NCBI RefSeq assembly: GCF_000020525.1
Contig: NC_011026.1
Span: 496,001 to 560,000, forward strand
Length of the DNA stretch: 64,000 bases
Direction of reading: 5' to 3'
DNA from: Chloroherpeton thalassium ATCC 35110
Lineage (GTDB): Bacteria > Bacteroidota > Chlorobiia > Chlorobiales > Chloroherpetonaceae
Below the pieces are notes generated by a model. The model worked only from the letters and a program-made list of their open reading frames with translations. It had not been told where the DNA came from and searched no databases. The position numbers and the translations under genes were made by a program. Below are positions 1-64,000 of the stretch, piece after piece (positions within the stretch are counted from its first letter, which is position 1; each line of letters begins with the position of its first letter).

Positions 1-8
1 CAATAACT

Positions 9-425
9 TTATTCATTTATTTTTTTCTTGGCTTCGTTACTTTGATGACGCTTGCCTGCTATCCGCACAATCACATAAGCAATTAGGGCAAAAACAAAGA
101 AGGAAAAAAGCAACCAGGCAATGGATTGAAGGGTTTCAATAATGGTTCGGTAAACTTCTAAAACCCACCGCTCAAGGTTGAGGTCGGGCATGTTCGAATC
201 AGTGTAGCGAGACGTGATATATTTCTCCAGTTCAAAAATTCTGACGCCGCCAGAAATCCCAACCACGTAAATCGCAAACGTAAGATAGCGAGTCCAGGCA
301 TAGCGGATGTCGTCCTCTACAATTCTGCCTAAAATGCGTTCAACAGGCTGCGAAAAAAAACGCCCGACTAAGCCTGAAACAATCAATGCAATTAAAAATG
401 TGACGATGAGAAGTGAAATAAACAT
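9..425 (-). CDS. small integral membrane protein, unknown function
   Basis: A 138-residue protein that I do not recognise as a named family. Hydrophobic stretches at about residues 1-22, 43-60 and 97-122 suggest three membrane segments. A polar stretch of about 35 residues lies between the second and third, and a short basic tail (RIAGKRHQSNEAKKK) probably faces the cytoplasm. It is transcribed leftwards, away from the ClpB-like gene, with 259 bases between the two starts. Codon use looks ordinary and the ATG start is the only early one. The function is unknown; its size and shape resemble small conserved membrane proteins of Bacteroidota/Chlorobiota. Confidence 0.6.
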   Translation of the reverse strand: MFISLLIVTFLIALIVSGLVGRFFSQPVERILGRIVEDDIRYAWTRYLTFAIYVVGISGGVRIFELEKYITSRYTDSNMPDLNLERWVLEVYRTIIETLQSIAWLLFSFFVFALIAYVIVRIAGKRHQSNEAKKKINE

Positions 426-684
426 GGCTGTGATGTGTTGATTTTTGTAGCGTTAAATTATCGTAAATAAAAAACGCGTGTTTGCCTCGCATGAATGCTG
501 AAAACGTATACGAACATTGTCCATCAAGATCGCATTCTTCTTTTTTCATCTTTTCGCATTTCCCCAAAAACAGGATGTTGCTTTGCTTGAACATGCTTGA
601 ACATATTTATCCTTTTTTCCGAATAACCTGAGTGGCGATTTTTGTTCTTAACTCTACATTTAACATTAAAAATTGAACTAAACT

Positions 685-2016
685 ATGCCGGTGAAAGACA
701 CATTACATCAGGATATTGAGACGAGATTGGCTGAAATTGATCAGCAATTGGCAAATTTGCGCGAGGAACAAGAGCGAATACAAGCAAAGTGGCAATCGCA
801 AAAAGAGCTGATTATGAGCATCCGCAAGCTCAAGTCAGACATAGAAGAAGCCAAAGTACAAGCGGAAGAGTTTGAGCGCCAGGGCAATTACGGCAAAGTG
901 GCCGAACTGCGCTATGGAAAGATTACGCAGCTTGAAAAAGAGCTTGAGCAAGGCAAAAAAAAGGTGGAAGCGCTTCGCGCGTCTGGCAATATGTTGATGA
1001 AAGAAGACATCGAGAGCAAAGATATTGCTGACGTCGTTTCGAAATGGACGGGCATTCCTGTTTCAAAAATGCTGCAATCCGAGCGGCAGAAAATTTTAAA
1101 CATCGAAGATGAATTGCGCAAACGCGTTATTGGACAGCGAGAAGCCATTCACGCTGTTAGCGAAGCGGTCAAACGTGCACGCGCTGGCTTAAGCGATGAA
1201 AAGCGACCAATTGGCTCGTTTATCTTTCTTGGCACCACGGGCGTTGGAAAAACTGAGCTTGCCAGAAGCCTTGCGGCTTATCTTTTCAATGATGAGGACG
1301 CCATGGTACGAATTGATATGAGCGAATACATGGAAGCGTTTAATGTGAGCCGTTTGGTTGGCGCGCCTCCCGGATATGTCGGTTATGAAGAAGGCGGCCA
1401 GCTCACGGAAGCCGTTCGTCGCAAGCCGTTTTCGGTTGTGCTGCTGGATGAAATTGAGAAAGCACATCCCGATGTGTTCAATATTTTACTCCAAGTGCTC
1501 GACGACGGCAGGCTTACCGACAACAAAGGCCATACCGTGAATTTCAGAAACACCATTATCATTATGACCAGCAACCTTGGCTCGCATTTGATCCAAGAAG
1601 AAATGGCAAAGCTAACCGATGAAAATAAAGAGACGATTCTTCCTGAGCTGCGCGCCAAGCTTTTTGATTTGATGCGCAAAAGCCTTCGGCCAGAATTTCT
1701 GAACCGTGTGGACGAAACGATTCTCTTCACGCCGCTCACGCGCGAAGATCTCAAGCAAATCGTGGATATTCAATTTGAGCGCATTCGGCAAACGGCTCAG
1801 AAGCAAAATATTTTGCTTCGCATCACGGATGAAGCCAAAAATTGGCTTGGGCAATTGGGTTACGACCCGCACTTTGGCGCGCGCCCACTCAAACGGGTTA
1901 TGCAGCGATATATCACAAACGAACTTGCCGAAAAAATCCTTGGCGGAGAAGTTTCAGATGGGGATTCCATTGAAATCGTGTTGGAAAATAACCAGTTGGT
2001 TTTTAGGAAAAATTAA
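685..2016 (+). CDS. ClpB-type AAA+ ATPase lacking N-domain and first ATPase domain
   Basis: 443 residues matching only the C-terminal half of the ClpB disaggregase. Residues 5-100 are the second part of the coiled-coil middle domain (pattern ELRYGKI..LEKEL). Next come the ClpB-typical WTGIPVSKM linker (about 121-129), Walker A GTTGVGKT at 183-190, pore loop GYVG at 230-233, Walker [11 protein letters not shown] at 251-260 and sensor-2 GARPLKR near 400. Full-length ClpB is about 860 residues with two ATPase domains; domain 1 and the N-domain are missing. The 259 bases upstream show no ClpB-like coding in any frame, so the ATG at 685 begins a free-standing half protein. The second ATPase domain looks intact by motif. 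It may be a functional single-ring variant or the remnant of a rearranged clpB. Confidence 0.85.
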
Positions 2017-2042
2017 CCCGCTGCAACAAGAAACCTAACAAA

Positions 2043-2077
2043 AAAGCCTGCTTCGTCTCAGCGATGAAGCAGGCTTT
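2043..2077. terminator. bidirectional hairpin terminator
   Basis: A perfect 12-bp stem (AAAGCCTGCTTC at 2043-2054 pairing with GAAGCAGGCTTT at 2066-2077) is flanked by A-runs on the left and T-rich sequence on the right. It lies between the convergent ClpB-like gene and nhaA and can serve both. Confidence 0.85.
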
Positions 2078-2105
2078 CGTTTTTCTTCAGCGAAAAACTT
2101 CTTTC

Positions 2106-3602
2106 TTAATTTTCTGCAAGTTGATACGCTTTTTCCGTTTTTTCAGACGAACCATCAACATTTTCACCACCTGAAATGGGAAGCGGCTTGGTCATATATT
2201 TCATCCAGAGGTAACCTAAAATACCAGCCGTCGCAGACGCAAATAAAATTCCGGTCTTGGCAGAATCGAGCAATTCATGGCTACCCAGGAAAGCCAGTTC
2301 CGTGACGAAAATGGACATTGTAAAACCAATGCCGCCCATCAACCCAACACCAATGATATGCTTGAAATCAGCGCCTCGCGGCAAGATGCCTATTTTTAGC
2401 TTGATCGCAATCCAGGTTGAACCCGCAATCCCAATGAGCTTTCCGACTACGAGCCCGAGCATGACCCCAATTGTAACCGGGTTCGAGACGGCTTCACCAA
2501 TTTTCTCAAAATGAATGACAACGCCGGCATTTGCCAAGGCAAAGATGGGAATAATCACAAAAGCGGCTAACGGATGAAGCGCGTGTTCGAGTTTGCGAAG
2601 CGGGCTGGCCGCTTGGGTGGCTGCCATATCCATTTCTTCGACCAATTCGGCTTGTTTACTATTTGAAAATGTCCCCCAAGCAAATGAAGTCTTCTCCGAC
2701 GCTGGTTTATTGTAGCTATCAAAGCGTTTCAACAGACAGCGCATGTCGTTGCTGAAGCTTTCTGGGTGATACTTTGGGCGAACCGGAATGGTCATAGCAA
2801 CCAAAACCCCCGCAAGCGTAGCATGAATGCCCGATTTCAGAAAAGCTGCCCAAACAAAAATGCCAACCAGCAAGTAAGCCGTCAAAGAGCGCACGCCCAT
2901 GACGTTGAAGAGCAGAAGCACACCAAGAAAAACAGCCGCAATGGCTAAATAGGAAAGATAGAGATGCTCGGTGTAGAAAATACCAATCACAAGCACTGCG
3001 CCAAGATCATCGGCAATGGCTAACGCCAATAAAAACGCCATGACAGAAGAAGGCACATGACGACCCAACAACGCTAAAATGCCCACAGCAAACGCAATAT
3101 CCGTTGCCATCGGGATTCCCCAACCGCGCACCATAGCACCTTCGTGATTTACCAAGAAGTAAAGAGATGCTGGCACAATCATGCCGCCAAAAGCTGCGAT
3201 CACCGGTAGAGCAGCTTTGCTGAGCGAAGAAAGCTCACCGACCATAGCTTCTCGCTTAATTTCAAGACCGACCACTAAAAAGAAAAGCGTCATCAAGCCA
3301 TCATTAATCCAGTGATGAATCGATTTTTCCAGAACCTCTTCACCGATCGCAACACCAACCATCGTGTGAATAAAATGCTCATACGCATCGTGCAGCTCGG
3401 TATTCGCAAAAATTAGCGCGACAATCAGACATAACATCAGCACCAAACCACCCGCAATTTCATTTTGCGTAAATGCCTGAACTGGTGACATGACCTTTCT
3501 AAACGCGTCCTCAAAAGGGGCTTTATATGAACTATCATCTACTTCTACCTGTTTGCCAGGCATATGCTCATTGCAATCATTTTGATTTGAATTGTGTCCC
3601 AT
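2106..3602 (-). CDS. nhaA: Na+/H+ antiporter NhaA
   Basis: 498 residues, an inner-membrane sodium/proton antiporter that extrudes Na+ and helps pH homeostasis. The NhaA hallmark PMATDIAFAVGILALLG is present, followed by ALAIADDLGAV, whose two adjacent aspartates are the ion-binding pair. Many hydrophobic helices fill both halves. Compared with E. coli NhaA (388 residues) there is a hydrophilic N-terminal tail of about 35 residues, a polar insertion in the middle (around PKYHPESFSNDMRCLLKRFD), and a polar C-terminal tail; this longer form is common in Bacteroidota/Chlorobiota. It stands alone and ends at the shared terminator. A marine or saline habitat would fit but is only an inference. Confidence 0.95.
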   Translation of the reverse strand: MGHNSNQNDCNEHMPGKQVEVDDSSYKAPFEDAFRKVMSPVQAFTQNEIAGGLVLMLCLIVALIFANTELHDAYEHFIHTMVGVAIGEEVLEKSIHHWINDGLMTLFFLVVGLEIKREAMVGELSSLSKAALPVIAAFGGMIVPASLYFLVNHEGAMVRGWGIPMATDIAFAVGILALLGRHVPSSVMAFLLALAIADDLGAVLVIGIFYTEHLYLSYLAIAAVFLGVLLLFNVMGVRSLTAYLLVGIFVWAAFLKSGIHATLAGVLVAMTIPVRPKYHPESFSNDMRCLLKRFDSYNKPASEKTSFAWGTFSNSKQAELVEEMDMAATQAASPLRKLEHALHPLAAFVIIPIFALANAGVVIHFEKIGEAVSNPVTIGVMLGLVVGKLIGIAGSTWIAIKLKIGILPRGADFKHIIGVGLMGGIGFTMSIFVTELAFLGSHELLDSAKTGILFASATAGILGYLWMKYMTKPLPISGGENVDGSSEKTEKAYQLAEN

Positions 3603-3903
3603 CTTTTTCCATTTTTTAGTTTAAAGCGTTAAAAAAAGCATCTGAACCTATCAACCTTATAGCTTTGAGTCATAATTCCTTGAATTACACAATTGCAATG
3701 CGTCTAATAAAACGCGCCTTAAATTCGCATTTGAGTAGATGCACGCGACGCCTCAATTGCCGGTCGAATATAAGGAATAGTTTTTTTTGTGAAAACAACT
3801 TGCTTTACCCATCATTTTTAACTCAAAAAAATCAAGTTCAACGACTCACATTTCTGAAAAAATTATATGGATGCAAACAACGCTTTTATCTGCCAAGAAA
3901 AAA
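3603..3903. other. intergenic region, no gene seen
   Basis: About 300 bases between the start of nhaA and the terminator of the E1 gene. It is AT-rich, with short open frames that lack homology-like composition. It presumably holds the nhaA promoter; no recognisable regulatory RNA or operator stands out. Confidence 0.5.
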
Positions 3904-3929
3904 AGCGTGGCTTTTACTTCGGCCACGCT
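3904..3929 (-). terminator. intrinsic terminator of the E1 gene
   Basis: Stem AGCGTGGC (3904-3911) pairs with GCCACGCT (3922-3929). On the minus strand the stem is followed by a run of seven Ts (complement of 3897-3903). It lies 30 bases past the stop of the E1 gene. Confidence 0.85.
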
Positions 3930-3960
3930 AATGAAAATGTATTCATGAATCACGCTCTTC

Positions 3961-6063
3961 TCAATAAGCAACTAATGCAGCAAGCTTGCGATAAACAGAC
4001 TCTTTGCTTGGTAAAACGGCAAGTTCAAGATTTGGATGGTTTGGAACGGGGGTATCCGCCGCACCAAGACGGTAAACTGGTGCATCAAGAAATTCAAAAC
4101 AGTTTTCGCTAATAAAAGCGATAATTTCTCCGCCGAAACCTTGCGTTAAAGTGTCTTCATGCAAGACGAGCACTTTTCCAGTCTTTTTGACCGACGCCGC
4201 AATGGCTTCTTTGTCATAAGGAATAATTGTGCGCAGATCGAGAATTTCAATGGTTCGGTTGGTTTCTTCTTGGATTTTTGCAGCAGCCTCCTGTGCCAAT
4301 CGCACAGTTGCGCCGTAAGTAATCACCGTTGCATCGTTGCCCGATTGCACAACGCGGGCTTTTCCAAACGGCAAAAAGTAATTTTTATCCGGCTCGGGCG
4401 ATTTAGCAAATCCTTGACGATATAAATATTTATGCTCGAGGAAAATAACCGGATCATCCATTCGGCAGGCCGTTTTCAAAAGTCCCTTTGCATCAGCCGC
4501 ATTAGAAGGATAAACAACAAAAAGTCCCGGAATATGCGCAAGAAAACCTTCAACGTTCTGGGAATGGTACATCGCGCCGTGAATATAGCCGCCGATAGCG
4601 ACCCGCACAACAACTGGCGATGACCAGCAACCTTTTGACCGATAGCGAATAAGCGCCAGTTCATTACGAATTTGCATCATCCCCGGCCAAATATAGTCGC
4701 CAAACTGAATTTCCACGACGGGCTTGTAACCTTTAAACGCCAAACCAACGGCTGTACCGATAATCGAATTTTCCGCTAATTGGGAATTAAAAACACGCCC
4801 TTTTCCAAATTTTTCCGATAAGCCTTTGGTCGCTGAAAATACGCCACCTTTCGCATTTCCAACATCTTCTCCATAAACCATCATTTTTGGATTATGCTCA
4901 AGTTCTTCGGCAAGCGCTTGATTGATGGATTCAACCATGAAAAGGCTTCTACCTTGAGGCGTTGTGGATTCATAAGAAATCGGGGGCGGCTCTGCGCTTA
5001 CAACAAAATCGGCGTGCGATTCCGGCCTTGGATCTTCTTGTTTCAGCGCCCAAGTTACAGCAGCTTCAATTTTATTATAAATTTCTGCTTGAAGCGCCGT
5101 TAGTTCTTTTTGCGAAAGTACGCCTTCGGTGAGGATGTGTTTTTCAAGTCGAAGCAACCCATCACGTTTTTTGTCCGATTCAAGTTCGTCTTGACTACGA
5201 TAAGCTGCTTGATTATCAGAAGAGGAATGCGGCAGCAGCCGCACCACAGAAGCACGAATTAAACATGGCCCATCGCCACGACGGCAGATATCAACAGCTT
5301 TTTGCGCCGCGGCATACATTTCAAAGAAATTTCCACCATCGACATCAAAACGCGTGAGGCCACTATAGCCAGCCGCTACTTTATAAATCGACTGGCCAGT
5401 TGTTTGCTCTTCGATCGGGACGGAAATCGCATACCCATTATCTTCAATTAAAAAGACAACCGGCAATTTTTCGCGAGTTGCCCAATTGAGCGCTTCATGA
5501 AACTCGCCTTCAGAAGTTGCGCCTTCGCCGCTCGAGACAAACACAATTTCTTTCTCACCTTCTTTTCGCAATTCGTTTTCACGCTTGCAAGCAATGGCCG
5601 TTCCGGCTGCATGAAGATACTGCGAGCCTGTTGGCGAAGATTGTGTAGGAATTCTCAAGTCGTTGTGACTCCAGTGGCCATACATTTGGCGGCCACCCGA
5701 AATTGGCGACACATCTTTAGCAAGAAATTCAAGAACCACATCTTCAACGGACATCCCCAGTTCCAAACAATAGGCCAAATCGCGATAATACGGATATGAC
5801 CAATCCTGCCCGGGCTTGATGTGCATGGCCATGGCAACCTGTGCGATCTCGTGTCCAGCAGCGCCAACATGAAAGGGCGCTTTGCCTTGACGAAGCAATA
5901 TCAGGAGTTTATTGTCTAACTGGCGAGTTCTATAAATTTGTGTATATGCACGAAGAATTTGCTCTTTGGAAATCGTAACCGAATAGTTGTATTTATGATT
6001 TAGCCCGTTTGAATTTCTATGTTTGATGTCAAGCCCCTCAACATTTTCCAACATCATACGCAA
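3961..6063 (-). CDS. fused 2-oxoacid dehydrogenase E1 (alpha+beta), thiamine-diphosphate dependent
   Basis: 700 residues. The first half is an E1-alpha domain (about 30-340) with the ThDP motif GEGATSEGEFHEALNWA...EDN at 179-209. After a linker, the second half is an E1-beta transketolase-like domain (about 375-700) containing MVYGEDVG, FNSQLAENSIIGTAVGLA and the VLHEDTLTQGFGGEI stretch. E1 decarboxylates a 2-oxoacid and transfers the acyl group to lipoyl-E2. The substrate (branched-chain 2-oxoacid or pyruvate) cannot be read from sequence; the fused architecture is most often annotated as branched-chain or dehydrogenase E1. It lies 39 bases downstream of lipB in the same direction, which makes sense because E2 needs lipoylation. 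The E2 and E3 genes are not in this window. Confidence 0.92.
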   Translation of the reverse strand: MRMMLENVEGLDIKHRNSNGLNHKYNYSVTISKEQILRAYTQIYRTRQLDNKLLILLRQGKAPFHVGAAGHEIAQVAMAMHIKPGQDWSYPYYRDLAYCLELGMSVEDVVLEFLAKDVSPISGGRQMYGHWSHNDLRIPTQSSPTGSQYLHAAGTAIACKRENELRKEGEKEIVFVSSGEGATSEGEFHEALNWATREKLPVVFLIEDNGYAISVPIEEQTTGQSIYKVAAGYSGLTRFDVDGGNFFEMYAAAQKAVDICRRGDGPCLIRASVVRLLPHSSSDNQAAYRSQDELESDKKRDGLLRLEKHILTEGVLSQKELTALQAEIYNKIEAAVTWALKQEDPRPESHADFVVSAEPPPISYESTTPQGRSLFMVESINQALAEELEHNPKMMVYGEDVGNAKGGVFSATKGLSEKFGKGRVFNSQLAENSIIGTAVGLAFKGYKPVVEIQFGDYIWPGMMQIRNELALIRYRSKGCWSSPVVVRVAIGGYIHGAMYHSQNVEGFLAHIPGLFVVYPSNAADAKGLLKTACRMDDPVIFLEHKYLYRQGFAKSPEPDKNYFLPFGKARVVQSGNDATVITYGATVRLAQEAAAKIQEETNRTIEILDLRTIIPYDKEAIAASVKKTGKVLVLHEDTLTQGFGGEIIAFISENCFEFLDAPVYRLGAADTPVPNHPNLELAVLPSKESVYRKLAALVAY

Positions 6064-6102
6064 TCATTTGATTAGTTAAAAAGCCTCGTACTCATGGTTT
6101 CC

Positions 6103-6828
6103 TTACTTGAACGAAATAAAATCCCCGCCTACTTGTTCTTTCACCTCAGAAAAACTTATCTTTTTGGCGACCACGTTAAATACCGCTTGGAAGTGCTGCA
6201 AAAAACACGCCTCGATTTCTTTTAGCAAAAAATCACGCGATGCAATTTTCCGCATTGAAGTTACCTCTTTATCCCTAATTCCACAAGGGATGATTCCGCC
6301 GAAAAATTTTAGGTCGGTTCGGACATTTAAAGCCAGCCCGTGCATGGTTGTCCAATGGCTAAAACGCACGCCCATGGCACAAATTTTAGCGTTTCCTACC
6401 CAAACCCCTGTGAAGCTTTTCCCCGGTTGTGAGCTAATTTTTCGTTCGGAGAAAATGCCAAATGTTTGCAGCAAGCGAATAATTACCTCCTCCAAATCGC
6501 GCAAATAACGATGCACATCTAAATAAAACTCGTTCATGTTCAAAATTGGATAGGCAACAAATTGTCCAGGACCATGAAAGGTGATATCGCCACCTCGATC
6601 GATTTCAAAAACCGAAATGCCTTCTGCACGAAGCGCCGCTTCGCTAAGCAGCAAATGCGATCGCTGAGCCGTTTTTCCGAGTGTGTAGACCGGAAAGTGC
6701 TCCAGCATCAGCACCGTGCTGGGCATTTCTTGTTTTCTAACACGCTCAAAAATTTCCCGTTGAAGCTGCCATGCCTCTTCAAACGCGATTTTCCCGATCG
6801 ATACAACTTGTATGTGTTTGGCTGTCAT
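6103..6828 (-). CDS. lipB: lipoyl(octanoyl) transferase LipB
   Basis: 241 residues. It transfers octanoate from acyl-carrier protein to the lipoyl domains of 2-oxoacid dehydrogenase E2 and glycine-cleavage H proteins. The family signature RGGDITFHGPGQ lies at residues 78-89. The catalytic lysine (AKICAMG, K148) and cysteine (IIPCGI, C182) are both present. Length matches the family. It is the first gene of a probable two-gene operon with the fused E1 gene, so cofactor attachment and the enzyme that uses it would be expressed together. Confidence 0.96.
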   Translation of the reverse strand: MTAKHIQVVSIGKIAFEEAWQLQREIFERVRKQEMPSTVLMLEHFPVYTLGKTAQRSHLLLSEAALRAEGISVFEIDRGGDITFHGPGQFVAYPILNMNEFYLDVHRYLRDLEEVIIRLLQTFGIFSERKISSQPGKSFTGVWVGNAKICAMGVRFSHWTTMHGLALNVRTDLKFFGGIIPCGIRDKEVTSMRKIASRDFLLKEIEACFLQHFQAVFNVVAKKISFSEVKEQVGGDFISFK

Positions 6829-7351
6829 AAGCGTTTCACCCTGCGCTTAGAGGCGTGCGTATATTTTTTGCCAAGTGCGTGAGAAAGCAGCTTCAAGAAA
6901 GTTGCAATATAACGACATCACCTATCAGACTAAAAAATTTCGAACACAGATTTTAACATTGTTTAAAGAACATAACATCAGGCAGTTGCGACTGCCTCTA
7001 AAAAACCTAACTGTTTTCAGACCGCAACCCGCACCTTACGTGAAACAAGTAGCCTCCTCTTCAGGTTTAAAAGCACTTTTAGTTCAAATATTCAAAATCT
7101 TAGAAGATCGCCATCATAAGACCGCCTCTTTTTTTCCAAAAACTATCCCACAGAAATATGAAAACCGTTGCTCGGCATTTTTCCGCCGTTACCTTCTTGC
7201 TGTCCTTTCAGATTACGCCAGGTTTCAATATTTTTCATCGCTTAGAAAATCGTTTAGGCGTGAAGCAATGATGATAAATCGGTCTTTTCGTATTTGTTAG
7301 GAAATGCAAACGCCAAAAATAACTTTTCAAATCGAGATTTAATTTTCACCG
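6829..7351. other. 523-base intergenic region between divergent genes
   Basis: This region lies between the starts of lipB (leftward) and the GT9 gene (rightward). An open frame at 6875-7300 (+) could give 141 residues, but its composition (many R, K, F, S, no conserved pattern) looks like chance. Promoters for both flanking genes should be here; I see no strong repeat, operator or RNA gene. Confidence 0.5.
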
Positions 7352-8449
7352 TTGATGAACTTAAAAACAGACTGCAAGTTCTTTCGAGGCGATGCCCCTT
7401 GCAAACCTCACAAGAAAGAAGGCGTGCACTGCGAGAACTGCTCGCACTATCAACCGATTTCTCATAGAATTTTAATTATCAAGCTTGGCGCTTTGGGCGA
7501 TGTGATTCGCACAACGCCAATTTTGGAAGCGCTCCGCAACATTTACCCAAATGCACATATTTACTGGCTCACCTACGCCACCGACATTCTGCCCGACACC
7601 GTCGATCGGAAGCTTCCTTTTACAGCCGGAAGTACGCTGATTCTCGAGGAAACGGAATTCGATCTGGCCTTCAACTTTGATAAAGACCTCGAGGCGTGCG
7701 CGCTTTTAAACCGCGTGCGTGCGAAAAAGAAAAAAGGCTTTGGCCTGAAACACGGTGTTTGCACGCCGCTGGATTCGGACGTCGAGCACAAATTTTTAAC
7801 CGGTGTGTTCGACGATATTAGCAAAGCAAACACAAAATCCTATCCCCAAGAAATTTTTGAAATTGCAGGCCTTTCGTTCTCCGGCGAAGCCTATCAATTG
7901 GATAATACTGAAGCCGGAAAAACCGTTTGGCCAGTTGACAAAGAGAAAAAAATTGTTGGGCTAAACACCGGCTGCGGCGAGCGCTGGCCTTCGCGGCTTT
8001 GGCCAAACGATTATTGGCAGGCGCTGATGAGCGGACTTTTGAAAAGCGGCTATGAGGTTGTGCTGCTCGGCGGCGCTTCTGAACACGAGAAAAATCAGTC
8101 GCTCAGCAAAGCGACTGGCGCGAAATACTTTGGCCATTTTTCACTCAAGAAATTTATAGACTTAATTGATCAATGCGATATTGTTATTACACAAGTGACG
8201 ATGGCCATGCACCTTGCCATTGGCCGAAAAAAGCGCCTGATTCTCATGAACAACATTTTCAATAAGCACGAATTTGAACTTTATGGCCATGGTGAAATTA
8301 TCGAACCCAGCACCGGCTGCGATTGCTACTACCTCGCCAAATGCAAGCGTGAAGCCGAAGGCGGCGTGCCTTGTATGCGAGATATTTTGCCCGGCGAAGT
8401 GCTCAGCGCTATTGATCGCCAAGCCAAACTTGTTGAAAAAGCATCGTGA
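7352..8449 (+). CDS. glycosyltransferase family 9 (heptosyltransferase-like) with N-terminal cysteine module
   Basis: 365 residues. The GT9 fold begins at about residue 40 with RILIIKLGALGDVIRTTPIL, the standard nucleotide-sugar transferase N-terminus of ADP-heptose:LPS heptosyltransferases. The C-terminal half carries LNTGCGERWPSRLWP and a donor-binding GGASEHEKN segment. An additional N-terminal module has cysteines at 8, 17, 27 and 30 (pattern CX8CX9CX2C), and a cysteine-rich patch GCDCYYLAKC lies near the C-terminus; both suggest metal or disulfide binding. The stop overlaps the GTG start of the next glycosyltransferase by four bases, so the two are translationally coupled. The likely role is outer envelope polysaccharide or LPS synthesis; the acceptor is unknown. 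Confidence 0.88.
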   Translation: MMNLKTDCKFFRGDAPCKPHKKEGVHCENCSHYQPISHRILIIKLGALGDVIRTTPILEALRNIYPNAHIYWLTYATDILPDTVDRKLPFTAGSTLILEETEFDLAFNFDKDLEACALLNRVRAKKKKGFGLKHGVCTPLDSDVEHKFLTGVFDDISKANTKSYPQEIFEIAGLSFSGEAYQLDNTEAGKTVWPVDKEKKIVGLNTGCGERWPSRLWPNDYWQALMSGLLKSGYEVVLLGGASEHEKNQSLSKATGAKYFGHFSLKKFIDLIDQCDIVITQVTMAMHLAIGRKKRLILMNNIFNKHEFELYGHGEIIEPSTGCDCYYLAKCKREAEGGVPCMRDILPGEVLSAIDRQAKLVEKAS

Positions 8450-9591
8450 AAATTTCATACATCAGCACATTTTTTCCTTTGCGCGGCGGCATTGCGCATT
8501 TCAACACGCTGCTTTATAAAGAACTTTCGGCGCGTGGCCATCAATTGCACGCCATTACTTTTTCGCGCCAATATCCCAAGCTTTTCTTTCCAGGAAAAAC
8601 ACAGGAAGAAACCGGCGGCGGCGAGGAAATTTTCAAAACCCATGCGGAAATTTTGCTCGATTCCATCAACCCGTTTTCGTGGATTCGCGTTGGCTGGCGC
8701 GTTCGCAAACAAGCGCCCGACATCATCCTGTTTAAATATTGGATTACTTTTTTCGCACCGGCCTATTTCACCATTTCATTTGTTGCCAAACTTTTTCGCA
8801 AAACCAAAGTCATTTTTATTCTGGACAATTTTTTCCCACATGAAAAACGCTTTGGCGATGCGTTTTTGCACGAGCTTGCCATTCGCACTGCCGATGGCTA
8901 CCTTGCCATGTCGGAAAAAGTCGAACGCGATATTCAGACTCATTTGCCCCGCGCGCTGTACATCAAAGCGCCGCATCCGGTTTATAACATTTTCGGCGAT
9001 GCCATCGCAAAATCCGAGGCAAGAGCCTTGCTTGGCCTAAACCCTAACGAAAAAGTCATTCTGTTTTTTGGCTACATTCGCAAATACAAAGGATTGGATT
9101 TGCTTTTGGACGCGCTTCCCCAACTCTTGAAAAAATATCCCGATTTGAAGCTTTTAATTGCTGGGGAATTTTATGGCGATGAAGCCGAATATCGCAAGAA
9201 AATTGACGACATGGGACTTTGGAAACATCTATTGCTCCAATCGGATTACATTCCCAACCACGAAGTCGCGCGATATTTTTGTGCGGCGGATTGCATTGTG
9301 CTGCCTTACCGCAGCGCCACCCAATCGGGCATTGCACAAATCGCCTATCATTTTGAGCGTCCCGCCATCGCCACCAATGTGGGCGGCCTAAAAGAAGTTG
9401 TGCTCGACGGCAAAACCGGCTACCTCGCCTCCAGCAGCGAACCCAAAGAAATTGCAGCTGCCATTATTCGTTTTTATGAGGCGTTTGGGAAGGTCGATTT
9501 TGAAAAGCACATGCGTGAGGAAAAGAAAAAATACAGTTGGGAAAACTTTGCGAATGCCATTGAACAACTGGCGGAGAAATTGCAGGCATAA
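8446..9591 (+). CDS. glycosyltransferase family 4-type
   Basis: 381 residues. The N-terminus MKISYISTFFPLRGGIAHFN and the C-terminal block VILFFGYIRKYKGLDLLLDALP...LIAGEFYGD...LPYRSATQSGIAQIAYHFERPAIATNVGGLKEVV are typical of GT-B glycosyltransferases of the GT4/group 1 family. The conserved glutamate region (QSGIAQIAYHFERP) differs somewhat from the usual EGFG-like motif. It starts with GTG inside the stop of the GT9 gene (GTGA overlap), so both probably act on the same glycan. The substrate is not determinable. Confidence 0.9.
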   Translation: MKISYISTFFPLRGGIAHFNTLLYKELSARGHQLHAITFSRQYPKLFFPGKTQEETGGGEEIFKTHAEILLDSINPFSWIRVGWRVRKQAPDIILFKYWITFFAPAYFTISFVAKLFRKTKVIFILDNFFPHEKRFGDAFLHELAIRTADGYLAMSEKVERDIQTHLPRALYIKAPHPVYNIFGDAIAKSEARALLGLNPNEKVILFFGYIRKYKGLDLLLDALPQLLKKYPDLKLLIAGEFYGDEAEYRKKIDDMGLWKHLLLQSDYIPNHEVARYFCAADCIVLPYRSATQSGIAQIAYHFERPAIATNVGGLKEVVLDGKTGYLASSSEPKEIAAAIIRFYEAFGKVDFEKHMREEKKKYSWENFANAIEQLAEKLQA

Positions 9592-9637
9592 CCCACCACA
9601 TCACGAACACACGATTTTAGCGCTGCCAAAAACAAAC

Positions 9638-9660
9638 AACTCCGGCAAATGACCGGAGTT
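9638..9660. terminator. hairpin terminator between convergent genes
   Basis: Stem AACTCCGG (9638-9645) / CCGGAGTT (9653-9660) with a 7-base loop, followed by ATTTTAT on the plus strand. It lies between the GT4 gene and topA. Confidence 0.8.
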
Positions 9661-9712
9661 ATTTTATACAAACATTTTTGCGACACAGTGTCGAAAAGCT
9701 CTCGCTGCTTTT

Positions 9713-12124
9713 TTAAGAATCGATTTCGGCTTCAGCGCTTTCTTCAATTCCTTTCACAAAATCGGACGCGTTGCTGATCAGATCTTCCAATTTTGCATTC
9801 AGATTCAGCGGCGAGCCGTCGAGCATTTTAATTTCCACTGGCGGGTGTTTGGCCAAGTTTGCGCTATGAGCAGCTTCAAGTTTGGCGCGCGTTTCATCGT
9901 CAAGGTCGTTCCAGGATTTTCGCCCGCGACATTTCGGAAATTTCGAACAGCCGAGCCAAAGTCCGCGTTTGCCCTCGCGAAGATAAAGCGGCGCGCCGCA
10001 ATTCGGGCAGGCAAGCTCGGTCGTGAGCGGCGGTACTTTCGGCGGTTCAACTTGGCCTTTCTTATTAATGTTTAGCAAACTTTCACATTCGGGATAGTTC
10101 GTGCAGGCCAAAAATTTTCCGAACCGGCCTTCGCGCACGACCATTCGCCCGCTTTCGCACTTCGAACACTTGATGCCCGTTTCCACCGGCTTCGGCTTTT
10201 CCACCGCAATCGGCTTTATATTTTTGCATTTTGGATAGCGCGAGCAGCCGAGAAATTTCCCCGACTTCGTCCATTTTACCACCATTCGCCCTTCGCCACA
10301 TTTGTCGCAAACTTCCGCATTTTCATTTTGCGGCAATATTGGATTGGCCTTGCGCACGCCGAGCGTTTCTTCCAGCGGCTTATAAAAATTATCGAGCAAA
10401 CTTTCGTAGTCGTCATCGCCGGCAGCCACTTTGTCCAAATTATTTTCCATGCCGGCTGTGAAAGTCACGTTGAAAAGCTCGGGGAAATTGGCAATCAAAA
10501 TTCGCGAAACATCCTTGCCAAGTTCCGTCGGGTTCAAGCGGCGCTGGCGCAACTCGACATATTTTCGGTCGAGCAGCGTTGAAATAATGCTCGCGTAAGT
10601 CGACGGTCGCCCGATGCCGTAATTGTCCAATTCCTTGACCAAGCTGGCTTCGGAATACCGCGCAGGCGGCTTGGTGAAATGCTGATTTTCCTTTAGCGCG
10701 TCCAGCGTAAGCGACTCTTTTTCCTTGAGGTTCTTCGGCAACTTCGTCGGCGCATCTTCTTCGCTCGCCTCTTCTTTGGTGGATTTGCGTTCCTCGTAAT
10801 CGAGTTCGCGCTGGTCGCCGAAAATTTTCAAAAAGCCGTCGAACAAAACGACGCTGCCCGACGCGCGAAAGATGAATTCTTTTTCATGGTCGGAAATATC
10901 CACGCCAGTTTGTTCGAGTTCGGCAGGCGACATTTGCGACGCGACAAAGCGTTTCCAAATGAGTTCATAGAGCCGCAATTGGTCTTTGGAAAGAAACGGC
11001 GCAAGATCGGAGGGTTTGCGAAAAACCGAAGTCGGGCGAATCGCTTCGTGCGCGTCTTGTGCTTTTTCGGAAGTTTTATATTGCTTCGGCTTTTCTGGCG
11101 TATAGTCTTCGCCGAACGCTTGCTGGATAAACTTTCGCGCTTCCTCCTGCGCGTCTTGGCTGATGCGCTTCGAGTCGGTACGCATGTAGGTAATCAAACC
11201 GACCGCGCCTTCCGAGCCAATTTCAATTCCTTCGTAAAGCTGCTGCGCAAGGCTCATGGTTTTCTTTGAACCGTAACCAAGCCGGTTCGAGGCGGATTGT
11301 TGCAAAAGCGATGTGGTAAAAGGCGCAGGCGGATTGCGCTTCGTCTTGCGACGGCGAATTTCCGAAATCGCATAAAGCCGCGCGTTGAGCAAATCCAAAA
11401 GCCGTTTGGCTTCGGCTTCGTTCGGAATTTCAATATCCTTGCCGTTTTGCTTGACAAGTTTGGCAGTAAATTTTTCACCACTTTCCGTCGTGAAATCGGC
11501 TAAAATCGACCAATATTCTTTGGTTTCAAACGCATCGATTTCCGCTTCGCGCTCGCAAATCAAACGCAGCGCTACGGACTGCACGCGCCCGGCGGAAAGC
11601 CCGCGCAAAACCGTGTCCCACAAAAACGGACTGATGCGATAGCCGACAATTTTATCCATCGCCTGACGCGCCTGCTGCGAACGCACCAAGCTATAATCAA
11701 TATCGCGCGTTTCCTGAATCGCTTCCTTGACCGCTCGCGCCGTAATTTCGTTGAACAGCACGCGCCTAATCGGCTTTTTCGCACCGGAAACCTCGTTGGC
11801 AATGTGCCACGCAATGGCCTCTCCCTCGCGGTCGGGGTCGGTGGCAATCATGATTTCGTCAGCTTCTCCGGCGAGCTTCTTCATTTCGCGCACCACTTTT
11901 TCTTTGCCCTCGATCACCTCGTAGCGCGGCTCGTAATGGTGCTCGAAATCAAGACCGATTTCTTTTTTCGGCAAATCTTTGATATGCCCGACGGAGGCAT
12001 ACACGGCAAAGTCTTTTCCTAAATATTTATTAATCGTTTTTGCTTTTGAAGGGGACTCAACGATAACCAGTTTTTTCCCTTTTGCAGACCCTACATTCCC
12101 TGTTGTTGATTTTTTTGCAGGCAT
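9713..12124 (-). CDS. topA: DNA topoisomerase I (type IA)
   Basis: 803 residues. It relaxes negative supercoils by transient single-strand cleavage. The Toprim domain at the N-terminus includes KLVIVESPSKAKTINKYLG and ATDPDREGEAIAWH. The catalytic tyrosine lies in GLITYMRTDS near residue 312. Three C-terminal four-cysteine zinc ribbons follow (starting CDKCGEGRM, CSKCESGRM and CPNCGAPLY), then a lysine/acid tail. Length and order match bacterial TopA. The start follows a short leader MPAKKSTTGNVGSAKG. It is monocistronic; about 155 bases separate it from the nuclease gene upstream. Confidence 0.97.
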   Translation of the reverse strand: MPAKKSTTGNVGSAKGKKLVIVESPSKAKTINKYLGKDFAVYASVGHIKDLPKKEIGLDFEHHYEPRYEVIEGKEKVVREMKKLAGEADEIMIATDPDREGEAIAWHIANEVSGAKKPIRRVLFNEITARAVKEAIQETRDIDYSLVRSQQARQAMDKIVGYRISPFLWDTVLRGLSAGRVQSVALRLICEREAEIDAFETKEYWSILADFTTESGEKFTAKLVKQNGKDIEIPNEAEAKRLLDLLNARLYAISEIRRRKTKRNPPAPFTTSLLQQSASNRLGYGSKKTMSLAQQLYEGIEIGSEGAVGLITYMRTDSKRISQDAQEEARKFIQQAFGEDYTPEKPKQYKTSEKAQDAHEAIRPTSVFRKPSDLAPFLSKDQLRLYELIWKRFVASQMSPAELEQTGVDISDHEKEFIFRASGSVVLFDGFLKIFGDQRELDYEERKSTKEEASEEDAPTKLPKNLKEKESLTLDALKENQHFTKPPARYSEASLVKELDNYGIGRPSTYASIISTLLDRKYVELRQRRLNPTELGKDVSRILIANFPELFNVTFTAGMENNLDKVAAGDDDYESLLDNFYKPLEETLGVRKANPILPQNENAEVCDKCGEGRMVVKWTKSGKFLGCSRYPKCKNIKPIAVEKPKPVETGIKCSKCESGRMVVREGRFGKFLACTNYPECESLLNINKKGQVEPPKVPPLTTELACPNCGAPLYLREGKRGLWLGCSKFPKCRGRKSWNDLDDETRAKLEAAHSANLAKHPPVEIKMLDGSPLNLNAKLEDLISNASDFVKGIEESAEAEIDS

Positions 12125-12279
12125 AAAAATTCTATTCTTACGTTAATTCGTACCGACACATTCACTCTTTTCCGTACTACTCCGCCGTCAAAACGACATG
12201 CCCGGGTTGGGGCGATAAAATAGCCGTCTGCATAAAAAAAACAAATAACTGATATAAGCTCGCCCCAAATCAAAAAGCT

Positions 12280-13140
12280 TTAGAGGTGCTCGATTTCTTG
12301 AGCTGTCAGTCCAGTAATTTCTGATATTTCCTGAATCGGCATGCCTTTCGCCTTCAACACTCTGGCGATTTCATAATTTCTTTGCTCACAGCCTGCTTTT
12401 TGGCCTTCAAGCCAGCCTTCCTCTTTCGACGTATCCACAACATTTTTCATGTCGCGGTAATATTTCAAGCTCTCTTCGTAGGCGACGAGTTCATTTTTGG
12501 AAAACTTTGCAATTTCCGCTGCTTCAAACAATTTCTCAAAAATTTTTTCCTGAAACTTTGTCGGCCTCTTTTGCAATTGCGACAAATGGCGAAAAACATA
12601 CAACCATTTATCAAACTGCGTTTCCAGCTCGGCTTCCGTTTTCTTGAATTTTGGCAACTCGATGTAGATGAATTTCAGCTTATCGGAAAAACTTCGCTGC
12701 GCTGATTTTTTTAACGCCACAACATGAATTAGTTCAGCGTCCAATTTGTGATCATCGAATATGAAATCTAAAATGCCAACCGTATAAACCGGCTCTAATT
12801 TGTCATCCCAATTGCCGCGTTTGGCCTGTTCCTGAATCGGAAATGACGCGTAATAAATGCTTCGGTCTTTGAAATAATTTTGCTTGGCTTTTTGCACTTC
12901 CACAATGAAGCGCTCGCCCGACTGCCCGACGCAATACACATCGAAGATCGCTTTTCTATCCAATTCCTGTTGCCCGACATGCTCATTTTTGGAATAGCTC
13001 AACTCTTGAATTTGATGTTTTTCGGGTAAAATTTGGTTGAGAAAATCCATCAATAAGATCTTATTCGGCTCAGTTCCAAACAGCTTTTTGAAGCCAAAAT
13101 CCGTCAGCGGATTGATATATTTTTCCTGCAAATAGCTCAT
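12280..13140 (-). CDS. Rpn/PD-(D/E)XK nuclease family transposase-like protein
   Basis: 286 residues. The N-terminus (YINPLTDFGFKKLFG...KILLMDFLNQIL) is the hallmark of the PDDEXK nuclease family PF12784, related to recombination-promoting nucleases (Rpn). The nuclease core is visible as D67 (AIFDVYC) and EVQK at 81-84. The C-terminal 50 residues form a helical tail ending in GMPIQEISEITGLTAQEIEHL, a small helix-turn-helix-like segment typical of these proteins. Copies are usually numerous per genome and behave as accessory DNA; RpnA-type proteins promote RecA-independent recombination in E. coli. It lies 82 bases downstream of ecfT in the same direction, though a shared transcript is uncertain. 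Confidence 0.85.
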   Translation of the reverse strand: MSYLQEKYINPLTDFGFKKLFGTEPNKILLMDFLNQILPEKHQIQELSYSKNEHVGQQELDRKAIFDVYCVGQSGERFIVEVQKAKQNYFKDRSIYYASFPIQEQAKRGNWDDKLEPVYTVGILDFIFDDHKLDAELIHVVALKKSAQRSFSDKLKFIYIELPKFKKTEAELETQFDKWLYVFRHLSQLQKRPTKFQEKIFEKLFEAAEIAKFSKNELVAYEESLKYYRDMKNVVDTSKEEGWLEGQKAGCEQRNYEIARVLKAKGMPIQEISEITGLTAQEIEHL

Positions 13141-13222
13141 TTCTTTCGCGCTCCAATTTTTTCTTTTTTGCGAAAAGAATCCATCCCGTGTTTCTGTTTC
13201 GCGTGAATTGCGCCTCGCATTT

Positions 13223-13936
13223 CTACGCCATCAAAATTAGCGCGAAGCCGAGCGCATTTGCGATGGCCAGCGCATCGTATTTTGAAAAACGAACTGGCTG
13301 AGATTTTTTTGGAAAAAGTCCACCGCGAAGCTGCATCGAAAGCGCCATCTCGTAAGCGCGCTGCATGTTGAGCGTAATGAGCGGAACAACCAGCGGCAAA
13401 AAATAACGCGGCTTAAGCAAATGTGTGGGCTTCAGGCCGCGCACGCGCTGCACTTCCAAAATGCGCGCGCTTTCATCAATGATTAGCGGCAGAAATCGAA
13501 AGACGGTGGAAATCAGAACCGTGATGCTTCGTGGAACGCGAATCGCGTGAAGCTGCTCGGAAAAACGCCGAATGTCAGTTGTTTTCACAAAAATCAAATT
13601 GGCCAAAAGTAAAATCAGCAGTCGCAGCGTAAAAATGGTGGCTTCGATAGTGCCTTTTTCCAAACCGTAGCTCAAGCGATTTTCCTCCACCCAAAACGAG
13701 GCGATGAACACCGCGTAAGTAAACGGCACACTTGCAAAAAATACCAACAAAAACCATTTCACTTCTTTCAAGCGAATTTTGCCAAAATAAAACAGCGCGA
13801 AAAGATAGAGCGACGCGGCGGAAAGTCGCAGGATGTCGTCCGACAAAAAAATGCCGAGTGTGAGCGCCGCAATGAAAAGAAACTTGACAAGCGGATTGAC
13901 GCTCGTCATCGCGGAATTTTCCGAAAGCTGAAGCAT
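13223..13936 (-). CDS. ecfT: ECF transporter transmembrane (T) component
   Basis: 237 residues. It is the membrane coupling subunit of an energy-coupling-factor vitamin/cofactor importer. Four to five hydrophobic helices occupy the N-terminal two thirds. Two cytoplasmic coupling motifs are visible: SARILEVQRVRG and ALSMQLRGG, equivalent to the family's two Ala-Arg-X motifs that press on the two ATPases. It lies 85 bases downstream of the double-ATPase gene and is co-directional, forming the A-A'-T module. No S component is adjacent; a candidate lies at 22.6-23.2 kb. Confidence 0.9.
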   Translation of the reverse strand: MLQLSENSAMTSVNPLVKFLFIAALTLGIFLSDDILRLSAASLYLFALFYFGKIRLKEVKWFLLVFFASVPFTYAVFIASFWVEENRLSYGLEKGTIEATIFTLRLLILLLANLIFVKTTDIRRFSEQLHAIRVPRSITVLISTVFRFLPLIIDESARILEVQRVRGLKPTHLLKPRYFLPLVVPLITLNMQRAYEMALSMQLRGGLFPKKSQPVRFSKYDALAIANALGFALILMA

Positions 13937-14021
13937 AAAGTCAAGATTAAAGTTCTATACATCTCTCTCTGGCCGAAACAAATCGCCGCGACGGCTTCGT
14001 ATCGCGCGACGGCATTCATCA

Positions 14022-15674
14022 TCATGATTGGTTTTGATTTAATGCGGTTAAAATTTTTTGCGAACCCACCGGATAATCAAGAAATCCTGAATTTATAGCC
14101 AAACGACTTGAAAATGGCAGGGAAATTTGCATCGCGTGAAAATCTTCGTTGGAAATTTCATCCACCGGAAAATCGGCCAAAAGCCCGCCGTTGCCAATGA
14201 CTAAAATTCGCGTGGCGACATCCAGCGCAAAATCCACATCGTGCGTGGCAAAAATGAGCGTTTTGCCCGAGCTTTCAGATAAATCCAATAGCAGCTTTTT
14301 CAGAATCGAAATATTTTCCTCGTCCAGCGCGGTTGTCGGCTCGTCCAGCGCGATGAGTTCCGCGCCGGAAACCAGCACGGACGCAAGCGTCAAGCGCCGT
14401 TTTTCCCCGAAACTCAGGCTCAACGGCGAGCGCGTGTTCAAACTCGCAAGGCCGAAACGCTTCAGCCAAAACGCCGTTTTTTCGGAAATTTCAGATTCCG
14501 AGGCGCTTTGCGTTCGCAAGCAAAATCCGCATTCGCGCTCGACGGTGGTTTCAAAAAGTTGGTAATCTGGATTTTGAAAAACAAACCCGACTTGGCCGAA
14601 ACGCTTTTCGGGCGGCTCGTGATTCATTTTGCGATTGTTCAAAAAAATGTCGCCGGAAATCGGTTGCAAAATGCCCGCTAAATGTTTGAGCAGCGTGGTT
14701 TTTCCGCAAGCGTTGTGGCCTAAAATGGCCAGTCGCTCATTTTTTCGCACTGAAAAAGAAATGTCGCTCAAAACGGGCTGATCTTTTTTGTAACCGCAGT
14801 GAACTGTTTCCAATCGAAGAAGCGGTTCAGATTCTGGCTTTTGGGCAGTTGATTGCGTTTGGAAATTGTTTTCGCGAGAACATTCCGGCGAAAAATGAAG
14901 GAGTTTGCTCGGTCGCACAAAAATCGATTCGCGGTGTTCTGGGCGAGCAAGCGCCGCGCCGATGCGATACAATTTTGGCAAGCGCCTCGTTTCTTGAAGC
15001 CAACGCTCCGGCGAGCCTTCTGCCACAATTTTTCCGGCCTCCATTTCCACCATTCGCTGCGCCCAATCGCAAAGCCGCTCCACATCGTGTTCGATGATAA
15101 GAATCGTGCTTTTGAGATGGTCAAGAACTTCAAAAAGCGCGTCGGTTGCGGGCGCGTCTAAACTGTTCGTCGGTTCATCCAAAATGAAAAAATCCGGCTC
15201 GTGCACGAGAAAACTTGCAATCACCACGCGCTGCTTTTGCCCAAGCGAAAGCGAGCGAATCGGCGCGTGCTTGAGTTTTTCAAGGCCGACTTGCTCAAGC
15301 GCGGCGTTTAGCTTTTTATCGAACAGCGCATCTTCGGGCAAGCCGTAGCCAATTTCCTCGTAGACGGTCGCAGAAAAAATTTGACTGTCAGGATTTTGAA
15401 GCGCCATGCCAACACGAAAATCGGGTTCAGGATTTTCAAAAAAATCGTCAGCGGAAATGCCGTTGTAAAAAATTCGGCCTTCGGTTTTGCCGGCGAGCGC
15501 CATTCGCTGCACGCCAGCCAAAAAGTAAGTGAGCGTCGTTTTTCCCGAACCGGACGCGCCAACCAGCCCAATTCGCTCGCCCTGATGCACGCTGAGCGAA
15601 ACATCCTGCAGCAGATTTTCTTTCGTTTCCCACGCCGTAAAACTTAAATGTTGAACTTCAATTTGAACAGGCAT
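14022..15674 (-). CDS. ECF transporter fused double ATPase (EcfA-EcfA')
   Basis: 550 residues holding two complete ABC ATPase domains in one chain. Domain 1 has Walker A GASGSGKTT at 39-47, signature SLSLGQKQRV and Walker B FFILDEPTNSLD. Domain 2 has Walker A GHNACGKTT near 317-325, signature LSLSFGEKRRLTLA and Walker B LIALDEPTTALD. In most ECF systems the two ATPases are separate proteins (about 280 residues each); the fused form occurs in several lineages. It powers vitamin or cofactor import with EcfT downstream. There is little sequence before the start (ATG at 15674), and the next gene upstream runs in the opposite direction. Confidence 0.93.
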   Translation of the reverse strand: MPVQIEVQHLSFTAWETKENLLQDVSLSVHQGERIGLVGASGSGKTTLTYFLAGVQRMALAGKTEGRIFYNGISADDFFENPEPDFRVGMALQNPDSQIFSATVYEEIGYGLPEDALFDKKLNAALEQVGLEKLKHAPIRSLSLGQKQRVVIASFLVHEPDFFILDEPTNSLDAPATDALFEVLDHLKSTILIIEHDVERLCDWAQRMVEMEAGKIVAEGSPERWLQETRRLPKLYRIGAALARPEHRESIFVRPSKLLHFSPECSRENNFQTQSTAQKPESEPLLRLETVHCGYKKDQPVLSDISFSVRKNERLAILGHNACGKTTLLKHLAGILQPISGDIFLNNRKMNHEPPEKRFGQVGFVFQNPDYQLFETTVERECGFCLRTQSASESEISEKTAFWLKRFGLASLNTRSPLSLSFGEKRRLTLASVLVSGAELIALDEPTTALDEENISILKKLLLDLSESSGKTLIFATHDVDFALDVATRILVIGNGGLLADFPVDEISNEDFHAMQISLPFSSRLAINSGFLDYPVGSQKILTALNQNQS

Positions 15675-15927
15675 TTTGGCGCTCAGATGTTGATTTTCTA
15701 TAAAATTTAGCGACTCGCGATTTTATCAGGTGATGTCTTTTCGCCGCTCTTTTTTAACTTAGAATAGATCCTTACAAAAAGGATTTTTCCAAAGATTGGA
15801 AAGACAATTTTTTGCAATAAACTGCTTGCATGAAAGACAAAGAAAAGCTAATCTTCAACGTTATGAAGTTGCGGCTTATTAAAAGAGCCTTTTTTGTTTT
15901 CTCTATCATCAAAAAGAAGATAAGGTC

Positions 15928-16779
15928 TTGTTACACTTCTTGCTACCGAAAGAATTGCACCCCATTTTTGACCATATTCCATCTTCAGCCCTGCATGTGG
16001 TGGGCTGGGGTTCTGTTTTGCCAAGCGTGATTACCGTCGGGCGGCGGCTCGCGTTTGATGAGGGAAAGCATGAGATGATTGCTGACCTCACGCCGTTGCT
16101 TCCGGCTCATGTGCAATTTTCTTTGGAGCATCGGCGCTGCCAGCATCACAGGCAGGATGACGAAGCGGATACACATCCTGGACTGATCAATGCCGAGCAT
16201 CTGAGCGAGGACGAAGCCGAAAGAAAGCGTTTCGGCGAAGCGGTTTTGGAAGTATTTTTCTCGCAGCTTTTTTCAGAAAAAGGGTTCTTTATTGACCTTA
16301 GAGAACATGGCTTCAGTTTGGATGCCGAAGCGATTTACTGGAATCCACCGAACCTTTGGTATCATCTCGAACATAACTTCCGCATCGGCTTGCTCAAGAT
16401 TTATGAGGGCTACTTTTTCGGACCGTTTTCTGAGGTCGAAGCGGGACTCAGCGATCTCGGACTTTTCACCGAAGATCATGCGTCTAATCAAAAGGTCGTG
16501 GATTTATTGCTTTCGCATTTCGGAACGGGCGAGCAACGCGATGTCCTTTTTGAGATTGAGCCGTTTGCCGAAAGCTTTGAGCAGTTCTTCGATTACCTCA
16601 AGGCAAAAAACATGCAGCTCGATGCCAATTTTATCTATTTCGGCATTTACCTGATTACGCTTTATCTCTGCCTCGATAAGCTAAAAGTCCCTCTGGATGC
16701 ACGCGAGGCATTTACAAATGCCCGCACCCGACTCGCTAAGGAAAACTTGGATAACCAGATGGACTCAGCGGTAAGTTAA
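15928..16779 (+). CDS. unknown protein, possibly frameshifted at its 5' end
   Basis: About 284 residues, no family recognised. Features are an N-terminal hydrophobic/aromatic stretch, a His-rich charged patch (EHRRCQHHRQDDEADTH) near residue 70, and helical acidic regions after that with WNPPNLWYHLEHNF and IYEGYFFGPFSEVEAGLSDLGLF. The open frame actually extends upstream to 15883 without an ATG; the only formal start there is TTG at 15928. A different frame beginning ATG at 15830 could supply a normal N-terminus if a -1 shift occurs in the T-run at about 15889-15895. It is the first of three plus-strand genes in the accessory block and lies about 220 bases before the AAA ATPase. Confidence 0.55.
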   Translation: MLHFLLPKELHPIFDHIPSSALHVVGWGSVLPSVITVGRRLAFDEGKHEMIADLTPLLPAHVQFSLEHRRCQHHRQDDEADTHPGLINAEHLSEDEAERKRFGEAVLEVFFSQLFSEKGFFIDLREHGFSLDAEAIYWNPPNLWYHLEHNFRIGLLKIYEGYFFGPFSEVEAGLSDLGLFTEDHASNQKVVDLLLSHFGTGEQRDVLFEIEPFAESFEQFFDYLKAKNMQLDANFIYFGIYLITLYLCLDKLKVPLDAREAFTNARTRLAKENLDNQMDSAVS

Positions 16780-16903
16780 GCGCTGCTTTCTGCCAAATGC
16801 AGGAAGCTAAAGGTTTTTATTCCCCCAATAATTCTATCTAAAAACTTATTTTATAATCAAATAGCTGTTTCTCTCATTTCAATTTTTTTTGACTTCGATG
16901 AGA

Positions 16904-16981
16904 TGACAATGATTTTGTTGTTAAAAGTTTTTGACAACAAACTTGTTGTCATTTATATTTGACAATAATTTTGTTGTCAAA
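16904..16981. promoter_or_regulatory. three tandem palindromes on a 28-bp period, probable operator
   Basis: The core TGACAA recurs at 16904, 16932 and 16960, exactly 28 bases apart, each followed by a TTGTTGT arm. The middle copy is a perfect inverted repeat: TGACAACAA (16932-16940), 2-base spacer, TTGTTGTCA (16943-16951). The third has arms TTTGACAA (16958-16965) and TTGTCAAA (16974-16981). The first is imperfect. The last copy ends 16 bases before the ATG of the ATPase gene, so a protein bound there would block its promoter or translation start. No obvious repressor gene lies next to it. Confidence 0.7.
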
Positions 16982-16997
16982 ACAAAAGGAGGGCAAA

Positions 16998-18206
16998 ATG
17001 GCATGGATAAGACCGAAAACGATTACCGGCCCGCCGGCAGAAGGTGAGCGTTACCTCAGACGAGAGTATATCAACAGCGGGTTTTGGCATCACATAAAAA
17101 GCGGCGCGCATATTGTTTTCTCAGCGCCCCGCCGTGTGGGCAAAACCTCGATTATGAAGGATTTGGCGAAAAATCCGCCCGAAGGCATTCTTGCGTTTTA
17201 TGACATCATTGAATCCGATAAGACGCAAAAAGATCTTTTCAAGCGGCTGTTCAATCTTTTGCTTGAAAGGACAAAAACACATGAAAGACTTTTTGAACGC
17301 ATTCGTCAATATTTGAAGGAAATAAAAATCGGCGGCGCTTCTGTAACTGGAGAAGCCGACTCAATCACAGGCGGGATTAATTTTGACAAAGTTGAACTTG
17401 ATTACAAAAATGAGTTACTTCGCTTAATTGAGCATCTTGGCAAAGAAAAAGTCCGCATTGTTTTTCTCTTGGACGAATTTCCCGAAGTAATTCGTTCCAT
17501 AGAACTTAGTGAGGGACAGCAGACGGCAATTGATACCCTGCACACGCTACGAGAAATTCGGCAGCACGAAAAGTTCAAAAACTTCACCTTCGTCTTTGCC
17601 GGCTCTATCGGGATTCATCATGTGGTGGCTTCTTTGGAGAGACCCGCGCTAATCAATGATCTTCATCCCATTCATGTTGAACAACTCACGAATGATGAGG
17701 CGCACGAACTCTTGGCGCAACTCCTCGACGGCGCCACCATGCAAATCGGCGATGACAAAAAAGCGTATTTCCTGCGAAAAATTGACCATCGGCTGCCCTA
17801 TTACATTCAATTGATGGTTGAAAAGTGCGACGAAATTTTGAACAAAGCAGGCCGCGACGTTTTAACAAACCATGACATTGACGCGGCGTTTGAAATGATC
17901 ATCAAAGAAGGCCGAAACTTTGACGATTGGGAATCGCGCTTGAAAAGATACGTTCAGCGCGAAGATGCGAAATATTGCATCGGCATTCTCACCCGTTGCG
18001 CTCATAGCGAACCGTATTCTATTCAGGAAGCTTACAATTATTCCAAGAAGGATGTTCCTGCCGCGCCATATAAGCAACTTTTAGACAACGTGCTGATAAA
18101 AGACGGCTACCTTGTTGAAGAAAATCGTAGCTACCGTTTCCTTTCGCCCTTTTTGAAAGAATGGTGGAAACATCGTCACCCGAAATTTGAAATTGAAGAT
18201 TTATAA
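16998..18206 (+). CDS. AAA ATPase with C-terminal winged-helix-like region (archaeal-ATPase/MNS type)
   Basis: 402 residues. ATG at 16998 is chosen because AAAGGAGGG precedes it at good spacing; an upstream TTG at 16959 falls inside the palindromes. Walker A is SAPRRVGKTS (42-51), Walker B VFLLDE (155-160), and the sensor-1-like strand is FTFVFAGSIG. The C-terminal 100 residues (IGILTRCAHSEPYSIQEAY...LIKDGYLVEENRSYRFLSPFLKEWW) look like the winged-helix end of the archaeal-type P-loop ATPase family (PF01637-like). Members of this family are common in accessory DNA and their function is mostly unknown. The strong ribosome binding site and triple palindrome suggest tight control. Confidence 0.8.
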   Translation: MAWIRPKTITGPPAEGERYLRREYINSGFWHHIKSGAHIVFSAPRRVGKTSIMKDLAKNPPEGILAFYDIIESDKTQKDLFKRLFNLLLERTKTHERLFERIRQYLKEIKIGGASVTGEADSITGGINFDKVELDYKNELLRLIEHLGKEKVRIVFLLDEFPEVIRSIELSEGQQTAIDTLHTLREIRQHEKFKNFTFVFAGSIGIHHVVASLERPALINDLHPIHVEQLTNDEAHELLAQLLDGATMQIGDDKKAYFLRKIDHRLPYYIQLMVEKCDEILNKAGRDVLTNHDIDAAFEMIIKEGRNFDDWESRLKRYVQREDAKYCIGILTRCAHSEPYSIQEAYNYSKKDVPAAPYKQLLDNVLIKDGYLVEENRSYRFLSPFLKEWWKHRHPKFEIEDL

Positions 18207-18231
18207 CTAAGCGCATAATCTATTTAAACAA

Positions 18232-18790
18232 ACAAATGAGTGCCGTCCTGTGCCGGTTTTTTCCAATGCGGAAAAAGATCAATCGCTGAATAGCAAACGG
18301 CGCATTGTCATGCTGAGCCTTCTGAGGCGAAGCATCCATTTTTTCACATAACGTTGGATTCTTCGGCTAAGAAGCCTCAGAATGACATGATTCTGTTTTG
18401 CCGTCGGTAACGAGACGAAGACGATTAAGCAAATGAGTGCTGTTCTGAGCCGGATTTTTCCAATGCGGAAAAAGCTCTATCGCTGAATAGCAAACGGCGC
18501 ATTGTCATGCTGAGCCTTCTGAGGCGAAGCATCCATTTTTTCACATAACGTTGGATTCTTCGGCTAAGAAGCCTCAGAATGACATGATTCTGTTTTGCCG
18601 TCGGTAACGAGACGAAGACGATTAAGCAAATGAGTGCTGTTCTGAGCCGGTTTTTTCCAATGCGGAAAAAGCTCTATCGCTGAATAGCAAACGGCGCATT
18701 GTCATGCTGAGCCTTCTGAGGCGAAGCATCCATTTGTCACATAACGTTGGATTCTTCGGCTAAGAAGCCTCAGAATGACATGATTCTGTT
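18232..18790. repeat. 2.9 copies of a 197-bp tandem repeat containing an imperfect hairpin
   Basis: Units begin at about 18232, 18429 and 18626, exactly 197 bases apart, and are almost identical. Each contains TGTCATGCTGAG...GAAGCATCC followed about 18 bases later by GGATTCTTCGGC...CTCAGAATGACA, i.e. two roughly 32-base arms that fold into a long imperfect hairpin. The same arm sequences recur in the arrays at 21988-22612 and 24277-25070. The block separates the two ATPase genes, and its last unit runs up to the 5' end of the second. Confidence 0.9.
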
Positions 18791-18874
18791 TTGTCATCAC
18801 GAAGCCATTATCTACGCGCACTTCGTCTTCTCAGCTGGGCACGATATAAGTTTGAACATTTAGCTATAAGACAC

Positions 18875-21800
18875 ATGAACCCGATTACATTTTATCAGGC
18901 GGCGCATCTTACGGACGAAGAAGTCATACGCCAATTTGTCGTTCGGAAAAAAGAATTTGAGCGCGTCATCTCCGAAGTTCGGCGCGACGATATGCTGGGG
19001 TCGATACAGCACTATATTTTTGTCGGGCAGCGCGGGAGCGGCAAATCCACATTGCTCCGGCGCATTTTGGCCGAGATAAATACGGACGAGGCGCTTTCCG
19101 AAAAGCTTGTCGCCATTTATCCGAGCGAGGAACAGGCGGGCATTTATCGCCTGGACGACCTTTGGGATCGGGTTTGTCAGGAACTCCGGGAAATGAGATT
19201 TGAGACGGAGGAAGTCAAGTGGGAGGCGTATGAAAAGGACCACACCGGCTTTGCCAAAGCCCTTTACGGCGCGATGCAAAAAAGCCTTGCCGAAAAGGGC
19301 AAAAAGCTGGTTCTCCTGATCGACAATATCGACCGCATTTTTGACAGCATCAAGGTCAGCGATGATACGCATCTCTTCCGCGAACAGCTTATCAAATACA
19401 AGGATGTGCGCATCATCGGGGGCAGCACGCGCCTGAGCGAGCATTTTTGGCAATATGATCAGCCGTTTTACGAGTTTTTCCGAACGCTCCCGCTTGAACC
19501 GATGACGGAAGCCGAACTGAAGGAGTTGCTCCTATTTTGGAGCGATTTTCTCGGCGAACCCGACCTGAAAAAATTTGTAGAGAACAATCCGGGAAAGCTC
19601 AACGCCGTGCGCATCCTGAGCGACGGCATGCCTCGCACCATGCTCGGCTTGGTAGAGCTTTTTCTGAAGCAGCCCGACCGGCACGGCTACGATTACCTCC
19701 GCTACATTCTTGACCGCGCCACGCCGGTTTATCAGGAGCGGCTCGGCAAGCTTTCCCCGATGCAACAAAAGGTGGTGCTTGAACTTTCGTTTTTCTGGGA
19801 TGTCGCCAAGGTCAAAGACCTTTCGCAGGCGGCGCGTGTGGAGAGCAAAACGCTTTCCGCCTTGCTCGGCCAACTGACGGACTTGCAGATTGTGGAAAAA
19901 ATAAAAGGCACGGGCAAAAACCACCTTTACCGCCTGAAGGAACGCTTTTTTAACCTCTGGCTGATTATGACACAGGGCGGCCCGAGGGAGAAAAGCAGGG
20001 TAAAGTGGCTCACCATCTTCCTTGAAACTTGGTACGACGCAACCGAACTGAAAACAATTTACAGGGATTTTTCCACCCGATTGACCGAAGGAAAAATCAC
20101 CCCCGACCGCGCCGTCGTGATGACAAAGGCGCTGGCGCATTGCAGATATTTATCTATGGATGAACGGGATGAACTGTTAGAACAAACGAAAAAGTTGATA
20201 GGTAATCGCAAAGAGCATCTTGATTTTTTGCCGCCGAAAGCCGGTGACGTTTTTAAAAATGTGATTGGATTGATCGAGCAAAAGCGTTTGGATGAGGCAC
20301 AAAAAGAACTTGACAGCATTGAGCAAGATGGTGCTCTAAAACAGATGCTTCAGGGGCTTATTTATGACGAAAGTGGAAATTTCAATGAGGCCGAGAAATT
20401 CTATTTGATGGCTATTGACAATGGAGATGTTGGTGCCATGTTTGGCCTTGCCAATCTATACAAAGAGACGAACCGGAAAGAAGAGGCCGAGAAATACTAC
20501 TTGATGGCTATTGACAATGGAGATGTTCAGGCCATGAACAACCTTGCCAACATCTACCAAAAGACGAACCGGAAAGAAGAGGCCGAGAAATTCTACTTGA
20601 TGGCTATTGACAATGGAGTTGCTCAGGCCATGAACAACCTTGCCATTCTCTATGAAAATACAAACCGGAAAGAAGAGGCCGAGAAATTCTATTTGATGGC
20701 TATTGACAATGGGAATGTTAGTGCCATGTTCAACCTTGCCATTCTCTATGAAAATACAAACCGGAAAGAAGAGGCCGAGAAATTCTATTTAATGGCTATT
20801 GAGAATGGAGTTGCTCAGGCCATGAACAACCTTGCCATTCTCTATGAAAATACAAACCGGAAAGAAGAGGCCGAGAAATTCTATTTGATGGCCATTAAGA
20901 ATGGGGATGTTAATGCCATGAACAACCTTGCCCTTCTCTACCAAGAGACAAACCGGAAAGAAGAGGCCGAGAAATTCTATTTGATGGCTATTGACAATGG
21001 GAATGTTAGTGCCATGACCAACCTTGGTCTTCTCTACCAAGAGACAAACCGGAAAGAAGAGGCCGAGAAATTCTATTTGATGGCTATTGACAATGGGAAT
21101 GTTAGTGCCATGACCAACCTTGGTCTTCTCTACCAAGAGACAAACCGGAAAGAAGAGGCTGAAAAATTCTATTTGATGGCTATTGATAATGGACATGTTC
21201 AGGCCATGCTTGGCCTTGCCAACATCTACCAAGAGACGAACCGGAAAGAAGAGGCCGAGAAATTCTATTTGATGGCCATTAAGAATGGGGATGTTAATGC
21301 CATGAACAACCTTGCCCTTCTCTACCAAGAGACAAACCGGAAAGAAGAGGCCGAGAAATTCTATTTGATGGCTATTGACAATGGAGTTGCTCAGGCCATG
21401 AACAACCTTGCCCTTCTCTACAGAGAGACGAACCGAAAAGAAGAGGCTGAAAAATTCTATTTGATGGCCATTAAGAATGGGGATGTTAATGCCATGAACA
21501 ACCTTGCATTCTTGCTCTATGAGGAAAACCGTAATACGGAAAAAGCTTATTCTCTCATTGTCCGCCACAATGCAACAGAGCAAAAAAGTATAATCTCAAC
21601 GACGCTTGAAATGATTATCGCCGTTTGGTCGGGCAGGCCTGAGCGGCTTGAGTCGGCAGATGAATTGCTTCGAGAAATGGTAGAGAATAAAGATGTTACG
21701 TGGCTTGAACATTTCTTGCGAGAAATTCTAATTCATCATCAGAAAAATGTCGTGTGGGCGTGGTTTCGGCACGCGGAGTTCGGGCAACGTTTGATGGATA

Positions 21801-21976
21801 TGGCGAGGCCGCTTTATTATGCTACGGCGCGGCTTTTGAACAACAACGAAACAGAGGAAACGCTGCTTGCGCAAGCGCCGGAGCTTCGGGAAACCGTTGA
21901 TAAGATTTATAATGATATCATGGAGCGGCAGGAGTTTTATTACGGCAAGGGGAAACAAGCCAGCCCGAGCGCCTAA
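18875..21976 (+). CDS. P-loop ATPase fused to twelve 32-residue Sel1/TPR-like repeats
   Basis: About 1033 residues from ATG 18875 (a TTG at 18791 inside the repeat block is less likely). Residues 1-350 are an AAA/STAND-like ATPase: Walker A GQRGSGKST at 51-59, Walker B LVLLIDNIDR at 145-154, sensor strand VRIIGGSTRLSE. A winged-helix-like region follows at about 310-400 (LSPMQQKVVLELSFFW...LYRLKERFFNLWL). Residues about 505-888 hold twelve consecutive 32-residue units of the pattern EAEKFYLMAIDNGxVxAMNNLAxLYxETNRKE; repeats are nearly identical in DNA (96-bp period). A non-repeated tail of about 145 residues closes the protein. The layout (sensor repeats on an NTPase) resembles STAND/NLR-type signalling or defence proteins; the function is unproven. 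Confidence 0.85.
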   Translation: MNPITFYQAAHLTDEEVIRQFVVRKKEFERVISEVRRDDMLGSIQHYIFVGQRGSGKSTLLRRILAEINTDEALSEKLVAIYPSEEQAGIYRLDDLWDRVCQELREMRFETEEVKWEAYEKDHTGFAKALYGAMQKSLAEKGKKLVLLIDNIDRIFDSIKVSDDTHLFREQLIKYKDVRIIGGSTRLSEHFWQYDQPFYEFFRTLPLEPMTEAELKELLLFWSDFLGEPDLKKFVENNPGKLNAVRILSDGMPRTMLGLVELFLKQPDRHGYDYLRYILDRATPVYQERLGKLSPMQQKVVLELSFFWDVAKVKDLSQAARVESKTLSALLGQLTDLQIVEKIKGTGKNHLYRLKERFFNLWLIMTQGGPREKSRVKWLTIFLETWYDATELKTIYRDFSTRLTEGKITPDRAVVMTKALAHCRYLSMDERDELLEQTKKLIGNRKEHLDFLPPKAGDVFKNVIGLIEQKRLDEAQKELDSIEQDGALKQMLQGLIYDESGNFNEAEKFYLMAIDNGDVGAMFGLANLYKETNRKEEAEKYYLMAIDNGDVQAMNNLANIYQKTNRKEEAEKFYLMAIDNGVAQAMNNLAILYENTNRKEEAEKFYLMAIDNGNVSAMFNLAILYENTNRKEEAEKFYLMAIENGVAQAMNNLAILYENTNRKEEAEKFYLMAIKNGDVNAMNNLALLYQETNRKEEAEKFYLMAIDNGNVSAMTNLGLLYQETNRKEEAEKFYLMAIDNGNVSAMTNLGLLYQETNRKEEAEKFYLMAIDNGHVQAMLGLANIYQETNRKEEAEKFYLMAIKNGDVNAMNNLALLYQETNRKEEAEKFYLMAIDNGVAQAMNNLALLYRETNRKEEAEKFYLMAIKNGDVNAMNNLAFLLYEENRNTEKAYSLIVRHNATEQKSIISTTLEMIIAVWSGRPERLESADELLREMVENKDVTWLEHFLREILIHHQKNVVWAWFRHAEFGQRLMDMARPLYYATARLLNNNETEETLLAQAPELRETVDKIYNDIMERQEFYYGKGKQASPSA
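20387..21538 (+). repeat. 96-bp tandem coding repeats, 12 units
   Basis: In-frame direct repeats inside the ATPase gene. The unit starts GAGGCCGAGAAATTCTA and repeats at 20387, 20483 and on to about 21538. Units differ mainly at the codons for the residues after DNG and around AM(N/T/F)NL, while the rest is almost invariant even at third codon positions. This indicates recent duplication or gene conversion. Confidence 0.9.
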
Positions 21977-21987
21977 CTTTGCTGCCT

Positions 21988-22612
21988 TGTCATGCTGAGC
22001 GAAGTGAAGCATCCATTCGTGACATTGTGGATTCTTCGCCTATCGGCTCAGAATGACATTTGCTTTCACATGTCACAACAGTATCCCATGTTTTGTCATG
22101 CTGAGCGAAGTGAAGCATCCCTTCATGAGCGTGTGGATTCTTCGCCATGAGGCTCAGAATGACATGATTTTTTGCCATTCAGAATGACATGATTTCTTGT
22201 CTGTCATGCTGAGCAGCGCGAAGCACCCATTCGTGACATTGTGGATTCTTCGCCTATCGGCTCAGAATGACATTCGCTTTCGCCATTCAGAATGACATTT
22301 GCTTTCACATTTCACAACAGGATTCCTTGCCTTGTCATGCTGAGCGAAGTGAAGCATCCCTTCATGAGCGTGTGGATTCTTCGCCATGAGGCCCAGAATG
22401 ACATTTGCTTTCGCCATTCAGAATGACATTTGCTTTCACATTTCACAGCAGGATTTCTTGTCTTGTCATGCTGAACGAAGTGAAGCATCCCTTCATGAGC
22501 GTGTGGATTCTTCCCTATCGGCTCAAAATGACATTTGCTTTCGTTCATTCAGAATGACATTCGCTTTCACATTTCACAACAGGATTCCTTGTCTTGTCAT
22601 GCTGAGCTGATG
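21988..22612. repeat. array of about five hairpin repeat units plus a partial copy
   Basis: Units start TGTCATGCTGAGCGAAGTGAAGCATCC, then a short loop, then GGATTCTTCGCC...GGCTCAGAATGACA, at about 21988, 22095, 22202, 22335 and 22463, with a truncated arm at about 22594. Spacers contain repeated CATTTGCTTTCACATTTCACAACAG-like segments. The orientation (GCATCC arm first) is the same as the block at 18232-18790, so the ATPase-repeat gene is bracketed by direct copies. Confidence 0.85.
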
Positions 22613-22629
22613 ATTGAATTTTATTATGT

Positions 22630-23206
22630 TCAATCGCCGAAAAATTGGAGACGCCTTGCTGGTTGCGAATCTTTGATGTTTTCCCACACCAGCACGCCGA
22701 GCCACGCACCCGCTGCCCATACCAAAAAGCCTGTGAGCAATTGAACGCCGAACAAAATTTGCACGACTTTTGCCCAAGGCATTCCCAGCGCCAAGCGAAT
22801 CGCAAAATACGACAGCGTTGAAAGCAGCCCGCCCAAAATTCCGCTCACGAAAAATCGTAGCTTCACATTTTGCTTGAAGCTGGACATCAACACATCCAAA
22901 ATGATGCCTTGCGCAACCGCAGGAATCAGCTTCAAGAGGCCGGGCAAGCCGAACGCCGCCGGCATCGCAAAAACGGAAAAAAGTCCCCAAACGAGTTCAT
23001 ACAAAATCAGCACGCCGAACCGGTCAAGCAGTTGGCGCGTGACCAGCATGAGCATAAACGGAATCACCATATCGATGCGAACGATGGATAAAATCTTCGT
23101 GGGCGCAAGCAAATTTTTCATGGCAAGCCCCAGCGCAAAATCCGCCGTAATCATGGAGGCTAAAAAAAATCAGCTGCATTTCCGAAAGAAACGGTTTTTT
23201 GGACAT
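22630..23206 (-). CDS. probable ECF-type substrate-binding (S) membrane protein, apparent frameshift near the N-terminus
   Basis: The uninterrupted frame (22630-23154) gives 174 residues with five to six hydrophobic helices and small-residue patterns (LVWGLFSVFAMPAAFGLPGLLKLIPAVAQG) like those of ECF S components or similar vitamin permeases. A better start lies upstream: ATG at 23206 encodes MSKKPFLSEMQLIF, then a run of eight T (minus strand; 23162-23169) puts the frame out by one. Removing one T joins it to LASMITADFALGLAMKNLLAP and gives a natural first helix. It lies 71 bases downstream of the methyltransferase gene. An ECF A-T module on the same strand lies 7 kb further along. The substrate is unknown. 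Confidence 0.6.
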
Positions 23207-23277
23207 GTTCCTTAATTTTGATTCTGGTTGAACATGAGTTGTATAAAGCCGCAAGCTTGCGGCGAAATGCTTCAAAT

Positions 23278-24156
23278 TTATAACCACATCGGCGCGACAG
23301 ACACATCCCAGAGCATTTCCACTATCGCGCCTTTTTTCAAACCGCGAATTTCCCCGTTTTCTTCAATGGATTTCAAAAACGCACGAATCTGCTCGTCCAA
23401 ATCGTCCGGTTTGGGCGTTATGGCATTGGCGAAAAAGGCCGAGTAAAACGCGAAGGCTTGTTCAATCGGCTCGTTTTTCTCCCACTGAATTTGATGAAAT
23501 TGAACTTCAGGGAAAAAGCCGGACGACATGAGAAAATTCATCGCGTAGAAAAAATGCGAATTGCTTCGCTCGCGACGCGCGCCGGTCAGTTCGCGCCAAA
23601 GCTCGTCCATTGGCGTGTCGTGTCGAGCGCCCGCCCACGAGGCCGAATAAACCCATTTTTTTGAGGCGAGATTGAGTTTTTCAAATTGCTCCGGCTCAGT
23701 GGTCGCGGGCGTCATGCGCGCAAAGACGAAATCAAAAGCGTGCATCAATCCGCGCGCCCGCAAATCAATATCGTGCCAATCGGCAACGATGGAGGAAATT
23801 TTTCCAGCAAGTTCCGGCGGCGTTTCCTTTCGGAGACGCTCGATCATGGCGGAGGAAACATCAATCGCAACCACTTCCGCACCGAGCTTGGCAAATGGAA
23901 TGGCATAAGTTCCTGGCCCGCAGCCAACATCCAAAATCCTGATGCCCTCGTTCAAAACACCTTTTTCCAAAAATCCGCGAAGCATCGTCTCATCAGCGCT
24001 TTGGCGTTTTTGCAAATCGCTTTCGTTTTTGCGATAGCCGCCCGCGACCAAGTTCCATATATTTTGGTTGGAAAACGCTTTTCCCTGCGCGTTGTCGACC
24101 AAATATTCTGCCCAAGCGTGTTTCCAAAATTCCGGCGTGCGAAAGTTCATTTCCAT
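23278..24156 (-). CDS. class I SAM-dependent methyltransferase
   Basis: 292 residues. SAM-binding motif I is ILDVGCGPGTYAIPFAKLG (74-92), followed by motif II VVAIDVSSAMIERL and a later DFVFARMTPAT strand. Upstream helices (PEFWKHAWAEYL...YRKNESDLQKR) form a cap region. The C-terminal part is substrate-specific and I do not recognise the target. It is placed between a TonB receptor (upstream, same strand) and the probable ECF S component (downstream), which suggests it may act on the imported compound, for example a tetrapyrrole or thio-compound; that is inference only. Confidence 0.88.
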   Translation of the reverse strand: MEMNFRTPEFWKHAWAEYLVDNAQGKAFSNQNIWNLVAGGYRKNESDLQKRQSADETMLRGFLEKGVLNEGIRILDVGCGPGTYAIPFAKLGAEVVAIDVSSAMIERLRKETPPELAGKISSIVADWHDIDLRARGLMHAFDFVFARMTPATTEPEQFEKLNLASKKWVYSASWAGARHDTPMDELWRELTGARRERSNSHFFYAMNFLMSSGFFPEVQFHQIQWEKNEPIEQAFAFYSAFFANAITPKPDDLDEQIRAFLKSIEENGEIRGLKKGAIVEMLWDVSVAPMWL

Positions 24157-24199
24157 GATTGAATCGTTTTTTATCCGGTTTTAAGTAATGTTTTCCAAG

Positions 24200-25075
24200 A
24201 CGAAACGAGCGCGAAAATTCATCCGAGCCATTCTGAATGGCAAAAACTCATGCCATTCTGAATGAACGAAAGCTAATGTCATTCTGAGCCGATAGGCGAT
24301 GAATCCACATGCTCATGAATGGATGCTTCACTTCGCTCAGCATGACAGAAAAAAATCATGTCATTCTGAGCCGATAGGCGATGAATCCACACGCTCACGA
24401 ATGGATGCTTCGCGCTGCTCAGCATGACAAGACAAGAAATCATGTCATTCTGAGCCGATAGGCGATGAATCCACATGCTCACGAATGGATGCTTCACTTC
24501 GCTCAGCATGACAAGACAAGAAATCATGTCATTCTGAGCCGATAGGCGATGAATCCACATGCTCACGAATGGATGCTTCGCGCTGCTCAGCATGACAAGA
24601 CAAGAAATCATGTCATTCTGAGCCGATAGCCGAAGAATCCACACGCTCACGAATGGATGCTTCGCGCTGCTCAGCATGACAAGACAAGAAATCATGTCAT
24701 TCTGAGCCGATAGGCGATGAATCCACACGCTCACGAATGGATGCTTCGCGCTGCTCAGCATGACAGAAAAAAAATCATGTCATTCTGAATGGCAAAAACT
24801 CATGCCATTCTGAATGAACGAAAGCTAATGTCATTCTGAGCCGATAGGCGATGAATCCACACGCTCACGAATGGATGCTTCGCGCTGCTCAGCATGACAA
24901 GACAAGAAATCATGTCATTCTGAGCCGATAGCCGAAGAATCCACATGCTCACGAATGGATGCTTCGCGCTGCTCAGCATGACAGAAAAAAAATCATGTCA
25001 TTCTGAGCCGATAGCCGAAGAATCCACATGCTCACGAATGGATGCTTCACTTCGCTCAGCATGACAGAAAAAGCT
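24200..25075. repeat. array of nine roughly 84-bp hairpin repeat units
   Basis: Units starting TGTCATTCTGAGCCGATAG lie at about 24277, 24359, 24443, 24527, 24611, 24695, 24829, 24913 and 24996. Each runs through GAATCCAC, CACGAATGGATGCTTC and GCTCAGCATGACA. Short degenerate pieces (CATTCTGAATGGCAAAAACTCATGCC) lie at 24230 and 24780. This is the same hairpin family as at 18.2 and 22.0 kb, but inverted (the GAATCC arm first). Open frames through it are repeat artefacts. Confidence 0.9.
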
Positions 25076-25079
25076 TCGT

Positions 25080-27413
25080 TCAATAACTCATTTCAAAGCG
25101 CAGCGCAAGCGTTCTGCCGGGTTGCCATTCGTAATGCCAAAGCCGATACTTCGTGTCGGCCAGATTTTTTCCGATGAGCGAAATCCGGTAATTCTCAAAC
25201 GACGCGGCCAGCATCATGTCCAGCAAGCTAAACGCTTCATAAGGCGTTGATTTATAATCGAAGAAATATCCGTCGCCCGTCACATTGTAGGTCAGTTCCG
25301 CTTCAAGGCGAACGCTTTCCAAATCTGTCCAGCCATAAAGGCTTGCGTTGTAACGATTTTCTGAGGTTTGGAAAGTAAAATCTTCTGGGTCAAGATAGGT
25401 ATAGCTGGCGCTGAACGTAATGTTTTCAATCGGGCGAATTTTTAGGCCAACTTCTATGCCGCTCGGCGAGTAATCGCCCAAGTTTTTGCGATAATTAAAA
25501 CTGCTCGTGTCCGTGCTGCCGGAGCTATTCTGCACCACCACATAGTAGCCGCCATTTGAAGTGCCAACCTTGTCGTTAATGATCAGGTTTTTCACTTTCA
25601 TCGTGAAATAGGAAACTTCCAAGTAGCCCCAATCGCCAAATCGCTGGAAAATCCCGATGTCGAAGCTCTCGTTTTCTTCCGGTTCAATGTCCGTATCGCC
25701 GTATCCGCCAAGCGATTTGGAATATAAATCGCGCATGTTCGGCGCGCGGTAGCCTTTTCCATAATTCGCCTTGAGCGTGGTTGTGTTTTCGCCGATGGTC
25801 AAAAGCCGATAGGTTGCGCCAAATTTCGGGTTAAAAACCGTGCCGAATTCGGAATGATTATCGAGGCGAGCGCCTGCGAGAATGTTCAGCTTTTGGGCAA
25901 ATGAGTGCTCATATTGCGCAAAGAGCGCGATGTTGGTTAAATCGTAATCGTCGGAGCGCGACGCGTAAGTTCCGGTGTAAAGGTCGACGGTGGTTTCCTT
26001 CCAAGCGCCACTTTTTTGTTTGACCAAAATCGTCTGAACGCCTTGAAACTGAAGGTTTTCTACGGCATCATCGTATTCCACAGAAGCGACATCCAAATAG
26101 CCATCGAGGCCGATTTTCAACGAACCTTTGCCATCAAAAACAGGAATGGTGTAGTCGCTCATCAGGCCGATTCGCGAGGTGTTGAAACCCGTTTCGCTGT
26201 CGGTGCTGAGCACAAGCTCATTATAATCCACGTTATTGAGATAAATTCGTGTGTTGAGTTGGCCGTTTTTCGCAAAGTATTTCAGCGCAAAGTCCGCGCC
26301 CACGAATCGATAATGCTCATCCGTTGGCGTGCTTTCGGCGTTGTAGAGCCATGAATTTTGATGCACGTCGGTGGAAACCGTCGTGTGAAGTTTGTCGGTG
26401 AGCTGATGTTTTAATCGATAGTTGAAATCGTAATTTTCCCAATCGTTCGAAAGATTTGTGAGGTAATCTTCCGTTGCTTCTCTATATCCAAACGACAAAA
26501 AATGGTCGGTATTCACATCGCCAAATGTGCTATTAAACGAAACGTTTGTCCCACCTATGTCGGGGCGGGCATAGCCATCGGCGTCGCTGTCGGAAATTTC
26601 CTGGCTGGCGTCGAACTCTCTTATATAGGAAACCTTTCCATGCCAACCGCTGGCCGGATCTTTTGCAATCACATTAATCACGCCTGCCGTCGCTTGCGAA
26701 CCGTAAAGCGCCGACGCTGGCCCTTTGACAACTTCAATTCGCTCGACCATTTCCGTTGGAAGCATGTTGAAATTAATGCCGCCGTCCCAGCCATTGTTAA
26801 GCGGGCGACCATCGATCAAGACGAGCGTTTTATCGGACGAAGGGCCGCCATTCAGCGAGCGAATCGAAATGCCGTAGTCCGCGCCAATCGTCGCACCCGA
26901 GCGAATCACGCGAAGTCCGGGAATAAAATCCATCATTTCGCCAACATTATAGCGATAGCTTCGCTCGACTTCTTCGCTTGAAATTTGCGCCACGGGCTGC
27001 GGCACATCTTCCGGTCGGGCGGCTTGGCGCGTGGCCGTCACGGTAATGCCATCAAGCACGTGCTCTTTTTCCTTTTCAAAACGGATGACCACATGCGATG
27101 AATCGTTTTCGCCCAACTTGGTTGTTATTTCTACTGGTTCATATCCGAGGTGCGATGCCTTCACATGATACGTACCCGCGTTAATATTTTGGAATTCAAA
27201 GCGGCCATCCATTTTGCTCGAAGTTCGCGAGCCGCTTTCTTTTACCTCAAGCGTTGCCTGAAAAACTGGCTCGCCATGCGAATTCATCACTTTGCCGCGA
27301 AGCATTGGCTGCGCAAAAATGTCCGCTGAAAAATTGCTCAGGAGTAGAAACAACGCACCGAAAAGCAGTAAGCGAAAATTCATTAGGGTCTCCTTTTTAG
27401 ATGATTTTTTCAA
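25080..27413 (-). CDS. TonB-dependent outer-membrane receptor
   Basis: 777 residues. A signal peptide (hydrophobic stretch about 12-34, ending near FAQ) precedes a carboxypeptidase-regulatory-like beta domain (about 36-105, GKVMNSHGEPVFQATLEV...GTYHVKASHLGYEPV) typical of Bacteroidota/Chlorobiota receptors. The plug domain follows (VEVVKGPASALYGSQATAGVINVI-type region), then a 22-strand barrel. It ends in an aromatic (RFEMSY), as outer-membrane barrels do. It takes up a scarce ligand (siderophore, cobalamin, heme or similar) using TonB energy. The methyltransferase and ECF-like S component downstream point to a cofactor. No cobalamin riboswitch box is recognisable upstream. Confidence 0.94.
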   Translation of the reverse strand: MKKSSKKETLMNFRLLLFGALFLLLSNFSADIFAQPMLRGKVMNSHGEPVFQATLEVKESGSRTSSKMDGRFEFQNINAGTYHVKASHLGYEPVEITTKLGENDSSHVVIRFEKEKEHVLDGITVTATRQAARPEDVPQPVAQISSEEVERSYRYNVGEMMDFIPGLRVIRSGATIGADYGISIRSLNGGPSSDKTLVLIDGRPLNNGWDGGINFNMLPTEMVERIEVVKGPASALYGSQATAGVINVIAKDPASGWHGKVSYIREFDASQEISDSDADGYARPDIGGTNVSFNSTFGDVNTDHFLSFGYREATEDYLTNLSNDWENYDFNYRLKHQLTDKLHTTVSTDVHQNSWLYNAESTPTDEHYRFVGADFALKYFAKNGQLNTRIYLNNVDYNELVLSTDSETGFNTSRIGLMSDYTIPVFDGKGSLKIGLDGYLDVASVEYDDAVENLQFQGVQTILVKQKSGAWKETTVDLYTGTYASRSDDYDLTNIALFAQYEHSFAQKLNILAGARLDNHSEFGTVFNPKFGATYRLLTIGENTTTLKANYGKGYRAPNMRDLYSKSLGGYGDTDIEPEENESFDIGIFQRFGDWGYLEVSYFTMKVKNLIINDKVGTSNGGYYVVVQNSSGSTDTSSFNYRKNLGDYSPSGIEVGLKIRPIENITFSASYTYLDPEDFTFQTSENRYNASLYGWTDLESVRLEAELTYNVTGDGYFFDYKSTPYEAFSLLDMMLAASFENYRISLIGKNLADTKYRLWHYEWQPGRTLALRFEMSY

Positions 27414-27632
27414 ATAAGCCGACTTTTTTCAAAACTTATCAATATAAAATTTTGAAAATGCCTTTACTAAGAATAAACACGTTAGATAACAATGACAGGA
27501 AAAAATTCAACTGTTTTGTAAGGATAAAAAATATCGCTGATAAATCACAAAAGTGTAAAATACAGTTAGGAAAATCATTTTTCTCTATGTGATTAAGTTT
27601 TTATAAAAATGCGCTTAGAATCAAAATAAAAA

Positions 27633-27665
27633 AGCGCTTATCAGTTAGGCTAATTGATAAGCGCT
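27633..27665 (-). terminator. intrinsic terminator of the M48 protease gene
   Basis: Stem AGCGCTTATCA (27633-27643) / TGATAAGCGCT (27655-27665). On the minus strand it is followed by a run of Ts (complement of 27627-27633). It sits about 50 bases past the protease stop. Confidence 0.85.
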
Positions 27666-27712
27666 CTTTCAAGATATGACTGTGAAAACTTTTTATACAG
27701 ATCAAAACAGCA

Positions 27713-28534
27713 TCAATAAAGTTGCTTTTTGAAAGCTTGATATTCTGCGGTGTAAGTTTTTCCGGAATTTTTTGCGCCCATTTTCTTGAGCACTTCGCCA
27801 ATATATTTAATTCTATTTGCCGGATCGGGATGCGTGGATAGGAATTCTGGCGAGCGGTCGGAATCAAGAATTTTTTTGAAAAAGCCTTGCATTTCATACG
27901 GGTTGTAATCCGTTTTGGCCATCCAAGCTGCGCCGTTGCGATCGGCTTCTTCTTCTGCATCGCGGCCATATTTTAGGAAGGCCAAATTGTAGGCAAGGCC
28001 AGCGACTTGCTCAGCGGTTTCGCCCGCGCCGCCGATTTTCAGACCAAGCGAGACCAACCCGCCCGTGATTTGCTGCGCGGTCATTTCGTTTGTGGCATGG
28101 CGGAACGCGATGTGCCCCATCTCATGCGCAACGACGCCTGCAAGCTGCGCCTCGTTGTCCAGCATTTTCATCAATCCATAATAGAAATATAAATAGCCGC
28201 CTGCCGTCGCGAATGCGTTAACGACATCGTTTTTCAGAACTTGCACATTGTAGTTGAATTCTGTTTCGTAGGGAACTGCATTCGCGCTCAAAATCTTGCG
28301 CATCACTTTATCCACATAAGCATTCACTTGGCGATAGTTCGGGTCGCTCGATTTCAAAAAAGTGTAGTTTTTCGTATCGGCTTTAATTTGCGCGTCGGCT
28401 TCTTTACCGAGCTGCACATCGTCTTGAACGGAATACACATTGTTGTTGGAAGCCAACTTGCGAACGGTTTTGCAGGAGGAAACCGAAGCAACCGCGACCA
28501 ACAAAATTAAAACGCGCGTAATGAATTTTTTCAT
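27713..28534 (-). CDS. M48-family zinc metalloprotease, lipoprotein
   Basis: 273 residues. A lipoprotein signal ends in the lipobox VSSC with Cys21, so the mature protein is lipid-anchored in the periplasm or outer membrane. The zinc-binding motif HEMGH lies at 137-141 and the third ligand is in EEEAD (194-198). Length and layout fit the short M48 (LoiP/YcaL/BepA catalytic domain) group that degrades misfolded outer-membrane proteins. It lacks the TPR domain of BepA. It stands alone with its own terminator. Confidence 0.92.
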   Translation of the reverse strand: MKKFITRVLILLVAVASVSSCKTVRKLASNNNVYSVQDDVQLGKEADAQIKADTKNYTFLKSSDPNYRQVNAYVDKVMRKILSANAVPYETEFNYNVQVLKNDVVNAFATAGGYLYFYYGLMKMLDNEAQLAGVVAHEMGHIAFRHATNEMTAQQITGGLVSLGLKIGGAGETAEQVAGLAYNLAFLKYGRDAEEEADRNGAAWMAKTDYNPYEMQGFFKKILDSDRSPEFLSTHPDPANRIKYIGEVLKKMGAKNSGKTYTAEYQAFKKQLY

Positions 28535-28648
28535 TTTCCTTTAATTTGAATTTTAAAATTCCATATCGGCCAGAAACAAATATACTTCGGCTCAGCATTT
28601 AAGCCAACCTTCGCAAACACATGAAATAAAAAGCAAGACGGTGGCAAA

Positions 28649-29446
28649 TCACGCCGATTTGTACTCTACATGCCACAAAAATAGCCCTTGCGGCTGTGCG
28701 GAAGTCGCGGCCAAACAGACATCTTTTGCCGAAAAAATCGCGTCGAAATCCTGAACGCTTAGCTCGCCATTGCCGACTTTGATCATGGTGCCAACGAGCA
28801 GGCGAACCATGCTGTGCAAAAAACGATTCGCGCGAATTTCCAGCATCAACCCGTTTTTTCGCTGATACCAGCGCGCTTTTTCAATCGTGCAAATTCGCGT
28901 TTTGGTTTGCGAACCCGCTTTGGAAAAACTGGTAAAATCGTGTTGACCGAGGATTTCCTGGCAGCACGCGTTCATGGCTCGCGCGTCGAAATCGTAGCGA
29001 TAAATGCCGGTGAAGCGGCTCAAAAGCGCGGAATATCGGGTGAGCAAAAAGTAGCGATAGGTTCGCGATTTGGCGTCAAAACGCGCGTTGAAATTTTCCG
29101 GCGCGTCCTCGATTTCAATGATTTTGATTTGTGAGGGAAGCAGGCCGTTTAGCGCGTGTTTCAAACGAGAAATCGAAAGGCTATTTTCCGTGAGAAAGTT
29201 AGCAACTTGCGCTTTGGCATGAACACCAGCGTCGGTTCGCCCGGCTGCAATCAGCTCAACCGGCTCTTGAAGCACGCGGCAAAGCACCGATTCAATCTCA
29301 CCCTGAATTGTTTTTTGATGCAAATTTTGAGGCTGGCGCTGCCATCCGGCAAAATCCGTTCCGTCATATTCCAGCAACATTTTCAGATTTCGCCGACTTC
29401 GCGCTATATTGAAAGTCGACTGTTCACAACTATCCGGTAAAACCAT
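28649..29446 (-). CDS. truA: tRNA pseudouridine synthase TruA
   Basis: 265 residues. It isomerises uridines 38-40 of the tRNA anticodon stem-loop. Family start [15 protein letters not shown] and the catalytic motif [18 protein letters not shown] with Asp72 are present; the C-terminal domain contains [14 protein letters not shown] and [15 protein letters not shown]. The ATG at 29446 leaves only three bases before the start of the divergent GH13 gene, so the two genes must have overlapping promoters or 5' regions. The N-terminal 20 residues before the first strand are a little long, but no better ATG fits the fold. Confidence 0.95.
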
Positions 29447-29449
29447 CTT

Positions 29450-31462
29450 ATGTCCTTAAAAAAAGTTTTATCCTCCCTGTCCAATCTGAATACCGACGCA
29501 ACCTATCAAATCCCAACGCTTTGGAATAGCAACACGATTTCCGTGCAAACGGTTAATCCGAAGACCTATTTCAGCGAGGCGATTCAGGAAATTCTTGCAA
29601 CGCCGAAACAAGCATTTGCACCGGCCTTGCAAAACGACTGGACGAAATCGGCGGTAATCTATAATCTTTTTGCCCGCCTTACAACTGCTTTCGATCATAA
29701 CGGCGACGGTGCGCTTTCGCTTTCACCGCTCGAAAACGGTTTTTGCGAAACGGGCACATTTTTGAAAACCATCGCTCTTTTGCCCTACATCAAAAAATTG
29801 GGCGTCAACACGATTCATTTGCTCCCGATTACCGCCATCGGACACGATGGCAACAAAGGCTCGCTCGGTTCGCCTTACGCCATCAAAAATCCTTACAAAA
29901 TTGATGAAAATTTGTCCGAACCCACGCTCGGCTTGGATGTTGAAACTGAGTTCAAAGCATTCGTGGAAGCCTGCCACCACTTGGGCATCCGCGTGGTGAT
30001 GGAGTTCGTGTTCCGCACCATGTCCAAAGATGGCGATTGGATTCAGGAGCATCCCGACTGGTTTTACTGGATTCAATCGGACATTGAAAATCGAGAGCCG
30101 GGCACAACCGACGAAAACGCTTACGGTAACCCGATTTTTTCCGATGAAAAATTAACGGAAATTAAGGAAAAAGTTCGCCTTGAGGATTTTTCCAAACTGC
30201 CGCCGCCGGATGAAAAATATCGCTGCATGTTTACTGAAACGCCCGAAAGCGTTGAAGCACAAAACGGGCGACTCATCGGGAAATTGCCCGACGGCAGCAC
30301 GTGCAAAATTCCGGGCGCGTTTGCCGACTGGCCGCCGGACGACATTCAGCCGCCTTGGAACGATGTTACTTATTTGAAAATGTATGACCATCCTGATTTT
30401 AATTATATCGCCTACAACACGATTCGCATGTACGACGAGGCACTTAAGCAGCCTGCGTTTCGCAACAAGGCGCTTTGGGAACAAATCATCGGCATCATTC
30501 CGCATTATCAGGACGATTTCGACATCGATGGCGTGATGATCGACATGGGGCACGCCTTGCCGTTTAACCTCAAGAAAAAATTGGTTGAAACCGCCCGCGA
30601 AAAAAAGCCGGACTTCGCGTTTTGGGACGAAAACTTCACCGTTTCGGAAACAAGCCGAAAAGAGGGTTACAACGCGGTGATGGGTTCGCTGCCGTTTGTC
30701 AGCCACAAGCTGCACGAGCTGAAATCCTATATTAATTATCTGGGCGAGATCGGCGTGAGCGTACCGTTTTTCGGGACGGCGGAAAATCACAATTTCCCGC
30801 GCAATGTTTTCCGGTTTGGCTCTGGCGAAATCGGCCACCGATACGCGAAGTTTATTTGGGCGCTTGCGTCCGTTTTGCCCGCCGTGCCGTTCATTCATTC
30901 CGGCATGGAAATTTGCGAATCCTTCCCAATCAACACCGGCCTTGATTTTACCGCCGATGAGCAAAAACATTTCCCTTCGGAAAAATTGCCGCTCTTTAAC
31001 GAGCACGCCTACAACTGGCAAAACACGAACGGCATGGAGCCGCTCGGCGCGTTTATCAAACAAATTCTTGACATTCGCCAGCGATTTTTAAGCGATTTGA
31101 TGCGGGGCGAAAAAGGCACCATGAAAGTGATTGAAAGTGATAACCCGAGCGTTTTCGCGGTCGTGCGAACCGGCGGCGAACGGAAAATCGGCTTTATCGG
31201 GAATTACAATTTCAACGGCGAGGAGTATTTCAACTTAAAAATTGAAACGGAACGCACGGCGCTAACTGATTTATTTGCGGGCAAATCACTCGCTGTGGAA
31301 AATGGCAAAATTTCGGCATCGTTTTCCGCTGGCGAGTTCGCAATTTTTGAATTTTTAATTCCGAAAAGGTTTTCTTACGAGCTTGAAGTCGAACTTCAAT
31401 TTTCAGATTACTTAACCAAAAAAACTACTTGCTCATGTCTTTACTCATTGTTGGCTCGTTAG
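29450..31462 (+). CDS. GH13 alpha-amylase family protein
   Basis: 670 residues. A (beta/alpha)8 barrel from about residue 60: [11 protein letters not shown] (region I), [12 protein letters not shown] with the nucleophile Asp near 365, and FWDENF with the acid/base Glu near 393. In the fourth conserved region the usual HD is [12 protein letters not shown] (about 443-452). A C-terminal beta domain follows. GH13 enzymes hydrolyse or transfer alpha-glucans; the unusual fourth region leaves activity open (transferase, altered specificity, or inactive). The C-terminus overlaps the following kinase gene by 28 bases. Confidence 0.85.
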
Positions 31463-32346
31463 CTTTTGACAATATTGAAACGCCTTTTGGCAACTCCGAC
31501 GATACGCTTGGCGGCTCGGCAACTTATGTGGCGATTTCCGCCAGCTACTTCAGCGACGACATCAAGCTGGTTGGCGTTGTCGGCTCTGATTTCGGTGATG
31601 ATAACATTCGCCTGTTGCAATCCAAAGGCATTGACACCGAAGGCATTCAGGTGATTGAAGGCGGCAAAACTTTTCGCTGGACAGGCCGCTACCACTACGA
31701 CATGAACACCCGCGATACGCTCGACACGCAGCTCAACGTATTTGCCGAGTTCGATCCGGTGATTCCGCATCGTTATCAGCAATGTAAGTATGTTTGTTTG
31801 GGCAACATCGATCCGATTTTGCAGAGAAAAGTGCTTGAGCAAATTTCCCGCCCAAAGCTCACCATTTGCGACACCATGAATTTCTGGATTGAAGGCAAAC
31901 CGGACGAACTGAAAAAAACGCTTGAACTTGTGGATGTTTTGGTCATCAACGACAGCGAAGCTCGCCAGCTCAGCGGCGATCCAAATTTGGTGAAATCAGC
32001 CAGAATTATTCGCGGCATGGGACCGAAAATTTTAATTATCAAAAAAGGTGAGCACGGCGCGTTGCTCTTTACCGAGAATGGCATTTTTGCTGCGCCAGCT
32101 TATCCGCTGGAATCCATTTTTGATCCGACCGGCGCAGGCGACACGTTTGCCGGCGGCTTCATTGGCTACATCGCCAAGCATGACGATATTTCAGAAAACA
32201 CGCTTCGCAAAGCGGTGCTTTACGGCAGCACCATGGCCAGCTTCTGCGTTGAAAAGTTTGGCCCAGATCGGATTCAAGAAATCTCCGATCTTGAAATCCA
32301 AGATCGCTTCCAAAGCTTCTTAAATCTTTCCAGAATTGAGGATTAA
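31435..32346 (+). CDS. PfkB-family carbohydrate/nucleoside kinase
   Basis: 303 residues from ATG 31435 (a TTG two codons earlier is possible). The ribokinase-fold starts [17 protein letters not shown] and has the glycine-rich [14 protein letters not shown] near residue 27. The ATP/anion-hole signature [13 protein letters not shown] carries the catalytic Asp. It phosphorylates a sugar or nucleoside, substrate not determined. It overlaps the 3' end of the GH13 gene, so it is translationally coupled to glucan metabolism, which would favour a sugar substrate. It ends at a strong terminator. Confidence 0.9.
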
Positions 32347-32359
32347 CATCGGGCATTGA

Positions 32360-32391
32360 GCAGAGGGAAAAGCTCGGGCTTTTCTCTCTGC
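32360..32391 (+). terminator. intrinsic terminator
   Basis: Stem GCAGAGGGAAAAGC (32360-32373) / GCTTTTCTCTCTGC (32378-32391) with one G-T wobble and a 4-base loop, followed by CTTTTTG. It closes the GH13-PfkB unit. Confidence 0.9.
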
Positions 32392-32524
32392 CTTTTTGTT
32401 TATTGACCAGCATTTCCCCATCTTCGCCAAATCAAACTTCTCAAAAGATCTCCATTTTAACAGAGCATTCCGTATCTTTGGCAACATGTGTAGCACTTTG
32501 AAACCTACCAACTCAATTAAGTTC

Positions 32525-33487
32525 ATGAATAATCAACCTGTTACCGTTATTACTGGCGGCGCTGGCTTTCTTGGCTCCCACCTCTGTGATCGCTTTATTG
32601 CCGAAGGTCACAAAGTCATTGCCATCGATAATTTTATCACCGGTAATCCTGACAACATCGCGCATTTAATGGGCAATGAAAACTTCAAGTTCATCAAGCA
32701 CGATGTCACGGAGTTTATTTATGTTGAAGGCAAGGTCGATAACATCCTCCATTTTGCATCGCCAGCCAGCCCAATTGATTACTTGAAACTTCCGATTCAA
32801 ACACTGAAAGTCGGCTCGCTCGGCACACACAAAGCGCTTGGGCTTGCTAAAGCAAAAGGCGCGCGCTTTTTGCTCGCCTCCACTTCTGAGGTTTATGGCG
32901 ACCCGCTGGAGCATCCGCAAAAAGAGACTTATTGGGGAAATGTGAATCCGATTGGCCTGCGTGGCGTGTATGACGAAGCCAAGCGCTTTGCCGAATCGAT
33001 GACGATGGCCTATCATCGCTATCACAATTTGGATACGCGGATTTTGCGCATTTTTAATACTTATGGCCCGAGAATGCGCCTCAACGATGGTCGCGCACTT
33101 CCAGCTTTTGTGCACTCCGCGCTGAACGGCACGCCGATGACTGTTTTCGGCGATGGCTCTCAAACCCGCAGTTTCTGCTATGTTTCTGATTTGGTTGAAG
33201 GCATTTGGCGACTTTTAAACTCCAACGAAACTGAGCCGGTCAACATCGGCAACCCCGATGAAATTACCATTTTGGATTTTGCCAAAGAAGTTCAAACGAT
33301 TGTGAAGGAATTGACCGGAAAAGACACCGAAATTATTTTCAAAGAATTGCCCTCCGACGACCCAAAAGTCCGCAAACCCGATAACACCAAAGCCAAAGAA
33401 CGCCTTGGCTGGGAGCCGACCATCAACCGCGCGGAAGGCTTGCGCAAAACCATTTCATATTTCTTTAAGCAAGCAGGGATTATTTAA
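32525..33487 (+). CDS. NAD-dependent epimerase/dehydratase, UDP-glucuronate decarboxylase type
   Basis: 320 residues from ATG 32525 ([19 protein letters not shown]); an open frame extends upstream to 32396 but lacks sense as protein. The Rossmann NAD motif GGAGFLGS is at the N-terminus, and the catalytic S/Y/K triad is visible in LASTSEVYG and [11 protein letters not shown]. Region [25 protein letters not shown] is highly typical of UDP-xylose synthase (UXS), which decarboxylates UDP-glucuronate to UDP-xylose for envelope glycans. Close relatives include dTDP-glucose dehydratases, but overall the pattern fits UXS best. Its only close neighbour is folD downstream, which is functionally unrelated. 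Confidence 0.9.
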
Positions 33488-33525
33488 TCAATTTGAAAAA
33501 CTTCATAAACAGATAGAGAAAATTC

Positions 33526-34410
33526 ATGGTAGTACTCGATGGAAAAAAGCTTTCACAGGAAATTAAAGCTGAGCTAAAAACAAAAGTTGAGCAGTACAAA
33601 CAAGAGATTCAAAAAGTGCCTGGCCTAACGGTTATCATTGTTGGAGAAGATCCGGCCTCGCAAGTCTATGTTCGAAACAAAGCCAAGTCGTGCAACGAAA
33701 TCGGCATGGCATCCGAAGTGATTGAACTTCCGGCAAGCACCTCTCAAGAAGAGCTACTCAAAAAAATTGCGGATTTGAATCACAATCCCAACGTGCATGG
33801 CATTTTAGTGCAGCAGCCTTTGCCGAAGCACATCGATGAGTTCGCCGTCACGCTGGCCATTGCACCGGAAAAAGATGTCGATGGATTTCATCCTGAAAAT
33901 GTTGGAAGGCTTGTGCTCGGGCATTTGGACAAATGTTTTGTAAGCTGCACACCGTTTGGCATCATTGAAATTTTGAAACGCTATAATATTGAAACCAAAG
34001 GCAAGCATTGCGTGATTGTTGGTCGTAGCAATATTGTGGGAAAACCGATGGCAAACTTGATGGTGCAAAAATTGGCGTACATGAACTGCACCGTAACCGT
34101 TTGCCACTCCGCAACGCCAGACATCGCCACTTACACAAAACAAGCCGATATTTTAATTGCTGCCATTGGCAAGGCTCGTTTTATTACAGGCGATATGATT
34201 AAAGCAGGCGCTGTGGTAATCGACGTGGGCATTAACCGGATTGAAGCAACAAACACAAAGAGCGGCTATCGCTTGGTGGGCGATGTTGATTTTGAGGCTG
34301 CTTCTCAAAAAGCCAGCGCGATTACGCCCGTTCCAGGTGGCGTTGGGCCAATGACAATTTCTATGTTGCTTGCCAACACCATGAAATCCTTCGAGCATTT
34401 TTTAGCTTAA
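33526..34410 (+). CDS. folD: bifunctional methylenetetrahydrofolate dehydrogenase/cyclohydrolase FolD
   Basis: 294 residues. It interconverts methylene-, methenyl- and formyl-tetrahydrofolate using NADP. Motifs are GEDPASQVYVRNK (catalytic Lys), VQQPLPKHI, VVGRSNIVGKPMANLM for NADP, and PVPGGVGPMTISMLL near the end. The length is standard. It starts 38 bases after the UXS gene and is followed by a hairpin terminator. Confidence 0.97.
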   Translation: MVVLDGKKLSQEIKAELKTKVEQYKQEIQKVPGLTVIIVGEDPASQVYVRNKAKSCNEIGMASEVIELPASTSQEELLKKIADLNHNPNVHGILVQQPLPKHIDEFAVTLAIAPEKDVDGFHPENVGRLVLGHLDKCFVSCTPFGIIEILKRYNIETKGKHCVIVGRSNIVGKPMANLMVQKLAYMNCTVTVCHSATPDIATYTKQADILIAAIGKARFITGDMIKAGAVVIDVGINRIEATNTKSGYRLVGDVDFEAASQKASAITPVPGGVGPMTISMLLANTMKSFEHFLA

Positions 34411-34465
34411 AACAGAACTGCTGCCTTTCTAAAGACAGGCAAACTTGATCCTTGAAAAACTTGCT

Positions 34466-34505
34466 TCTCACAGATTGGGCAACAGGTATGCGCCAGTCTG
34501 TGAGA
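34466..34505 (+). terminator. hairpin terminator after folD
   Basis: Stem TCTCACAGATTGG (34466-34478) / CCAGTCTGTGAGA (34493-34505), one wobble pair, 14-base loop, followed shortly by a short T-run (GGTTTTTA). Confidence 0.75.
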
Positions 34506-34557
34506 GCATGGTTTTTATACGATGCAATGTTTGAACACCGCCTTACCCTTCTAAATA

Positions 34558-34803
34558 CTAACCAGAGATCCTTTCTTTTTTAGCCAGCAAGTCTTCTTTA
34601 GATTCCTGATAATTTGGGTCGGGCTGAATGGCCTCGCTTGGGCAGTTTTCCATGCACTGAGGCGCATCAAAATCACCCACGCATTCTGTGCAAAGATCAG
34701 GATTGATGGCATAGCCACTTTCAGCGTAATCAATGGCATTATTTGGGCATTCATCAACGCAAACGCCGCAAGAAATACAATCCTCTGTGATGTAAAGTGC
34801 CAT
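34558..34803 (-). CDS. 2[4Fe-4S] ferredoxin, Chlorobium/Allochromatium type
   Basis: 81 residues. The first cluster is CX2CX2CX3C at Cys9/12/15/19 (CISCGVCVDECP). The second has the extended CX2CX8CX3C pattern at Cys38/41/50/54, which marks the low-potential ferredoxins of green sulfur bacteria and Allochromatium. The opening MALYITEDC is also close to what I recall of chlorobial ferredoxins. Such proteins take electrons from the type I reaction centre and feed reductive TCA-cycle enzymes and nitrogenase. It is followed by a short polar tail. The neighbours upstream (DUF5320/DUF134 genes, same strand) often travel with iron-sulfur proteins. Confidence 0.95.
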   Translation of the reverse strand: MALYITEDCISCGVCVDECPNNAIDYAESGYAINPDLCTECVGDFDAPQCMENCPSEAIQPDPNYQESKEDLLAKKERISG

Positions 34804-34950
34804 AAATGATACTTCCTTTTTTAAGATTTAAAACCGAAATGATTCACGAAAAATATAATCAACTTGGTTCAATGACAAGGGCTGGCCATCCCCTTGCGTT
34901 CAACAATTTAACCGCTCAATGATTCACCCTAACGTTGCAGCCGGAAAAGC

Positions 34951-35220
34951 TCAGGCTGTCGTAGATGATTCATCTGCCTTACCTTTTGCAGGCTGAGTTG
35001 CAAACTGGGCTTTTAATTCCGCCAACTCTCGCGAGAGCGCTTCAATTTTCAAGCCGTGCGTTTCGAGCAATGCGCCGTAATGGCGACCGCCCGCATTCAT
35101 TCCTGCCCCATCCTGATGCCGCCGTCCATGACCATTGCATCGGCCACCGCCGTTTCCAGCACCTTTTCCGGCGTGTTGATTTTTCGCCCATGTTGGGCCT
35201 GTTCCATCTCCTAATGGCAT
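34951..35220 (-). CDS. DUF5320-like small glycine-rich protein
   Basis: 89 residues. The N-terminus MPLGDGTGPTW followed by a Gly/His/Asn-rich stretch matches the DUF5320 family pattern (MPxGDGTGP). The C-terminal half is a short coiled coil (LKIEALSRELAELKAQF). The function is unknown; members commonly sit beside DUF134 proteins and nitrogenase-cofactor-like (NifX/NifB-type) proteins. Here it lies 67 bases downstream of the DUF134 gene and about 150 bases before the ferredoxin. Confidence 0.75.
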   Translation of the reverse strand: MPLGDGTGPTWAKNQHAGKGAGNGGGRCNGHGRRHQDGAGMNAGGRHYGALLETHGLKIEALSRELAELKAQFATQPAKGKADESSTTA

Positions 35221-35287
35221 AATTGACTCCTATTTGTTTTAGTTAGTTCTGCAAACAAATCTTATCAAGAAACACTTATCTCTACAA

Positions 35288-35743
35288 TTAAGCACGACCC
35301 CGACGGCGCCTCTGTCGGCCATGTTTTGCGCCTGTAAAAAATAGCTTCATATCTTCCACATTTTCCGAACCGCATTCTGGGCAATTTTGCGACGATTCGC
35401 TTGGCTCGGCTTGCTGCTCCTCACCACAATCGCTGCAGCGCAAACGCGTGGATTGTAAATCAATATGGCCGCCTTCTATTACCAGCTCTTTGGCTTCGAT
35501 AATGGCTGAGGCCAATTTCGTTCTGGCTCTTTCGATCAATCTCGTAAAAGTCGGCCTCGAGATGCCCATCTTTTCAGCCGCTTCTAAATGTTCAAGCTTT
35601 AAATAATCCGCCAGCCGAATTGCTTCATATTCATCCAATGCCAGTATCGCTTGTTCCAAGACCTTTCGAGGCACTCCCACCGGTTTAAAACTTTTACATT
35701 TTGGCAATCGGGTTACCTTCCGAATTTGAAAAGGTCTTGGCAT
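35288..35743 (-). CDS. DUF134 (UPF0251) putative DNA-binding protein with zinc ribbon
   Basis: 151 residues. The DUF134 core (PRPFQIRKVTRLPKCKSFKPVG...LDEYEAIRLADYLKLEHLEAAEKMGISRPTFTRLIERARTKLA) contains a sigma-like helix-turn-helix. A C-terminal zinc ribbon CSDCGEE...CPECGSE follows and then a very basic tail (RQRRRRGRA). It is probably a small transcription regulator. It is the first gene of a possible DUF134-DUF5320-ferredoxin unit; the MRP/NifX-type partner genes often seen with it are absent here. Confidence 0.85.
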   Translation of the reverse strand: MPRPFQIRKVTRLPKCKSFKPVGVPRKVLEQAILALDEYEAIRLADYLKLEHLEAAEKMGISRPTFTRLIERARTKLASAIIEAKELVIEGGHIDLQSTRLRCSDCGEEQQAEPSESSQNCPECGSENVEDMKLFFTGAKHGRQRRRRGRA

Positions 35744-35955
35744 TTTTATCTTTCTTTATTTTGAACTTATGTTCATAATCTATAAAAACGATTCATCATT
35801 TGCAAGCGAATTGCATGTGATTTTTATAAAAAAATGCGCTCTCAAACAGACTTTTTTTCTAAAAAGAAAACTCACCACAAATGCACTTTGCTTCGCTAAA
35901 AAGCACCCACATAAAAAGCATCCTTTCTTTATTGTTTTAGGGAGGTGAAGGATTT

Positions 35956-35985
35956 ATGATGCCTTCTGTTCAAAGAACAAAGTAA
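35956..35985 (+). CDS. possible 9-codon leader peptide with perfect Shine-Dalgarno
   Basis: GGAGGTGA at 35941-35948 is fully complementary to the 16S rRNA 3' end and lies 7 bases before ATG ATG CCT TCT GTT CAA AGA ACA AAG TAA, encoding MMPSVQRTK. Such a strong site is rare in this window. It could be a regulatory leader peptide for the holA region about 200 bases further on, or a chance match; the 35744-36184 gap holds nothing else that I can identify. Confidence 0.3.
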   Translation: MMPSVQRTK

Positions 35986-36184
35986 GTTAGGCTGCAAAAA
36001 ACAACGAAGAAAAGATGAAATCGCCCCTGCTATTTTTTGTGTGCATTCATGAGGATAAGGGACATTCCACAAAAATGGCTTGCCGCAACTATTTGTCGCC
36101 CATTTTGCAGCGCGCTATTTTTATCACGGATTCTTTATTTTAGCTGGAAACCATTTAGCTAACCTTGATAAACCGATCGGACTT

Positions 36185-37243
36185 TTGGCCAAAAAAGCTG
36201 TTTTTAACGACATCGAAGCCGCGCTGAAACAAAAGCGTTTTCAGCCGATTTATTTTTTCTTCGGGCGCGAGGATTTTTTGATCGAAGAACTCGTCCGCAT
36301 TATTAAAGCTGAAGCGTTTCATAGCGCGGAGGATTCGAACTTGAACTTCACGCTGCTTTATGGTGAAGAGCAAACGCTTGGCGATGTGGTTTCTGTTGCG
36401 TCGGAATATCCCATGTTTTCGGAACGGCGGCTTGTTGTTGTCAAATCGTTCGACAAGCTCAAAAAAGATCGCAGCCGCGAGAAGCAAAAAGCGCAAACCG
36501 CACTTTTTACTGAATACCTCAAAAATCCGCTGCCGTCAACCATTTTGGTTCTAACCACAGGCAAACTCGACAAAGCCACGCTTTCAAAAGAACCGTTTCC
36601 ATTGCTACAGTCATTTTCTTATGAGTTTGACCAAATTCAAGACGCTGGCCGTTTTGCCGAAGAACGCGCGAAACGCTACGGATGGACGCTTAGCCCGCAA
36701 GCCATTAAAATTTTGGTGACTTTTGCCGGAAACTCTGCTCGCGAACTGGACGCTGAAATTCAAAAGCTCTCGCTTTTTGCGGATGGCAAATCTGGTGAAA
36801 AAATCCTGACCGACGCCGAAGTGCTTCAAACCGTCGGACTTTCCCGCGAATACAACGTGTTTGAATTGGACAAAGCGATTGTTGCAGGCGATCTTCGCAT
36901 GGCCAGCGGCATTGCCCTGATGATTCTCGAACACGAAGGCGAAAAAACCGGCCTTTTCGCCATTTTGAACTACCTCATCATGTTTTTCACGCGGCTTTGG
37001 AAATTGAAAATGCCCGCCGTGCAGCGCATGACTCACGCCGACATCGCCAAAGAACTTGGCATGTATGGCTCGCAAGCGTATTTCCTAAAAGACTATCTTT
37101 CTTACACCGGACGCTTTTCCGTTTTGCAAATCGAAAATGCGCTGATTGCGCTCCACGAAGCGGATTTAGCGCTAAAAGGCATTTTGCCCATTCAGGATGA
37201 AAAACTCTTGATTCTTTCACTTATGCGAAAAATTTTAACCTAA
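36185..37243 (+). CDS. holA: DNA polymerase III delta subunit (clamp loader)
   Basis: About 352 residues from TTG 36185, which gives an N-terminus (MAKKAVFNDIEAALK...PIYFFFGREDFLIEE) that lines up with HolA proteins of about 340 residues. The open frame runs upstream to a TTG at 36080, and there is no ATG before the conserved domain, so the start is uncertain. Delta opens the beta sliding clamp. The weak AAA+-like fold lacks a proper Walker A, as expected for delta. C-terminal collar region: ITPLxxE-type helices with MAVQRMTHADIAKELGMYG-like sequence. It stands alone. Confidence 0.88.
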   Translation: MAKKAVFNDIEAALKQKRFQPIYFFFGREDFLIEELVRIIKAEAFHSAEDSNLNFTLLYGEEQTLGDVVSVASEYPMFSERRLVVVKSFDKLKKDRSREKQKAQTALFTEYLKNPLPSTILVLTTGKLDKATLSKEPFPLLQSFSYEFDQIQDAGRFAEERAKRYGWTLSPQAIKILVTFAGNSARELDAEIQKLSLFADGKSGEKILTDAEVLQTVGLSREYNVFELDKAIVAGDLRMASGIALMILEHEGEKTGLFAILNYLIMFFTRLWKLKMPAVQRMTHADIAKELGMYGSQAYFLKDYLSYTGRFSVLQIENALIALHEADLALKGILPIQDEKLLILSLMRKILT

Positions 37244-37364
37244 CCGTTTTTGGCAAGAAATAGAACCGTTTCTTTTTTTTCGCTGAAAACACGAAAACGA
37301 AAAAATGGCGTTTAGTAGAACCTCTCTTTTTTGCGATTAACCTGAACGATGAAAGAGCACTTAC

Positions 37365-38333
37365 ATGTCAGAGTCAAAGAAAAAAAACGTTGAAACGCTT
37401 GGAAGTCGCGCACGAAAAGCCGTTAGGAAACATTATAAAAAAATCCTGCGGCACGAGCAGCCTGTGCGTGAGGATAAAGATCCAGAAGAACTTCATCAAA
37501 TGCGCGTTGCGATGCGGCGTTTGCGCTCGGTGGCAAGCGGGTTTTCTCCAATTTTGAGCTTGCCAAAAGCGGCCTCGCAAAAGCAAATCGGAAAATTTTC
37601 CCGCACGCTCGGCGCGCTGCGCGATCTCGACATTTTGCTTGAAAGCTTAGAAAAGCGCTATGCACCTGAACTTCTGAAAAGGGAAAAGCCCCATTTTCAG
37701 AAAATGGTATTCGAGCTTTATGCCCGGCGCAGCATGATTTTAGCAACGGTTCGCGACATGCTCGCCAGCGAAAGTTATGCGGCTTTTAAATCCGCAATGG
37801 ACGATTGGCTGAAAGTGCCTGAGATGAACCGAACTTCACAAATGCCGATTCAGAGCGCGTTGCCGGATTTGCTTTTCCCAATGGTCAATCAACTTTTTTT
37901 GCATGAAGGCTGGATGCCTGGCGTTAGGCTACATCGCGGCGAGCTTATTCCACCTGACAATTTCTCGTTAAGAAAGCTCAATTTTTTGCTCAAAACAGAA
38001 GGCTCACTTTTGCACGACTTGCGAAAACAAATCAAGCGCGTGCGTTATCAATTGGCTTTTTTCACCGACCTTTATGGCGAAACTTACACCGCTTATGTTA
38101 ACGACACGAAACACATGCAAGACATGCTCGGCCTGATTCAAGACAGTTTGGTGCTCGAAGCCACCTTACAAGAATTTCACGGCGAACTGTATAAAAAAAG
38201 AATCCCAACGGTGGTGAAAATGCTCATGGCTGAGCGGCTTGCCGCTTGGCAAGAATGGGAAAAAATCAGAACCATTTACTTGCTTGAGGAAACCCGCGAT
38301 AACTTCCGCAGGGAACTCTTGAACTTGAAATAA
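37365..38333 (+). CDS. CHAD domain protein
   Basis: 322 residues. The CHAD signature is clear: a basic N-terminus, then ELHQMRVAMRRLRSVASGF at about 45-63 and FSRTLGALRDLDILLESLE near 83-101, with many conserved positively charged helix faces and a second half containing LHDLRKQIKRVRYQLAFF. CHAD domains are helical and bind inorganic polyphosphate through their basic groove. No CYTH/triphosphatase partner is fused or adjacent. A polyphosphate role would fit with the Ppx/GppA gene at the window's end, but that is too far away for a context argument. Confidence 0.9.
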   Translation: MSESKKKNVETLGSRARKAVRKHYKKILRHEQPVREDKDPEELHQMRVAMRRLRSVASGFSPILSLPKAASQKQIGKFSRTLGALRDLDILLESLEKRYAPELLKREKPHFQKMVFELYARRSMILATVRDMLASESYAAFKSAMDDWLKVPEMNRTSQMPIQSALPDLLFPMVNQLFLHEGWMPGVRLHRGELIPPDNFSLRKLNFLLKTEGSLLHDLRKQIKRVRYQLAFFTDLYGETYTAYVNDTKHMQDMLGLIQDSLVLEATLQEFHGELYKKRIPTVVKMLMAERLAAWQEWEKIRTIYLLEETRDNFRRELLNLK

Positions 38334-38497
38334 ATTCGGGATTTAACACGCACTTGAAAAATGAATAGCGCTCGCCGTCACTTTTGCAGCATTCAAAAAG
38401 CTGGCTTGGAGTTTTTTTCCGATTCTTTTTTAACTTGTTCTTCAAGCTTTTTTCAAAAAAAACCGCTTTTCTTCCGAAACTCTAAAACCCAACGGCC

Positions 38498-38950
38498 ATG
38501 ATCTATCGGCACGCAACGCCAAAAGACATGCTGCAAGTTGCCGCGTTAGACCGCGATGTTTGGCATGTAAATAACCACTCTGATTTTATTCCCGACGGAG
38601 AACACGCTTGGCGCATTTGGATTGAAATTGCTTTTGTGTGTGTCGCCGAAGAAAACGACCACATTCTTGGTTGCTCCCTTGTGTTTCCTGGTTTCGACGA
38701 TTCCCTTTGCCTTCATAAGCTTTTTGTGCACAACTTGCATCAGGGCAAGGGAATTGGAAGAAAATTGATTGAGGAAACGGTTCATTTCTCGGATAAACTT
38801 GGAAAACCAATTTGGCTAACCGTCGACCCGCAAAATCAAAAATCCATCGCGCTCTACGAAAAATTTGATTTTAAAATCACCTCGCATGTAGAAGGCTTTT
38901 ACCGCGCAGACGAACATCGCTTTATCATGCGCAGAACGCCGTTGAAATAA
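38498..38950 (+). CDS. GNAT-family N-acetyltransferase
   Basis: 150 residues. It has a standard GNAT fold: N-terminal IYRHATPKDMLQVAALD, and acetyl-CoA loop LFVHNLHQGKGIGRKLIEE (Q-x-x-G-x-G/A pattern), then PIWLTVDPQNQKSIALYEKFDFK. The substrate (small amine, peptide or protein N-terminus) is unknown. It ends at a hairpin shared with the convergent sdh cluster. Confidence 0.9.
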   Translation: MIYRHATPKDMLQVAALDRDVWHVNNHSDFIPDGEHAWRIWIEIAFVCVAEENDHILGCSLVFPGFDDSLCLHKLFVHNLHQGKGIGRKLIEETVHFSDKLGKPIWLTVDPQNQKSIALYEKFDFKITSHVEGFYRADEHRFIMRRTPLK

Positions 38951-38965
38951 TTTTTTCGAATAAAA

Positions 38966-38995
38966 ATGGGCGATACGCTTTCACCTATCGCCCAT
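38966..38995. terminator. hairpin between convergent GNAT gene and sdhA
   Basis: Perfect 10-bp stem ATGGGCGATA (38966-38975) / TATCGCCCAT (38986-38995), with A-rich sequence on its left (a T-run for the minus strand) and only a weak T-stretch on the right. Confidence 0.7.
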
Positions 38996-39041
38996 GCCGT
39001 TTCCATTTTCAACCAGAGCGTTGCGCTTGACAAACAACCGT

Positions 39042-40796
39042 TTAATATTTGCGCTCTTTTGGAATGAAACGCGGATCTTCATTGGCGAGCTTCATGTTCA
39101 CAGGTTTGAACTTGATTTCAACATTTCCGGCCTCATCCAGCCAGCAAAGTGAATGTTTCAGCCAATTCGCATCATCGCGAGTTGGATAATCTTCGCGTGC
39201 ATGAGCGCCGCGCGATTCCTTACGATTGTAAGCGCATTCAACCACAGTTTGAGCGTAATCGACCATGAATTCCAATTCGATGGCGTCCAACAAATCGCTG
39301 TTGAATTCCTTGCCCTTGTCTTGAATGCAGATTTTTTTTGTGCGCTCGCGAATGTCTTTGATGGCGTTTTGCGCCGCCGAAAGCCGCTCTTCGTTTCTGA
39401 AAACCGAGACATTATCCATCATCATGCGCTGCAAATCTTCGCGCACTTTGCCAACCGACTCGCCGCTGGTGCGATCGAGCAGCGCTTTAATTCTGGCTTT
39501 CGCATTGTCGGTAGCATTTTCCTGAACCGGCATGATGCCTTTGGTCTTTTTCACAAATTCCAAAATGTCTTTTCCCGCGCGACGACCAAAAATAATCAGG
39601 TCGAGCAGCGAGTTTGTCCCCAATCGATTTCCGCCATGCACCGACACACAGGCCGCTTCGCCGGCAGCCCAGAAGCCGATTTTTGGCGTGTTTTTTTCGT
39701 CAATCACCACGCGGCCATTCACATCGGTTGGAATGCCGCCCATCGCATAATGGCAAGTTGGCTGAACGGGAATTGGATTTTTGGACGGGTCGACGCCAAG
39801 ATAAATTTTCGCAAAAGTGGAGATTTCTGGCAACTTGGTTTCGATTTGCTTCAGCGAAAGATGCGTCAAATCGAGCTCGACATAATCTTTATTTGGCCCA
39901 ATGCCGCGTCCTTCCGCAATTTCCATATAAATGCATCGGCTGATGACATCGCGCGGCGCAAGGTCTTTGACGGTCGGCGCGTAACGCTCCATGAAGCGCT
40001 CGCCTTTCGAGTTTTTCAAGATGCCACCTTCGCCGCGAGCGCCTTCGGTCACGAGAATGCCAAGCCGATACAAACCGGTTGGATGAAACTGAACAAACTC
40101 CATGTCCTCAAGCGGCATGTTGTGGCGAAGCACAATGCCAAGTCCGTCGCCAGTGTTGGCATGGGCGTTGGAAGTCGTTTTCCACGCGCGACCGTAACCG
40201 CCCGTCGCAAACATGACAACTTTTGAATTAAACACGTGAACTTCTCCTGTGCGAATTTCATAAGCCACCACGCCGCAAATCACGCCGTCGGTTTCGCACA
40301 AATCGAGCACTTGGAACTCATCATAAAATCGCACGTTGCGACGAACGCTTTGCTCATACAGCGTGTGCAGGCAAACGTGCCCGGTGCGATCGGCGGCGTA
40401 GCAGGCGCGGCGCACGGGCGCTTCGCCGAAATTGCGCGTATGCCCGCCAAACGGGCGCTGCGCGATTTTACCTTCGGGCGTGCGCGAAAAAGGCACGCCG
40501 TAATGTTCCATTTCAATGATGGCGCGTGGGGCGTCGTTGCACATAATTTCTATGGCGTCTTGGTCGCCCAAGTAGTCAGAGCCTTTTACCGTATCGTAGG
40601 CATGCCAAAGCGGCGAGTCCTCTTCCTCGTTGCCAAGCGCCGCACAAATGCCGCCTTGAGCCGCGCCCGTATGAGAACGAAGCGGATGCAATTTTGAAAC
40701 CACCGCCACATCGCATTGACCAGCCAGTTCCACTGCTGCACGAAGTCCGGCCAGCCCAGCACCGACGATAACTACATCATGAGTGAATAATGCCAT
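39042..40796 (-). CDS. sdhA: succinate dehydrogenase/fumarate reductase flavoprotein subunit
   Basis: 584 residues. FAD-binding [16 protein letters not shown] at the N-terminus, the covalent-FAD histidine in [15 protein letters not shown] (about 40-54), and active-site [21 protein letters not shown] (about 241-261). The C-terminal part contains the usual NNALESRR-like region ([17 protein letters not shown]). It oxidises succinate to fumarate (or the reverse, as in the reductive TCA cycle). It is third in the order sdhC-sdhD-sdhA, 54 bases after sdhD. The expected iron-sulfur subunit gene sdhB does not follow. Confidence 0.96.
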
Positions 40797-40850
40797 GTCA
40801 GTCTTACTCCTCTTGCTTGCCCTGCAAGCGTTGGATTTTTTAAGAAAATT

Positions 40851-41369
40851 TTATTTTAAAGCCAGCCCGCTGAGAATATTTTCAAGGCCAAGTGGTGGCT
40901 GATAAACCCCGGCTGTGATTACGGTTAGTCCGCCTTGCACGAGCAGCAGCGCCGCCAACACCCAACAAAAAGAAACGAGCGTAAGGCGCAATCCCGTGTG
41001 TCGAACATAATCATCGATGATGTTCAAAAGGCCGTTCATGCCGTGATACAATCCAAAGATGAGAAACAACAGATCAAAGATTTTCCAAATGGGATTGGAA
41101 AGCCGTGTGGTCACTTTTTCGTAGGTAATGAGATGTTCGCCGGCGCGAGCTTCGGAAATTTTTCCGTGTTCGACAGCCGCTTTGTATTCTGGATATTTTT
41201 CCATGTAAGCTTGGCGAATAGCGCGATATTCTTCAGGATTCGAAAGCGCGTCTGTTGGCATGTGTTGCACCCAAAAGTGACCGATTAAAGTTGCTAAAAG
41301 CAACATGCCGGAAATGCGCTGAAAAAACCACCCGAATGCGCCGCTTTGTTTTGCCGCTCTTTTTTCCAT
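40851..41369 (-). CDS. sdhD: succinate dehydrogenase membrane anchor subunit
   Basis: 172 residues with three hydrophobic helices (about 16-33, 93-112, 128-152). The first begins with FFQRISGMLLLATLIGHFW, the quinone/heme-proximal Arg-x-Ser-Gly motif of anchor subunits. A hydrophilic insertion of about 55 residues (PTDALSNPEEYRAIRQAYMEKY...) lies between helices 1 and 2 and is larger than usual. It lies between sdhC and sdhA on the same strand. Together with SdhC it anchors the catalytic dimer and reduces menaquinone. Confidence 0.85.
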   Translation of the reverse strand: MEKRAAKQSGAFGWFFQRISGMLLLATLIGHFWVQHMPTDALSNPEEYRAIRQAYMEKYPEYKAAVEHGKISEARAGEHLITYEKVTTRLSNPIWKIFDLLFLIFGLYHGMNGLLNIIDDYVRHTGLRLTLVSFCWVLAALLLVQGGLTVITAGVYQPPLGLENILSGLALK

Positions 41370-41395
41370 GTGCGTTTGACTTTCTGGAAAGGTTA

Positions 41396-41839
41396 TTAAT
41401 TACCGAGAGTATTAATAAAATAGGGAGCAACGATTGGATAACCACCCAATGCGATAATGACGATTGACAGGGCTACAGTCGCGAAAAACATGCGTTTTTG
41501 CTGCGGTGTCCAGCCGAGAAAATCAATCATCACGATTCGGAAACCGTTGATGGAGTGATACGCGACCAGCGCCAAAATGACGAGTTCGCCGATTTTGAAC
41601 AGCGGACTGCGATAGGCGCTCATCGCCATGTCGAATTTGACCGGGTCATACATTGAACGTAGCCCGTTGATGTGAATAATGAGATACACGACCAGCCCGA
41701 TGCCCGACGCCCGATGCAATAGCCACGCCCACATGCCGCCATGCCAGTTGTAGCTAAAAATGGATTTCAGTGCATTGGGGAAGGAAGGTTTGTATTTCAG
41801 CTTTGCCGCGAGCCGGGGTTCCTGCTCTTTTTCCGCCAT
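41396..41839 (-). CDS. sdhC: succinate dehydrogenase cytochrome b556 subunit
   Basis: 147 residues with three membrane helices. The motif WLLHRASGIGLVVYLIIHING carries the conserved His-Arg-x-Ser-Gly and a second histidine (candidate heme ligand); VAYHSINGFRIVMID follows near 95. Length and layout match SdhC. It is the first gene of the sdhC-sdhD-sdhA cluster, 26 bases before sdhD. Confidence 0.9.
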   Translation of the reverse strand: MAEKEQEPRLAAKLKYKPSFPNALKSIFSYNWHGGMWAWLLHRASGIGLVVYLIIHINGLRSMYDPVKFDMAMSAYRSPLFKIGELVILALVAYHSINGFRIVMIDFLGWTPQQKRMFFATVALSIVIIALGGYPIVAPYFINTLGN

Positions 41840-42034
41840 ATAAGCCGTTTCCTTTCCGAGGTTAGTTGTTATGCTGAAAGTCTCTCAGCAAAACCGATTT
41901 GCTTAAGACGGCTGCAAAGTTAAAGCATTCTCATGAATAGAACAACGCCAAAAAACATTCACGATGTGTGGGAAAATGGCTCGTTGCGAAAAGATAATGT
42001 GATGCTTGTTGGCAAGACCGGCGAAAAGTATTCT

Positions 42035-44296
42035 TTATTCCAATTCTTGTATGATCTTTAAAAGCTCCTGCGCTCTATACACATGCGGATATTTCTCTAA
42101 CAGCCTTTTTGCTTCTGTTAAATTGCTTTTATTGTTGTCCGATAGCATAGCGCCTAAAATTAGCGTATTCGCATAATCAATATCATAAACGCTTGGATTC
42201 TCCTTTGTGAGTTGTCGTCTTATCTCTAAGGCTTCATTGTAAGCGTTGAGGGCGGCTTCGTATTCATGTTTATCAGAGTGCAAAATTGCCAAGTTGTTCA
42301 ATGTAGTAGCCACATAAGGCAAAAAAGCGTCAGGATTGCGCCGCGCGAGTTGTCGTCTTATCTCTAAGGCTTCATTGTAAGCGTTGAGGGCGGCTTCGTA
42401 TTCATGTTTATCAGAGTGCAAAATTGCCAAGTTGTTCAATGTAGTAGCCACATAAGGCAAAAAAGCGTCAGGATTGCGCCGCGCGAGTTGTCGTCTTATC
42501 TCTAAGGCTTCATTGTAAGCGTTGAGGGCGGCTTCGTATTCATGTTGATCAGAATGCAAAGTTGCCAAGTTGTTCAATGTAGTAGCCACATAAAGCAAAA
42601 AAGCGTCAGGATTGCGCCGCGCGAGTTGTCGTCTTATCTCTAAGGCTTCATTGTAAGCGTTGAGGGCGGCTTCGTATTCATGTTTAGCATAATGCAAAGT
42701 TGCCAAGTTGTTCAATGTAGTAGCCACATAAGGCAAAAAAGCGTCAGGATTGCGCCGCGCGAGTTGTCGTCTTATCTCTAAGGCTTCATTGTAAGCGTTG
42801 AGGGCGGCTTCGTATTCATGTTTAGCATAATGCAAAGTTGCCAAGTTGTTCAATGTCATGGCAACATCGGGCAAAAAAGCGTCAGGATTGCGCCGCGCGA
42901 GTTGTCTATAAATGCTTAAGGCTTCATTGAAAGCGTTGAGGGCGGCTTCGTATTCATGTTGATCAGAATGCAAAAGTCCCAAGTTGTTCAATGTAGTAGC
43001 CACATAAGGCAAAAAAGCGTCAGGATTGCGCCGCGCGAGTTGTCGTCTTATCTCTAAGGCTTCATTGTAAGCGTTGAGGGCGGCTTCGTATTCATGTTTA
43101 GCATAATGCAAATTTGCCAAGTTGTTCAATGTCATGGCAACATTGGGCAAAAAAGCGTCAGGATTGCGCCGCGCGAGTTGTCTATAAATGCTTAAGGCTT
43201 CATTGAAAGCGTTGAGGGCGGCTTCGTATTCATGTTGATCAGAATGCAAATTTGCCAAGTTGTTCAATGTCATGGCAACATCGGGCAAAAAAGCGTCAGG
43301 ATTCTCCTTTTCCTGCTCTCTGTATTTTTTCAGGGCATTTTCATAATAATCGCCGGCATCACGAAATGAATTCTGTTTCTGCAAGAAGTAGGCGCAGTTA
43401 AAATAATTTTCCGCAGAAGGTTCTAATGCGAGAAGCTCGGTGTATAAATCTTTTGTCGCTTCGATGGCAAAAAGGGCTTGGGTTGCTTTGATAGATTCTT
43501 TTAAGGCTTTGATTTTCTTTTGCTCGGCTTCCGCTTCTATTTGTTTTTCTATTAAAAAATACTCGTCTCTTATTTTTCCGGCGTTGCCTTCTTCAAAATA
43601 TTTTTGAATCGTCTCTAAAAACGAGGCCAGCTCGGTATTGCCTTCGGCCTTCAATTTCTTAATTTCCGCCGATAACTCCTTATTATATTTATAAATAGCA
43701 GTGACGGCCACAAAGAGCAATTCTTTTTCCGTCGCCGAAATTTTCCGCTCGTCATACCATTCCTGAATTTTCTCTCTCGTCTTGCGCTCGCCGTTCTTTA
43801 TCGGTAAGTCCTTCAAATACCGTTCAACATCGCGCGGGTCAAGGCCGGCTTGCAGCAGCAGCTTGTCCATTTTTTCAGATGTTTCCGAAATGCCGCTTTT
43901 TATCTGCTCTTGGCCTTGGGCTAACGCTTCGGTATTTTCAAGTATTTCTTTCTCCGCACTTGGAAATAACAGGCCATATAAAGCCGATGAAAACACATTC
44001 AACCCGACGCTTAAAACAACCGTCGCAACCAGCGTTCCCGACAAAAGCCATTTTTCAATTTTTATCAGGTGAAGAATGACTTCATAAGGGTTTAGGCTGA
44101 AATCGCGGAACAGTCCGTTTTCATAGAGGGAAGGCAGTACAAGCAGCCAAAGAAAACCGGAAAGAAGCAATCCGATCGGCCAACCGGCACGAACAAAAGC
44201 TTTCAGCCGGTTAGTATGACGGAAATACCACGCGCTTCCCAAGAGCGCAAGGCCGTAAAGCATCAGCCATTTATATTGTTGGAGAAATGCTTGCAT
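42035..44296 (-). CDS. membrane-anchored coiled-coil protein with eight 46-residue TPR repeats
   Basis: 753 residues. Three hydrophobic segments at about 10-27, 37-57 and 84-110 anchor it in the inner membrane. A charged coiled-coil region follows (about 115-280, rich in E, K, Q). One typical TPR lies near 300, and then eight nearly identical TPR units of 46 residues, consensus NPDAFLPxVAxTLNNLAxLHxxxHEYEAALNAYNEALEIRRQLARR (about 335-700). A shorter tail ends the protein. TPR arrays bind other proteins; the partner is unknown. The repeats differ mainly at a few positions (Y/N/D after LP, LxxLHxDxH), and DNA identity is very high, so this is a recently homogenised array. Confidence 0.85.
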   Translation of the reverse strand: MQAFLQQYKWLMLYGLALLGSAWYFRHTNRLKAFVRAGWPIGLLLSGFLWLLVLPSLYENGLFRDFSLNPYEVILHLIKIEKWLLSGTLVATVVLSVGLNVFSSALYGLLFPSAEKEILENTEALAQGQEQIKSGISETSEKMDKLLLQAGLDPRDVERYLKDLPIKNGERKTREKIQEWYDERKISATEKELLFVAVTAIYKYNKELSAEIKKLKAEGNTELASFLETIQKYFEEGNAGKIRDEYFLIEKQIEAEAEQKKIKALKESIKATQALFAIEATKDLYTELLALEPSAENYFNCAYFLQKQNSFRDAGDYYENALKKYREQEKENPDAFLPDVAMTLNNLANLHSDQHEYEAALNAFNEALSIYRQLARRNPDAFLPNVAMTLNNLANLHYAKHEYEAALNAYNEALEIRRQLARRNPDAFLPYVATTLNNLGLLHSDQHEYEAALNAFNEALSIYRQLARRNPDAFLPDVAMTLNNLATLHYAKHEYEAALNAYNEALEIRRQLARRNPDAFLPYVATTLNNLATLHYAKHEYEAALNAYNEALEIRRQLARRNPDAFLLYVATTLNNLATLHSDQHEYEAALNAYNEALEIRRQLARRNPDAFLPYVATTLNNLAILHSDKHEYEAALNAYNEALEIRRQLARRNPDAFLPYVATTLNNLAILHSDKHEYEAALNAYNEALEIRRQLTKENPSVYDIDYANTLILGAMLSDNNKSNLTEAKRLLEKYPHVYRAQELLKIIQELE
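42200..43305 (-). repeat. 138-bp tandem coding repeats, 8 units
   Basis: In-frame direct repeats inside the TPR gene; the marker AAAAAAGCGTCAGGATT recurs every 138 bases (for example at 42321 and 42459). Variation is limited to short variant blocks (ACTTTGCATT/AATTTGCATT/AAAATTGCC and TATAAATGC/GTCTTATCTC), shared in mosaic fashion among units. Confidence 0.9.
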
Positions 44297-44483
44297 TTGT
44301 CAAATCTGTCGGTTTAGGGATTGGCATTTTTATCGGGAAAAACTTGCGACACATCTGAAATATAATCATCAAAAATGGAAGTTGCTTTTTAAGAATGGGG
44401 CATTTGTGAAGAAGACGGGAAAAGGCATCCACAGTTCAAGGGTAAATGCCTTTTGCAAAAAGATATGTGGAGAAAAAAGAATT

Positions 44484-44888
44484 TCAGACTTGATGCAATT
44501 GATTCACATCTTCAGCCTGCAGCCATTTTAGCGCAGCTGCCTGTTCTTCAAAAATTTGCGCATGAAAACCGAGATGATACGCTTCGCACATAATGGATAG
44601 CAGTTTAATTACAACTTTTGACGGATTGTTGTGGGTGACAAACGCGCATTTACATTCTCCCAAAAAATCACAAATCGCACTGATGTAATTTCGCAATCGA
44701 TCCAATTCATAATAATCCGCATCGATGTAGGCTTCAGAAAAATCAAACAACAAGCTCGTTCCCTTTTGATAGTCTGGATTTTCTATCAAGTTTTTTAAAG
44801 AACGAATAATGTCTTTAACATCGAGTTTTCCTGAAAAATCAATTCTTACAAGATGCTGCGATAAATCCATACTCACAGTGGCAGTCAT
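44484..44888 (-). CDS. STAS/SpoIIAA-like domain protein
   Basis: 134 residues. The predicted alternating pattern (LVRIDFSGKLDVKDIIRSLKNLIENP...TSLLFDFSEAYIDADYYELDRLRNYIS...CKCAFVTHNNPSKVV) resembles STAS/SpoIIAA-like proteins, which bind nucleotides or act as anti-sigma antagonists or lipid-binding switches. The conserved phospho-serine position of SpoIIAA is not clear. It stands alone between the TPR gene and a 400-base gap. Confidence 0.6.
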   Translation of the reverse strand: MTATVSMDLSQHLVRIDFSGKLDVKDIIRSLKNLIENPDYQKGTSLLFDFSEAYIDADYYELDRLRNYISAICDFLGECKCAFVTHNNPSKVVIKLLSIMCEAYHLGFHAQIFEEQAAALKWLQAEDVNQLHQV

Positions 44889-45288
44889 TTCTATTCCCTC
44901 CTAATTTTTTCCTAAGCGTGATATAGGAGGAGCATTCCATATAAATAGGCATGTACAAAAGCCGATTTATAAAACGGCCTAACCGTTTGTGGCCAAAGCA
45001 AGGAATTAAAGCAACTAACTGGCGCGCCGCTATTGCGATGAAAAGTTAATGCCAACCCAAAACGCCATGCGCGAATTTCACATCTTGATTCAGCCGCAGG
45101 TTCTCCTTCTGAAAAAGAGCAGTCTTAAAAAGACGCTATCCTTATTTTACGCATTTCAAAAAATGAAGTTGTAAAGAATCCCTTGAAATTGCTCGTGTGC
45201 TTCGGAATTTTGGCTGCGCGAAACCTGTTTCATTCTGCATAAAAATAGCAACCAGCTTGAGGGAACTTTATTCAAAAATGCGTCCAAC
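44889..45288. other. 400-base intergenic region, no gene seen
   Basis: This region separates the divergent STAS-like and acyl-CoA synthetase-like genes. I found no open frame of interest, RNA gene, hairpin with T-tract or repeat. It must contain both promoters. Confidence 0.5.
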
Positions 45289-47121
45289 ATGATCAACATC
45301 ACCGAAACAAACCGCTTGATAAAACCGCCAGCTTATTTACGCGACGCCGCCCATATTCAAAACTACGAATCCACTTATGCGCGATCGATTGAAAACCCGG
45401 ATGCGTTCTGGGACGAAATCGCTTCAGGGTTCATCTGGGAAAATAAATGGACGAAAGTTTGTGAGGTTCAACCGCCCTATCATCGTTGGTTTGTGGGTGG
45501 AACGACCAACATCACGCTAAACATGTTAGACCGGCATATTGTCGGCCATCGGAGAAACAAAGTGGCGCTGCTTTGGGCATCTGAAAACGGACGAGAAGTT
45601 GTCGTCACTTACGATCGATTGCTTCGGCGCGTTTGCCAGCTGGCCAATGCGTTGACGATGAGTGGGGTTCGAAAAGGCGACACGGTTTTAATTTATATGC
45701 CGAACACGGTGGAGTTCGTGTATGCGATGCTGGCTTGTGCGAGAATCGGTGCGATTCACGCTTCCGTTCATACAGGTTTAGGTGTGCAAGCCTTGCGCGA
45801 ACGCATTGAATCGGTTCGTCCAAAAGTGGTCTTTTGTGCCGACGCCACGCTCAGCGGCGGAAAAGTGATCGCTTTAAAACCGATGCTGGACGACGCGCTT
45901 CAAGGGAACGATTGCGTTGAAAAAATCGTGGTTTTGCGCCGTCAAGAACCCAAAATTGAACTTTACTCTGGCCTTGAAGTTGATTTTTATGACTTCTTAA
46001 TCGGAATGCCTCAATGGATAAATCCTGAAATTGTGGAATCCTCGCATCCATTGTTTGTGTACTTCACGACGGACGCCGCCGGTGCGCCAAAAGGAATCGT
46101 ACAAGCCCAAGGCGGATACATGGTTGGCTCGGCATATTACACACGCATTTTCTTTGATTTGCAAGATTCCGATATTTTGTGGAACACCTCCGATTTGAGC
46201 TGGATAACGGGTCACACAAACGGCATTTACGGGCCGCTCTTGAACGGCGCAACCCTCTATTTCCGCGAAGGCGCATTGACAACCCCAAACACTGAAGCAA
46301 CTTGGGCGGCGATCGAACGACATGGCATTAACATTCTTTCCACCATGCCCACAACACTTCGCATTTTAAAATCCTTTGGCGCTGCGTTTTCGGAAAAATA
46401 TGATTTATCCACGCTTCGGCTGGTTGCATCTACTGGAGAACCGCTGCCTGCGGAGCTTTATAGTTGGGCATCGGAATTTGTGGCTGGGCGAAATGGCTTT
46501 GTGGCCAATAGTTGGTGGGAAGCCGAGCTTGGCGCGCCGATGCTCGGCACGCTCATGGCAAACGAGGCCAAACTGAACTTCGTTGGAAAGCCATTTCCTG
46601 GCGTTGCGTTGGAAGTGGTGCAAACCGACGGTTCATCAGCCGCGCCAAATCAACCGGGAAAGCTGGCCATTTTGCGTCCTGTCCCAACGATGCTTAGTGA
46701 AACCTGGCAAAACCAGGAACAATATTCTGCTTATTGGTCGCAAATTCCAGGTCGGTTTGCAACCGGCGACGATGCGCTGAAAGATGAAGATGGATTTTTT
46801 GCCATTTTAGGCCGTCACGACGATGCGCTCATCATTGGCGGATTTCGAATCGGAGTACATGAAATTGAACAGACACTCGCCAAACATCCAGCGGTCAAAG
46901 AAGCGGCGATCTTTGGCGTGCCGGATAGCGTCACTGGAACGAAACTCAAAGCTTGGGTTGTGCTGCATCAAGAAACATCTGCGCCTGAACGCACGCGCTC
47001 AATGCTCTATGGATATATTTTTCATGAACTGGGCAGAATGGCTGTGCCTGGCGAAATTGTTTTTTGCGATGCGCTGCCTCAACTCGGCGATGGCTCGCGC
47101 GCACTGCAACATCCACGATAG
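45289..47121 (+). CDS. acyl-CoA synthetase-like protein with degenerate active-site motifs
   Basis: 610 residues, clearly of the acetyl/acetoacetyl-CoA synthetase (ANL) family: N-terminal ACAS_N region (YESTYARSIENPDAFWDEIA), A5-like NSWWEAELGAPMLG, A7-like FATGDDALKDEDGFFAILGR and A8-like DDALIIGGFRIGVHEIEQ. The phosphate-binding A3 loop reads YFTTDAAGAPKGIVQ (about 256-270) where the family has TSGSTGKPKG. The C-terminal A10 lysine motif (PKTRSGKI) is replaced by PQLGDGSRALQHPR, which ends the protein, so the catalytic lysine is missing. The enzyme is probably altered or inactive in adenylation. Confidence 0.85.
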   Translation: MINITETNRLIKPPAYLRDAAHIQNYESTYARSIENPDAFWDEIASGFIWENKWTKVCEVQPPYHRWFVGGTTNITLNMLDRHIVGHRRNKVALLWASENGREVVVTYDRLLRRVCQLANALTMSGVRKGDTVLIYMPNTVEFVYAMLACARIGAIHASVHTGLGVQALRERIESVRPKVVFCADATLSGGKVIALKPMLDDALQGNDCVEKIVVLRRQEPKIELYSGLEVDFYDFLIGMPQWINPEIVESSHPLFVYFTTDAAGAPKGIVQAQGGYMVGSAYYTRIFFDLQDSDILWNTSDLSWITGHTNGIYGPLLNGATLYFREGALTTPNTEATWAAIERHGINILSTMPTTLRILKSFGAAFSEKYDLSTLRLVASTGEPLPAELYSWASEFVAGRNGFVANSWWEAELGAPMLGTLMANEAKLNFVGKPFPGVALEVVQTDGSSAAPNQPGKLAILRPVPTMLSETWQNQEQYSAYWSQIPGRFATGDDALKDEDGFFAILGRHDDALIIGGFRIGVHEIEQTLAKHPAVKEAAIFGVPDSVTGTKLKAWVVLHQETSAPERTRSMLYGYIFHELGRMAVPGEIVFCDALPQLGDGSRALQHPR

Positions 47122-47328
47122 CCAGTGGACGCCATAACTTCGTATGTTTCTACGTAAAACATTCTGATTTTTTTTAGCAGCGAATGTTATATTAATAGCT
47201 CTTTTTTTTTAATGAACCCTGTTGTGGTTGAGTTATTTATTAGTTGCCTTGGTCTTTGATTTTTCTCACTATGAATGAAGTAATTGTGAATAGGGGAATA
47301 AATACTTTTCACCCAAAATGCTCGAACA

Positions 47329-47574
47329 ATGCTGCTTGTAGAGTTGTACTCTAAAAAGGGGTGCTGTTTGTGCGATGAAGCCAAGAAAGTATTACTGAAG
47401 GTTAAGCATGAGATTCCTTTTGAGTTTCGTGAGACAAAAATTCAGGAAGACGAGGATTTGCTTCATGAATACGGCACCAAAATTCCCGTTGTGTTCATTA
47501 ATGGACGCCTTGCTTTCAAATATCATGTTTATGAATTAGAACTAAAGGAACTGCTGCTTTCTGAAATGTCCTAA
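47329..47574 (+). CDS. glutaredoxin-like thioredoxin-fold protein
   Basis: 81 residues. Compact thioredoxin fold: VELYSKKGCCLCDEA with C12-C13-x-C15 as the likely CxxC-type redox site, conserved cis-proline in KIPVVFING (about 52-60). It resembles the DUF836/glutaredoxin-like family. It is followed 14 bases later by the deoxynucleoside kinase, which suggests one transcript. Confidence 0.88.
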   Translation: MLLVELYSKKGCCLCDEAKKVLLKVKHEIPFEFRETKIQEDEDLLHEYGTKIPVVFINGRLAFKYHVYELELKELLLSEMS

Positions 47575-47588
47575 AAAGAGCGTGAATT

Positions 47589-48239
47589 TTGTCCTTTGAA
47601 GCGCGTCGTTTAAAATACATCGCTATTGAAGGCGTCATCGGGGTCGGAAAAACTTCATTGGCAAAAAAGCTTTCCGAAAAATGTGGCCATCGCTTGCTGC
47701 TTGAAGAATTTGAAGAAAATCCTTTTCTGGCATCTTTTTATCAAAATCCTCAATGTTTTGCGCTTCCCGCGCAATTATTTTTTCTTCTACGTCGCTACAA
47801 GCAACAACACCAAATTTCTGAAATCAGCCTTGCGGCAAATGGGCTGATTTCAGATTATTCATTTCAGAAGAATGATATTTTTGCCAAAACGACCTTAAAC
47901 AAAGAGGAGTTTTCGCTTTATTCAGCCTATGCGGAGATCTTGCAAGCCAATATTCCCAAGCCTGATTTAGTGGTTTATTTGCAGTCCACGCCAGAGCGCC
48001 TTATAAAAAATATTCACCAACGCGCCCGCCGCTATGAACACTGCATAGAAAGCCCTTATATCAAAAAATTGCATGCTGCGTATAATGAGTTTTTTTTCGC
48101 GTTTGCGTCCTCAAATCAATGCGTTATTGATGTTTCTCAACTGGATTTCGTGGAAAATCCCCGAGATTTTGAGCGGCTTTACCGGATTATTTTTTGTGGT
48201 GATATGAACGATAAACTCGTGATAAAAAAACCCGAATAA
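47589..48239 (+). CDS. deoxynucleoside kinase family protein
   Basis: 216 residues from a TTG start. P-loop IAIEGVIGVGKTSLAKKL at about 11-28, LLLEEFEENPFLASFY, the SDYSFQKNDIFAKTTL segment, and the lid/sugar-binding region YLQSTPERLIKNIHQRARRYE all match the dNK/dGK/dAK family that phosphorylates deoxynucleosides for salvage. No upstream ATG competes. It lies between the glutaredoxin gene and a small membrane protein gene. Confidence 0.92.
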   Translation: MSFEARRLKYIAIEGVIGVGKTSLAKKLSEKCGHRLLLEEFEENPFLASFYQNPQCFALPAQLFFLLRRYKQQHQISEISLAANGLISDYSFQKNDIFAKTTLNKEEFSLYSAYAEILQANIPKPDLVVYLQSTPERLIKNIHQRARRYEHCIESPYIKKLHAAYNEFFFAFASSNQCVIDVSQLDFVENPRDFERLYRIIFCGDMNDKLVIKKPE

Positions 48240-48302
48240 ACGTTCATGCAGTCAAACGTGTGTTAACTAAGTACAGAAAATTTAAACCAGACGAGGCGTA
48301 TT

Positions 48303-48509
48303 ATGATTCGTTCTATTTTATTTTTAATTCTTGGATATTTGGTATTTCAGATGGTCAAAAAGTTATTGAAGCAATCCATTTCAGAGGCGGCAAGCAATCG
48401 TGCGCCATTCGAAGGCCAAGCGCCGCGCTCAAATAAGCGTTCACCGATAGATCAAATTCAGGATGCAGAATATGTAGAAATAGATAGCAAACTGAAAGAA
48501 AATTCATAG
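48303..48509 (+). CDS. small single-span membrane protein (DUF4834-like)
   Basis: 68 residues. One hydrophobic helix at 3-19 (RSILFLILGYLVFQMVKKLL) followed by a polar tail ending DQIQDAEYVEIDSKLKENS, where DxEYVEID is a recurring ending in DUF4834-type proteins of Bacteroidota and Chlorobiota. The function is unknown. It starts 63 bases after the kinase gene and lies just before the rimP operon. Confidence 0.6.
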   Translation: MIRSILFLILGYLVFQMVKKLLKQSISEAASNRAPFEGQAPRSNKRSPIDQIQDAEYVEIDSKLKENS

Positions 48510-48598
48510 AACGCACATTCGCATTGCATCGCCAATAGCTGAATTTGATTATTGGCATTTCTGTGTTATATTGCAGTTGATTAGTAATACCTTAAGTT

Positions 48599-48625
48599 AA
48601 AAGTGGGAAAAACCCCACTTTTTTT
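48599..48625 (+). terminator. hairpin with T-tract just before rimP (terminator or leader attenuator)
   Basis: AAAAGTGGG (48599-48607), loop of A's, then CCCCACTTTT and a further T-run (TTTTATTT). It ends about 30 bases before the rimP start. A similar GTGGG-n-CCCCAC hairpin is often found in front of rimP/ylxS genes, so it may regulate the operon rather than end the previous gene. Confidence 0.75.
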
Positions 48626-48653
48626 ATTTACTCAGACGCAGATTTTTAGTGCA

Positions 48654-49202
48654 ATGATGGATAGCAGGTTGAAGCTCATTCAAGATTGGCTATTGCAATT
48701 GCTCGCAGAGATGACCGTGAGCGATCCTGATGGAAATGAACACGAGGTTTTCTTGGTGGACATAGAAGTTCATAGCAATAAAACCATTGATATTATAGAA
48801 GTTTTTGCGGATACTGACTCGGGAATTTCAGTTGAAAACTGCAAGTTTCTCAGCAAGCATATTTCAGCAGAGTTGGACGCAAGCGAGGAAATGCAAGCGC
48901 TGCTTCCGCGACATTTTAAGTTGGTGGTATCGTCTCCAGGGCTGTCGAGGCCGCTTACGATGAATCGCCAGTATAAAAAAAATATTGGCCGGCTCATGCA
49001 AGTGACTTATCAAAACGCGGATGGAGAAATCAAAACAATTGATGGCCGGTTCATTTCTCTTGAGGAAGAGGCCGAAGCCAGCATCACATTAGACATCACA
49101 AAAATTCAAAAGAGCAAACCGAATGCGAAACCAAAACCGCCTGAACTGGTCACCATTCCGTTTTCTCAAATTCAAAAAGCAATTGTTCAAGTTGAATTTT
49201 AA
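48654..49202 (+). CDS. rimP: ribosome maturation factor RimP
   Basis: 182 residues from ATG 48654 (a GTG at 48603 would overlap the hairpin). N-terminal domain with VFLVDIEVHSNKTIDIIEVFADTDSGISVENCKFLSKHIS and central KLVVSSPGLSRPLTMNRQYKKNIGR are typical RimP blocks; the C-terminal SH3-like domain follows. It is required for 30S subunit maturation. It is the first gene of the rimP-nusA-infB-rbfA operon. Confidence 0.95.
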   Translation: MMDSRLKLIQDWLLQLLAEMTVSDPDGNEHEVFLVDIEVHSNKTIDIIEVFADTDSGISVENCKFLSKHISAELDASEEMQALLPRHFKLVVSSPGLSRPLTMNRQYKKNIGRLMQVTYQNADGEIKTIDGRFISLEEEAEASITLDITKIQKSKPNAKPKPPELVTIPFSQIQKAIVQVEF

Positions 49203-49267
49203 TTTGTTGCCATAGTGCAAGTAAACTTTCTTGTTGTCAAAGGCAAGCAATTCATTTGAAAAGAGTT

Positions 49268-50863
49268 ATGGCTAAAAAGCAAGCAAAATTATCAGAGTCG
49301 GATGAGCGCAAAGCTCAAATTTTAAGAGCTTTTGGCGAGATTGAAAACTCAGACCGGCTTAAAGATAAAAAAGCGGACACCAATGCCGTTAAAATGGATA
49401 TTGTCGATCTATTGCGCGACACCATTCAGAAGCAACTTCGCAAGGATTATGATCCCGAGGTGGAAGCTCGTGTGATTATCAATCCAGATCGCGGCGACTT
49501 TGAGGTCTACATTTTAAAACAGGTGGTTGAAGAAATAGATTTGCCAAGCATTGAAATCAGCCTTGAAGAAGCGCAAGAAATAGACGACTCGCTTGAGCTT
49601 GGGGATTTTTATGAAGTTGGGCCTATCCACCTTGAAGATTATTTGACCAGAAAGTCTATTCAAATTATCAAACAGGCCGTTCAGAAGAAAATGCGCGACG
49701 CTGAGCGCCAGGCGATTTATGAAGAATGCCTTGAAAAAGTAGGCGAAGTGGTTTCAGCAGAGGTTCATCAGGTTCGCCAAAAAGAAGCGATTTTTACATA
49801 CAATACCACAAAAGACCACAAAGTTGAGCTGCTTTTGCCGAATACGGAAAAAATGCCGAAAGACAATCCGCGCAAAACGCCACGCATGCGGCTCTATGTA
49901 AAACGCATTGAACGAGAAAAGATCAGAGTTAAATTGGAAGATGGCACGGAAGTCGAGCGCGAACGCGAAGACGGGCCGATGAAAGTGATCGTGTCACGAA
50001 CTGATGATCGTTTTCTCCATAAGCTTTTTGAAAGCGAAGTGCCAGAAATCTATGAAGGCTTGATTGTAGTGAAAGGCATTGCGCGAGTTCCAGGTGAGCG
50101 GGCAAAAGTTTCCGTAGAATCCACCAGTTCAAGAATTGATCCGGTTGGCGCGTGCGTTGGGCATCGCGGCAAACGCATTCAAAACATTGTTCGCGAGCTC
50201 AACAACGAAAATATTGACGTGATTTGCTTTAGTGACGAGCCGCAGATTTATATTGCGCGCGCGCTTCAGCCTGCCAAAATTGACCCGATGACGGTTCATG
50301 TTGATCCGAAAACTCGCAAATCGCGTGTGATGCTCAAACCCGACCAGATTAAATACGCGATCGGTAGAAATGGCAACAACATTCATCTGGCTGAAAAACT
50401 GACCGGTTATGAAATAGAAATCTATCGCGATATTAGCGACAAAGCACTTGAAGATCCAGACGATATCGATATTATTTCGTTCCGCGAAGAATTTGGCGAC
50501 GATATGATTTATCAGTTGTTGGATAATGGGTTTGATACGGCTAAAAAAATCCTTGAAGCTGGCGTAGACGCCATTGAAAAATCTTTGACCGCACCGCCGC
50601 GCCGCGAGGAAACTCTTGATTTTGGACGAAAATCACCAAGATCGCATCAGCCGCGTATACTGAGCGAAAGTGAACAGCGCTATTGGAGAAAAATAGCCGA
50701 AAGTATTTATAAGACCATTAAAGAAGAGTTCGAAGAAGAAGATGGCTCTGCACAAGCATCAAAAAACAGCTTGGCCTCTGAGAACCAAATAGAACAATCT
50801 CAAGCACCCGTAGCACCTTCTGACGTTCCTGACGAAGAAGATGAAAAAGCAGATTCGGAATAA
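49268..50863 (+). CDS. nusA: transcription termination/antitermination factor NusA
   Basis: 531 residues from ATG 49268 (TTG at 49256 is less likely). N-terminal RNA polymerase-binding domain (about 1-140), S1 domain, then KH1 and KH2 (VGACVGHRGKRIQNIVRELNNENIDVICF and KYAIGRNGNNIHLAEKLTGYEIEIY). The C-terminal 100 residues contain a helix-hairpin-helix-like repeat (LLDNGFDTAKKILEAG) and an acidic Ala/Glu/Asp-rich tail. It regulates pausing and termination. Second gene of the operon. Confidence 0.97.
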   Translation: MAKKQAKLSESDERKAQILRAFGEIENSDRLKDKKADTNAVKMDIVDLLRDTIQKQLRKDYDPEVEARVIINPDRGDFEVYILKQVVEEIDLPSIEISLEEAQEIDDSLELGDFYEVGPIHLEDYLTRKSIQIIKQAVQKKMRDAERQAIYEECLEKVGEVVSAEVHQVRQKEAIFTYNTTKDHKVELLLPNTEKMPKDNPRKTPRMRLYVKRIEREKIRVKLEDGTEVEREREDGPMKVIVSRTDDRFLHKLFESEVPEIYEGLIVVKGIARVPGERAKVSVESTSSRIDPVGACVGHRGKRIQNIVRELNNENIDVICFSDEPQIYIARALQPAKIDPMTVHVDPKTRKSRVMLKPDQIKYAIGRNGNNIHLAEKLTGYEIEIYRDISDKALEDPDDIDIISFREEFGDDMIYQLLDNGFDTAKKILEAGVDAIEKSLTAPPRREETLDFGRKSPRSHQPRILSESEQRYWRKIAESIYKTIKEEFEEEDGSAQASKNSLASENQIEQSQAPVAPSDVPDEEDEKADSE

Positions 50864-50985
50864 TGCACAGCTCTGCTTAAGTGGCCTCATAATGTGATGG
50901 AATGACGCTGCGGCATCTCATCATGATGTGTTGGGTGATAAGCCCTGATTAATTGGTAATTCAAATTGCTTAAATGGAGGAGAGA

Positions 50986-53900
50986 ATGCCTGCTGAAAAA
51001 GAAAAGAAAAAGCATAAGCTCATAGACATTGCTGTGGAGTTACAAGTATCTTTAGATGATATCCGCTCTTTTGTAGAAGAGTTGGGATATAGAACAACCA
51101 ACTCGACAAAAGTGACGGATAGCGTCAAAGAGCTCATTCTTGATAATTATAGCGATGAAAAGAAAAAAAGCGATTTGCATAAAAAGCTGAAAGCTGAAAA
51201 GAATCGGAAGATTCAATTGTTAGAAAAGCGTGTCTCTCCTCAAGCAGATAAATTTTCAAAGAAGAAAACTGCTGCGAAAAAGGAGGCTTCACAGGAAAAA
51301 GCAGATGCGCACGCAAAGTTAGAACCGAGCATTCCTGAAGAAGCTCCTGCGGCCATCGATATTGACGACACGCCTGAAGTTGCACCAGAAATCGAAATAC
51401 CATCTCAGAACACACAAGAACCTGAACCTGTAGAGATGGATGAAGTTGCATCTGCGGCAACGCTGGCTGTTGAAGAAGCGCCTATCGCGGCTGCGCCAAC
51501 TGAAGAACCAATGCACAATAGCGAAGCTGAGTTGCCCGAATCCAAAATAGATTCTGCGGAAGCTGTCGCAGAAGAGGCAGCGCCTGAAGTGGAAGTGCAC
51601 CTTGAGCCAAAAGAGCAAGAAGTTCAAGAATTGAATCATGCTGAAGAGGCTGAAACACCAACAACAGAAGCATCTTCTGAAGAAACTTCTGCTGTAATGA
51701 CAAAAGAGGGCGATAGCAACGACGCTCAGCCATTTACTCAACATGAACCTGTTTCGAGGAAAACTCAAAACACAACTAACGTTTCTGAAGAAAATAAACA
51801 ACACGAGAAGCAACCAGAAACTTTGAAATCAGACAAGGCAATGGATGTGGTGCAACCAGTACCGATAGCAGAGGAAACGGCAGAGCAGCAACTTACCGAA
51901 GCATCATCTTACGAGAAAAAAGAAACAAACTTGCAAGGTGAGAATTTAGAAACCAACGAGGCTGACGCTGCTCAAACGGAAGCAAAAGATGATGACGCCC
52001 AGAGCGACTCGCTTCAAGCTGAAATTTCACGGCAGCAGAATGAGATATCTAATCGCTTTTCGCAGTCCGAAAATATAGCGGGGCTCAAAGTCTTTGGCGA
52101 AATAGAATTGCACAAGAAAAAGCGCAAGCGGAAGAAAAATTTCCGCGAACAGGCTAAAGATTTAAAGCAGCAAATGACGCCTGAGCAGCCCAAACAGGAA
52201 GAAAAACCTGTAAAGAAAGAAAAACCGAAAGAGCGCGAAAAACCGGCTGCCGGAAAAAAAGAGCAAACCCCTGGCAAAAAACCTGTCAGAGAAGACCAAA
52301 AAGAACGCGTTTTGCAAGACGGGCCGGCTCGAGTTATTAAGAAAAAGCCGAAAAAAGCGGTTGATGAGAAAGTTGTTGATCGCAACATTCGTCAGACCAT
52401 GATGACGATGGACGACACCAACGACAGTTCAGCGCGCCAGAAATTCCGCAAAATTCGCAAAAGAGAACGGCTTCGCGAGCAAGAAATTGAAGCTGCAGCC
52501 AAAGAGGCCGAAAGCAAAGTGCTGAAGATTACGGAATTTGCCTCAACGCATGAGCTGGCCGATATGCTTGGCGTGACACCGAAGGAAGTCATCCAAAAAT
52601 GCTTTAAGCTGGGCAAATTTATCACGATTAACCAGCGCCTCGATAAAGAAACCATCGAGTTGCTTTCGCTCGAGTTTAACTATGAAGTTCATTTTATCTC
52701 CGATGTAGAAGCCACTGAAATTGATGACGATCCGGATTTGCCAGAAGACATGAAGACAAGACCGCCAGTGGTTACCATCATGGGACATGTCGACCATGGA
52801 AAAACATCTCTTTTGGACTATATCCGCAATAGCAACGTGGTTGCCGGCGAATCAGGTGGAATCACGCAGCACATGGGCGCGTATGAAGTCACTTTAGAAA
52901 ACAAGCAAAGATTGACATTCCTCGACACGCCTGGCCATGAAGCCTTTACGGCCATGCGCGCGCGCGGTGCTCAAGTTACGGACGTGGTTATTTTGGTGGT
53001 TGCGGCTGACGATAACGTGATGCCGCAGACCGTTGAAGCCATCAACCACGCCAAGGCAGCTGAAGTGCCCATTATTGTTGCCATCAATAAGATTGATAAA
53101 CCGGATGCAAACCCTGAAAAAATTCGTACTCAACTTGCCGATATCGGTGTTTTGGTTGAAGATTGGGGTGGCTCGGTTCAATGCCAGGAAATTTCTGCTA
53201 AAAAAGGAACTGGCGTGCGCGATTTGATTGATAAAGTGCTCGTCGAAGCAGAGCTTCTGGAATTAAAAGCCAATTACAGCGAAGACAAACTCTCTCGCGG
53301 TGTCGTTATTGAAGCAGAGCTCGATAAAGGAAAAGGTGTCATTGCCACCATCTTGGTTCAAACCGGTATTATCAATGTTGGAATGCCATTTGTTGCAGGT
53401 GGCTCGTCAGGTCGAATTCGCGCCATGCTGGATGAACGCGGCAACCGCCTTGAAACGGTTTATCCGTCGCAGCCTGTGCGAATCCTTGGTTTTGAGGAGC
53501 TTCCGCAAGCTGGCGATCTATTCAGCATTATGCCATCCGACCGAGAAGCTCGCGAAATTGCACAGCGCCGCCAAGTCATTCGACGCGAACATGAATTCCG
53601 CCATAGCTCTCGCGTCAAACTGAACGATATTGCCAAACAGGTTCAAGAAGGCCAAGTCCAAGAACTTCGTGTAATTATCAAAGCGGATACCGACGGATCT
53701 ATTCAGGCGCTTGCCGACGGCTTAATGAAGGTTCAGACCGACGAAGTCAAGGTGGAAGTCATCCACCGCGGTGTTGGTCAAATTACCGAAACCGACGTGT
53801 TGCTGGCAGCGGCTTCAGATGCGATTATTATCGGATTCCGGGTTCGTCCGAATGTCAACGCGAAGAAACTCGCCGAAAAAGAGGAAATCGACATTCGTTT

Positions 53901-54279
53901 TTACAGCGTTATTTATCATGTGCTGGAAGATATTCACGATGCGCTTGAAGGCATGCTCTCACCTGAACTTCAGGAAAAAGTAACAGCCACAGTTGAAATT
54001 CGCGACATCTTCAGAATTTCTAAGATTGGAAACGTGGCGGGCTGCCATGTGCTTGACGGAAAAATTAACCGCGATAGCCGTGTCCGCTTGCTAAGAGATG
54101 GCATTCAAATTTATGAAGGCGTTCTTGATTCGCTTAAGCGCCACAAAGATGACGTGAAAGAAGTCGATTCCGGCTACGATTGCGGCTTGACTTTGAAAAA
54201 TTACGATGATATTAAAGTGAACGACATTGTCGAATCCTTTGAAACGGTTGAGACAAAACGAAAATTAGTCGTTAGTTAA
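50986..54279 (+). CDS. infB: translation initiation factor IF-2
   Basis: 1097 residues from ATG 50986, preceded by a strong GGAGGAG site (which itself lies in the in-frame ATG 50974 codons). A very long acidic, Ala/Glu/Gln-rich region of about 500 residues precedes the conserved part. G1 of the GTPase domain is [12 protein letters not shown] at about 600-611, followed by DTPGHEAF and NKIDKP; domains II to IV follow to the end. It brings initiator tRNA to the 30S subunit. The N-terminal region is longer than in E. coli. Confidence 0.97.
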
Positions 54280-54283
54280 AGCG

Positions 54284-54305
54284 AAGCAGGTTTTCAAACC
54301 TGCTT
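54284..54305 (+). terminator. hairpin between infB and rbfA
   Basis: Stem AAGCAGGTTT (54284-54293) / AAACCTGCTT (54296-54305) with a minimal loop, followed by TTTTCG and the rbfA ribosome binding site GGAGGAG. It is probably an attenuator or RNA processing hairpin that tunes rbfA. Confidence 0.65.
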
Positions 54306-54321
54306 TTCGCGGAGGAGTAGC

Positions 54322-54699
54322 ATGTCTATACGAACAGAGCGAGTCGCTGAATTGATTCAGCGCGAACTAAGCGGTATTTTTGAAAAAGAGCTGCCGCGCT
54401 CAGGCGTTTTAACCACGATTGTGGGTGTCAAAATTACGCCAGATTTGAGCATTGCGCGCGTTTATGTTTCGATTTTGGGAAGCAAAGAAATGGGCGCGTC
54501 GGTGATGGCTCACATTCAAAAGGAAAATAAACATTTCAGAAAGCTGCTTTCAAGCAAAATTCGTCATCAATTTAAGCGGATGCCTTCGCTTGAATTTTAT
54601 CAAGACGATTTGTTTGATCAAGCCGCACACATCAACGAACTGATTCGCAAAGCAAACGAAGCCTCATCGCCCACCCCAAAGCCGGACGATGAAGCTTAA
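54322..54699 (+). CDS. rbfA: ribosome-binding factor A
   Basis: 125 residues. KH-like fold with RVAELIQRELSGIFEKEL, LSIARVYVSILGSK and the conserved C-terminal helix KHFRKLLSSKIRHQFKRMPSLEFYQDDLFDQAAHINELI. It matures the 30S subunit and acts in cold adaptation. It is the last gene of the operon; its stop lies 20 bases from the convergent batA gene. Confidence 0.96.
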   Translation: MSIRTERVAELIQRELSGIFEKELPRSGVLTTIVGVKITPDLSIARVYVSILGSKEMGASVMAHIQKENKHFRKLLSSKIRHQFKRMPSLEFYQDDLFDQAAHINELIRKANEASSPTPKPDDEA

Positions 54700-54719
54700 C
54701 ATTCTAAAGTTCCACATGA

Positions 54720-55742
54720 TCACGGAACTTTTCTGAAGCGCGTGTTTGCAAGCAAAAATTCTAACGCCAGCAAAATCAACGCTGGCGTGAGAAACATGGC
54801 AAACTCTTCACGATATTCCGTGTAGCGTTCGACTTCCACTTTTGTCTTCTCGAGTTCATCAATTTCATGGTAAGTTTTTTTCAGGCTCTCTAAATCGGTG
54901 GCGCGAAAATAACGCCCACCTGAGATACGCGCGATTCGCGTGAGCGTGGAATCATCCACATCCACTTTCATTTGCACATATCGTTTGCCGAAAAGCGGGT
55001 CGGGAATCGGGTAGCGTGCATAGCCGCGCGTGCCTGCACCGACGGTGTAAATTTTGATGCCCAGCGCCGCCGCAAGTTCCGCCGCCGTGACGGGCTCAAT
55101 TTCACCGGCGTTGTTTTGCCCGTCGGTCAGCAAAATAATTACTTTGCTTTTCGCCGTCGATTCGCGCAAACGGTTGGTTGCGGTGGCAATCGCCGTGCCG
55201 ATGGCGGTGCCGTCCTCTTCGATCGTGCCTGCTTTGAGTTCGCTGATGAAATTCGTCAGCAGGCGATAATCCAGCGTCAGCGGGCATTGCGTGAAGCTTT
55301 TTCCGCTGAACACCACCAAGCCGATTCGATCGCTGAGCCGTTGATGAATAAAATCCGTCGCAACGGATTTGGCCGCCTCAATTCGATTTTTTGGTTCAAA
55401 ATCTTCAGCAAGCATCGAGCCGGAAAGATCGATGGCAAGCACGATATCGATTCCCTCCGAGAAGACTTTTTCGCGCTGATTTTCCAAACGCGGGCGCGCA
55501 AAGCTCAAAATTAAAAATGCCAGCGCAAGCATTCGAAGCGCAAAAACGATGTGGCGAAATTTATAAATTTGCTGCTTGGTACTTTTTTTCGGATGGCGAA
55601 TGTCGGGAAAAAGCAGCGAGGCTTTTCTTCCGGTTCGCTCATAATAAAAGTAAATTCCGCTGAGCAACGGAATGAGCAAAAAGAGAAATAAAAACTCAGG
55701 ATTTTGAAAAGAAAAATTGGGTAGCGAAAAAATATCGAACAT
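54720..55742 (-). CDS. batA: von Willebrand factor A domain protein, BatA-like
   Basis: 340 residues. Two N-terminal membrane helices (about 17-33 and 63-82), then a VWA domain with MIDAS motif DLSGSM (105-110) and later TDGQNNAGE, and a C-terminal helix that reinserts in the membrane (MFLTPALILLALEFLLAN). This matches BatA of the Bacteroides aerotolerance operon. A MoxR ATPase, BatB and further bat genes would normally be adjacent, but none is within the 150 bases upstream and the neighbour is an OPT transporter. Confidence 0.85.
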   Translation of the reverse strand: MFDIFSLPNFSFQNPEFLFLFLLIPLLSGIYFYYERTGRKASLLFPDIRHPKKSTKQQIYKFRHIVFALRMLALAFLILSFARPRLENQREKVFSEGIDIVLAIDLSGSMLAEDFEPKNRIEAAKSVATDFIHQRLSDRIGLVVFSGKSFTQCPLTLDYRLLTNFISELKAGTIEEDGTAIGTAIATATNRLRESTAKSKVIILLTDGQNNAGEIEPVTAAELAAALGIKIYTVGAGTRGYARYPIPDPLFGKRYVQMKVDVDDSTLTRIARISGGRYFRATDLESLKKTYHEIDELEKTKVEVERYTEYREEFAMFLTPALILLALEFLLANTRFRKVP

Positions 55743-55885
55743 AGATTTTATGCAGCTAAAAAGTAACTCAGAATTTTTTCTATAAAATAACCGCCGGCAT
55801 TCAACAAAACGGCAAAATCAAACGCGTTTTTCAAAGAACTGCAAGTTTCGGATTTTTTCCCATTCTTTTCAAGCCCAAAAGTGGA

Positions 55886-57700
55886 TTAATTCACCATCGC
55901 TTTCCACACGACCGCCACAATGCCGCCAATGCTTTCGCCTGCCACCAGTCCGGCTGCAATGACCAATGCGAAACTTTTTGCGAACGGATTATTTATTTTT
56001 TTCAACACTAAAACGAGCATTGCTCCAGCAAACATGGTGAGGCTCAGCGATGCCGGAATAATAAATGCCAGTCCCATTGCCGAAGCGCTTGGGACGAAAT
56101 TCAGAGCTTTTTCCGGCAGAATGTTTTCCAAAATGGCGAGCATAAATCCTGCCACAGCGGCAAAAATAAGCGCCTCAATCGCGCCCGCCGGAAAATGCGT
56201 CACGCCTTTGGCCATGAGTTCAGCCACAGATTTCCAAGTCGCAACTGCCGGCGCCGGCCATTCAGCGGTGATAAGCTGCGTTTGCGGGTCGGGAATTAAA
56301 AATAAATACACCAAACTGCCGACAATTGAACCGGTCAAAATTCCAAAAACCTGCGCCACTACCTGAAATCGATGATCGACATTGAGCAAAAGTCCGGCTT
56401 TCAAATCGTGGAGCAAATCCGAGCTTTGTCCGGCGGCACCGCCCGTGACATTTGCCGTCATCAGGTTCGCAGAAATGTTTCCCGGATTGAGCAAACCGAA
56501 ACTGAGCTGCGTCACCTTGCCCAACGCGCCAATGGGCGGAATGCCGGTTTCGCCCGAAACGCGCGACGAGACGATTCCCAAAATCATGGACGCCAGCACG
56601 GCTAACGCGCCCATCACCATAGGAATATTGAAAATCTGAAATTGCGCAATGGTGAGCACAATCAGCGTAACGAGAAGGCTAAAAATGAAGACCGTTTTAT
56701 AACTTTTGGCCGTTTTTTCATCAATATTTTCATCGTTTTCAAATCGGTTTTGCTCGCGATGCGTTTCCCTTGATTTGGTAAAAAGTTTGAACAACCCGAT
56801 GCCGAACGAGGTCAATGAGGAAGTAACCATCAAGCCGACGCCCGGCCAAAGCGTCCATGTGACCAGTTCGGAAAACCAAAATTCGCTTTGCGAATCGGGA
56901 ATCGCCACCGCGCCCGACGCAAAAAGAAACGGCGGAAGCACGAGCCACGAAATCACCGCTCCCAACAGCAACGAAATGCCCGCCCGCGTGCCGATAATCA
57001 TGCCGAAGCCCAGCATCAAAAGCGACGGGTCGAAAAAGAATCCGGCTTTTTTCAGCGTGTAGGCTTTCACGCCGCCGGGCGAGGTGTAGAGTCCCGAAAG
57101 CGGTTGAAACAAGTGCAATCGTGGCAGGCTGACGAGCATGTCATTCAAGAGCTTCAGCCCGAAACTGAGTGCGCCGGTTGAAAAAAGCCAAGTGATTTTT
57201 TTCAAACTATCCTTGCCTTTGGCGTGCAAATCCGTGATGGTCTCGGCGGTGGCGATGCCGGACGGAAAGGGAATCTTGTCGTGAATGAGCATCTGCCGTC
57301 GAAGTCCGACGGCGACAATCACGCCCAAAAAGCTGACGATGAAAACCCAAAATATCAAAATCGGCACGGCAAGGCTTTCGCCGGTGAGCATCGTATAGGC
57401 CGGAATCGGCGCAACCAAGCCGCCGGAAATGATGGATGCCGCCGCCGACGCGGTGGTTTGATTGTAGGTATTTTCTTGCAGCGACCAAGGCTCGGCGCGG
57501 AAAACATCGGCAAAAATTTTCCAAAGCGCATAGCCAAGCAGCGCCGCCGTAATGGACATATTAAACGACCAGCCGATTTTCAGCCCGCTATACACGTTGC
57601 ACGGCGTTAAAATCGCCCCGACAATCATGCCAGTCAAAATGGCGCGTAATGTAAAATTTGGTGTGCTTGGTGTTGTGTTGGAATTGGTTGGATGATTCAA
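55886..57700 (-). CDS. OPT-family oligopeptide/metal transporter
   Basis: 604 residues with about 14-16 hydrophobic helices. The family motif is visible early (TGMIVGAILTPCNVYSGLKIGWSFNMS) and later in NPGNISANLMTANVTGGAAGQSSDLLHDLKAGLLL. OPT proteins import oligopeptides or metal chelates. It stands alone; a poly-Asn/Thr/Pro N-terminus of 16 residues precedes the first helix. Confidence 0.94.
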   Translation of the reverse strand: MNHPTNSNTTPSTPNFTLRAILTGMIVGAILTPCNVYSGLKIGWSFNMSITAALLGYALWKIFADVFRAEPWSLQENTYNQTTASAAASIISGGLVAPIPAYTMLTGESLAVPILIFWVFIVSFLGVIVAVGLRRQMLIHDKIPFPSGIATAETITDLHAKGKDSLKKITWLFSTGALSFGLKLLNDMLVSLPRLHLFQPLSGLYTSPGGVKAYTLKKAGFFFDPSLLMLGFGMIIGTRAGISLLLGAVISWLVLPPFLFASGAVAIPDSQSEFWFSELVTWTLWPGVGLMVTSSLTSFGIGLFKLFTKSRETHREQNRFENDENIDEKTAKSYKTVFIFSLLVTLIVLTIAQFQIFNIPMVMGALAVLASMILGIVSSRVSGETGIPPIGALGKVTQLSFGLLNPGNISANLMTANVTGGAAGQSSDLLHDLKAGLLLNVDHRFQVVAQVFGILTGSIVGSLVYLFLIPDPQTQLITAEWPAPAVATWKSVAELMAKGVTHFPAGAIEALIFAAVAGFMLAILENILPEKALNFVPSASAMGLAFIIPASLSLTMFAGAMLVLVLKKINNPFAKSFALVIAAGLVAGESIGGIVAVVWKAMVN

Positions 57701-58023
57701 AACGGACGCTCTCCCCTCCTCGATTGTTTAGCATGTGAGGGAGATAATGTATTCAGAGTTTGGCGGAAACGCAATGGCGAGAAGCGTGCTGTTTCACAAT
57801 CTTCAACATCAAATGAATCACCTTGGACAGCACACTTCCCAGAATAGATGGATTTTCACCCAAAGCCCATTTTCATCTGCGTTATGGATGGTAACTTTGA
57901 ATTTCATCATCCGAAATGAGCCTGCTACATCAAACTATCTGATATGGCACAATGCCTATCAAAACTGATCTATGAAAGAACCTTGATGAAAAGTCGTTAT
58001 GGAATTGGGGGCAAAATATTTTG
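57701..58023. other. 323-base intergenic region, no gene seen
   Basis: Upstream of the OPT gene and downstream of the response regulator gene (both leftward). It includes a short frame at 57735-57968 with no protein-like conservation. I saw no hairpin terminator or tRNA. Confidence 0.5.
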
Positions 58024-58638
58024 TTATGAAGATCCAATAATAAAATCACCTTCAATAAACGTGACTTGCAAAAACTTTGACTGCTTGGCCGCTTCCAGCG
58101 CATTCAATCCGGTTAAAGGACCAAATTTAATTTCTTTGAGTTTGCCATTTTCATAGCGCATTTCACCTGTATGTTTCCCATCATCGAGCAATAATTTTCC
58201 AGTGGATTTCATCATGGTCATCTCACCCATGTAGCTTGAAAGCGATCGCTGAGAAATAGGTTGGCCATTTTTATCAAGCAGCAGCAAGCCATACACCGTT
58301 TTTCGAATGCGTTCTGGCTCAGCCGGCTTGATGATGTAGTCTGCCACGCCAGCAGCAAGGCACTTCATAATCAAGTTGGTATTGGCGAGCGAACTTAAAA
58401 TCAAGACGGGCGGCACCTTGAAGTTGGATTTTCCAAGTTCTTGCACCATTTCGTAACCGTTCATTTCCGGCATGGAAATATCTGAAATGATAAGGTCAAA
58501 CTCGCGCGACTGGAATTCTTTAAGGGCTTCTTTTGCGCTATATACAGAGTGGGCAACGATCCACTCCGTATGCAATACGGCTTGCATAAAAAGATGGATA
58601 TCGGCGTCATCGTCGACAAGAAGCACTTTTCTAATCAT
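58024..58638 (-). CDS. response regulator with DUF4388-like C-terminal domain
   Basis: 204 residues. A receiver domain (1-120) with acidic pocket DDD at 9-11, phosphoacceptor Asp53 (DLIISDISMP), Ser in SSLA and Lys in IIKPAE. The remaining 85 residues carry GKLLLDDGKHTGEMRYENGKLKEI and GPLTGLNALEAAKQ, the pattern of the DUF4388/PATAN domain. There is no DNA-binding domain. No histidine kinase is adjacent, so the partner is elsewhere. It would act by protein-protein contact. Confidence 0.88.
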   Translation of the reverse strand: MIRKVLLVDDDADIHLFMQAVLHTEWIVAHSVYSAKEALKEFQSREFDLIISDISMPEMNGYEMVQELGKSNFKVPPVLILSSLANTNLIMKCLAAGVADYIIKPAEPERIRKTVYGLLLLDKNGQPISQRSLSSYMGEMTMMKSTGKLLLDDGKHTGEMRYENGKLKEIKFGPLTGLNALEAAKQSKFLQVTFIEGDFIIGSS

Positions 58639-58785
58639 AATCGGTCTGCTTTGAGAATTTGTTGAAACGGATGAAACGCTAGCGTTTTAAAATATAACAA
58701 ACCCCTCTCAAAATCTTTTGGATTCCACTGGGTTCAATTATTTTTCACCCCAATTTCCTAAATCAATAAAAAATAAACGTTAGTC

Positions 58786-60489
58786 ATGAGTCTTCAACCA
58801 CAGATAGAACGAGAAACTTTGGAAATGGACGTGCTATTTGTCGGTGCAGGACCGGCAAATTTAGCGGCGGCCATTCGTCTAAAGCAATTGATTGATAAAC
58901 ATAACGAAACGGCATCGGAAAAACTCGACCCGGAAATTGCACTTATAGAAAAAGGAAAGTCCGTTGGTGCGCATTTGCTCTCCGGCGCGATTTTGGACAC
59001 GCGCGCGCTCAAAGAGCTCATTCCCGATTACATAGAAAAAAATTGCCCGATTGAAGCAACAGTCGAACAGGAACGCGTGTTTTTCCTCACGGAGGAAAAA
59101 AAGTTCAACATGCCTTTTTTACCCGCGAGTTTCAAAAATCATGGCTCACCGCTTATTTCTTTAAGCAAGTTTGGAAAATGGCTTGGAAAAATGGCTGAGG
59201 AAATGGGAATTAACCTGTTTGAAGGCATTGCAGGAGCAGAACCCATCATTGAAAACGGGCAGGTGCTGGGCGTTCGCACCGACGACAAAGGACGCGACAA
59301 AAACGGCCAGCCGAAACCAAACTTTGAGCCAGGCATGAACATTCATGCCAAAGTGACCGTTTTGGGCGAAGGCGCGCGCGGCTCGCTGACGAAAAAAATC
59401 GCGCGGCAGCTCAGCCTCGAAGCCGATGCAACGCCGCAAGCCTACGAAACTGGCGTGAAAGAAATTTGGGAAATTCCATCGGGACGAATAAAAAAAGGAA
59501 CGGCGATTCATAGCTTTGGATTTCCGCTGCCCGCCACGATTTACGGCGGCGGCTGGATTTATGCCCTGTCTGAAACGCGCCTTTCCATTGGCTTTGTCAC
59601 GGCGCTCGACGCTGCCGATCCAACAAACGATCCGCACTTCAATTTGCAACGCTTCAAAACACATCCTTTTGTTCGCGAGCTTTTGAACGGCGGAACCTTG
59701 ATCGGCTATGGCGCAAAGGCAATTTCCGGCGGCGGCTATGCGTCGATACCAAAGCTGTTTGCAAACGGCCTTTTGCTTACAGGCGAATCAGGCGGATTTT
59801 TAAATTCCATGCGGCTAAAAGGCATTCATCTCAGCATGAAATCAGGCATGCTCGCCGCCGAAACCATTTTCGACGCATTGAAAAAAAAGGATTTCTCAGA
59901 GGAAACGTTGAAAACCTATCGAGAGGCTTTTGAACAATCCTGGGCGAAAGAGGAACTCTATGAAGTTCGCAATTTTCGGCAAGCATTTAATTATGGGCTT
60001 TATTCGGGCGCGATTCGCGTTGGCTTGCAGCAACTCTTCAGCGGACGCTTGGTGGCGAAGCAACTGGATCACGATCCCGATCACATGCAAATGGAGCATT
60101 TCCATCGATTGCATCGCGCTCGCTATCTTGAAGTAAAAGCTGATTTCAAATATGATGGGAAATTAACCTTCGATAAGCTCACGGATTTGTATGAATCAGG
60201 CACGACTCACGAGGAAAATCAACCGTGCCATTTGTTCATTGTCCCGGATCTCATCACCGATATTTGCAATACCAAATGTACTGTTGAATATGGGAATCCT
60301 TGCCAATTTTTTTGTCCGGCAAAAGTCTACGAAATGGTGGTAACTGACGAAAAAATGGGGACAAAAAAGCTACATCTTAATCCGGCTAATTGCGTGCATT
60401 GCAAAACTTGCGACATCGCCGATCCTTATCAAGTCATCACTTGGAAAGTGCCGGAAGGCGGCGGCGGGCCTAATTATAACAAGGGCTGA
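58786..60489 (+). CDS. electron transfer flavoprotein:quinone oxidoreductase
   Basis: 567 residues. FAD-binding MDVLFVGAGPANLAAAIRL near the N-terminus, long FAD/quinone domain with GESGGFLNSMRLKGIHLSMKSG, and C-terminal [4Fe-4S] cluster PANCVHCKTCDI plus NPCQFFCPAKVYEM. It passes electrons from ETF to menaquinone at the membrane surface. It is placed next to (convergent with) the cytochrome b/Rieske pair, which would oxidise the quinol. ETF genes themselves are not in the window. Confidence 0.93.
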   Translation: MSLQPQIERETLEMDVLFVGAGPANLAAAIRLKQLIDKHNETASEKLDPEIALIEKGKSVGAHLLSGAILDTRALKELIPDYIEKNCPIEATVEQERVFFLTEEKKFNMPFLPASFKNHGSPLISLSKFGKWLGKMAEEMGINLFEGIAGAEPIIENGQVLGVRTDDKGRDKNGQPKPNFEPGMNIHAKVTVLGEGARGSLTKKIARQLSLEADATPQAYETGVKEIWEIPSGRIKKGTAIHSFGFPLPATIYGGGWIYALSETRLSIGFVTALDAADPTNDPHFNLQRFKTHPFVRELLNGGTLIGYGAKAISGGGYASIPKLFANGLLLTGESGGFLNSMRLKGIHLSMKSGMLAAETIFDALKKKDFSEETLKTYREAFEQSWAKEELYEVRNFRQAFNYGLYSGAIRVGLQQLFSGRLVAKQLDHDPDHMQMEHFHRLHRARYLEVKADFKYDGKLTFDKLTDLYESGTTHEENQPCHLFIVPDLITDICNTKCTVEYGNPCQFFCPAKVYEMVVTDEKMGTKKLHLNPANCVHCKTCDIADPYQVITWKVPEGGGGPNYNKG

Positions 60490-60512
60490 TGCTTATTTTT
60501 TGAGATAAAAAA

Positions 60513-60542
60513 GGCGAAGCGACCAGGAAAAGTCGCTTCGCC
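60513..60542 (-). terminator. intrinsic terminator of the cytochrome b gene
   Basis: Perfect 11-bp stem GGCGAAGCGAC (60513-60523) / GTCGCTTCGCC (60532-60542); on the minus strand it is followed by TTTTTTATC (complement of 60504-60512). It lies between the convergent cytochrome b and ETF:quinone oxidoreductase genes. Confidence 0.88.
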
Positions 60543-60578
60543 CCAAAAAAAGAGAAAGAGAAAAGCAAATTGCGCTTT

Positions 60579-61742
60579 TTAGAAGCCGTACTCGAGATAA
60601 ACGCGGTAGGATTCAACCAGCATGAAAACCAATACGAGCACACCTGCAATGGTAAATGCAGGACTCTTTTCTTCGCGTGCGGATTGGCGATCAATGAATG
60701 GAACTAAAGCCCATGCAACGCCACCAATTGTGAACATGATAATTGCGGTCAATTCGCCACCTGGGAATTTGAAATCTTTGAGCAACTGGAACTGAGCCCA
60801 GAAATACCATTCTGGTTTAATTCCCTGCGGGGCAGGAGCCAGCGGATCAGCTTTCACACCAAGCTCCCATGGAAGATTGACGGCAAGATAAAGCAACAAG
60901 GCAAAACCGATCATCCAGCCGATCAAATCTTTCATCAAGAAGTTCGGGAAGAATGGATCGTAGCCTTTTACCAAACCTTGTTCTTTATAGCCAATTGGAA
61001 CGGAAGTTCCCAAAATCTGCATCAAAAGCAAGTGAGCAGAAAGGACAAGCAAAGTGATACCAGGAATTAAAACAACGTGGAAAGAGAACATGCGAGTTAA
61101 AGTTGCGCCTGTCACATCTTCACCACCGCGGAGCAATTCTACAATTACTTCGCCACCTGGTGCGGCTTTTGGAACTTCTGTACCGATTTGTGTTGCAAAG
61201 AAAGCCAGTTCGTTCCAAGGCAAGAGATAACCGGTGAAACCGAAGCCCAAGGTCAAAAGACAAAGGACAAAGCCGGTAATCCACATGAGCTCGCGCGGTT
61301 TGCGGTAAGCTTTCATGAAGAAGGTGCTAAACATGTGAATGAAAAGCATGAGCACCATCAGGTTTGCCGACCAGCTATGAATCTGACGAATCAGCCAGCC
61401 ATACGGAACTTCTTTTTGAATGTATAAGAAGGAAGAAAATGCTTCCTGTTCGGTCGGTTTGTAATAAAGTAAAAGCAGTAAACCGGTAACAATCTGAATG
61501 ACAAAGAAAAATAAAGTCAGTCCGCCAAAGTAGTACCAAATCGAGATACGATGCTGAGGAACTGCTTTTTTAGAAAGAAAATGAACAATTGGCTCAAACA
61601 CATAACTTCTTTCGCCGAGCCATTTCATCAAATTAAAGCCGCTGGTTGTTTCGTCAATCGCAGAAGCGATAGATTGCATTCTTGATTGCTGTGGCATAAA
61701 CGCCTCAGAATCAGCATTGGTTGGTTTTGAAATCCTGTCCAT
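60579..61742 (-). CDS. petB: cytochrome b of the Rieske/cytochrome b complex (b6 + subunit IV fused)
   Basis: 387 residues from ATG 61742; the ATG seven codons earlier includes the AAAGGAGGT site that serves this start. Eight helices; heme-ligand histidines in [18 protein letters not shown] and [22 protein letters not shown], and the Qo-site PEWY in [13 protein letters not shown]. The N-terminal b6-like and C-terminal subunit IV-like parts are in one chain. It follows the Rieske gene by 24 bases (start to stop). No cytochrome c1 or f gene is present, as described for green sulfur bacteria. Confidence 0.94.
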
Positions 61743-61766
61743 CCCTGTGAGACCTCCTTTCATTGA

Positions 61767-62552
61767 TTAAATAACTGAGAGTACAATATCATCACCCTCC
61801 ACATGTACGCCATAAGGCTTCAATGGCGCAGGCTGAGGGCCGCTAATAATTTCACCTTCTTTGGTATATCTTGCTCCGTGGCAAGCGCAATAAACAAGCT
61901 GCTCATCGGTTCTCCATTGAACCAAGCAACCCAAGTGAGTGCAGACCGCAGACATCGCCTTTAGCTCGCCCTTGTAGTTCAAAACCAAAACCCTGTCACC
62001 TGCAAAACGATAAATTTTACCTGAATCCTGAGGAACTTCCGATACTTTCCCTACTGCTTTTTGTGTTTCAACGGCCTTCTTCTTGGCTGGCGGAATCACA
62101 TACTGCGATACGGGATACAGCACGCTGATGCCAAGTAACGTTGCCATTCCAGCAACAATTTTTTCAAGAAACCCACGACGCTCTGCTCTAAACTCGACTG
62201 TTTCAGAAACAACAGCGCTACTGTTCGAATCAATATTTCCTAATCTCATAGTTGTTGTGTTAAGCGATGTTGACTTTCTTGAAAAAACACCTGAACTTGA
62301 AGTTTCAGAGGTTTTTTCAACTTGATTTTTTTCCTTTGGCTCTGCTTTTTGCTCTTTTGGGGTTTCGTCCCCAGTTGCACTATTACTAAGCCGTACAGCT
62401 TCTTTTGTAACTTTCCCCATAAAATTGCGTCTCATTCCAAAAGAAGTGGCTTCGTCACTTCCCGAATCTATTGAGCCGGAAAACTCTGAAGGCGATTCGG
62501 GCATATCACCAAGTCGAACTTCATTATCGTACTTAGCAGCATTCCTGCCCAT
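61767..62552 (-). CDS. petC: Rieske iron-sulfur protein with long N-terminal extension
   Basis: 261 residues from ATG 62552, preceded on its strand by AAAAGGAGAAAG (an ATG 14 codons earlier lacks a site). The Rieske domain at about 165-261 has CTHLGC (Cys204, His206, Cys209) and CACHGARY (Cys222, Cys224, His225). Alanine replaces the serine that raises redox potential in bc1-type Rieske proteins, which suits menaquinol. The single helix (about 129-150) follows a twin-arginine (ERRGFLEKI). Ahead of it is an unusual hydrophilic, Ser-rich segment of about 125 residues. First gene of the petC-petB operon. Confidence 0.94.
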   Translation of the reverse strand: MGRNAAKYDNEVRLGDMPESPSEFSGSIDSGSDEATSFGMRRNFMGKVTKEAVRLSNSATGDETPKEQKAEPKEKNQVEKTSETSSSGVFSRKSTSLNTTTMRLGNIDSNSSAVVSETVEFRAERRGFLEKIVAGMATLLGISVLYPVSQYVIPPAKKKAVETQKAVGKVSEVPQDSGKIYRFAGDRVLVLNYKGELKAMSAVCTHLGCLVQWRTDEQLVYCACHGARYTKEGEIISGPQPAPLKPYGVHVEGDDIVLSVI

Positions 62553-62911
62553 TCTTTCTCCTTTTTTTGTTTTTAATTGTTTTTCGTTTAGCAAAATCCA
62601 CCACGAACTTGAAGTTACTCTTTTTACCGAATTTTAAAAACTCTTTTGTTCATTTTGCTTAAAGAAGTAAAGCGCTCTCTGCGTGCAGGTGGTACTCACA
62701 AGAAGACTTCAGGATTTCTTAACAACCCATGACAACCTTGATTTGCGCCAACAAACGCAAATCAATTGCGTATTAAGGTAACCCGATTTTTACTTTTTTG
62801 CAAATAGACCGCGTTGCACTGCTCAGATTAAAAACACAAGTCTTCTCAATTTTTTGAAATGAACACCAGGCTGCGCGCTTTCTATCTTTTTAAAAGACAG
62901 CGAAGCGATCG
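62553..62911. other. 359-base gap upstream of petC, no gene seen
   Basis: It lies between petC and the DinB-family gene, both leftward. It must contain the petC promoter. I found no hairpin terminator, repeat or RNA gene; short frames here look random. Confidence 0.5.
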
Positions 62912-63433
62912 TCAAGCACCCCAAAGCATTCCCGTGTGCATCGGCTTTCCCTGCAATTTCAAATAATAAAAAAGCTGCCCTTTATGTTGAACCAAATGCT
63001 CCACGCATTGAAGCATACGATAGCCGAGCAGCATTGGCACAGGATGCCATGGCGCCGTCAAAAGTTTTGTGTCCAACGCCTGATCCGTACATTTTTCGAG
63101 CATTTCGTACATGAGCGATTTGTCTTCTGCCAACAATTTTTTGGCTTCTTCCACATTCTGAACCGATGCCAATCGCTCAGCCGATGCAATGGCATGGCCT
63201 TTCATTTTACTCGGGTCAACATTTTCCGGCAAGCCCCAATCGCCTGTCACGAGCCCGCGACAGCCAGCCCCGCACGAGCGCGAAAGATGAAAAAGCAATT
63301 GCCCGACTGTCATCCAATTTTCACCAGAATTTGGCTTCCAATTCAATGCGTTCTCATCCACATGCCCCAAAAGCCTTTCAGTCGCTTTGTAGGCAGGCGC
63401 TGCTTCAGCCGAAATCAATTCACGCCAATTCAT
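62912..63433 (-). CDS. DinB-family (four-helix metal-binding) protein
   Basis: 173 residues from ATG 63433, preceded by AAAGGAAC on its strand (the open frame begins 24 codons earlier, without a site). A four-helix DinB fold with GQLLFHLSRSCGAG and a late VEHLVQHKGQLFYYLKL, whose histidines probably bind a metal. Members include thiol-S-transferases (bacillithiol/mycothiol related), but the exact role is unknown. Alone, downstream of the divergent Ppx gene. Confidence 0.85.
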   Translation of the reverse strand: MNWRELISAEAAPAYKATERLLGHVDENALNWKPNSGENWMTVGQLLFHLSRSCGAGCRGLVTGDWGLPENVDPSKMKGHAIASAERLASVQNVEEAKKLLAEDKSLMYEMLEKCTDQALDTKLLTAPWHPVPMLLGYRMLQCVEHLVQHKGQLFYYLKLQGKPMHTGMLWGA

Positions 63434-63639
63434 AGCTTTGTTCCTTTTGTTTATGTTAGTTTGGGAGTGCGCGATCATTCCGATGTACTTTTCAGAATGG
63501 TTCAAAATTCGTTTTTTTTACCTCAAATAAAAAAACAGCCTGCTTTCTTTCCACAAAAGATTTCACGCATCGCTGCTGATTATCTGCTCGGCTTGTTTTA
63601 TTTTCTCGCAAAAATTAACTGATTTTATCAAAATTGACT

Positions 63640-64000
63640 ATGCCTAAAATCGCAACCATTGATATTGGGACAAACACGGCTTTGCTGCTTATTGCTGAAT
63701 TTGACTTGGCAACCAAGCAGTTACACACAATTCTTAACCAAATCGAAGTCGTTAGACTTGGCCAAGGCGTTGATAAAGAGCGTCGGATTACAGCCGAATC
63801 CATCAGTCGGCTTGTTTTGGCAATGGCCAAGTTTAAATCTACCATTCAAGCACACGGCGTGGAAAAAACTTACGCGGTTGCAACCAGCGCCATGCGCGAT
63901 GCCCAGAATCGCGATGATGTGATTCAAACGGTGCAGGAACAAACCGGCATTGACATTGAACTGCTTAAGGGAGAAGCAGAAGCCGACATGACCTTTCTTG
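63640..64000 (+). CDS. Ppx/GppA exopolyphosphatase family protein, 5' part
   Basis: The frame opens at ATG 63640 and stays open to the window end (120 codons). It starts MPKIATIDIGTNTALLLIAEF, the ASKHA-fold phosphate-1 motif of exopolyphosphatases/guanosine pentaphosphatases, then VVRLGQGVDKERRITAESI and YAVATSAMRDAQNRDDV, both family-typical. It degrades polyphosphate or pppGpp. Only the N-terminal third is visible. Confidence 0.93.
   Translation, partial: MPKIATIDIGTNTALLLIAEFDLATKQLHTILNQIEVVRLGQGVDKERRITAESISRLVLAMAKFKSTIQAHGVEKTYAVATSAMRDAQNRDDVIQTVQEQTGIDIELLKGEAEADMTFL

Follow-up and report, generated by a model that had tools for sequence, protein, structure and literature searches.

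The array and the A-B locus

The window, the whole 64,000-nucleotide stretch that was analysed, carries three palindromes of about 20 bp each, at a period of exactly 28 bp by direct reading, immediately ahead of a gene for a STAND/AAA_22 ATPase (gene A), with a larger NTPase gene (gene B) further downstream on the same strand. The features concerned are:

16904..16923, + strand: putative operator palindrome 1, TGACAATGATTTTGTTGTTA (direct reading and motif-free score)
16932..16951, + strand: putative operator palindrome 2, TGACAACAAACTTGTTGTCA (direct reading and motif-free score)
16960..16979, + strand: putative operator palindrome 3, TGACAATAATTTTGTTGTCA (direct reading and motif-free score; extended arms 16958-16981)
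16931..16961, + strand: predicted embedded promoter, TTGACA at 16931-16936, 17 bp, TATATT at 16954-16959 (consensus, 11 of 12 matches; placement kept in relatives)
16987..16993, + strand: ribosome-binding-like AGGAGGG (read in the sequence)
16998..18206, + strand: gene A, 402-aa STAND/AAA_22 ATPase, Walker B D-E (Pfam, predicted fold, alignment)
18233..18793, no strand assigned: 197-bp repeat, 2.9 copies, between A and B (repeat analysis)
18875..21976, + strand: gene B, 1033-aa STAND/ORC-like NTPase with winged helix and TPRs, proposed array reader (Pfam, model, loci)
19757..19936, + strand: codons of the B winged helix, residues 295-354 (model secondary structure; weak ArsR/Csa3-type HTH matches in relatives)
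19844..19882, + strand: codons of the proposed B recognition helix, residues 324-336 (model), with K325 at 19847-19849

A preliminary description of this DNA had reported three palindromes with an exact 28-bp period in front of an AAA ATPase, the middle one a perfect 9-bp inverted repeat, the array ending 16 bases before the ATPase start codon and ahead of a ribosome-binding site. Direct reading agrees throughout: palindrome 2 has perfect 9-bp arms flanking 2 bp, and extended palindrome 3 ends at 16981, 16 bases 5' of the gene A ATG at 16998, with AGGAGGG lying between. Written as TGACAA/TTGTCA hexamers, the half-sites alternate in orientation every 14 bp. Also in the window, at 12280-13140 on the minus strand, is a gene for a PD-(D/E)XK transposase-family protein (PDDEXK_2). 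In the genome as a whole, a second palindrome family, TGACAAACGGCGAGTTGTCA-like, has five local copies at G000:C1:480494-481076 and more variants elsewhere.

Both A and B have a P-loop and Walker B core followed by a winged helix, the arrangement that defines a STAND/ORC-like NTPase. In A, the P-loop and the Walker B D-E are present in 81 of 81 proteins, and the predicted structure ends in a C-terminal winged-helix fold (residues about 321-393). In B, the winged helix follows the NTPase directly, with TPR or Sel1 repeats C-terminal; the P-loop is intact in the listed forms, Walker B is D-N in all 108 proteins, and only in B is the Walker B glutamate position changed. It can be conjectured from these residues that ATP hydrolysis and switching are split between the partners, A with its Walker B glutamate and B with asparagine. 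Sequence searches of the PDB gave no more than chance-level matches for A and a weak ORC4 match for B.

The two genes form a conserved pair: of 81 loci, 79 have a homologous B next after A, and the remaining two end at a contig edge. Relatives mostly have the two genes sharing a few bases or all but touching, unlike in the window genome, where B may need read-through or a promoter of its own owing to the inserted 197-bp repeats.

Conservation, promoter placement and privacy of the site

Homologues of gene A were drawn from two sources, searches of whole genomes (positive in 13 of 198 from Bacteroidota) and a scan of GTDB contigs (80 loci kept of 326), the latter spanning, by record title, Bacteroidota, Campylobacterota, Desulfobacterota, Cloacimonadota, Neomarinimicrobiota, KSB1, Fusobacteriota and others. 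A first contig scan with a single A protein as query gave no matches, and a search of phages and viral contigs found no A relative. Upstream DNA was examined by a motif-free test, which looks for two or three even dyads at a period of 26-30 with a common but unspecified half-site and counts as a pass only a score above the maximum of 249 dinucleotide shuffles; it was applied to 83 regions (L007, L008, L009 and L020-L099, of which L008 and L036 come from the same genome). The preliminary description had staked its reading on orthologous genes sharing the array, and they do: an array precedes 82 of the 83, the one region without an array by this test being that of L085, although A and B are both present there. 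In real-DNA controls, 4 of 137 other genes of the same loci and none of 78 regions 3' of A pass. When any period from 20 to 60 is allowed, every one of the 80 regions examined settles on 27 (26 regions), 28 (38), 29 (3) or the double (13), and the periods of the controls scatter.

Arrays occur in at least eight phyla with differing motifs, while the half-sites of any one array have a common sequence; the model obtained from the homologue set is TTGACAATAA. Half-sites are 12 bp apart within palindromes in 155 pairs (13 bp in one), and 16 bp (66 pairs) or 15 bp (27 pairs) apart between palindromes. Bacteroidota mostly have three copies at 27-28 bp, and other phyla mostly two at 27 bp. Motif comparisons leave out three loci in which the finder settled on dyads between palindromes (L061, L070, L076), as well as L085, L072 (in which A is broken) and L008 (from the genome that also gave L036). 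Matches in L160 (score from an unrelated inverted repeat) and L101 (AT-rich chance match) were not counted as arrays.

The repeated dyads overlap the gene's own predicted promoter, as located by consensus. In the window, TATATTTG at 16954-16961 also fits the Bacteroidota -7 box, whose consensus is TAnnTTTG. Among 56 Bacteroidota-type loci, 45 have this box, and its distance from the dyads takes only a few set values (shuffles: mean 6.2, maximum 12). In the other 20 loci the best sigma-70 match is in or beside the array, its -35 being the TTGACA half-site or its neighbourhood and its -10 lying between palindromes, beside the last palindrome or at a dyad. C at half-site position 8 is commoner in right half-sites (77 of 204) than in left ones (27 of 204), which puts TTTG on the coding strand. 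It had been argued earlier that a 28-bp period, at 2.7 helical turns, would keep consecutive dimers off a common face and is therefore unusual. This argument is weakened: the hexamer half-sites alternate in 14-bp steps, and the period matches the distance between promoter elements and fits the promoter geometry in each clade.

Near-exact copies of the site are also private to its locus in the array-bearing genomes checked. Allowing up to three mismatches, the array pattern has six matches in the window, all inside the array (both strands of three copies), a number reached in 1 of 100 window shuffles (mean 0.89), and the motif-free score of the array (z 13.6) is far higher than that of any shuffle. 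The genome-wide search for the motif proposed in the preliminary description, run here on a single contig of 3,293,456 bp, returned sites with 0-1 mismatch in the array only; sites with 2-3 mismatches are many and scattered, and none is in a 28-bp array among the matches listed. The same confinement of 0-1 mismatch sites holds in all four array-bearing genomes checked (the window genome, G099, G829 and G680). A further searched genome, G133, with no known copy of the locus, has scattered 2-mismatch sites only and is not counted among the four.

Covariation of the half-sites and the likely reader

Near-duplicates (90% or 85% identity) were removed before the covariation, host-order and column-ranking analyses, and L132, L157, L149 and L150 are repeats of genomes or arrays already in the set. 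Motif distance follows ATPase distance (beta 2.76, matched by none of 1000 permutations) and does not follow host order (beta 0.01, p 0.46). Tracking of this kind is by itself no proof of binding, since a gene and the DNA upstream of it are passed on together. The partial correlation of motif with B given A is 0.22, and that of motif with A given B is -0.06; covariation with the motif is not localised to the A winged helix.

Loci in which B occurs without A were also examined. With B as query, two Bacteroidota orders were searched, with 16 of 300 and 13 of 291 genomes positive, and 31 loci were obtained: 14 have A and the array, and 8 lack A, with an array directly 5' of B in 7 of those 8 (L142 and L143 being near-identical). 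Of the 31, seven with an A-like gene and one without A lack a 27-28-bp array; L160 passes only through its unrelated inverted repeat, and L140 is too short. The occurrence of arrays before B when A is absent, together with the lack of a partial correlation with A given B, points to B as the predicted reader, probably not the adjacent ATPase A.

Within B, the half-site changes appear to go with changes in the recognition helix. For half-site position 7, residue 333 comes out best among 832 columns (adjusted R2 0.82); this involves one clade, and the T333/G7 association is broken by locus L127. In plain single-column ranking the recognition helix is not first overall, 333 leading for motif position 7 only; ranking the columns of A and B jointly was tried and set aside as dominated by phylogeny. 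Residue 325 sits at the start of the modelled recognition helix. In a table of 105 loci (L132, L149 and L157 excluded, L150 retained; half-sites in 13 counted by a simple pattern instead of the array model), adenine is the commonest base at half-site position 4 in 77 of 82 K325 loci, the five exceptions being L077, L079 and L142-L144, and in 1 of 23 non-K loci. All 19 N325 loci have mainly C or G there, and they include a Chitinophagales/Sphingobacteriales clade, L009/L158, Chlorobiaceae and alphaproteobacterial plasmids. The association is no more than suggestive: with only three changes of residue 325 on the tree, a comparison of independent pairs cannot reach significance.

Palindromes of other kinds are found in the wider family. 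In Chlorobiaceae A-B pairs the repeats are of the CCAAC or the GAATTTATTC type and are spaced differently (spacings here and in the single-gene relatives were read by eye); six of the pairs (L010, L110, L112, L115, L116, L117) have GAATTTATTC-like repeats about 16 bp apart 5' of A. Upstream of four single-gene ATPase relatives (L118, L123, L129, L130) are tandem 14-16-bp palindromes of the GCGAAAATATTCGC type, also about 16 bp apart. Taken together, these suggest that having cis-palindromes of their own may be a general habit of these ATPases.

Autoregulation, its rivals and related systems

On the conservation of the array, its period, its overlap with the promoter, its privacy, its linkage to B and its covariation, all read from sequence, we think it probable that the array is an autoregulatory operator, probably read by a repressor, of the conserved A-B operon, with B as the reader. 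The predicted promoter is overlapped by six alternating half-sites, making three dimer sites. B, a nucleotide switch ending in TPRs, would bind these half-sites through its winged helix; once bound, it would block RNA polymerase and keep the operon at a low level, until a change in B (a TPR ligand, a new nucleotide state or its joining with A) freed the promoter. Binding by B, repression through that binding, the protomer count, the signal and what the system is for are supplied by this model and not by the sequence. The preliminary description had offered a self-recognition site as one possibility. At the level of the locus this has good indirect support, since array and locus go together and the array sequence varies with the locus proteins, not with host order; as to the protein doing the recognizing, B is likelier than A.

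Could A be the autoregulator, with B merely carried in the operon? A has a C-terminal winged-helix fold and an ORC/Cdc6-like fold, and its single-gene relatives have their own, differently spaced palindromes. We nevertheless consider this improbable, as we do the earlier suggestion that the ATPase itself binds the array: arrays precede B without A in seven of eight loci, the motif-A correlation vanishes (-0.06) once B is taken into account, and the covariation does not settle on the A winged helix. Slightly less improbable, and still unlikely, is that B (or A and B together) binds as an activator, its promoter-near sites recruiting RNA polymerase. MalT, a STAND-like activator with a C-terminal HTH, would be the precedent. 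IniR, going by the available part of its description, is another STAND-like activator (PMC5760070). The palindromes, however, lie over the -35/-10 or -33/-7 elements as well as the likely start site, which suits a repressor, and the promoters are near consensus, so that an activator should be unnecessary.

An unlinked host regulator, another of the early suggestions, is now very hard to credit: the motif follows the locus rather than host order, near-exact sites occur nowhere else in the four array-bearing genomes, and arrays in at least eight phyla have different motifs. Equally remote is the idea that the palindromes act as transcript hairpins, in an attenuator or leader control; the middle copy does score as terminator-like and copy 3 is in or near the leader, but most of the array is 5' of the inferred start, the stems are AT-rich, and the half-sites of an array share one sequence, which hairpins do not require. 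An iteron-type replication origin, also raised at the outset, was rejected: the locus is on a single chromosomal contig, neither A nor B has a Rep match in Pfam, and the dyads are inverted and lie within a promoter.

What the A-B operon is for is a matter for more cautious suggestion. On the Moraxella plasmid pNP7-2 (L100; half-sites TTAACTATAA, 27-bp period) A and B adjoin qatD of the Qat anti-phage system; B adjoins Pycsar and AbiE genes on a Sphingobium plasmid and cyclase and ThiF genes on an Agrobacterium plasmid; WYL and DUF262 genes are near on a Segatella plasmid; and a second Moraxella plasmid has only hypothetical and channel genes as neighbours. Of the chromosomal neighbours, examined for 141 of 152, only a few have a PADLOC family match and the majority are ordinary genes; PADLOC has no family for A or B themselves, giving weak partial matches only. 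With defence neighbours on plasmids set against few such matches on chromosomes, an anti-phage role is hinted at, as a lead and not a result. A bolder version, which we hold to be rather doubtful, is that the two proteins together make an ORC-like, heteromeric AAA+ machine that senses phage or stress and is parked as a hexamer on the six half-sites, 14 bp apart and alternating in orientation, over its own promoter; activating the machine would then be one and the same thing as inducing its operon.

A STAND/ORC-like ATPase pair found across phyla is now tied to a defined, predicted DNA target, and operator, promoter and candidate specificity residue offer a way into the question of what signal it responds to. 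Should B prove to be the reader, such STAND switches would act directly on the DNA of their own promoters, and the pairing of residue 325 with position 4 of the half-site would amount to a simple recognition rule.

No published description of the array or of the A-B pair was found in the open-access full-text literature searched. Predicted folds of both proteins resemble MNS/MJ-type STAND NTPases (PAB2304, SSO1545) and ORC1/Cdc6: A matches 2qen with Z 24.4 (rmsd 4.2, 334 aligned) and B with Z 19.7 (rmsd 4.0, 319 aligned), and both also match 2fna, 1w5t and the DNA-bound 2qby and 2v1u, in comparison lists that are reranked Foldseek matches and in which the absence of other folds is uninformative. 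ORC proteins bind replication origins; the likeness to ORC1/Cdc6 is here a fold match only, nothing examined at the A-B locus giving a sign of an origin. Unlike either group, A and B are bacterial and paired in an operon with its own putative operator array, and B has TPRs.

The nSTAND2 systems are described, in the part of the source available, as two-gene mobile counter-invader operons whose products both have a STAND NTPase core and are predicted to form a hetero-multimer, one partner having eroded NTP-binding motifs, with GT4 or HEPN effectors (PMC8195603). The A-B operon likewise has two genes, both with a STAND NTPase core; unlike nSTAND2 so described, A and B both keep intact P-loops, and the B tail is TPR/Sel1; Pfam scans of B from six loci give TPR/Sel1 and AAA/NACHT matches and no GT4 or HEPN. 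An operator array, as in the A-B operon, does not figure in that part of the nSTAND2 description (PMC8195603). MalT-like regulators, which are activators with a C-terminal HTH, combine NTPase, DNA-binding and TPR-like sensor parts in one chain, as B does. The winged helix of B, by contrast, follows the NTPase directly, and its predicted sites overlap its own promoter. IniR, as far as its account goes, has the same three parts in one chain (PMC5760070). The operators of type Ia ParA (PMC8465637) and NanR (PMC8012715), in the available portions of those sources, resemble the array in placing three dimers on a repeated promoter operator. Their protein families are different and their spacing and half-sites unrelated; type Ia ParA, as portrayed there, is nonetheless an ATPase that autoregulates its operon (PMC8465637), as is proposed for B.

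Follow-up and report, generated by a model that had tools for sequence, protein, structure and literature searches.

Pairs of Orc/CDC6 proteins in mobile defence neighbourhoods, one of them with a disrupted Walker B motif, have been described together with a KAP NTPase, REases or fused NACHT, TIR or pentapeptide parts (PMC10853773). They are the nearest precedent for the A1-A2 locus of Chloroherpeton thalassium, which lies in the 64,000-nucleotide stretch of DNA analysed here (the window, to which the coordinates in Table 1 refer). Like these pairs, the locus has an operon of two ATPases of the ORC/Cdc6 type, with a Walker B that is disrupted in one of them; what sets it apart is a tetratricopeptide repeat (TPR) array and the lack of any conserved third gene. 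No paper on the A1-A2 pair was found in the literature, the ORC/CDC6 defence studies coming nearest, and the DefensePredictor passages available to us do not name it.

Two further groups of STAND NTPases resemble A2. Avs and the bacterial NLR-like proteins belong to the same NTPase superclass and carry a C-terminal superhelical repeat sensor. Compared with them, A1-A2 is devoid of an N-terminal effector, is usually a pair with a second ATPase and has an array of palindromes at its promoter, and no PADLOC model matches either protein well. MalT-type STAND transcription factors consist of a STAND ATPase, a TPR-like sensor and a DNA-binding helix domain. A2 has all three elements; A1-A2 departs from this type in the position of the winged helix between ATPase and TPRs, in the partner ATPase and in an apparent regulation of nothing but itself. 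The ORC-CDC6-like family PF24389 of the PRTase-CE system gives a weak match to the A2 N-terminus (E 7e-9, residues 1-66), and that system adjoins A1-A2 in Moraxella. A2 fails to match PF24389 over its 571 positions, and the Moraxella neighbour that does match is a separate protein (E 1e-136). A1-A2 appears to add a new variant of two genes to the ORC/Cdc6-STAND NTPases, and is probably a self-regulating sensor switch.

Composition and fold class of the A1-A2 pair

Table 1. Features of the A1-A2 locus and other elements of the window discussed in the text.
Feature	Position	Strand	Remark
PD-(D/E)XK transposase-family protein	12280-13140	-	PDDEXK_2, E 4e-80
283-aa gene	15928-16779		upstream of A1
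Palindrome 1, ATGACAATGATTTTGTTGTTAA	16903-16924	.	operator-like
Palindrome 2, TTGACAACAAACTTGTTGTCAT	16931-16952	.	28 bp from palindrome 1
Sigma-70-type promoter, TTGACA-17-TATATT	16931-16959	+	11/12 matches, best site of the region
Palindrome 3, TTGACAATAATTTTGTTGTCAA	16959-16980	.	28 bp from palindrome 2; perfect TTGACAA-N8-TTGTCAA
A1 (partner ATPase, about 402 aa)	16998-18206	+	upstream of A2
197-bp dispersed repeat	18233-18793	.	2.9 copies, between A1 and A2
A2 (TPR ATPase, 1033 aa)	18875-21976	+	ORF from ATG 18875 to stop 21976; P-loop NTPase, then repeats
A2 Walker A, GQRGSGKST	19025-19051	+	
A2 Walker B, LLIDNID	19313-19333	+	no catalytic Glu
A2 winged-helix domain	19754-19951	+	relatives match MarR_2/TrmB weakly
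A2 TPR array	20387-21538	+	twelve 96-bp units of 32 residues
A2 helical C-terminal cap	21539-21973	+	conserved
Tandem expansion of dispersed element	21988-22607		
Tandem expansion of dispersed element	24276-25072		
Second near-identical TPR protein	42035-44296	-	46-residue units (138 bp), 7.9 copies, 93%

A1 has the Walker A sequence APRRVGKTS, a GSIG motif and a complete Walker B, LLDEFP, in which the Asp and the Glu are invariant among 22 homologues; its C-terminal region looks winged-helix-like by eye. The Walker B of A2 takes the form hhhDN, in which an invariant Asn151 (alignment of 27 homologues) occupies the place of an acidic catalytic residue after the Asp. A2 matches the profiles nSTAND1 (2e-6) and AAA_22 (1e-8). 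In the model of its N-terminal part (pLDDT 77, built from 8 sequences), the P-loop domain, a helical lid and the winged helix are predicted to adopt the ORC/Apaf arrangement of a STAND/ORC-Cdc6 AAA+ NTPase. The best Foldseek matches of this model are Cdc6/Orc1 on origin DNA, Apaf-1, CED-4 and Avs5, all of them remote; 2qby and 2v1u reach E 1e-8 at a low TM of 0.3-0.4. A search with full-length A2 was discarded as a guide to the ATPase, on which it is uninformative because TPR proteins such as OGT dominate its matches. Both A1 and A2 are ORC/Cdc6-STAND-type ATPases. No effector domain is visible in either protein by profile searches; in A2 the P-loop domain begins at most 45 residues from the N-terminus, and no other family is matched. 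A1, whose Walker B is complete where that of A2 is not, would be the partner ATPase and probably provides or completes hydrolysis when the two form a mixed complex.

A1 and A2 are conserved neighbours across Bacteroidota and on Moraxella plasmids, being adjacent in almost all of the close relatives and in the majority of the distant ones. Identity to the window pair is 52-60% for A1 and 59-67% for A2 at loci L034 and L035, 33-47% at L036-L043, and 20-30% in Chlorobiaceae and Moraxella plasmids. Among 394 genomes of the phylum, A2 occurs in 34 and A1 (presence cut-off E<1e-40) in 24, all of which are among the 34 (P=8e-31), and the distance matrices of the two proteins are closely correlated (r=0.98, P=0.0005, 20 loci). 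The intergenic gap is -4 to about +12 bp in most relatives; in the window it contains the 197-bp repeat. A2 is found without a full A1 in ten Chlorobiaceae genomes and on Sphingobium and Agrobacterium plasmids. Two of the Chlorobiaceae genomes have decayed A1 remains beside A2, in L055 (G181 C27:25052-25327) and L053 (G299 C33:11035-11142).

The sequence-only reading had linked A2 to a palindrome-controlled ATPase, and the co-occurrence, the co-divergence and the palindromes that accompany the pair bear this out. It had also envisaged a block of three genes travelling together, with the 283-aa protein as third member, which does not hold. The 283-aa gene has no relative near any A1-A2 homologue, its product has no family match in profile searches, and it was ruled out; a search for any other conserved third gene by clustering of all neighbours gave local synteny only. 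The unit consists of two genes, A1 and A2, whose products may form an NTPase switch that is complete in itself and moves horizontally.

A dispersed palindromic element (TGTCATGCTGAGC...GAAGCATCC...TCAGAATGACA) surrounds the pair. Its genomic matches, about 65 in number, cluster around A1-A2, and in the window it forms three tandem expansions, including the copies between the two genes. A PD-(D/E)XK transposase-family protein is also encoded nearby.

The TPR array of A2 and its ligand-facing positions

TRF describes the A2 array with a period of 96, 11.7 copies, 87% matches and a score of 1531, far beyond chance. Units 1-11 are 79-100% identical to one another at the DNA level, with two identical pairs (units 6 and 10, units 7 and 8), and unit 12 is degenerate (68-81%). 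The twelve 32-residue repeats behind an ATPase that were read from the sequence are therefore real. Their supposed near-identity at silent positions is borne out only in part, between-unit pS being 0.28 and pN 0.13. The repeats match TPR_10 (E 1.5e-48) and TPR_1 (4e-41) in Pfam, with Sel1 at merely 4e-4, and the predicted array structure is composed of regular 13-residue helix pairs (pLDDT about 90). They are TPRs in a 32-residue form common to close relatives and, being recognised as such, do not constitute a new family of repeats. The 32-residue period, noted from the sequence as shorter than the usual 34 to 36 of TPR or Sel1 repeats, recurs in the close relatives L039, L042 and L043.

The period is 35 residues in one Chlorobiaceae clade, 34 in L060, L064 and L065, and 43 in L058, L059 and L061, and the array ranges in length from about one unit in L040 to twelve in the window gene. 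Array length and period vary among relatives, and the ATPase-winged-helix part and the C-terminal cap are conserved. The TPR array is independently replaced between lineages inside conserved ends. Homogenised arrays are also present in L039, L042, L049 and L051, the last holding 5.7 copies of a 105-bp unit (93%).

TPR positions 2, 5, 9, 12 and 13 are the concave ligand-contact positions (PMC1261162), and alignment to the TPR profile equates them with A2 unit positions 16, 19, 23, 26 and 27. Ranked by variability, unit positions 14, 16, 19, 26, 23 and 27 come first, and these six out of 32 include all five ligand positions (hypergeometric P=3e-5). This agrees with the concentration of changes after DNG and around AMxNL noticed earlier. 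The ligand positions have a pN of 0.43 and a pS of 0.36, and the remainder of the unit, loop positions 14-15 excluded, has a pN of 0.037 and a pS of 0.24 (pN/pS 0.16). Since unit pairs are not independent, these values are suggestive, not proof, of diversifying selection on the ligand-facing positions, and the general variability of contact positions in TPR families counts against it.

An alternative is that A2 is an ordinary TPR ATPase whose repeat near-identity stems from a recombination-prone genome and not from recognition. Expanded non-coding tandem repeats flank the locus on both sides, and the window encodes a second protein with near-identical TPRs, in which hydrophobic N-terminal segments precede the repeats and an ATPase is absent. 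Repeat near-identity alone is weak evidence for this reason, and the second array, the variability of contact positions in general and the non-independent unit comparisons leave genome-wide slippage as a conceivable source of the homogeneity. Against neutral slippage stand the replacement differences, which are mostly ligand-facing, where pN equals or exceeds pS, and similarly homogenised arrays of the same gene in unrelated genomes, and we regard it as quite improbable. The ligand-facing variation and the fold matches support the description of A2 as a STAND/ORC-Cdc6-group NTPase with a recognition-type array. A2 would be pictured as the sensor of the pair, with the concave face of its TPR solenoid as the binding surface for a ligand, either a peptide or a protein. 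The TPR units may be amplified and shuffled via unequal crossing-over or conversion, under selection for change at the contact positions.

Palindromes at the A1 promoter

Three imperfect palindromes of about 22 bp, placed at 28-bp spacing, overlap the A1 promoter. The -35 hexamer lies inside the left arm of palindrome 2, and the -10 hexamer in the gap that separates this palindrome from palindrome 3. The host genome contains a single copy of the perfect palindrome, with few other near-matches. The layout recurs in relatives with other letters, as in TTGACTATA..., TTGCCAATA... and, from a Moraxella plasmid, TTAACTATAAAATTATAGTTAA. A pair of similar palindromes spaced 26-29 bp apart and scoring at least 26 precedes 12 of 21 A1 genes compared with 1 of 348 other genes. 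With a spacing of 22-60 bp and a score of at least 24, the numbers are 26/30 A1 relatives and 15/347 control genes (rank-test P=7e-15, which overstates the independent cases because the loci are related). This control-gene comparison replaced a three-palindrome shuffle test, which is underpowered for single loci. The score was devised after the first eleven loci had been inspected; among later loci, L045, L046, L057, L058, L060, L084, L086, L087, L089, L090 and L094 pass it and L050, L088 and L092 fail, as does L039 of the first set. An operator-like palindromic array at the pair's own promoter, conserved across relatives, points to an autoregulated operon.

Palindromes also stand immediately before solo A2 genes (on Sphingobium and Agrobacterium plasmids; in L064, L065 and, in weaker form, L059), which favours A2 as the binder. 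In some Chlorobiaceae that have lost A1, the array is decayed or lost although A2 is kept, so that A1 as the binder fits equally well. At rest, the pair would sit on the three promoter palindromes and keep expression low, with the winged helix of A2 as the most likely DNA contact. Once a ligand occupies the TPR array, the pair would come off the DNA, expression would rise and the active complex would be driven to assemble.

Palindromes that resemble iterons beside an initiator-like gene could also mark a relic of a mobile replicon, in which ORC/Cdc6-type proteins and adjacent iterons form a replication-initiator-like module; the best fold matches, to Orc1/Cdc6 on origin DNA, would suit this. 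It is hardly credible, as the palindromes fall on the promoter itself, the pair is not accompanied by any conserved gene for a helicase or for replication, and initiators are not marked by an expandable TPR sensor.

Genomic neighbourhood and proposed role

Several distant relatives lie among defence genes. In one arrangement on Moraxella plasmids, A1-A2 is followed by dUTPase, PRTase-CE, ORC-CDC6-like, CARF and methylase genes; in the other, the next gene overlaps it and is PD-Lambda-4/Avs4-like, with a further large protein behind it. Qat genes precede A1-A2 on one Moraxella plasmid, pNP7-2 (L102:1-16686), where the Qat genes, a kinase, A1-A2 and the PRTase-CE/ORC-CDC6/CARF/methylase genes form one directional run. 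In L063:7122-14217, also a Moraxella plasmid, the gene that overlaps A2 encodes 1248 aa with PD-Lambda-4_A and Avs4-like parts, and the large protein after it runs past the locus end. Pycsar and AbiE genes lie alongside the Sphingobium A2, and two cyclase genes and a ThiF gene alongside the Agrobacterium A2. The ten closest relatives and the window show no neighbouring defence signal beyond generic matches. The defence role proposed from the sequence is thus backed only indirectly, by the distant plasmid-borne relatives and not by the closest ones or the window; the proposal ran ahead of the evidence, and defence is the leading but unproven role.

Phage records and viral contigs contain no A1-A2 relative, and a phage or viral origin was rejected. 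Membership in a PADLOC system was rejected as well, the models giving only weak matches (best E 0.003 for A1 and 2e-4 for the A2 ATPase), with the remaining A2 matches falling in the TPRs or the C-terminus. A weak similarity to 'mad8' (E 2e-4) was observed.

The promoter palindromes and the winged helix, together with the lack of defence genes around the ten closest relatives, would also suit a MalT-like regulator, in which ATP-dependent TPR-sensing of a cellular (metabolic or stress) signal acts mainly on its own promoter and has no anti-invader role. The few other palindrome near-matches in the genome leave A1-A2 little to regulate but itself. Moreover, distant relatives reside in defence clusters, a constant metabolic ligand would not lead one to expect turnover of the array at its ligand positions, and the distribution is patchy (34/394 genomes). 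We consider such a regulator somewhat unlikely.

On balance, the evidence leans towards A1-A2 as an autoregulated TPR sensor-switch that is probably defensive. Its most likely role would be the detection of an invader through a phage or plasmid product, with an output provided by the ATPase complex on DNA or, where present, by a neighbouring effector gene. A bolder proposal is unlikely: that an effector-less ORC/Cdc6-type ATPase pair, with one catalytic member and one fast-evolving TPR receptor, is seated on a co-diverging promoter array, which it leaves upon ligand binding for assembly on (invader) DNA, and so represents a categorically new immune or regulatory logic.

A1-A2 would be a bacterial receptor whose sequence gives access to the turnover of its repeats, its contact residues, its partner ATPase and its control sites on DNA. 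If defensive, it would be a TPR-sensing, autoregulated two-ATPase type in Bacteroidota and on Proteobacteria plasmids that PADLOC models miss. The clade-specific palindromes may provide a natural data set on the co-evolution of protein and operator in ORC/Cdc6-like proteins.
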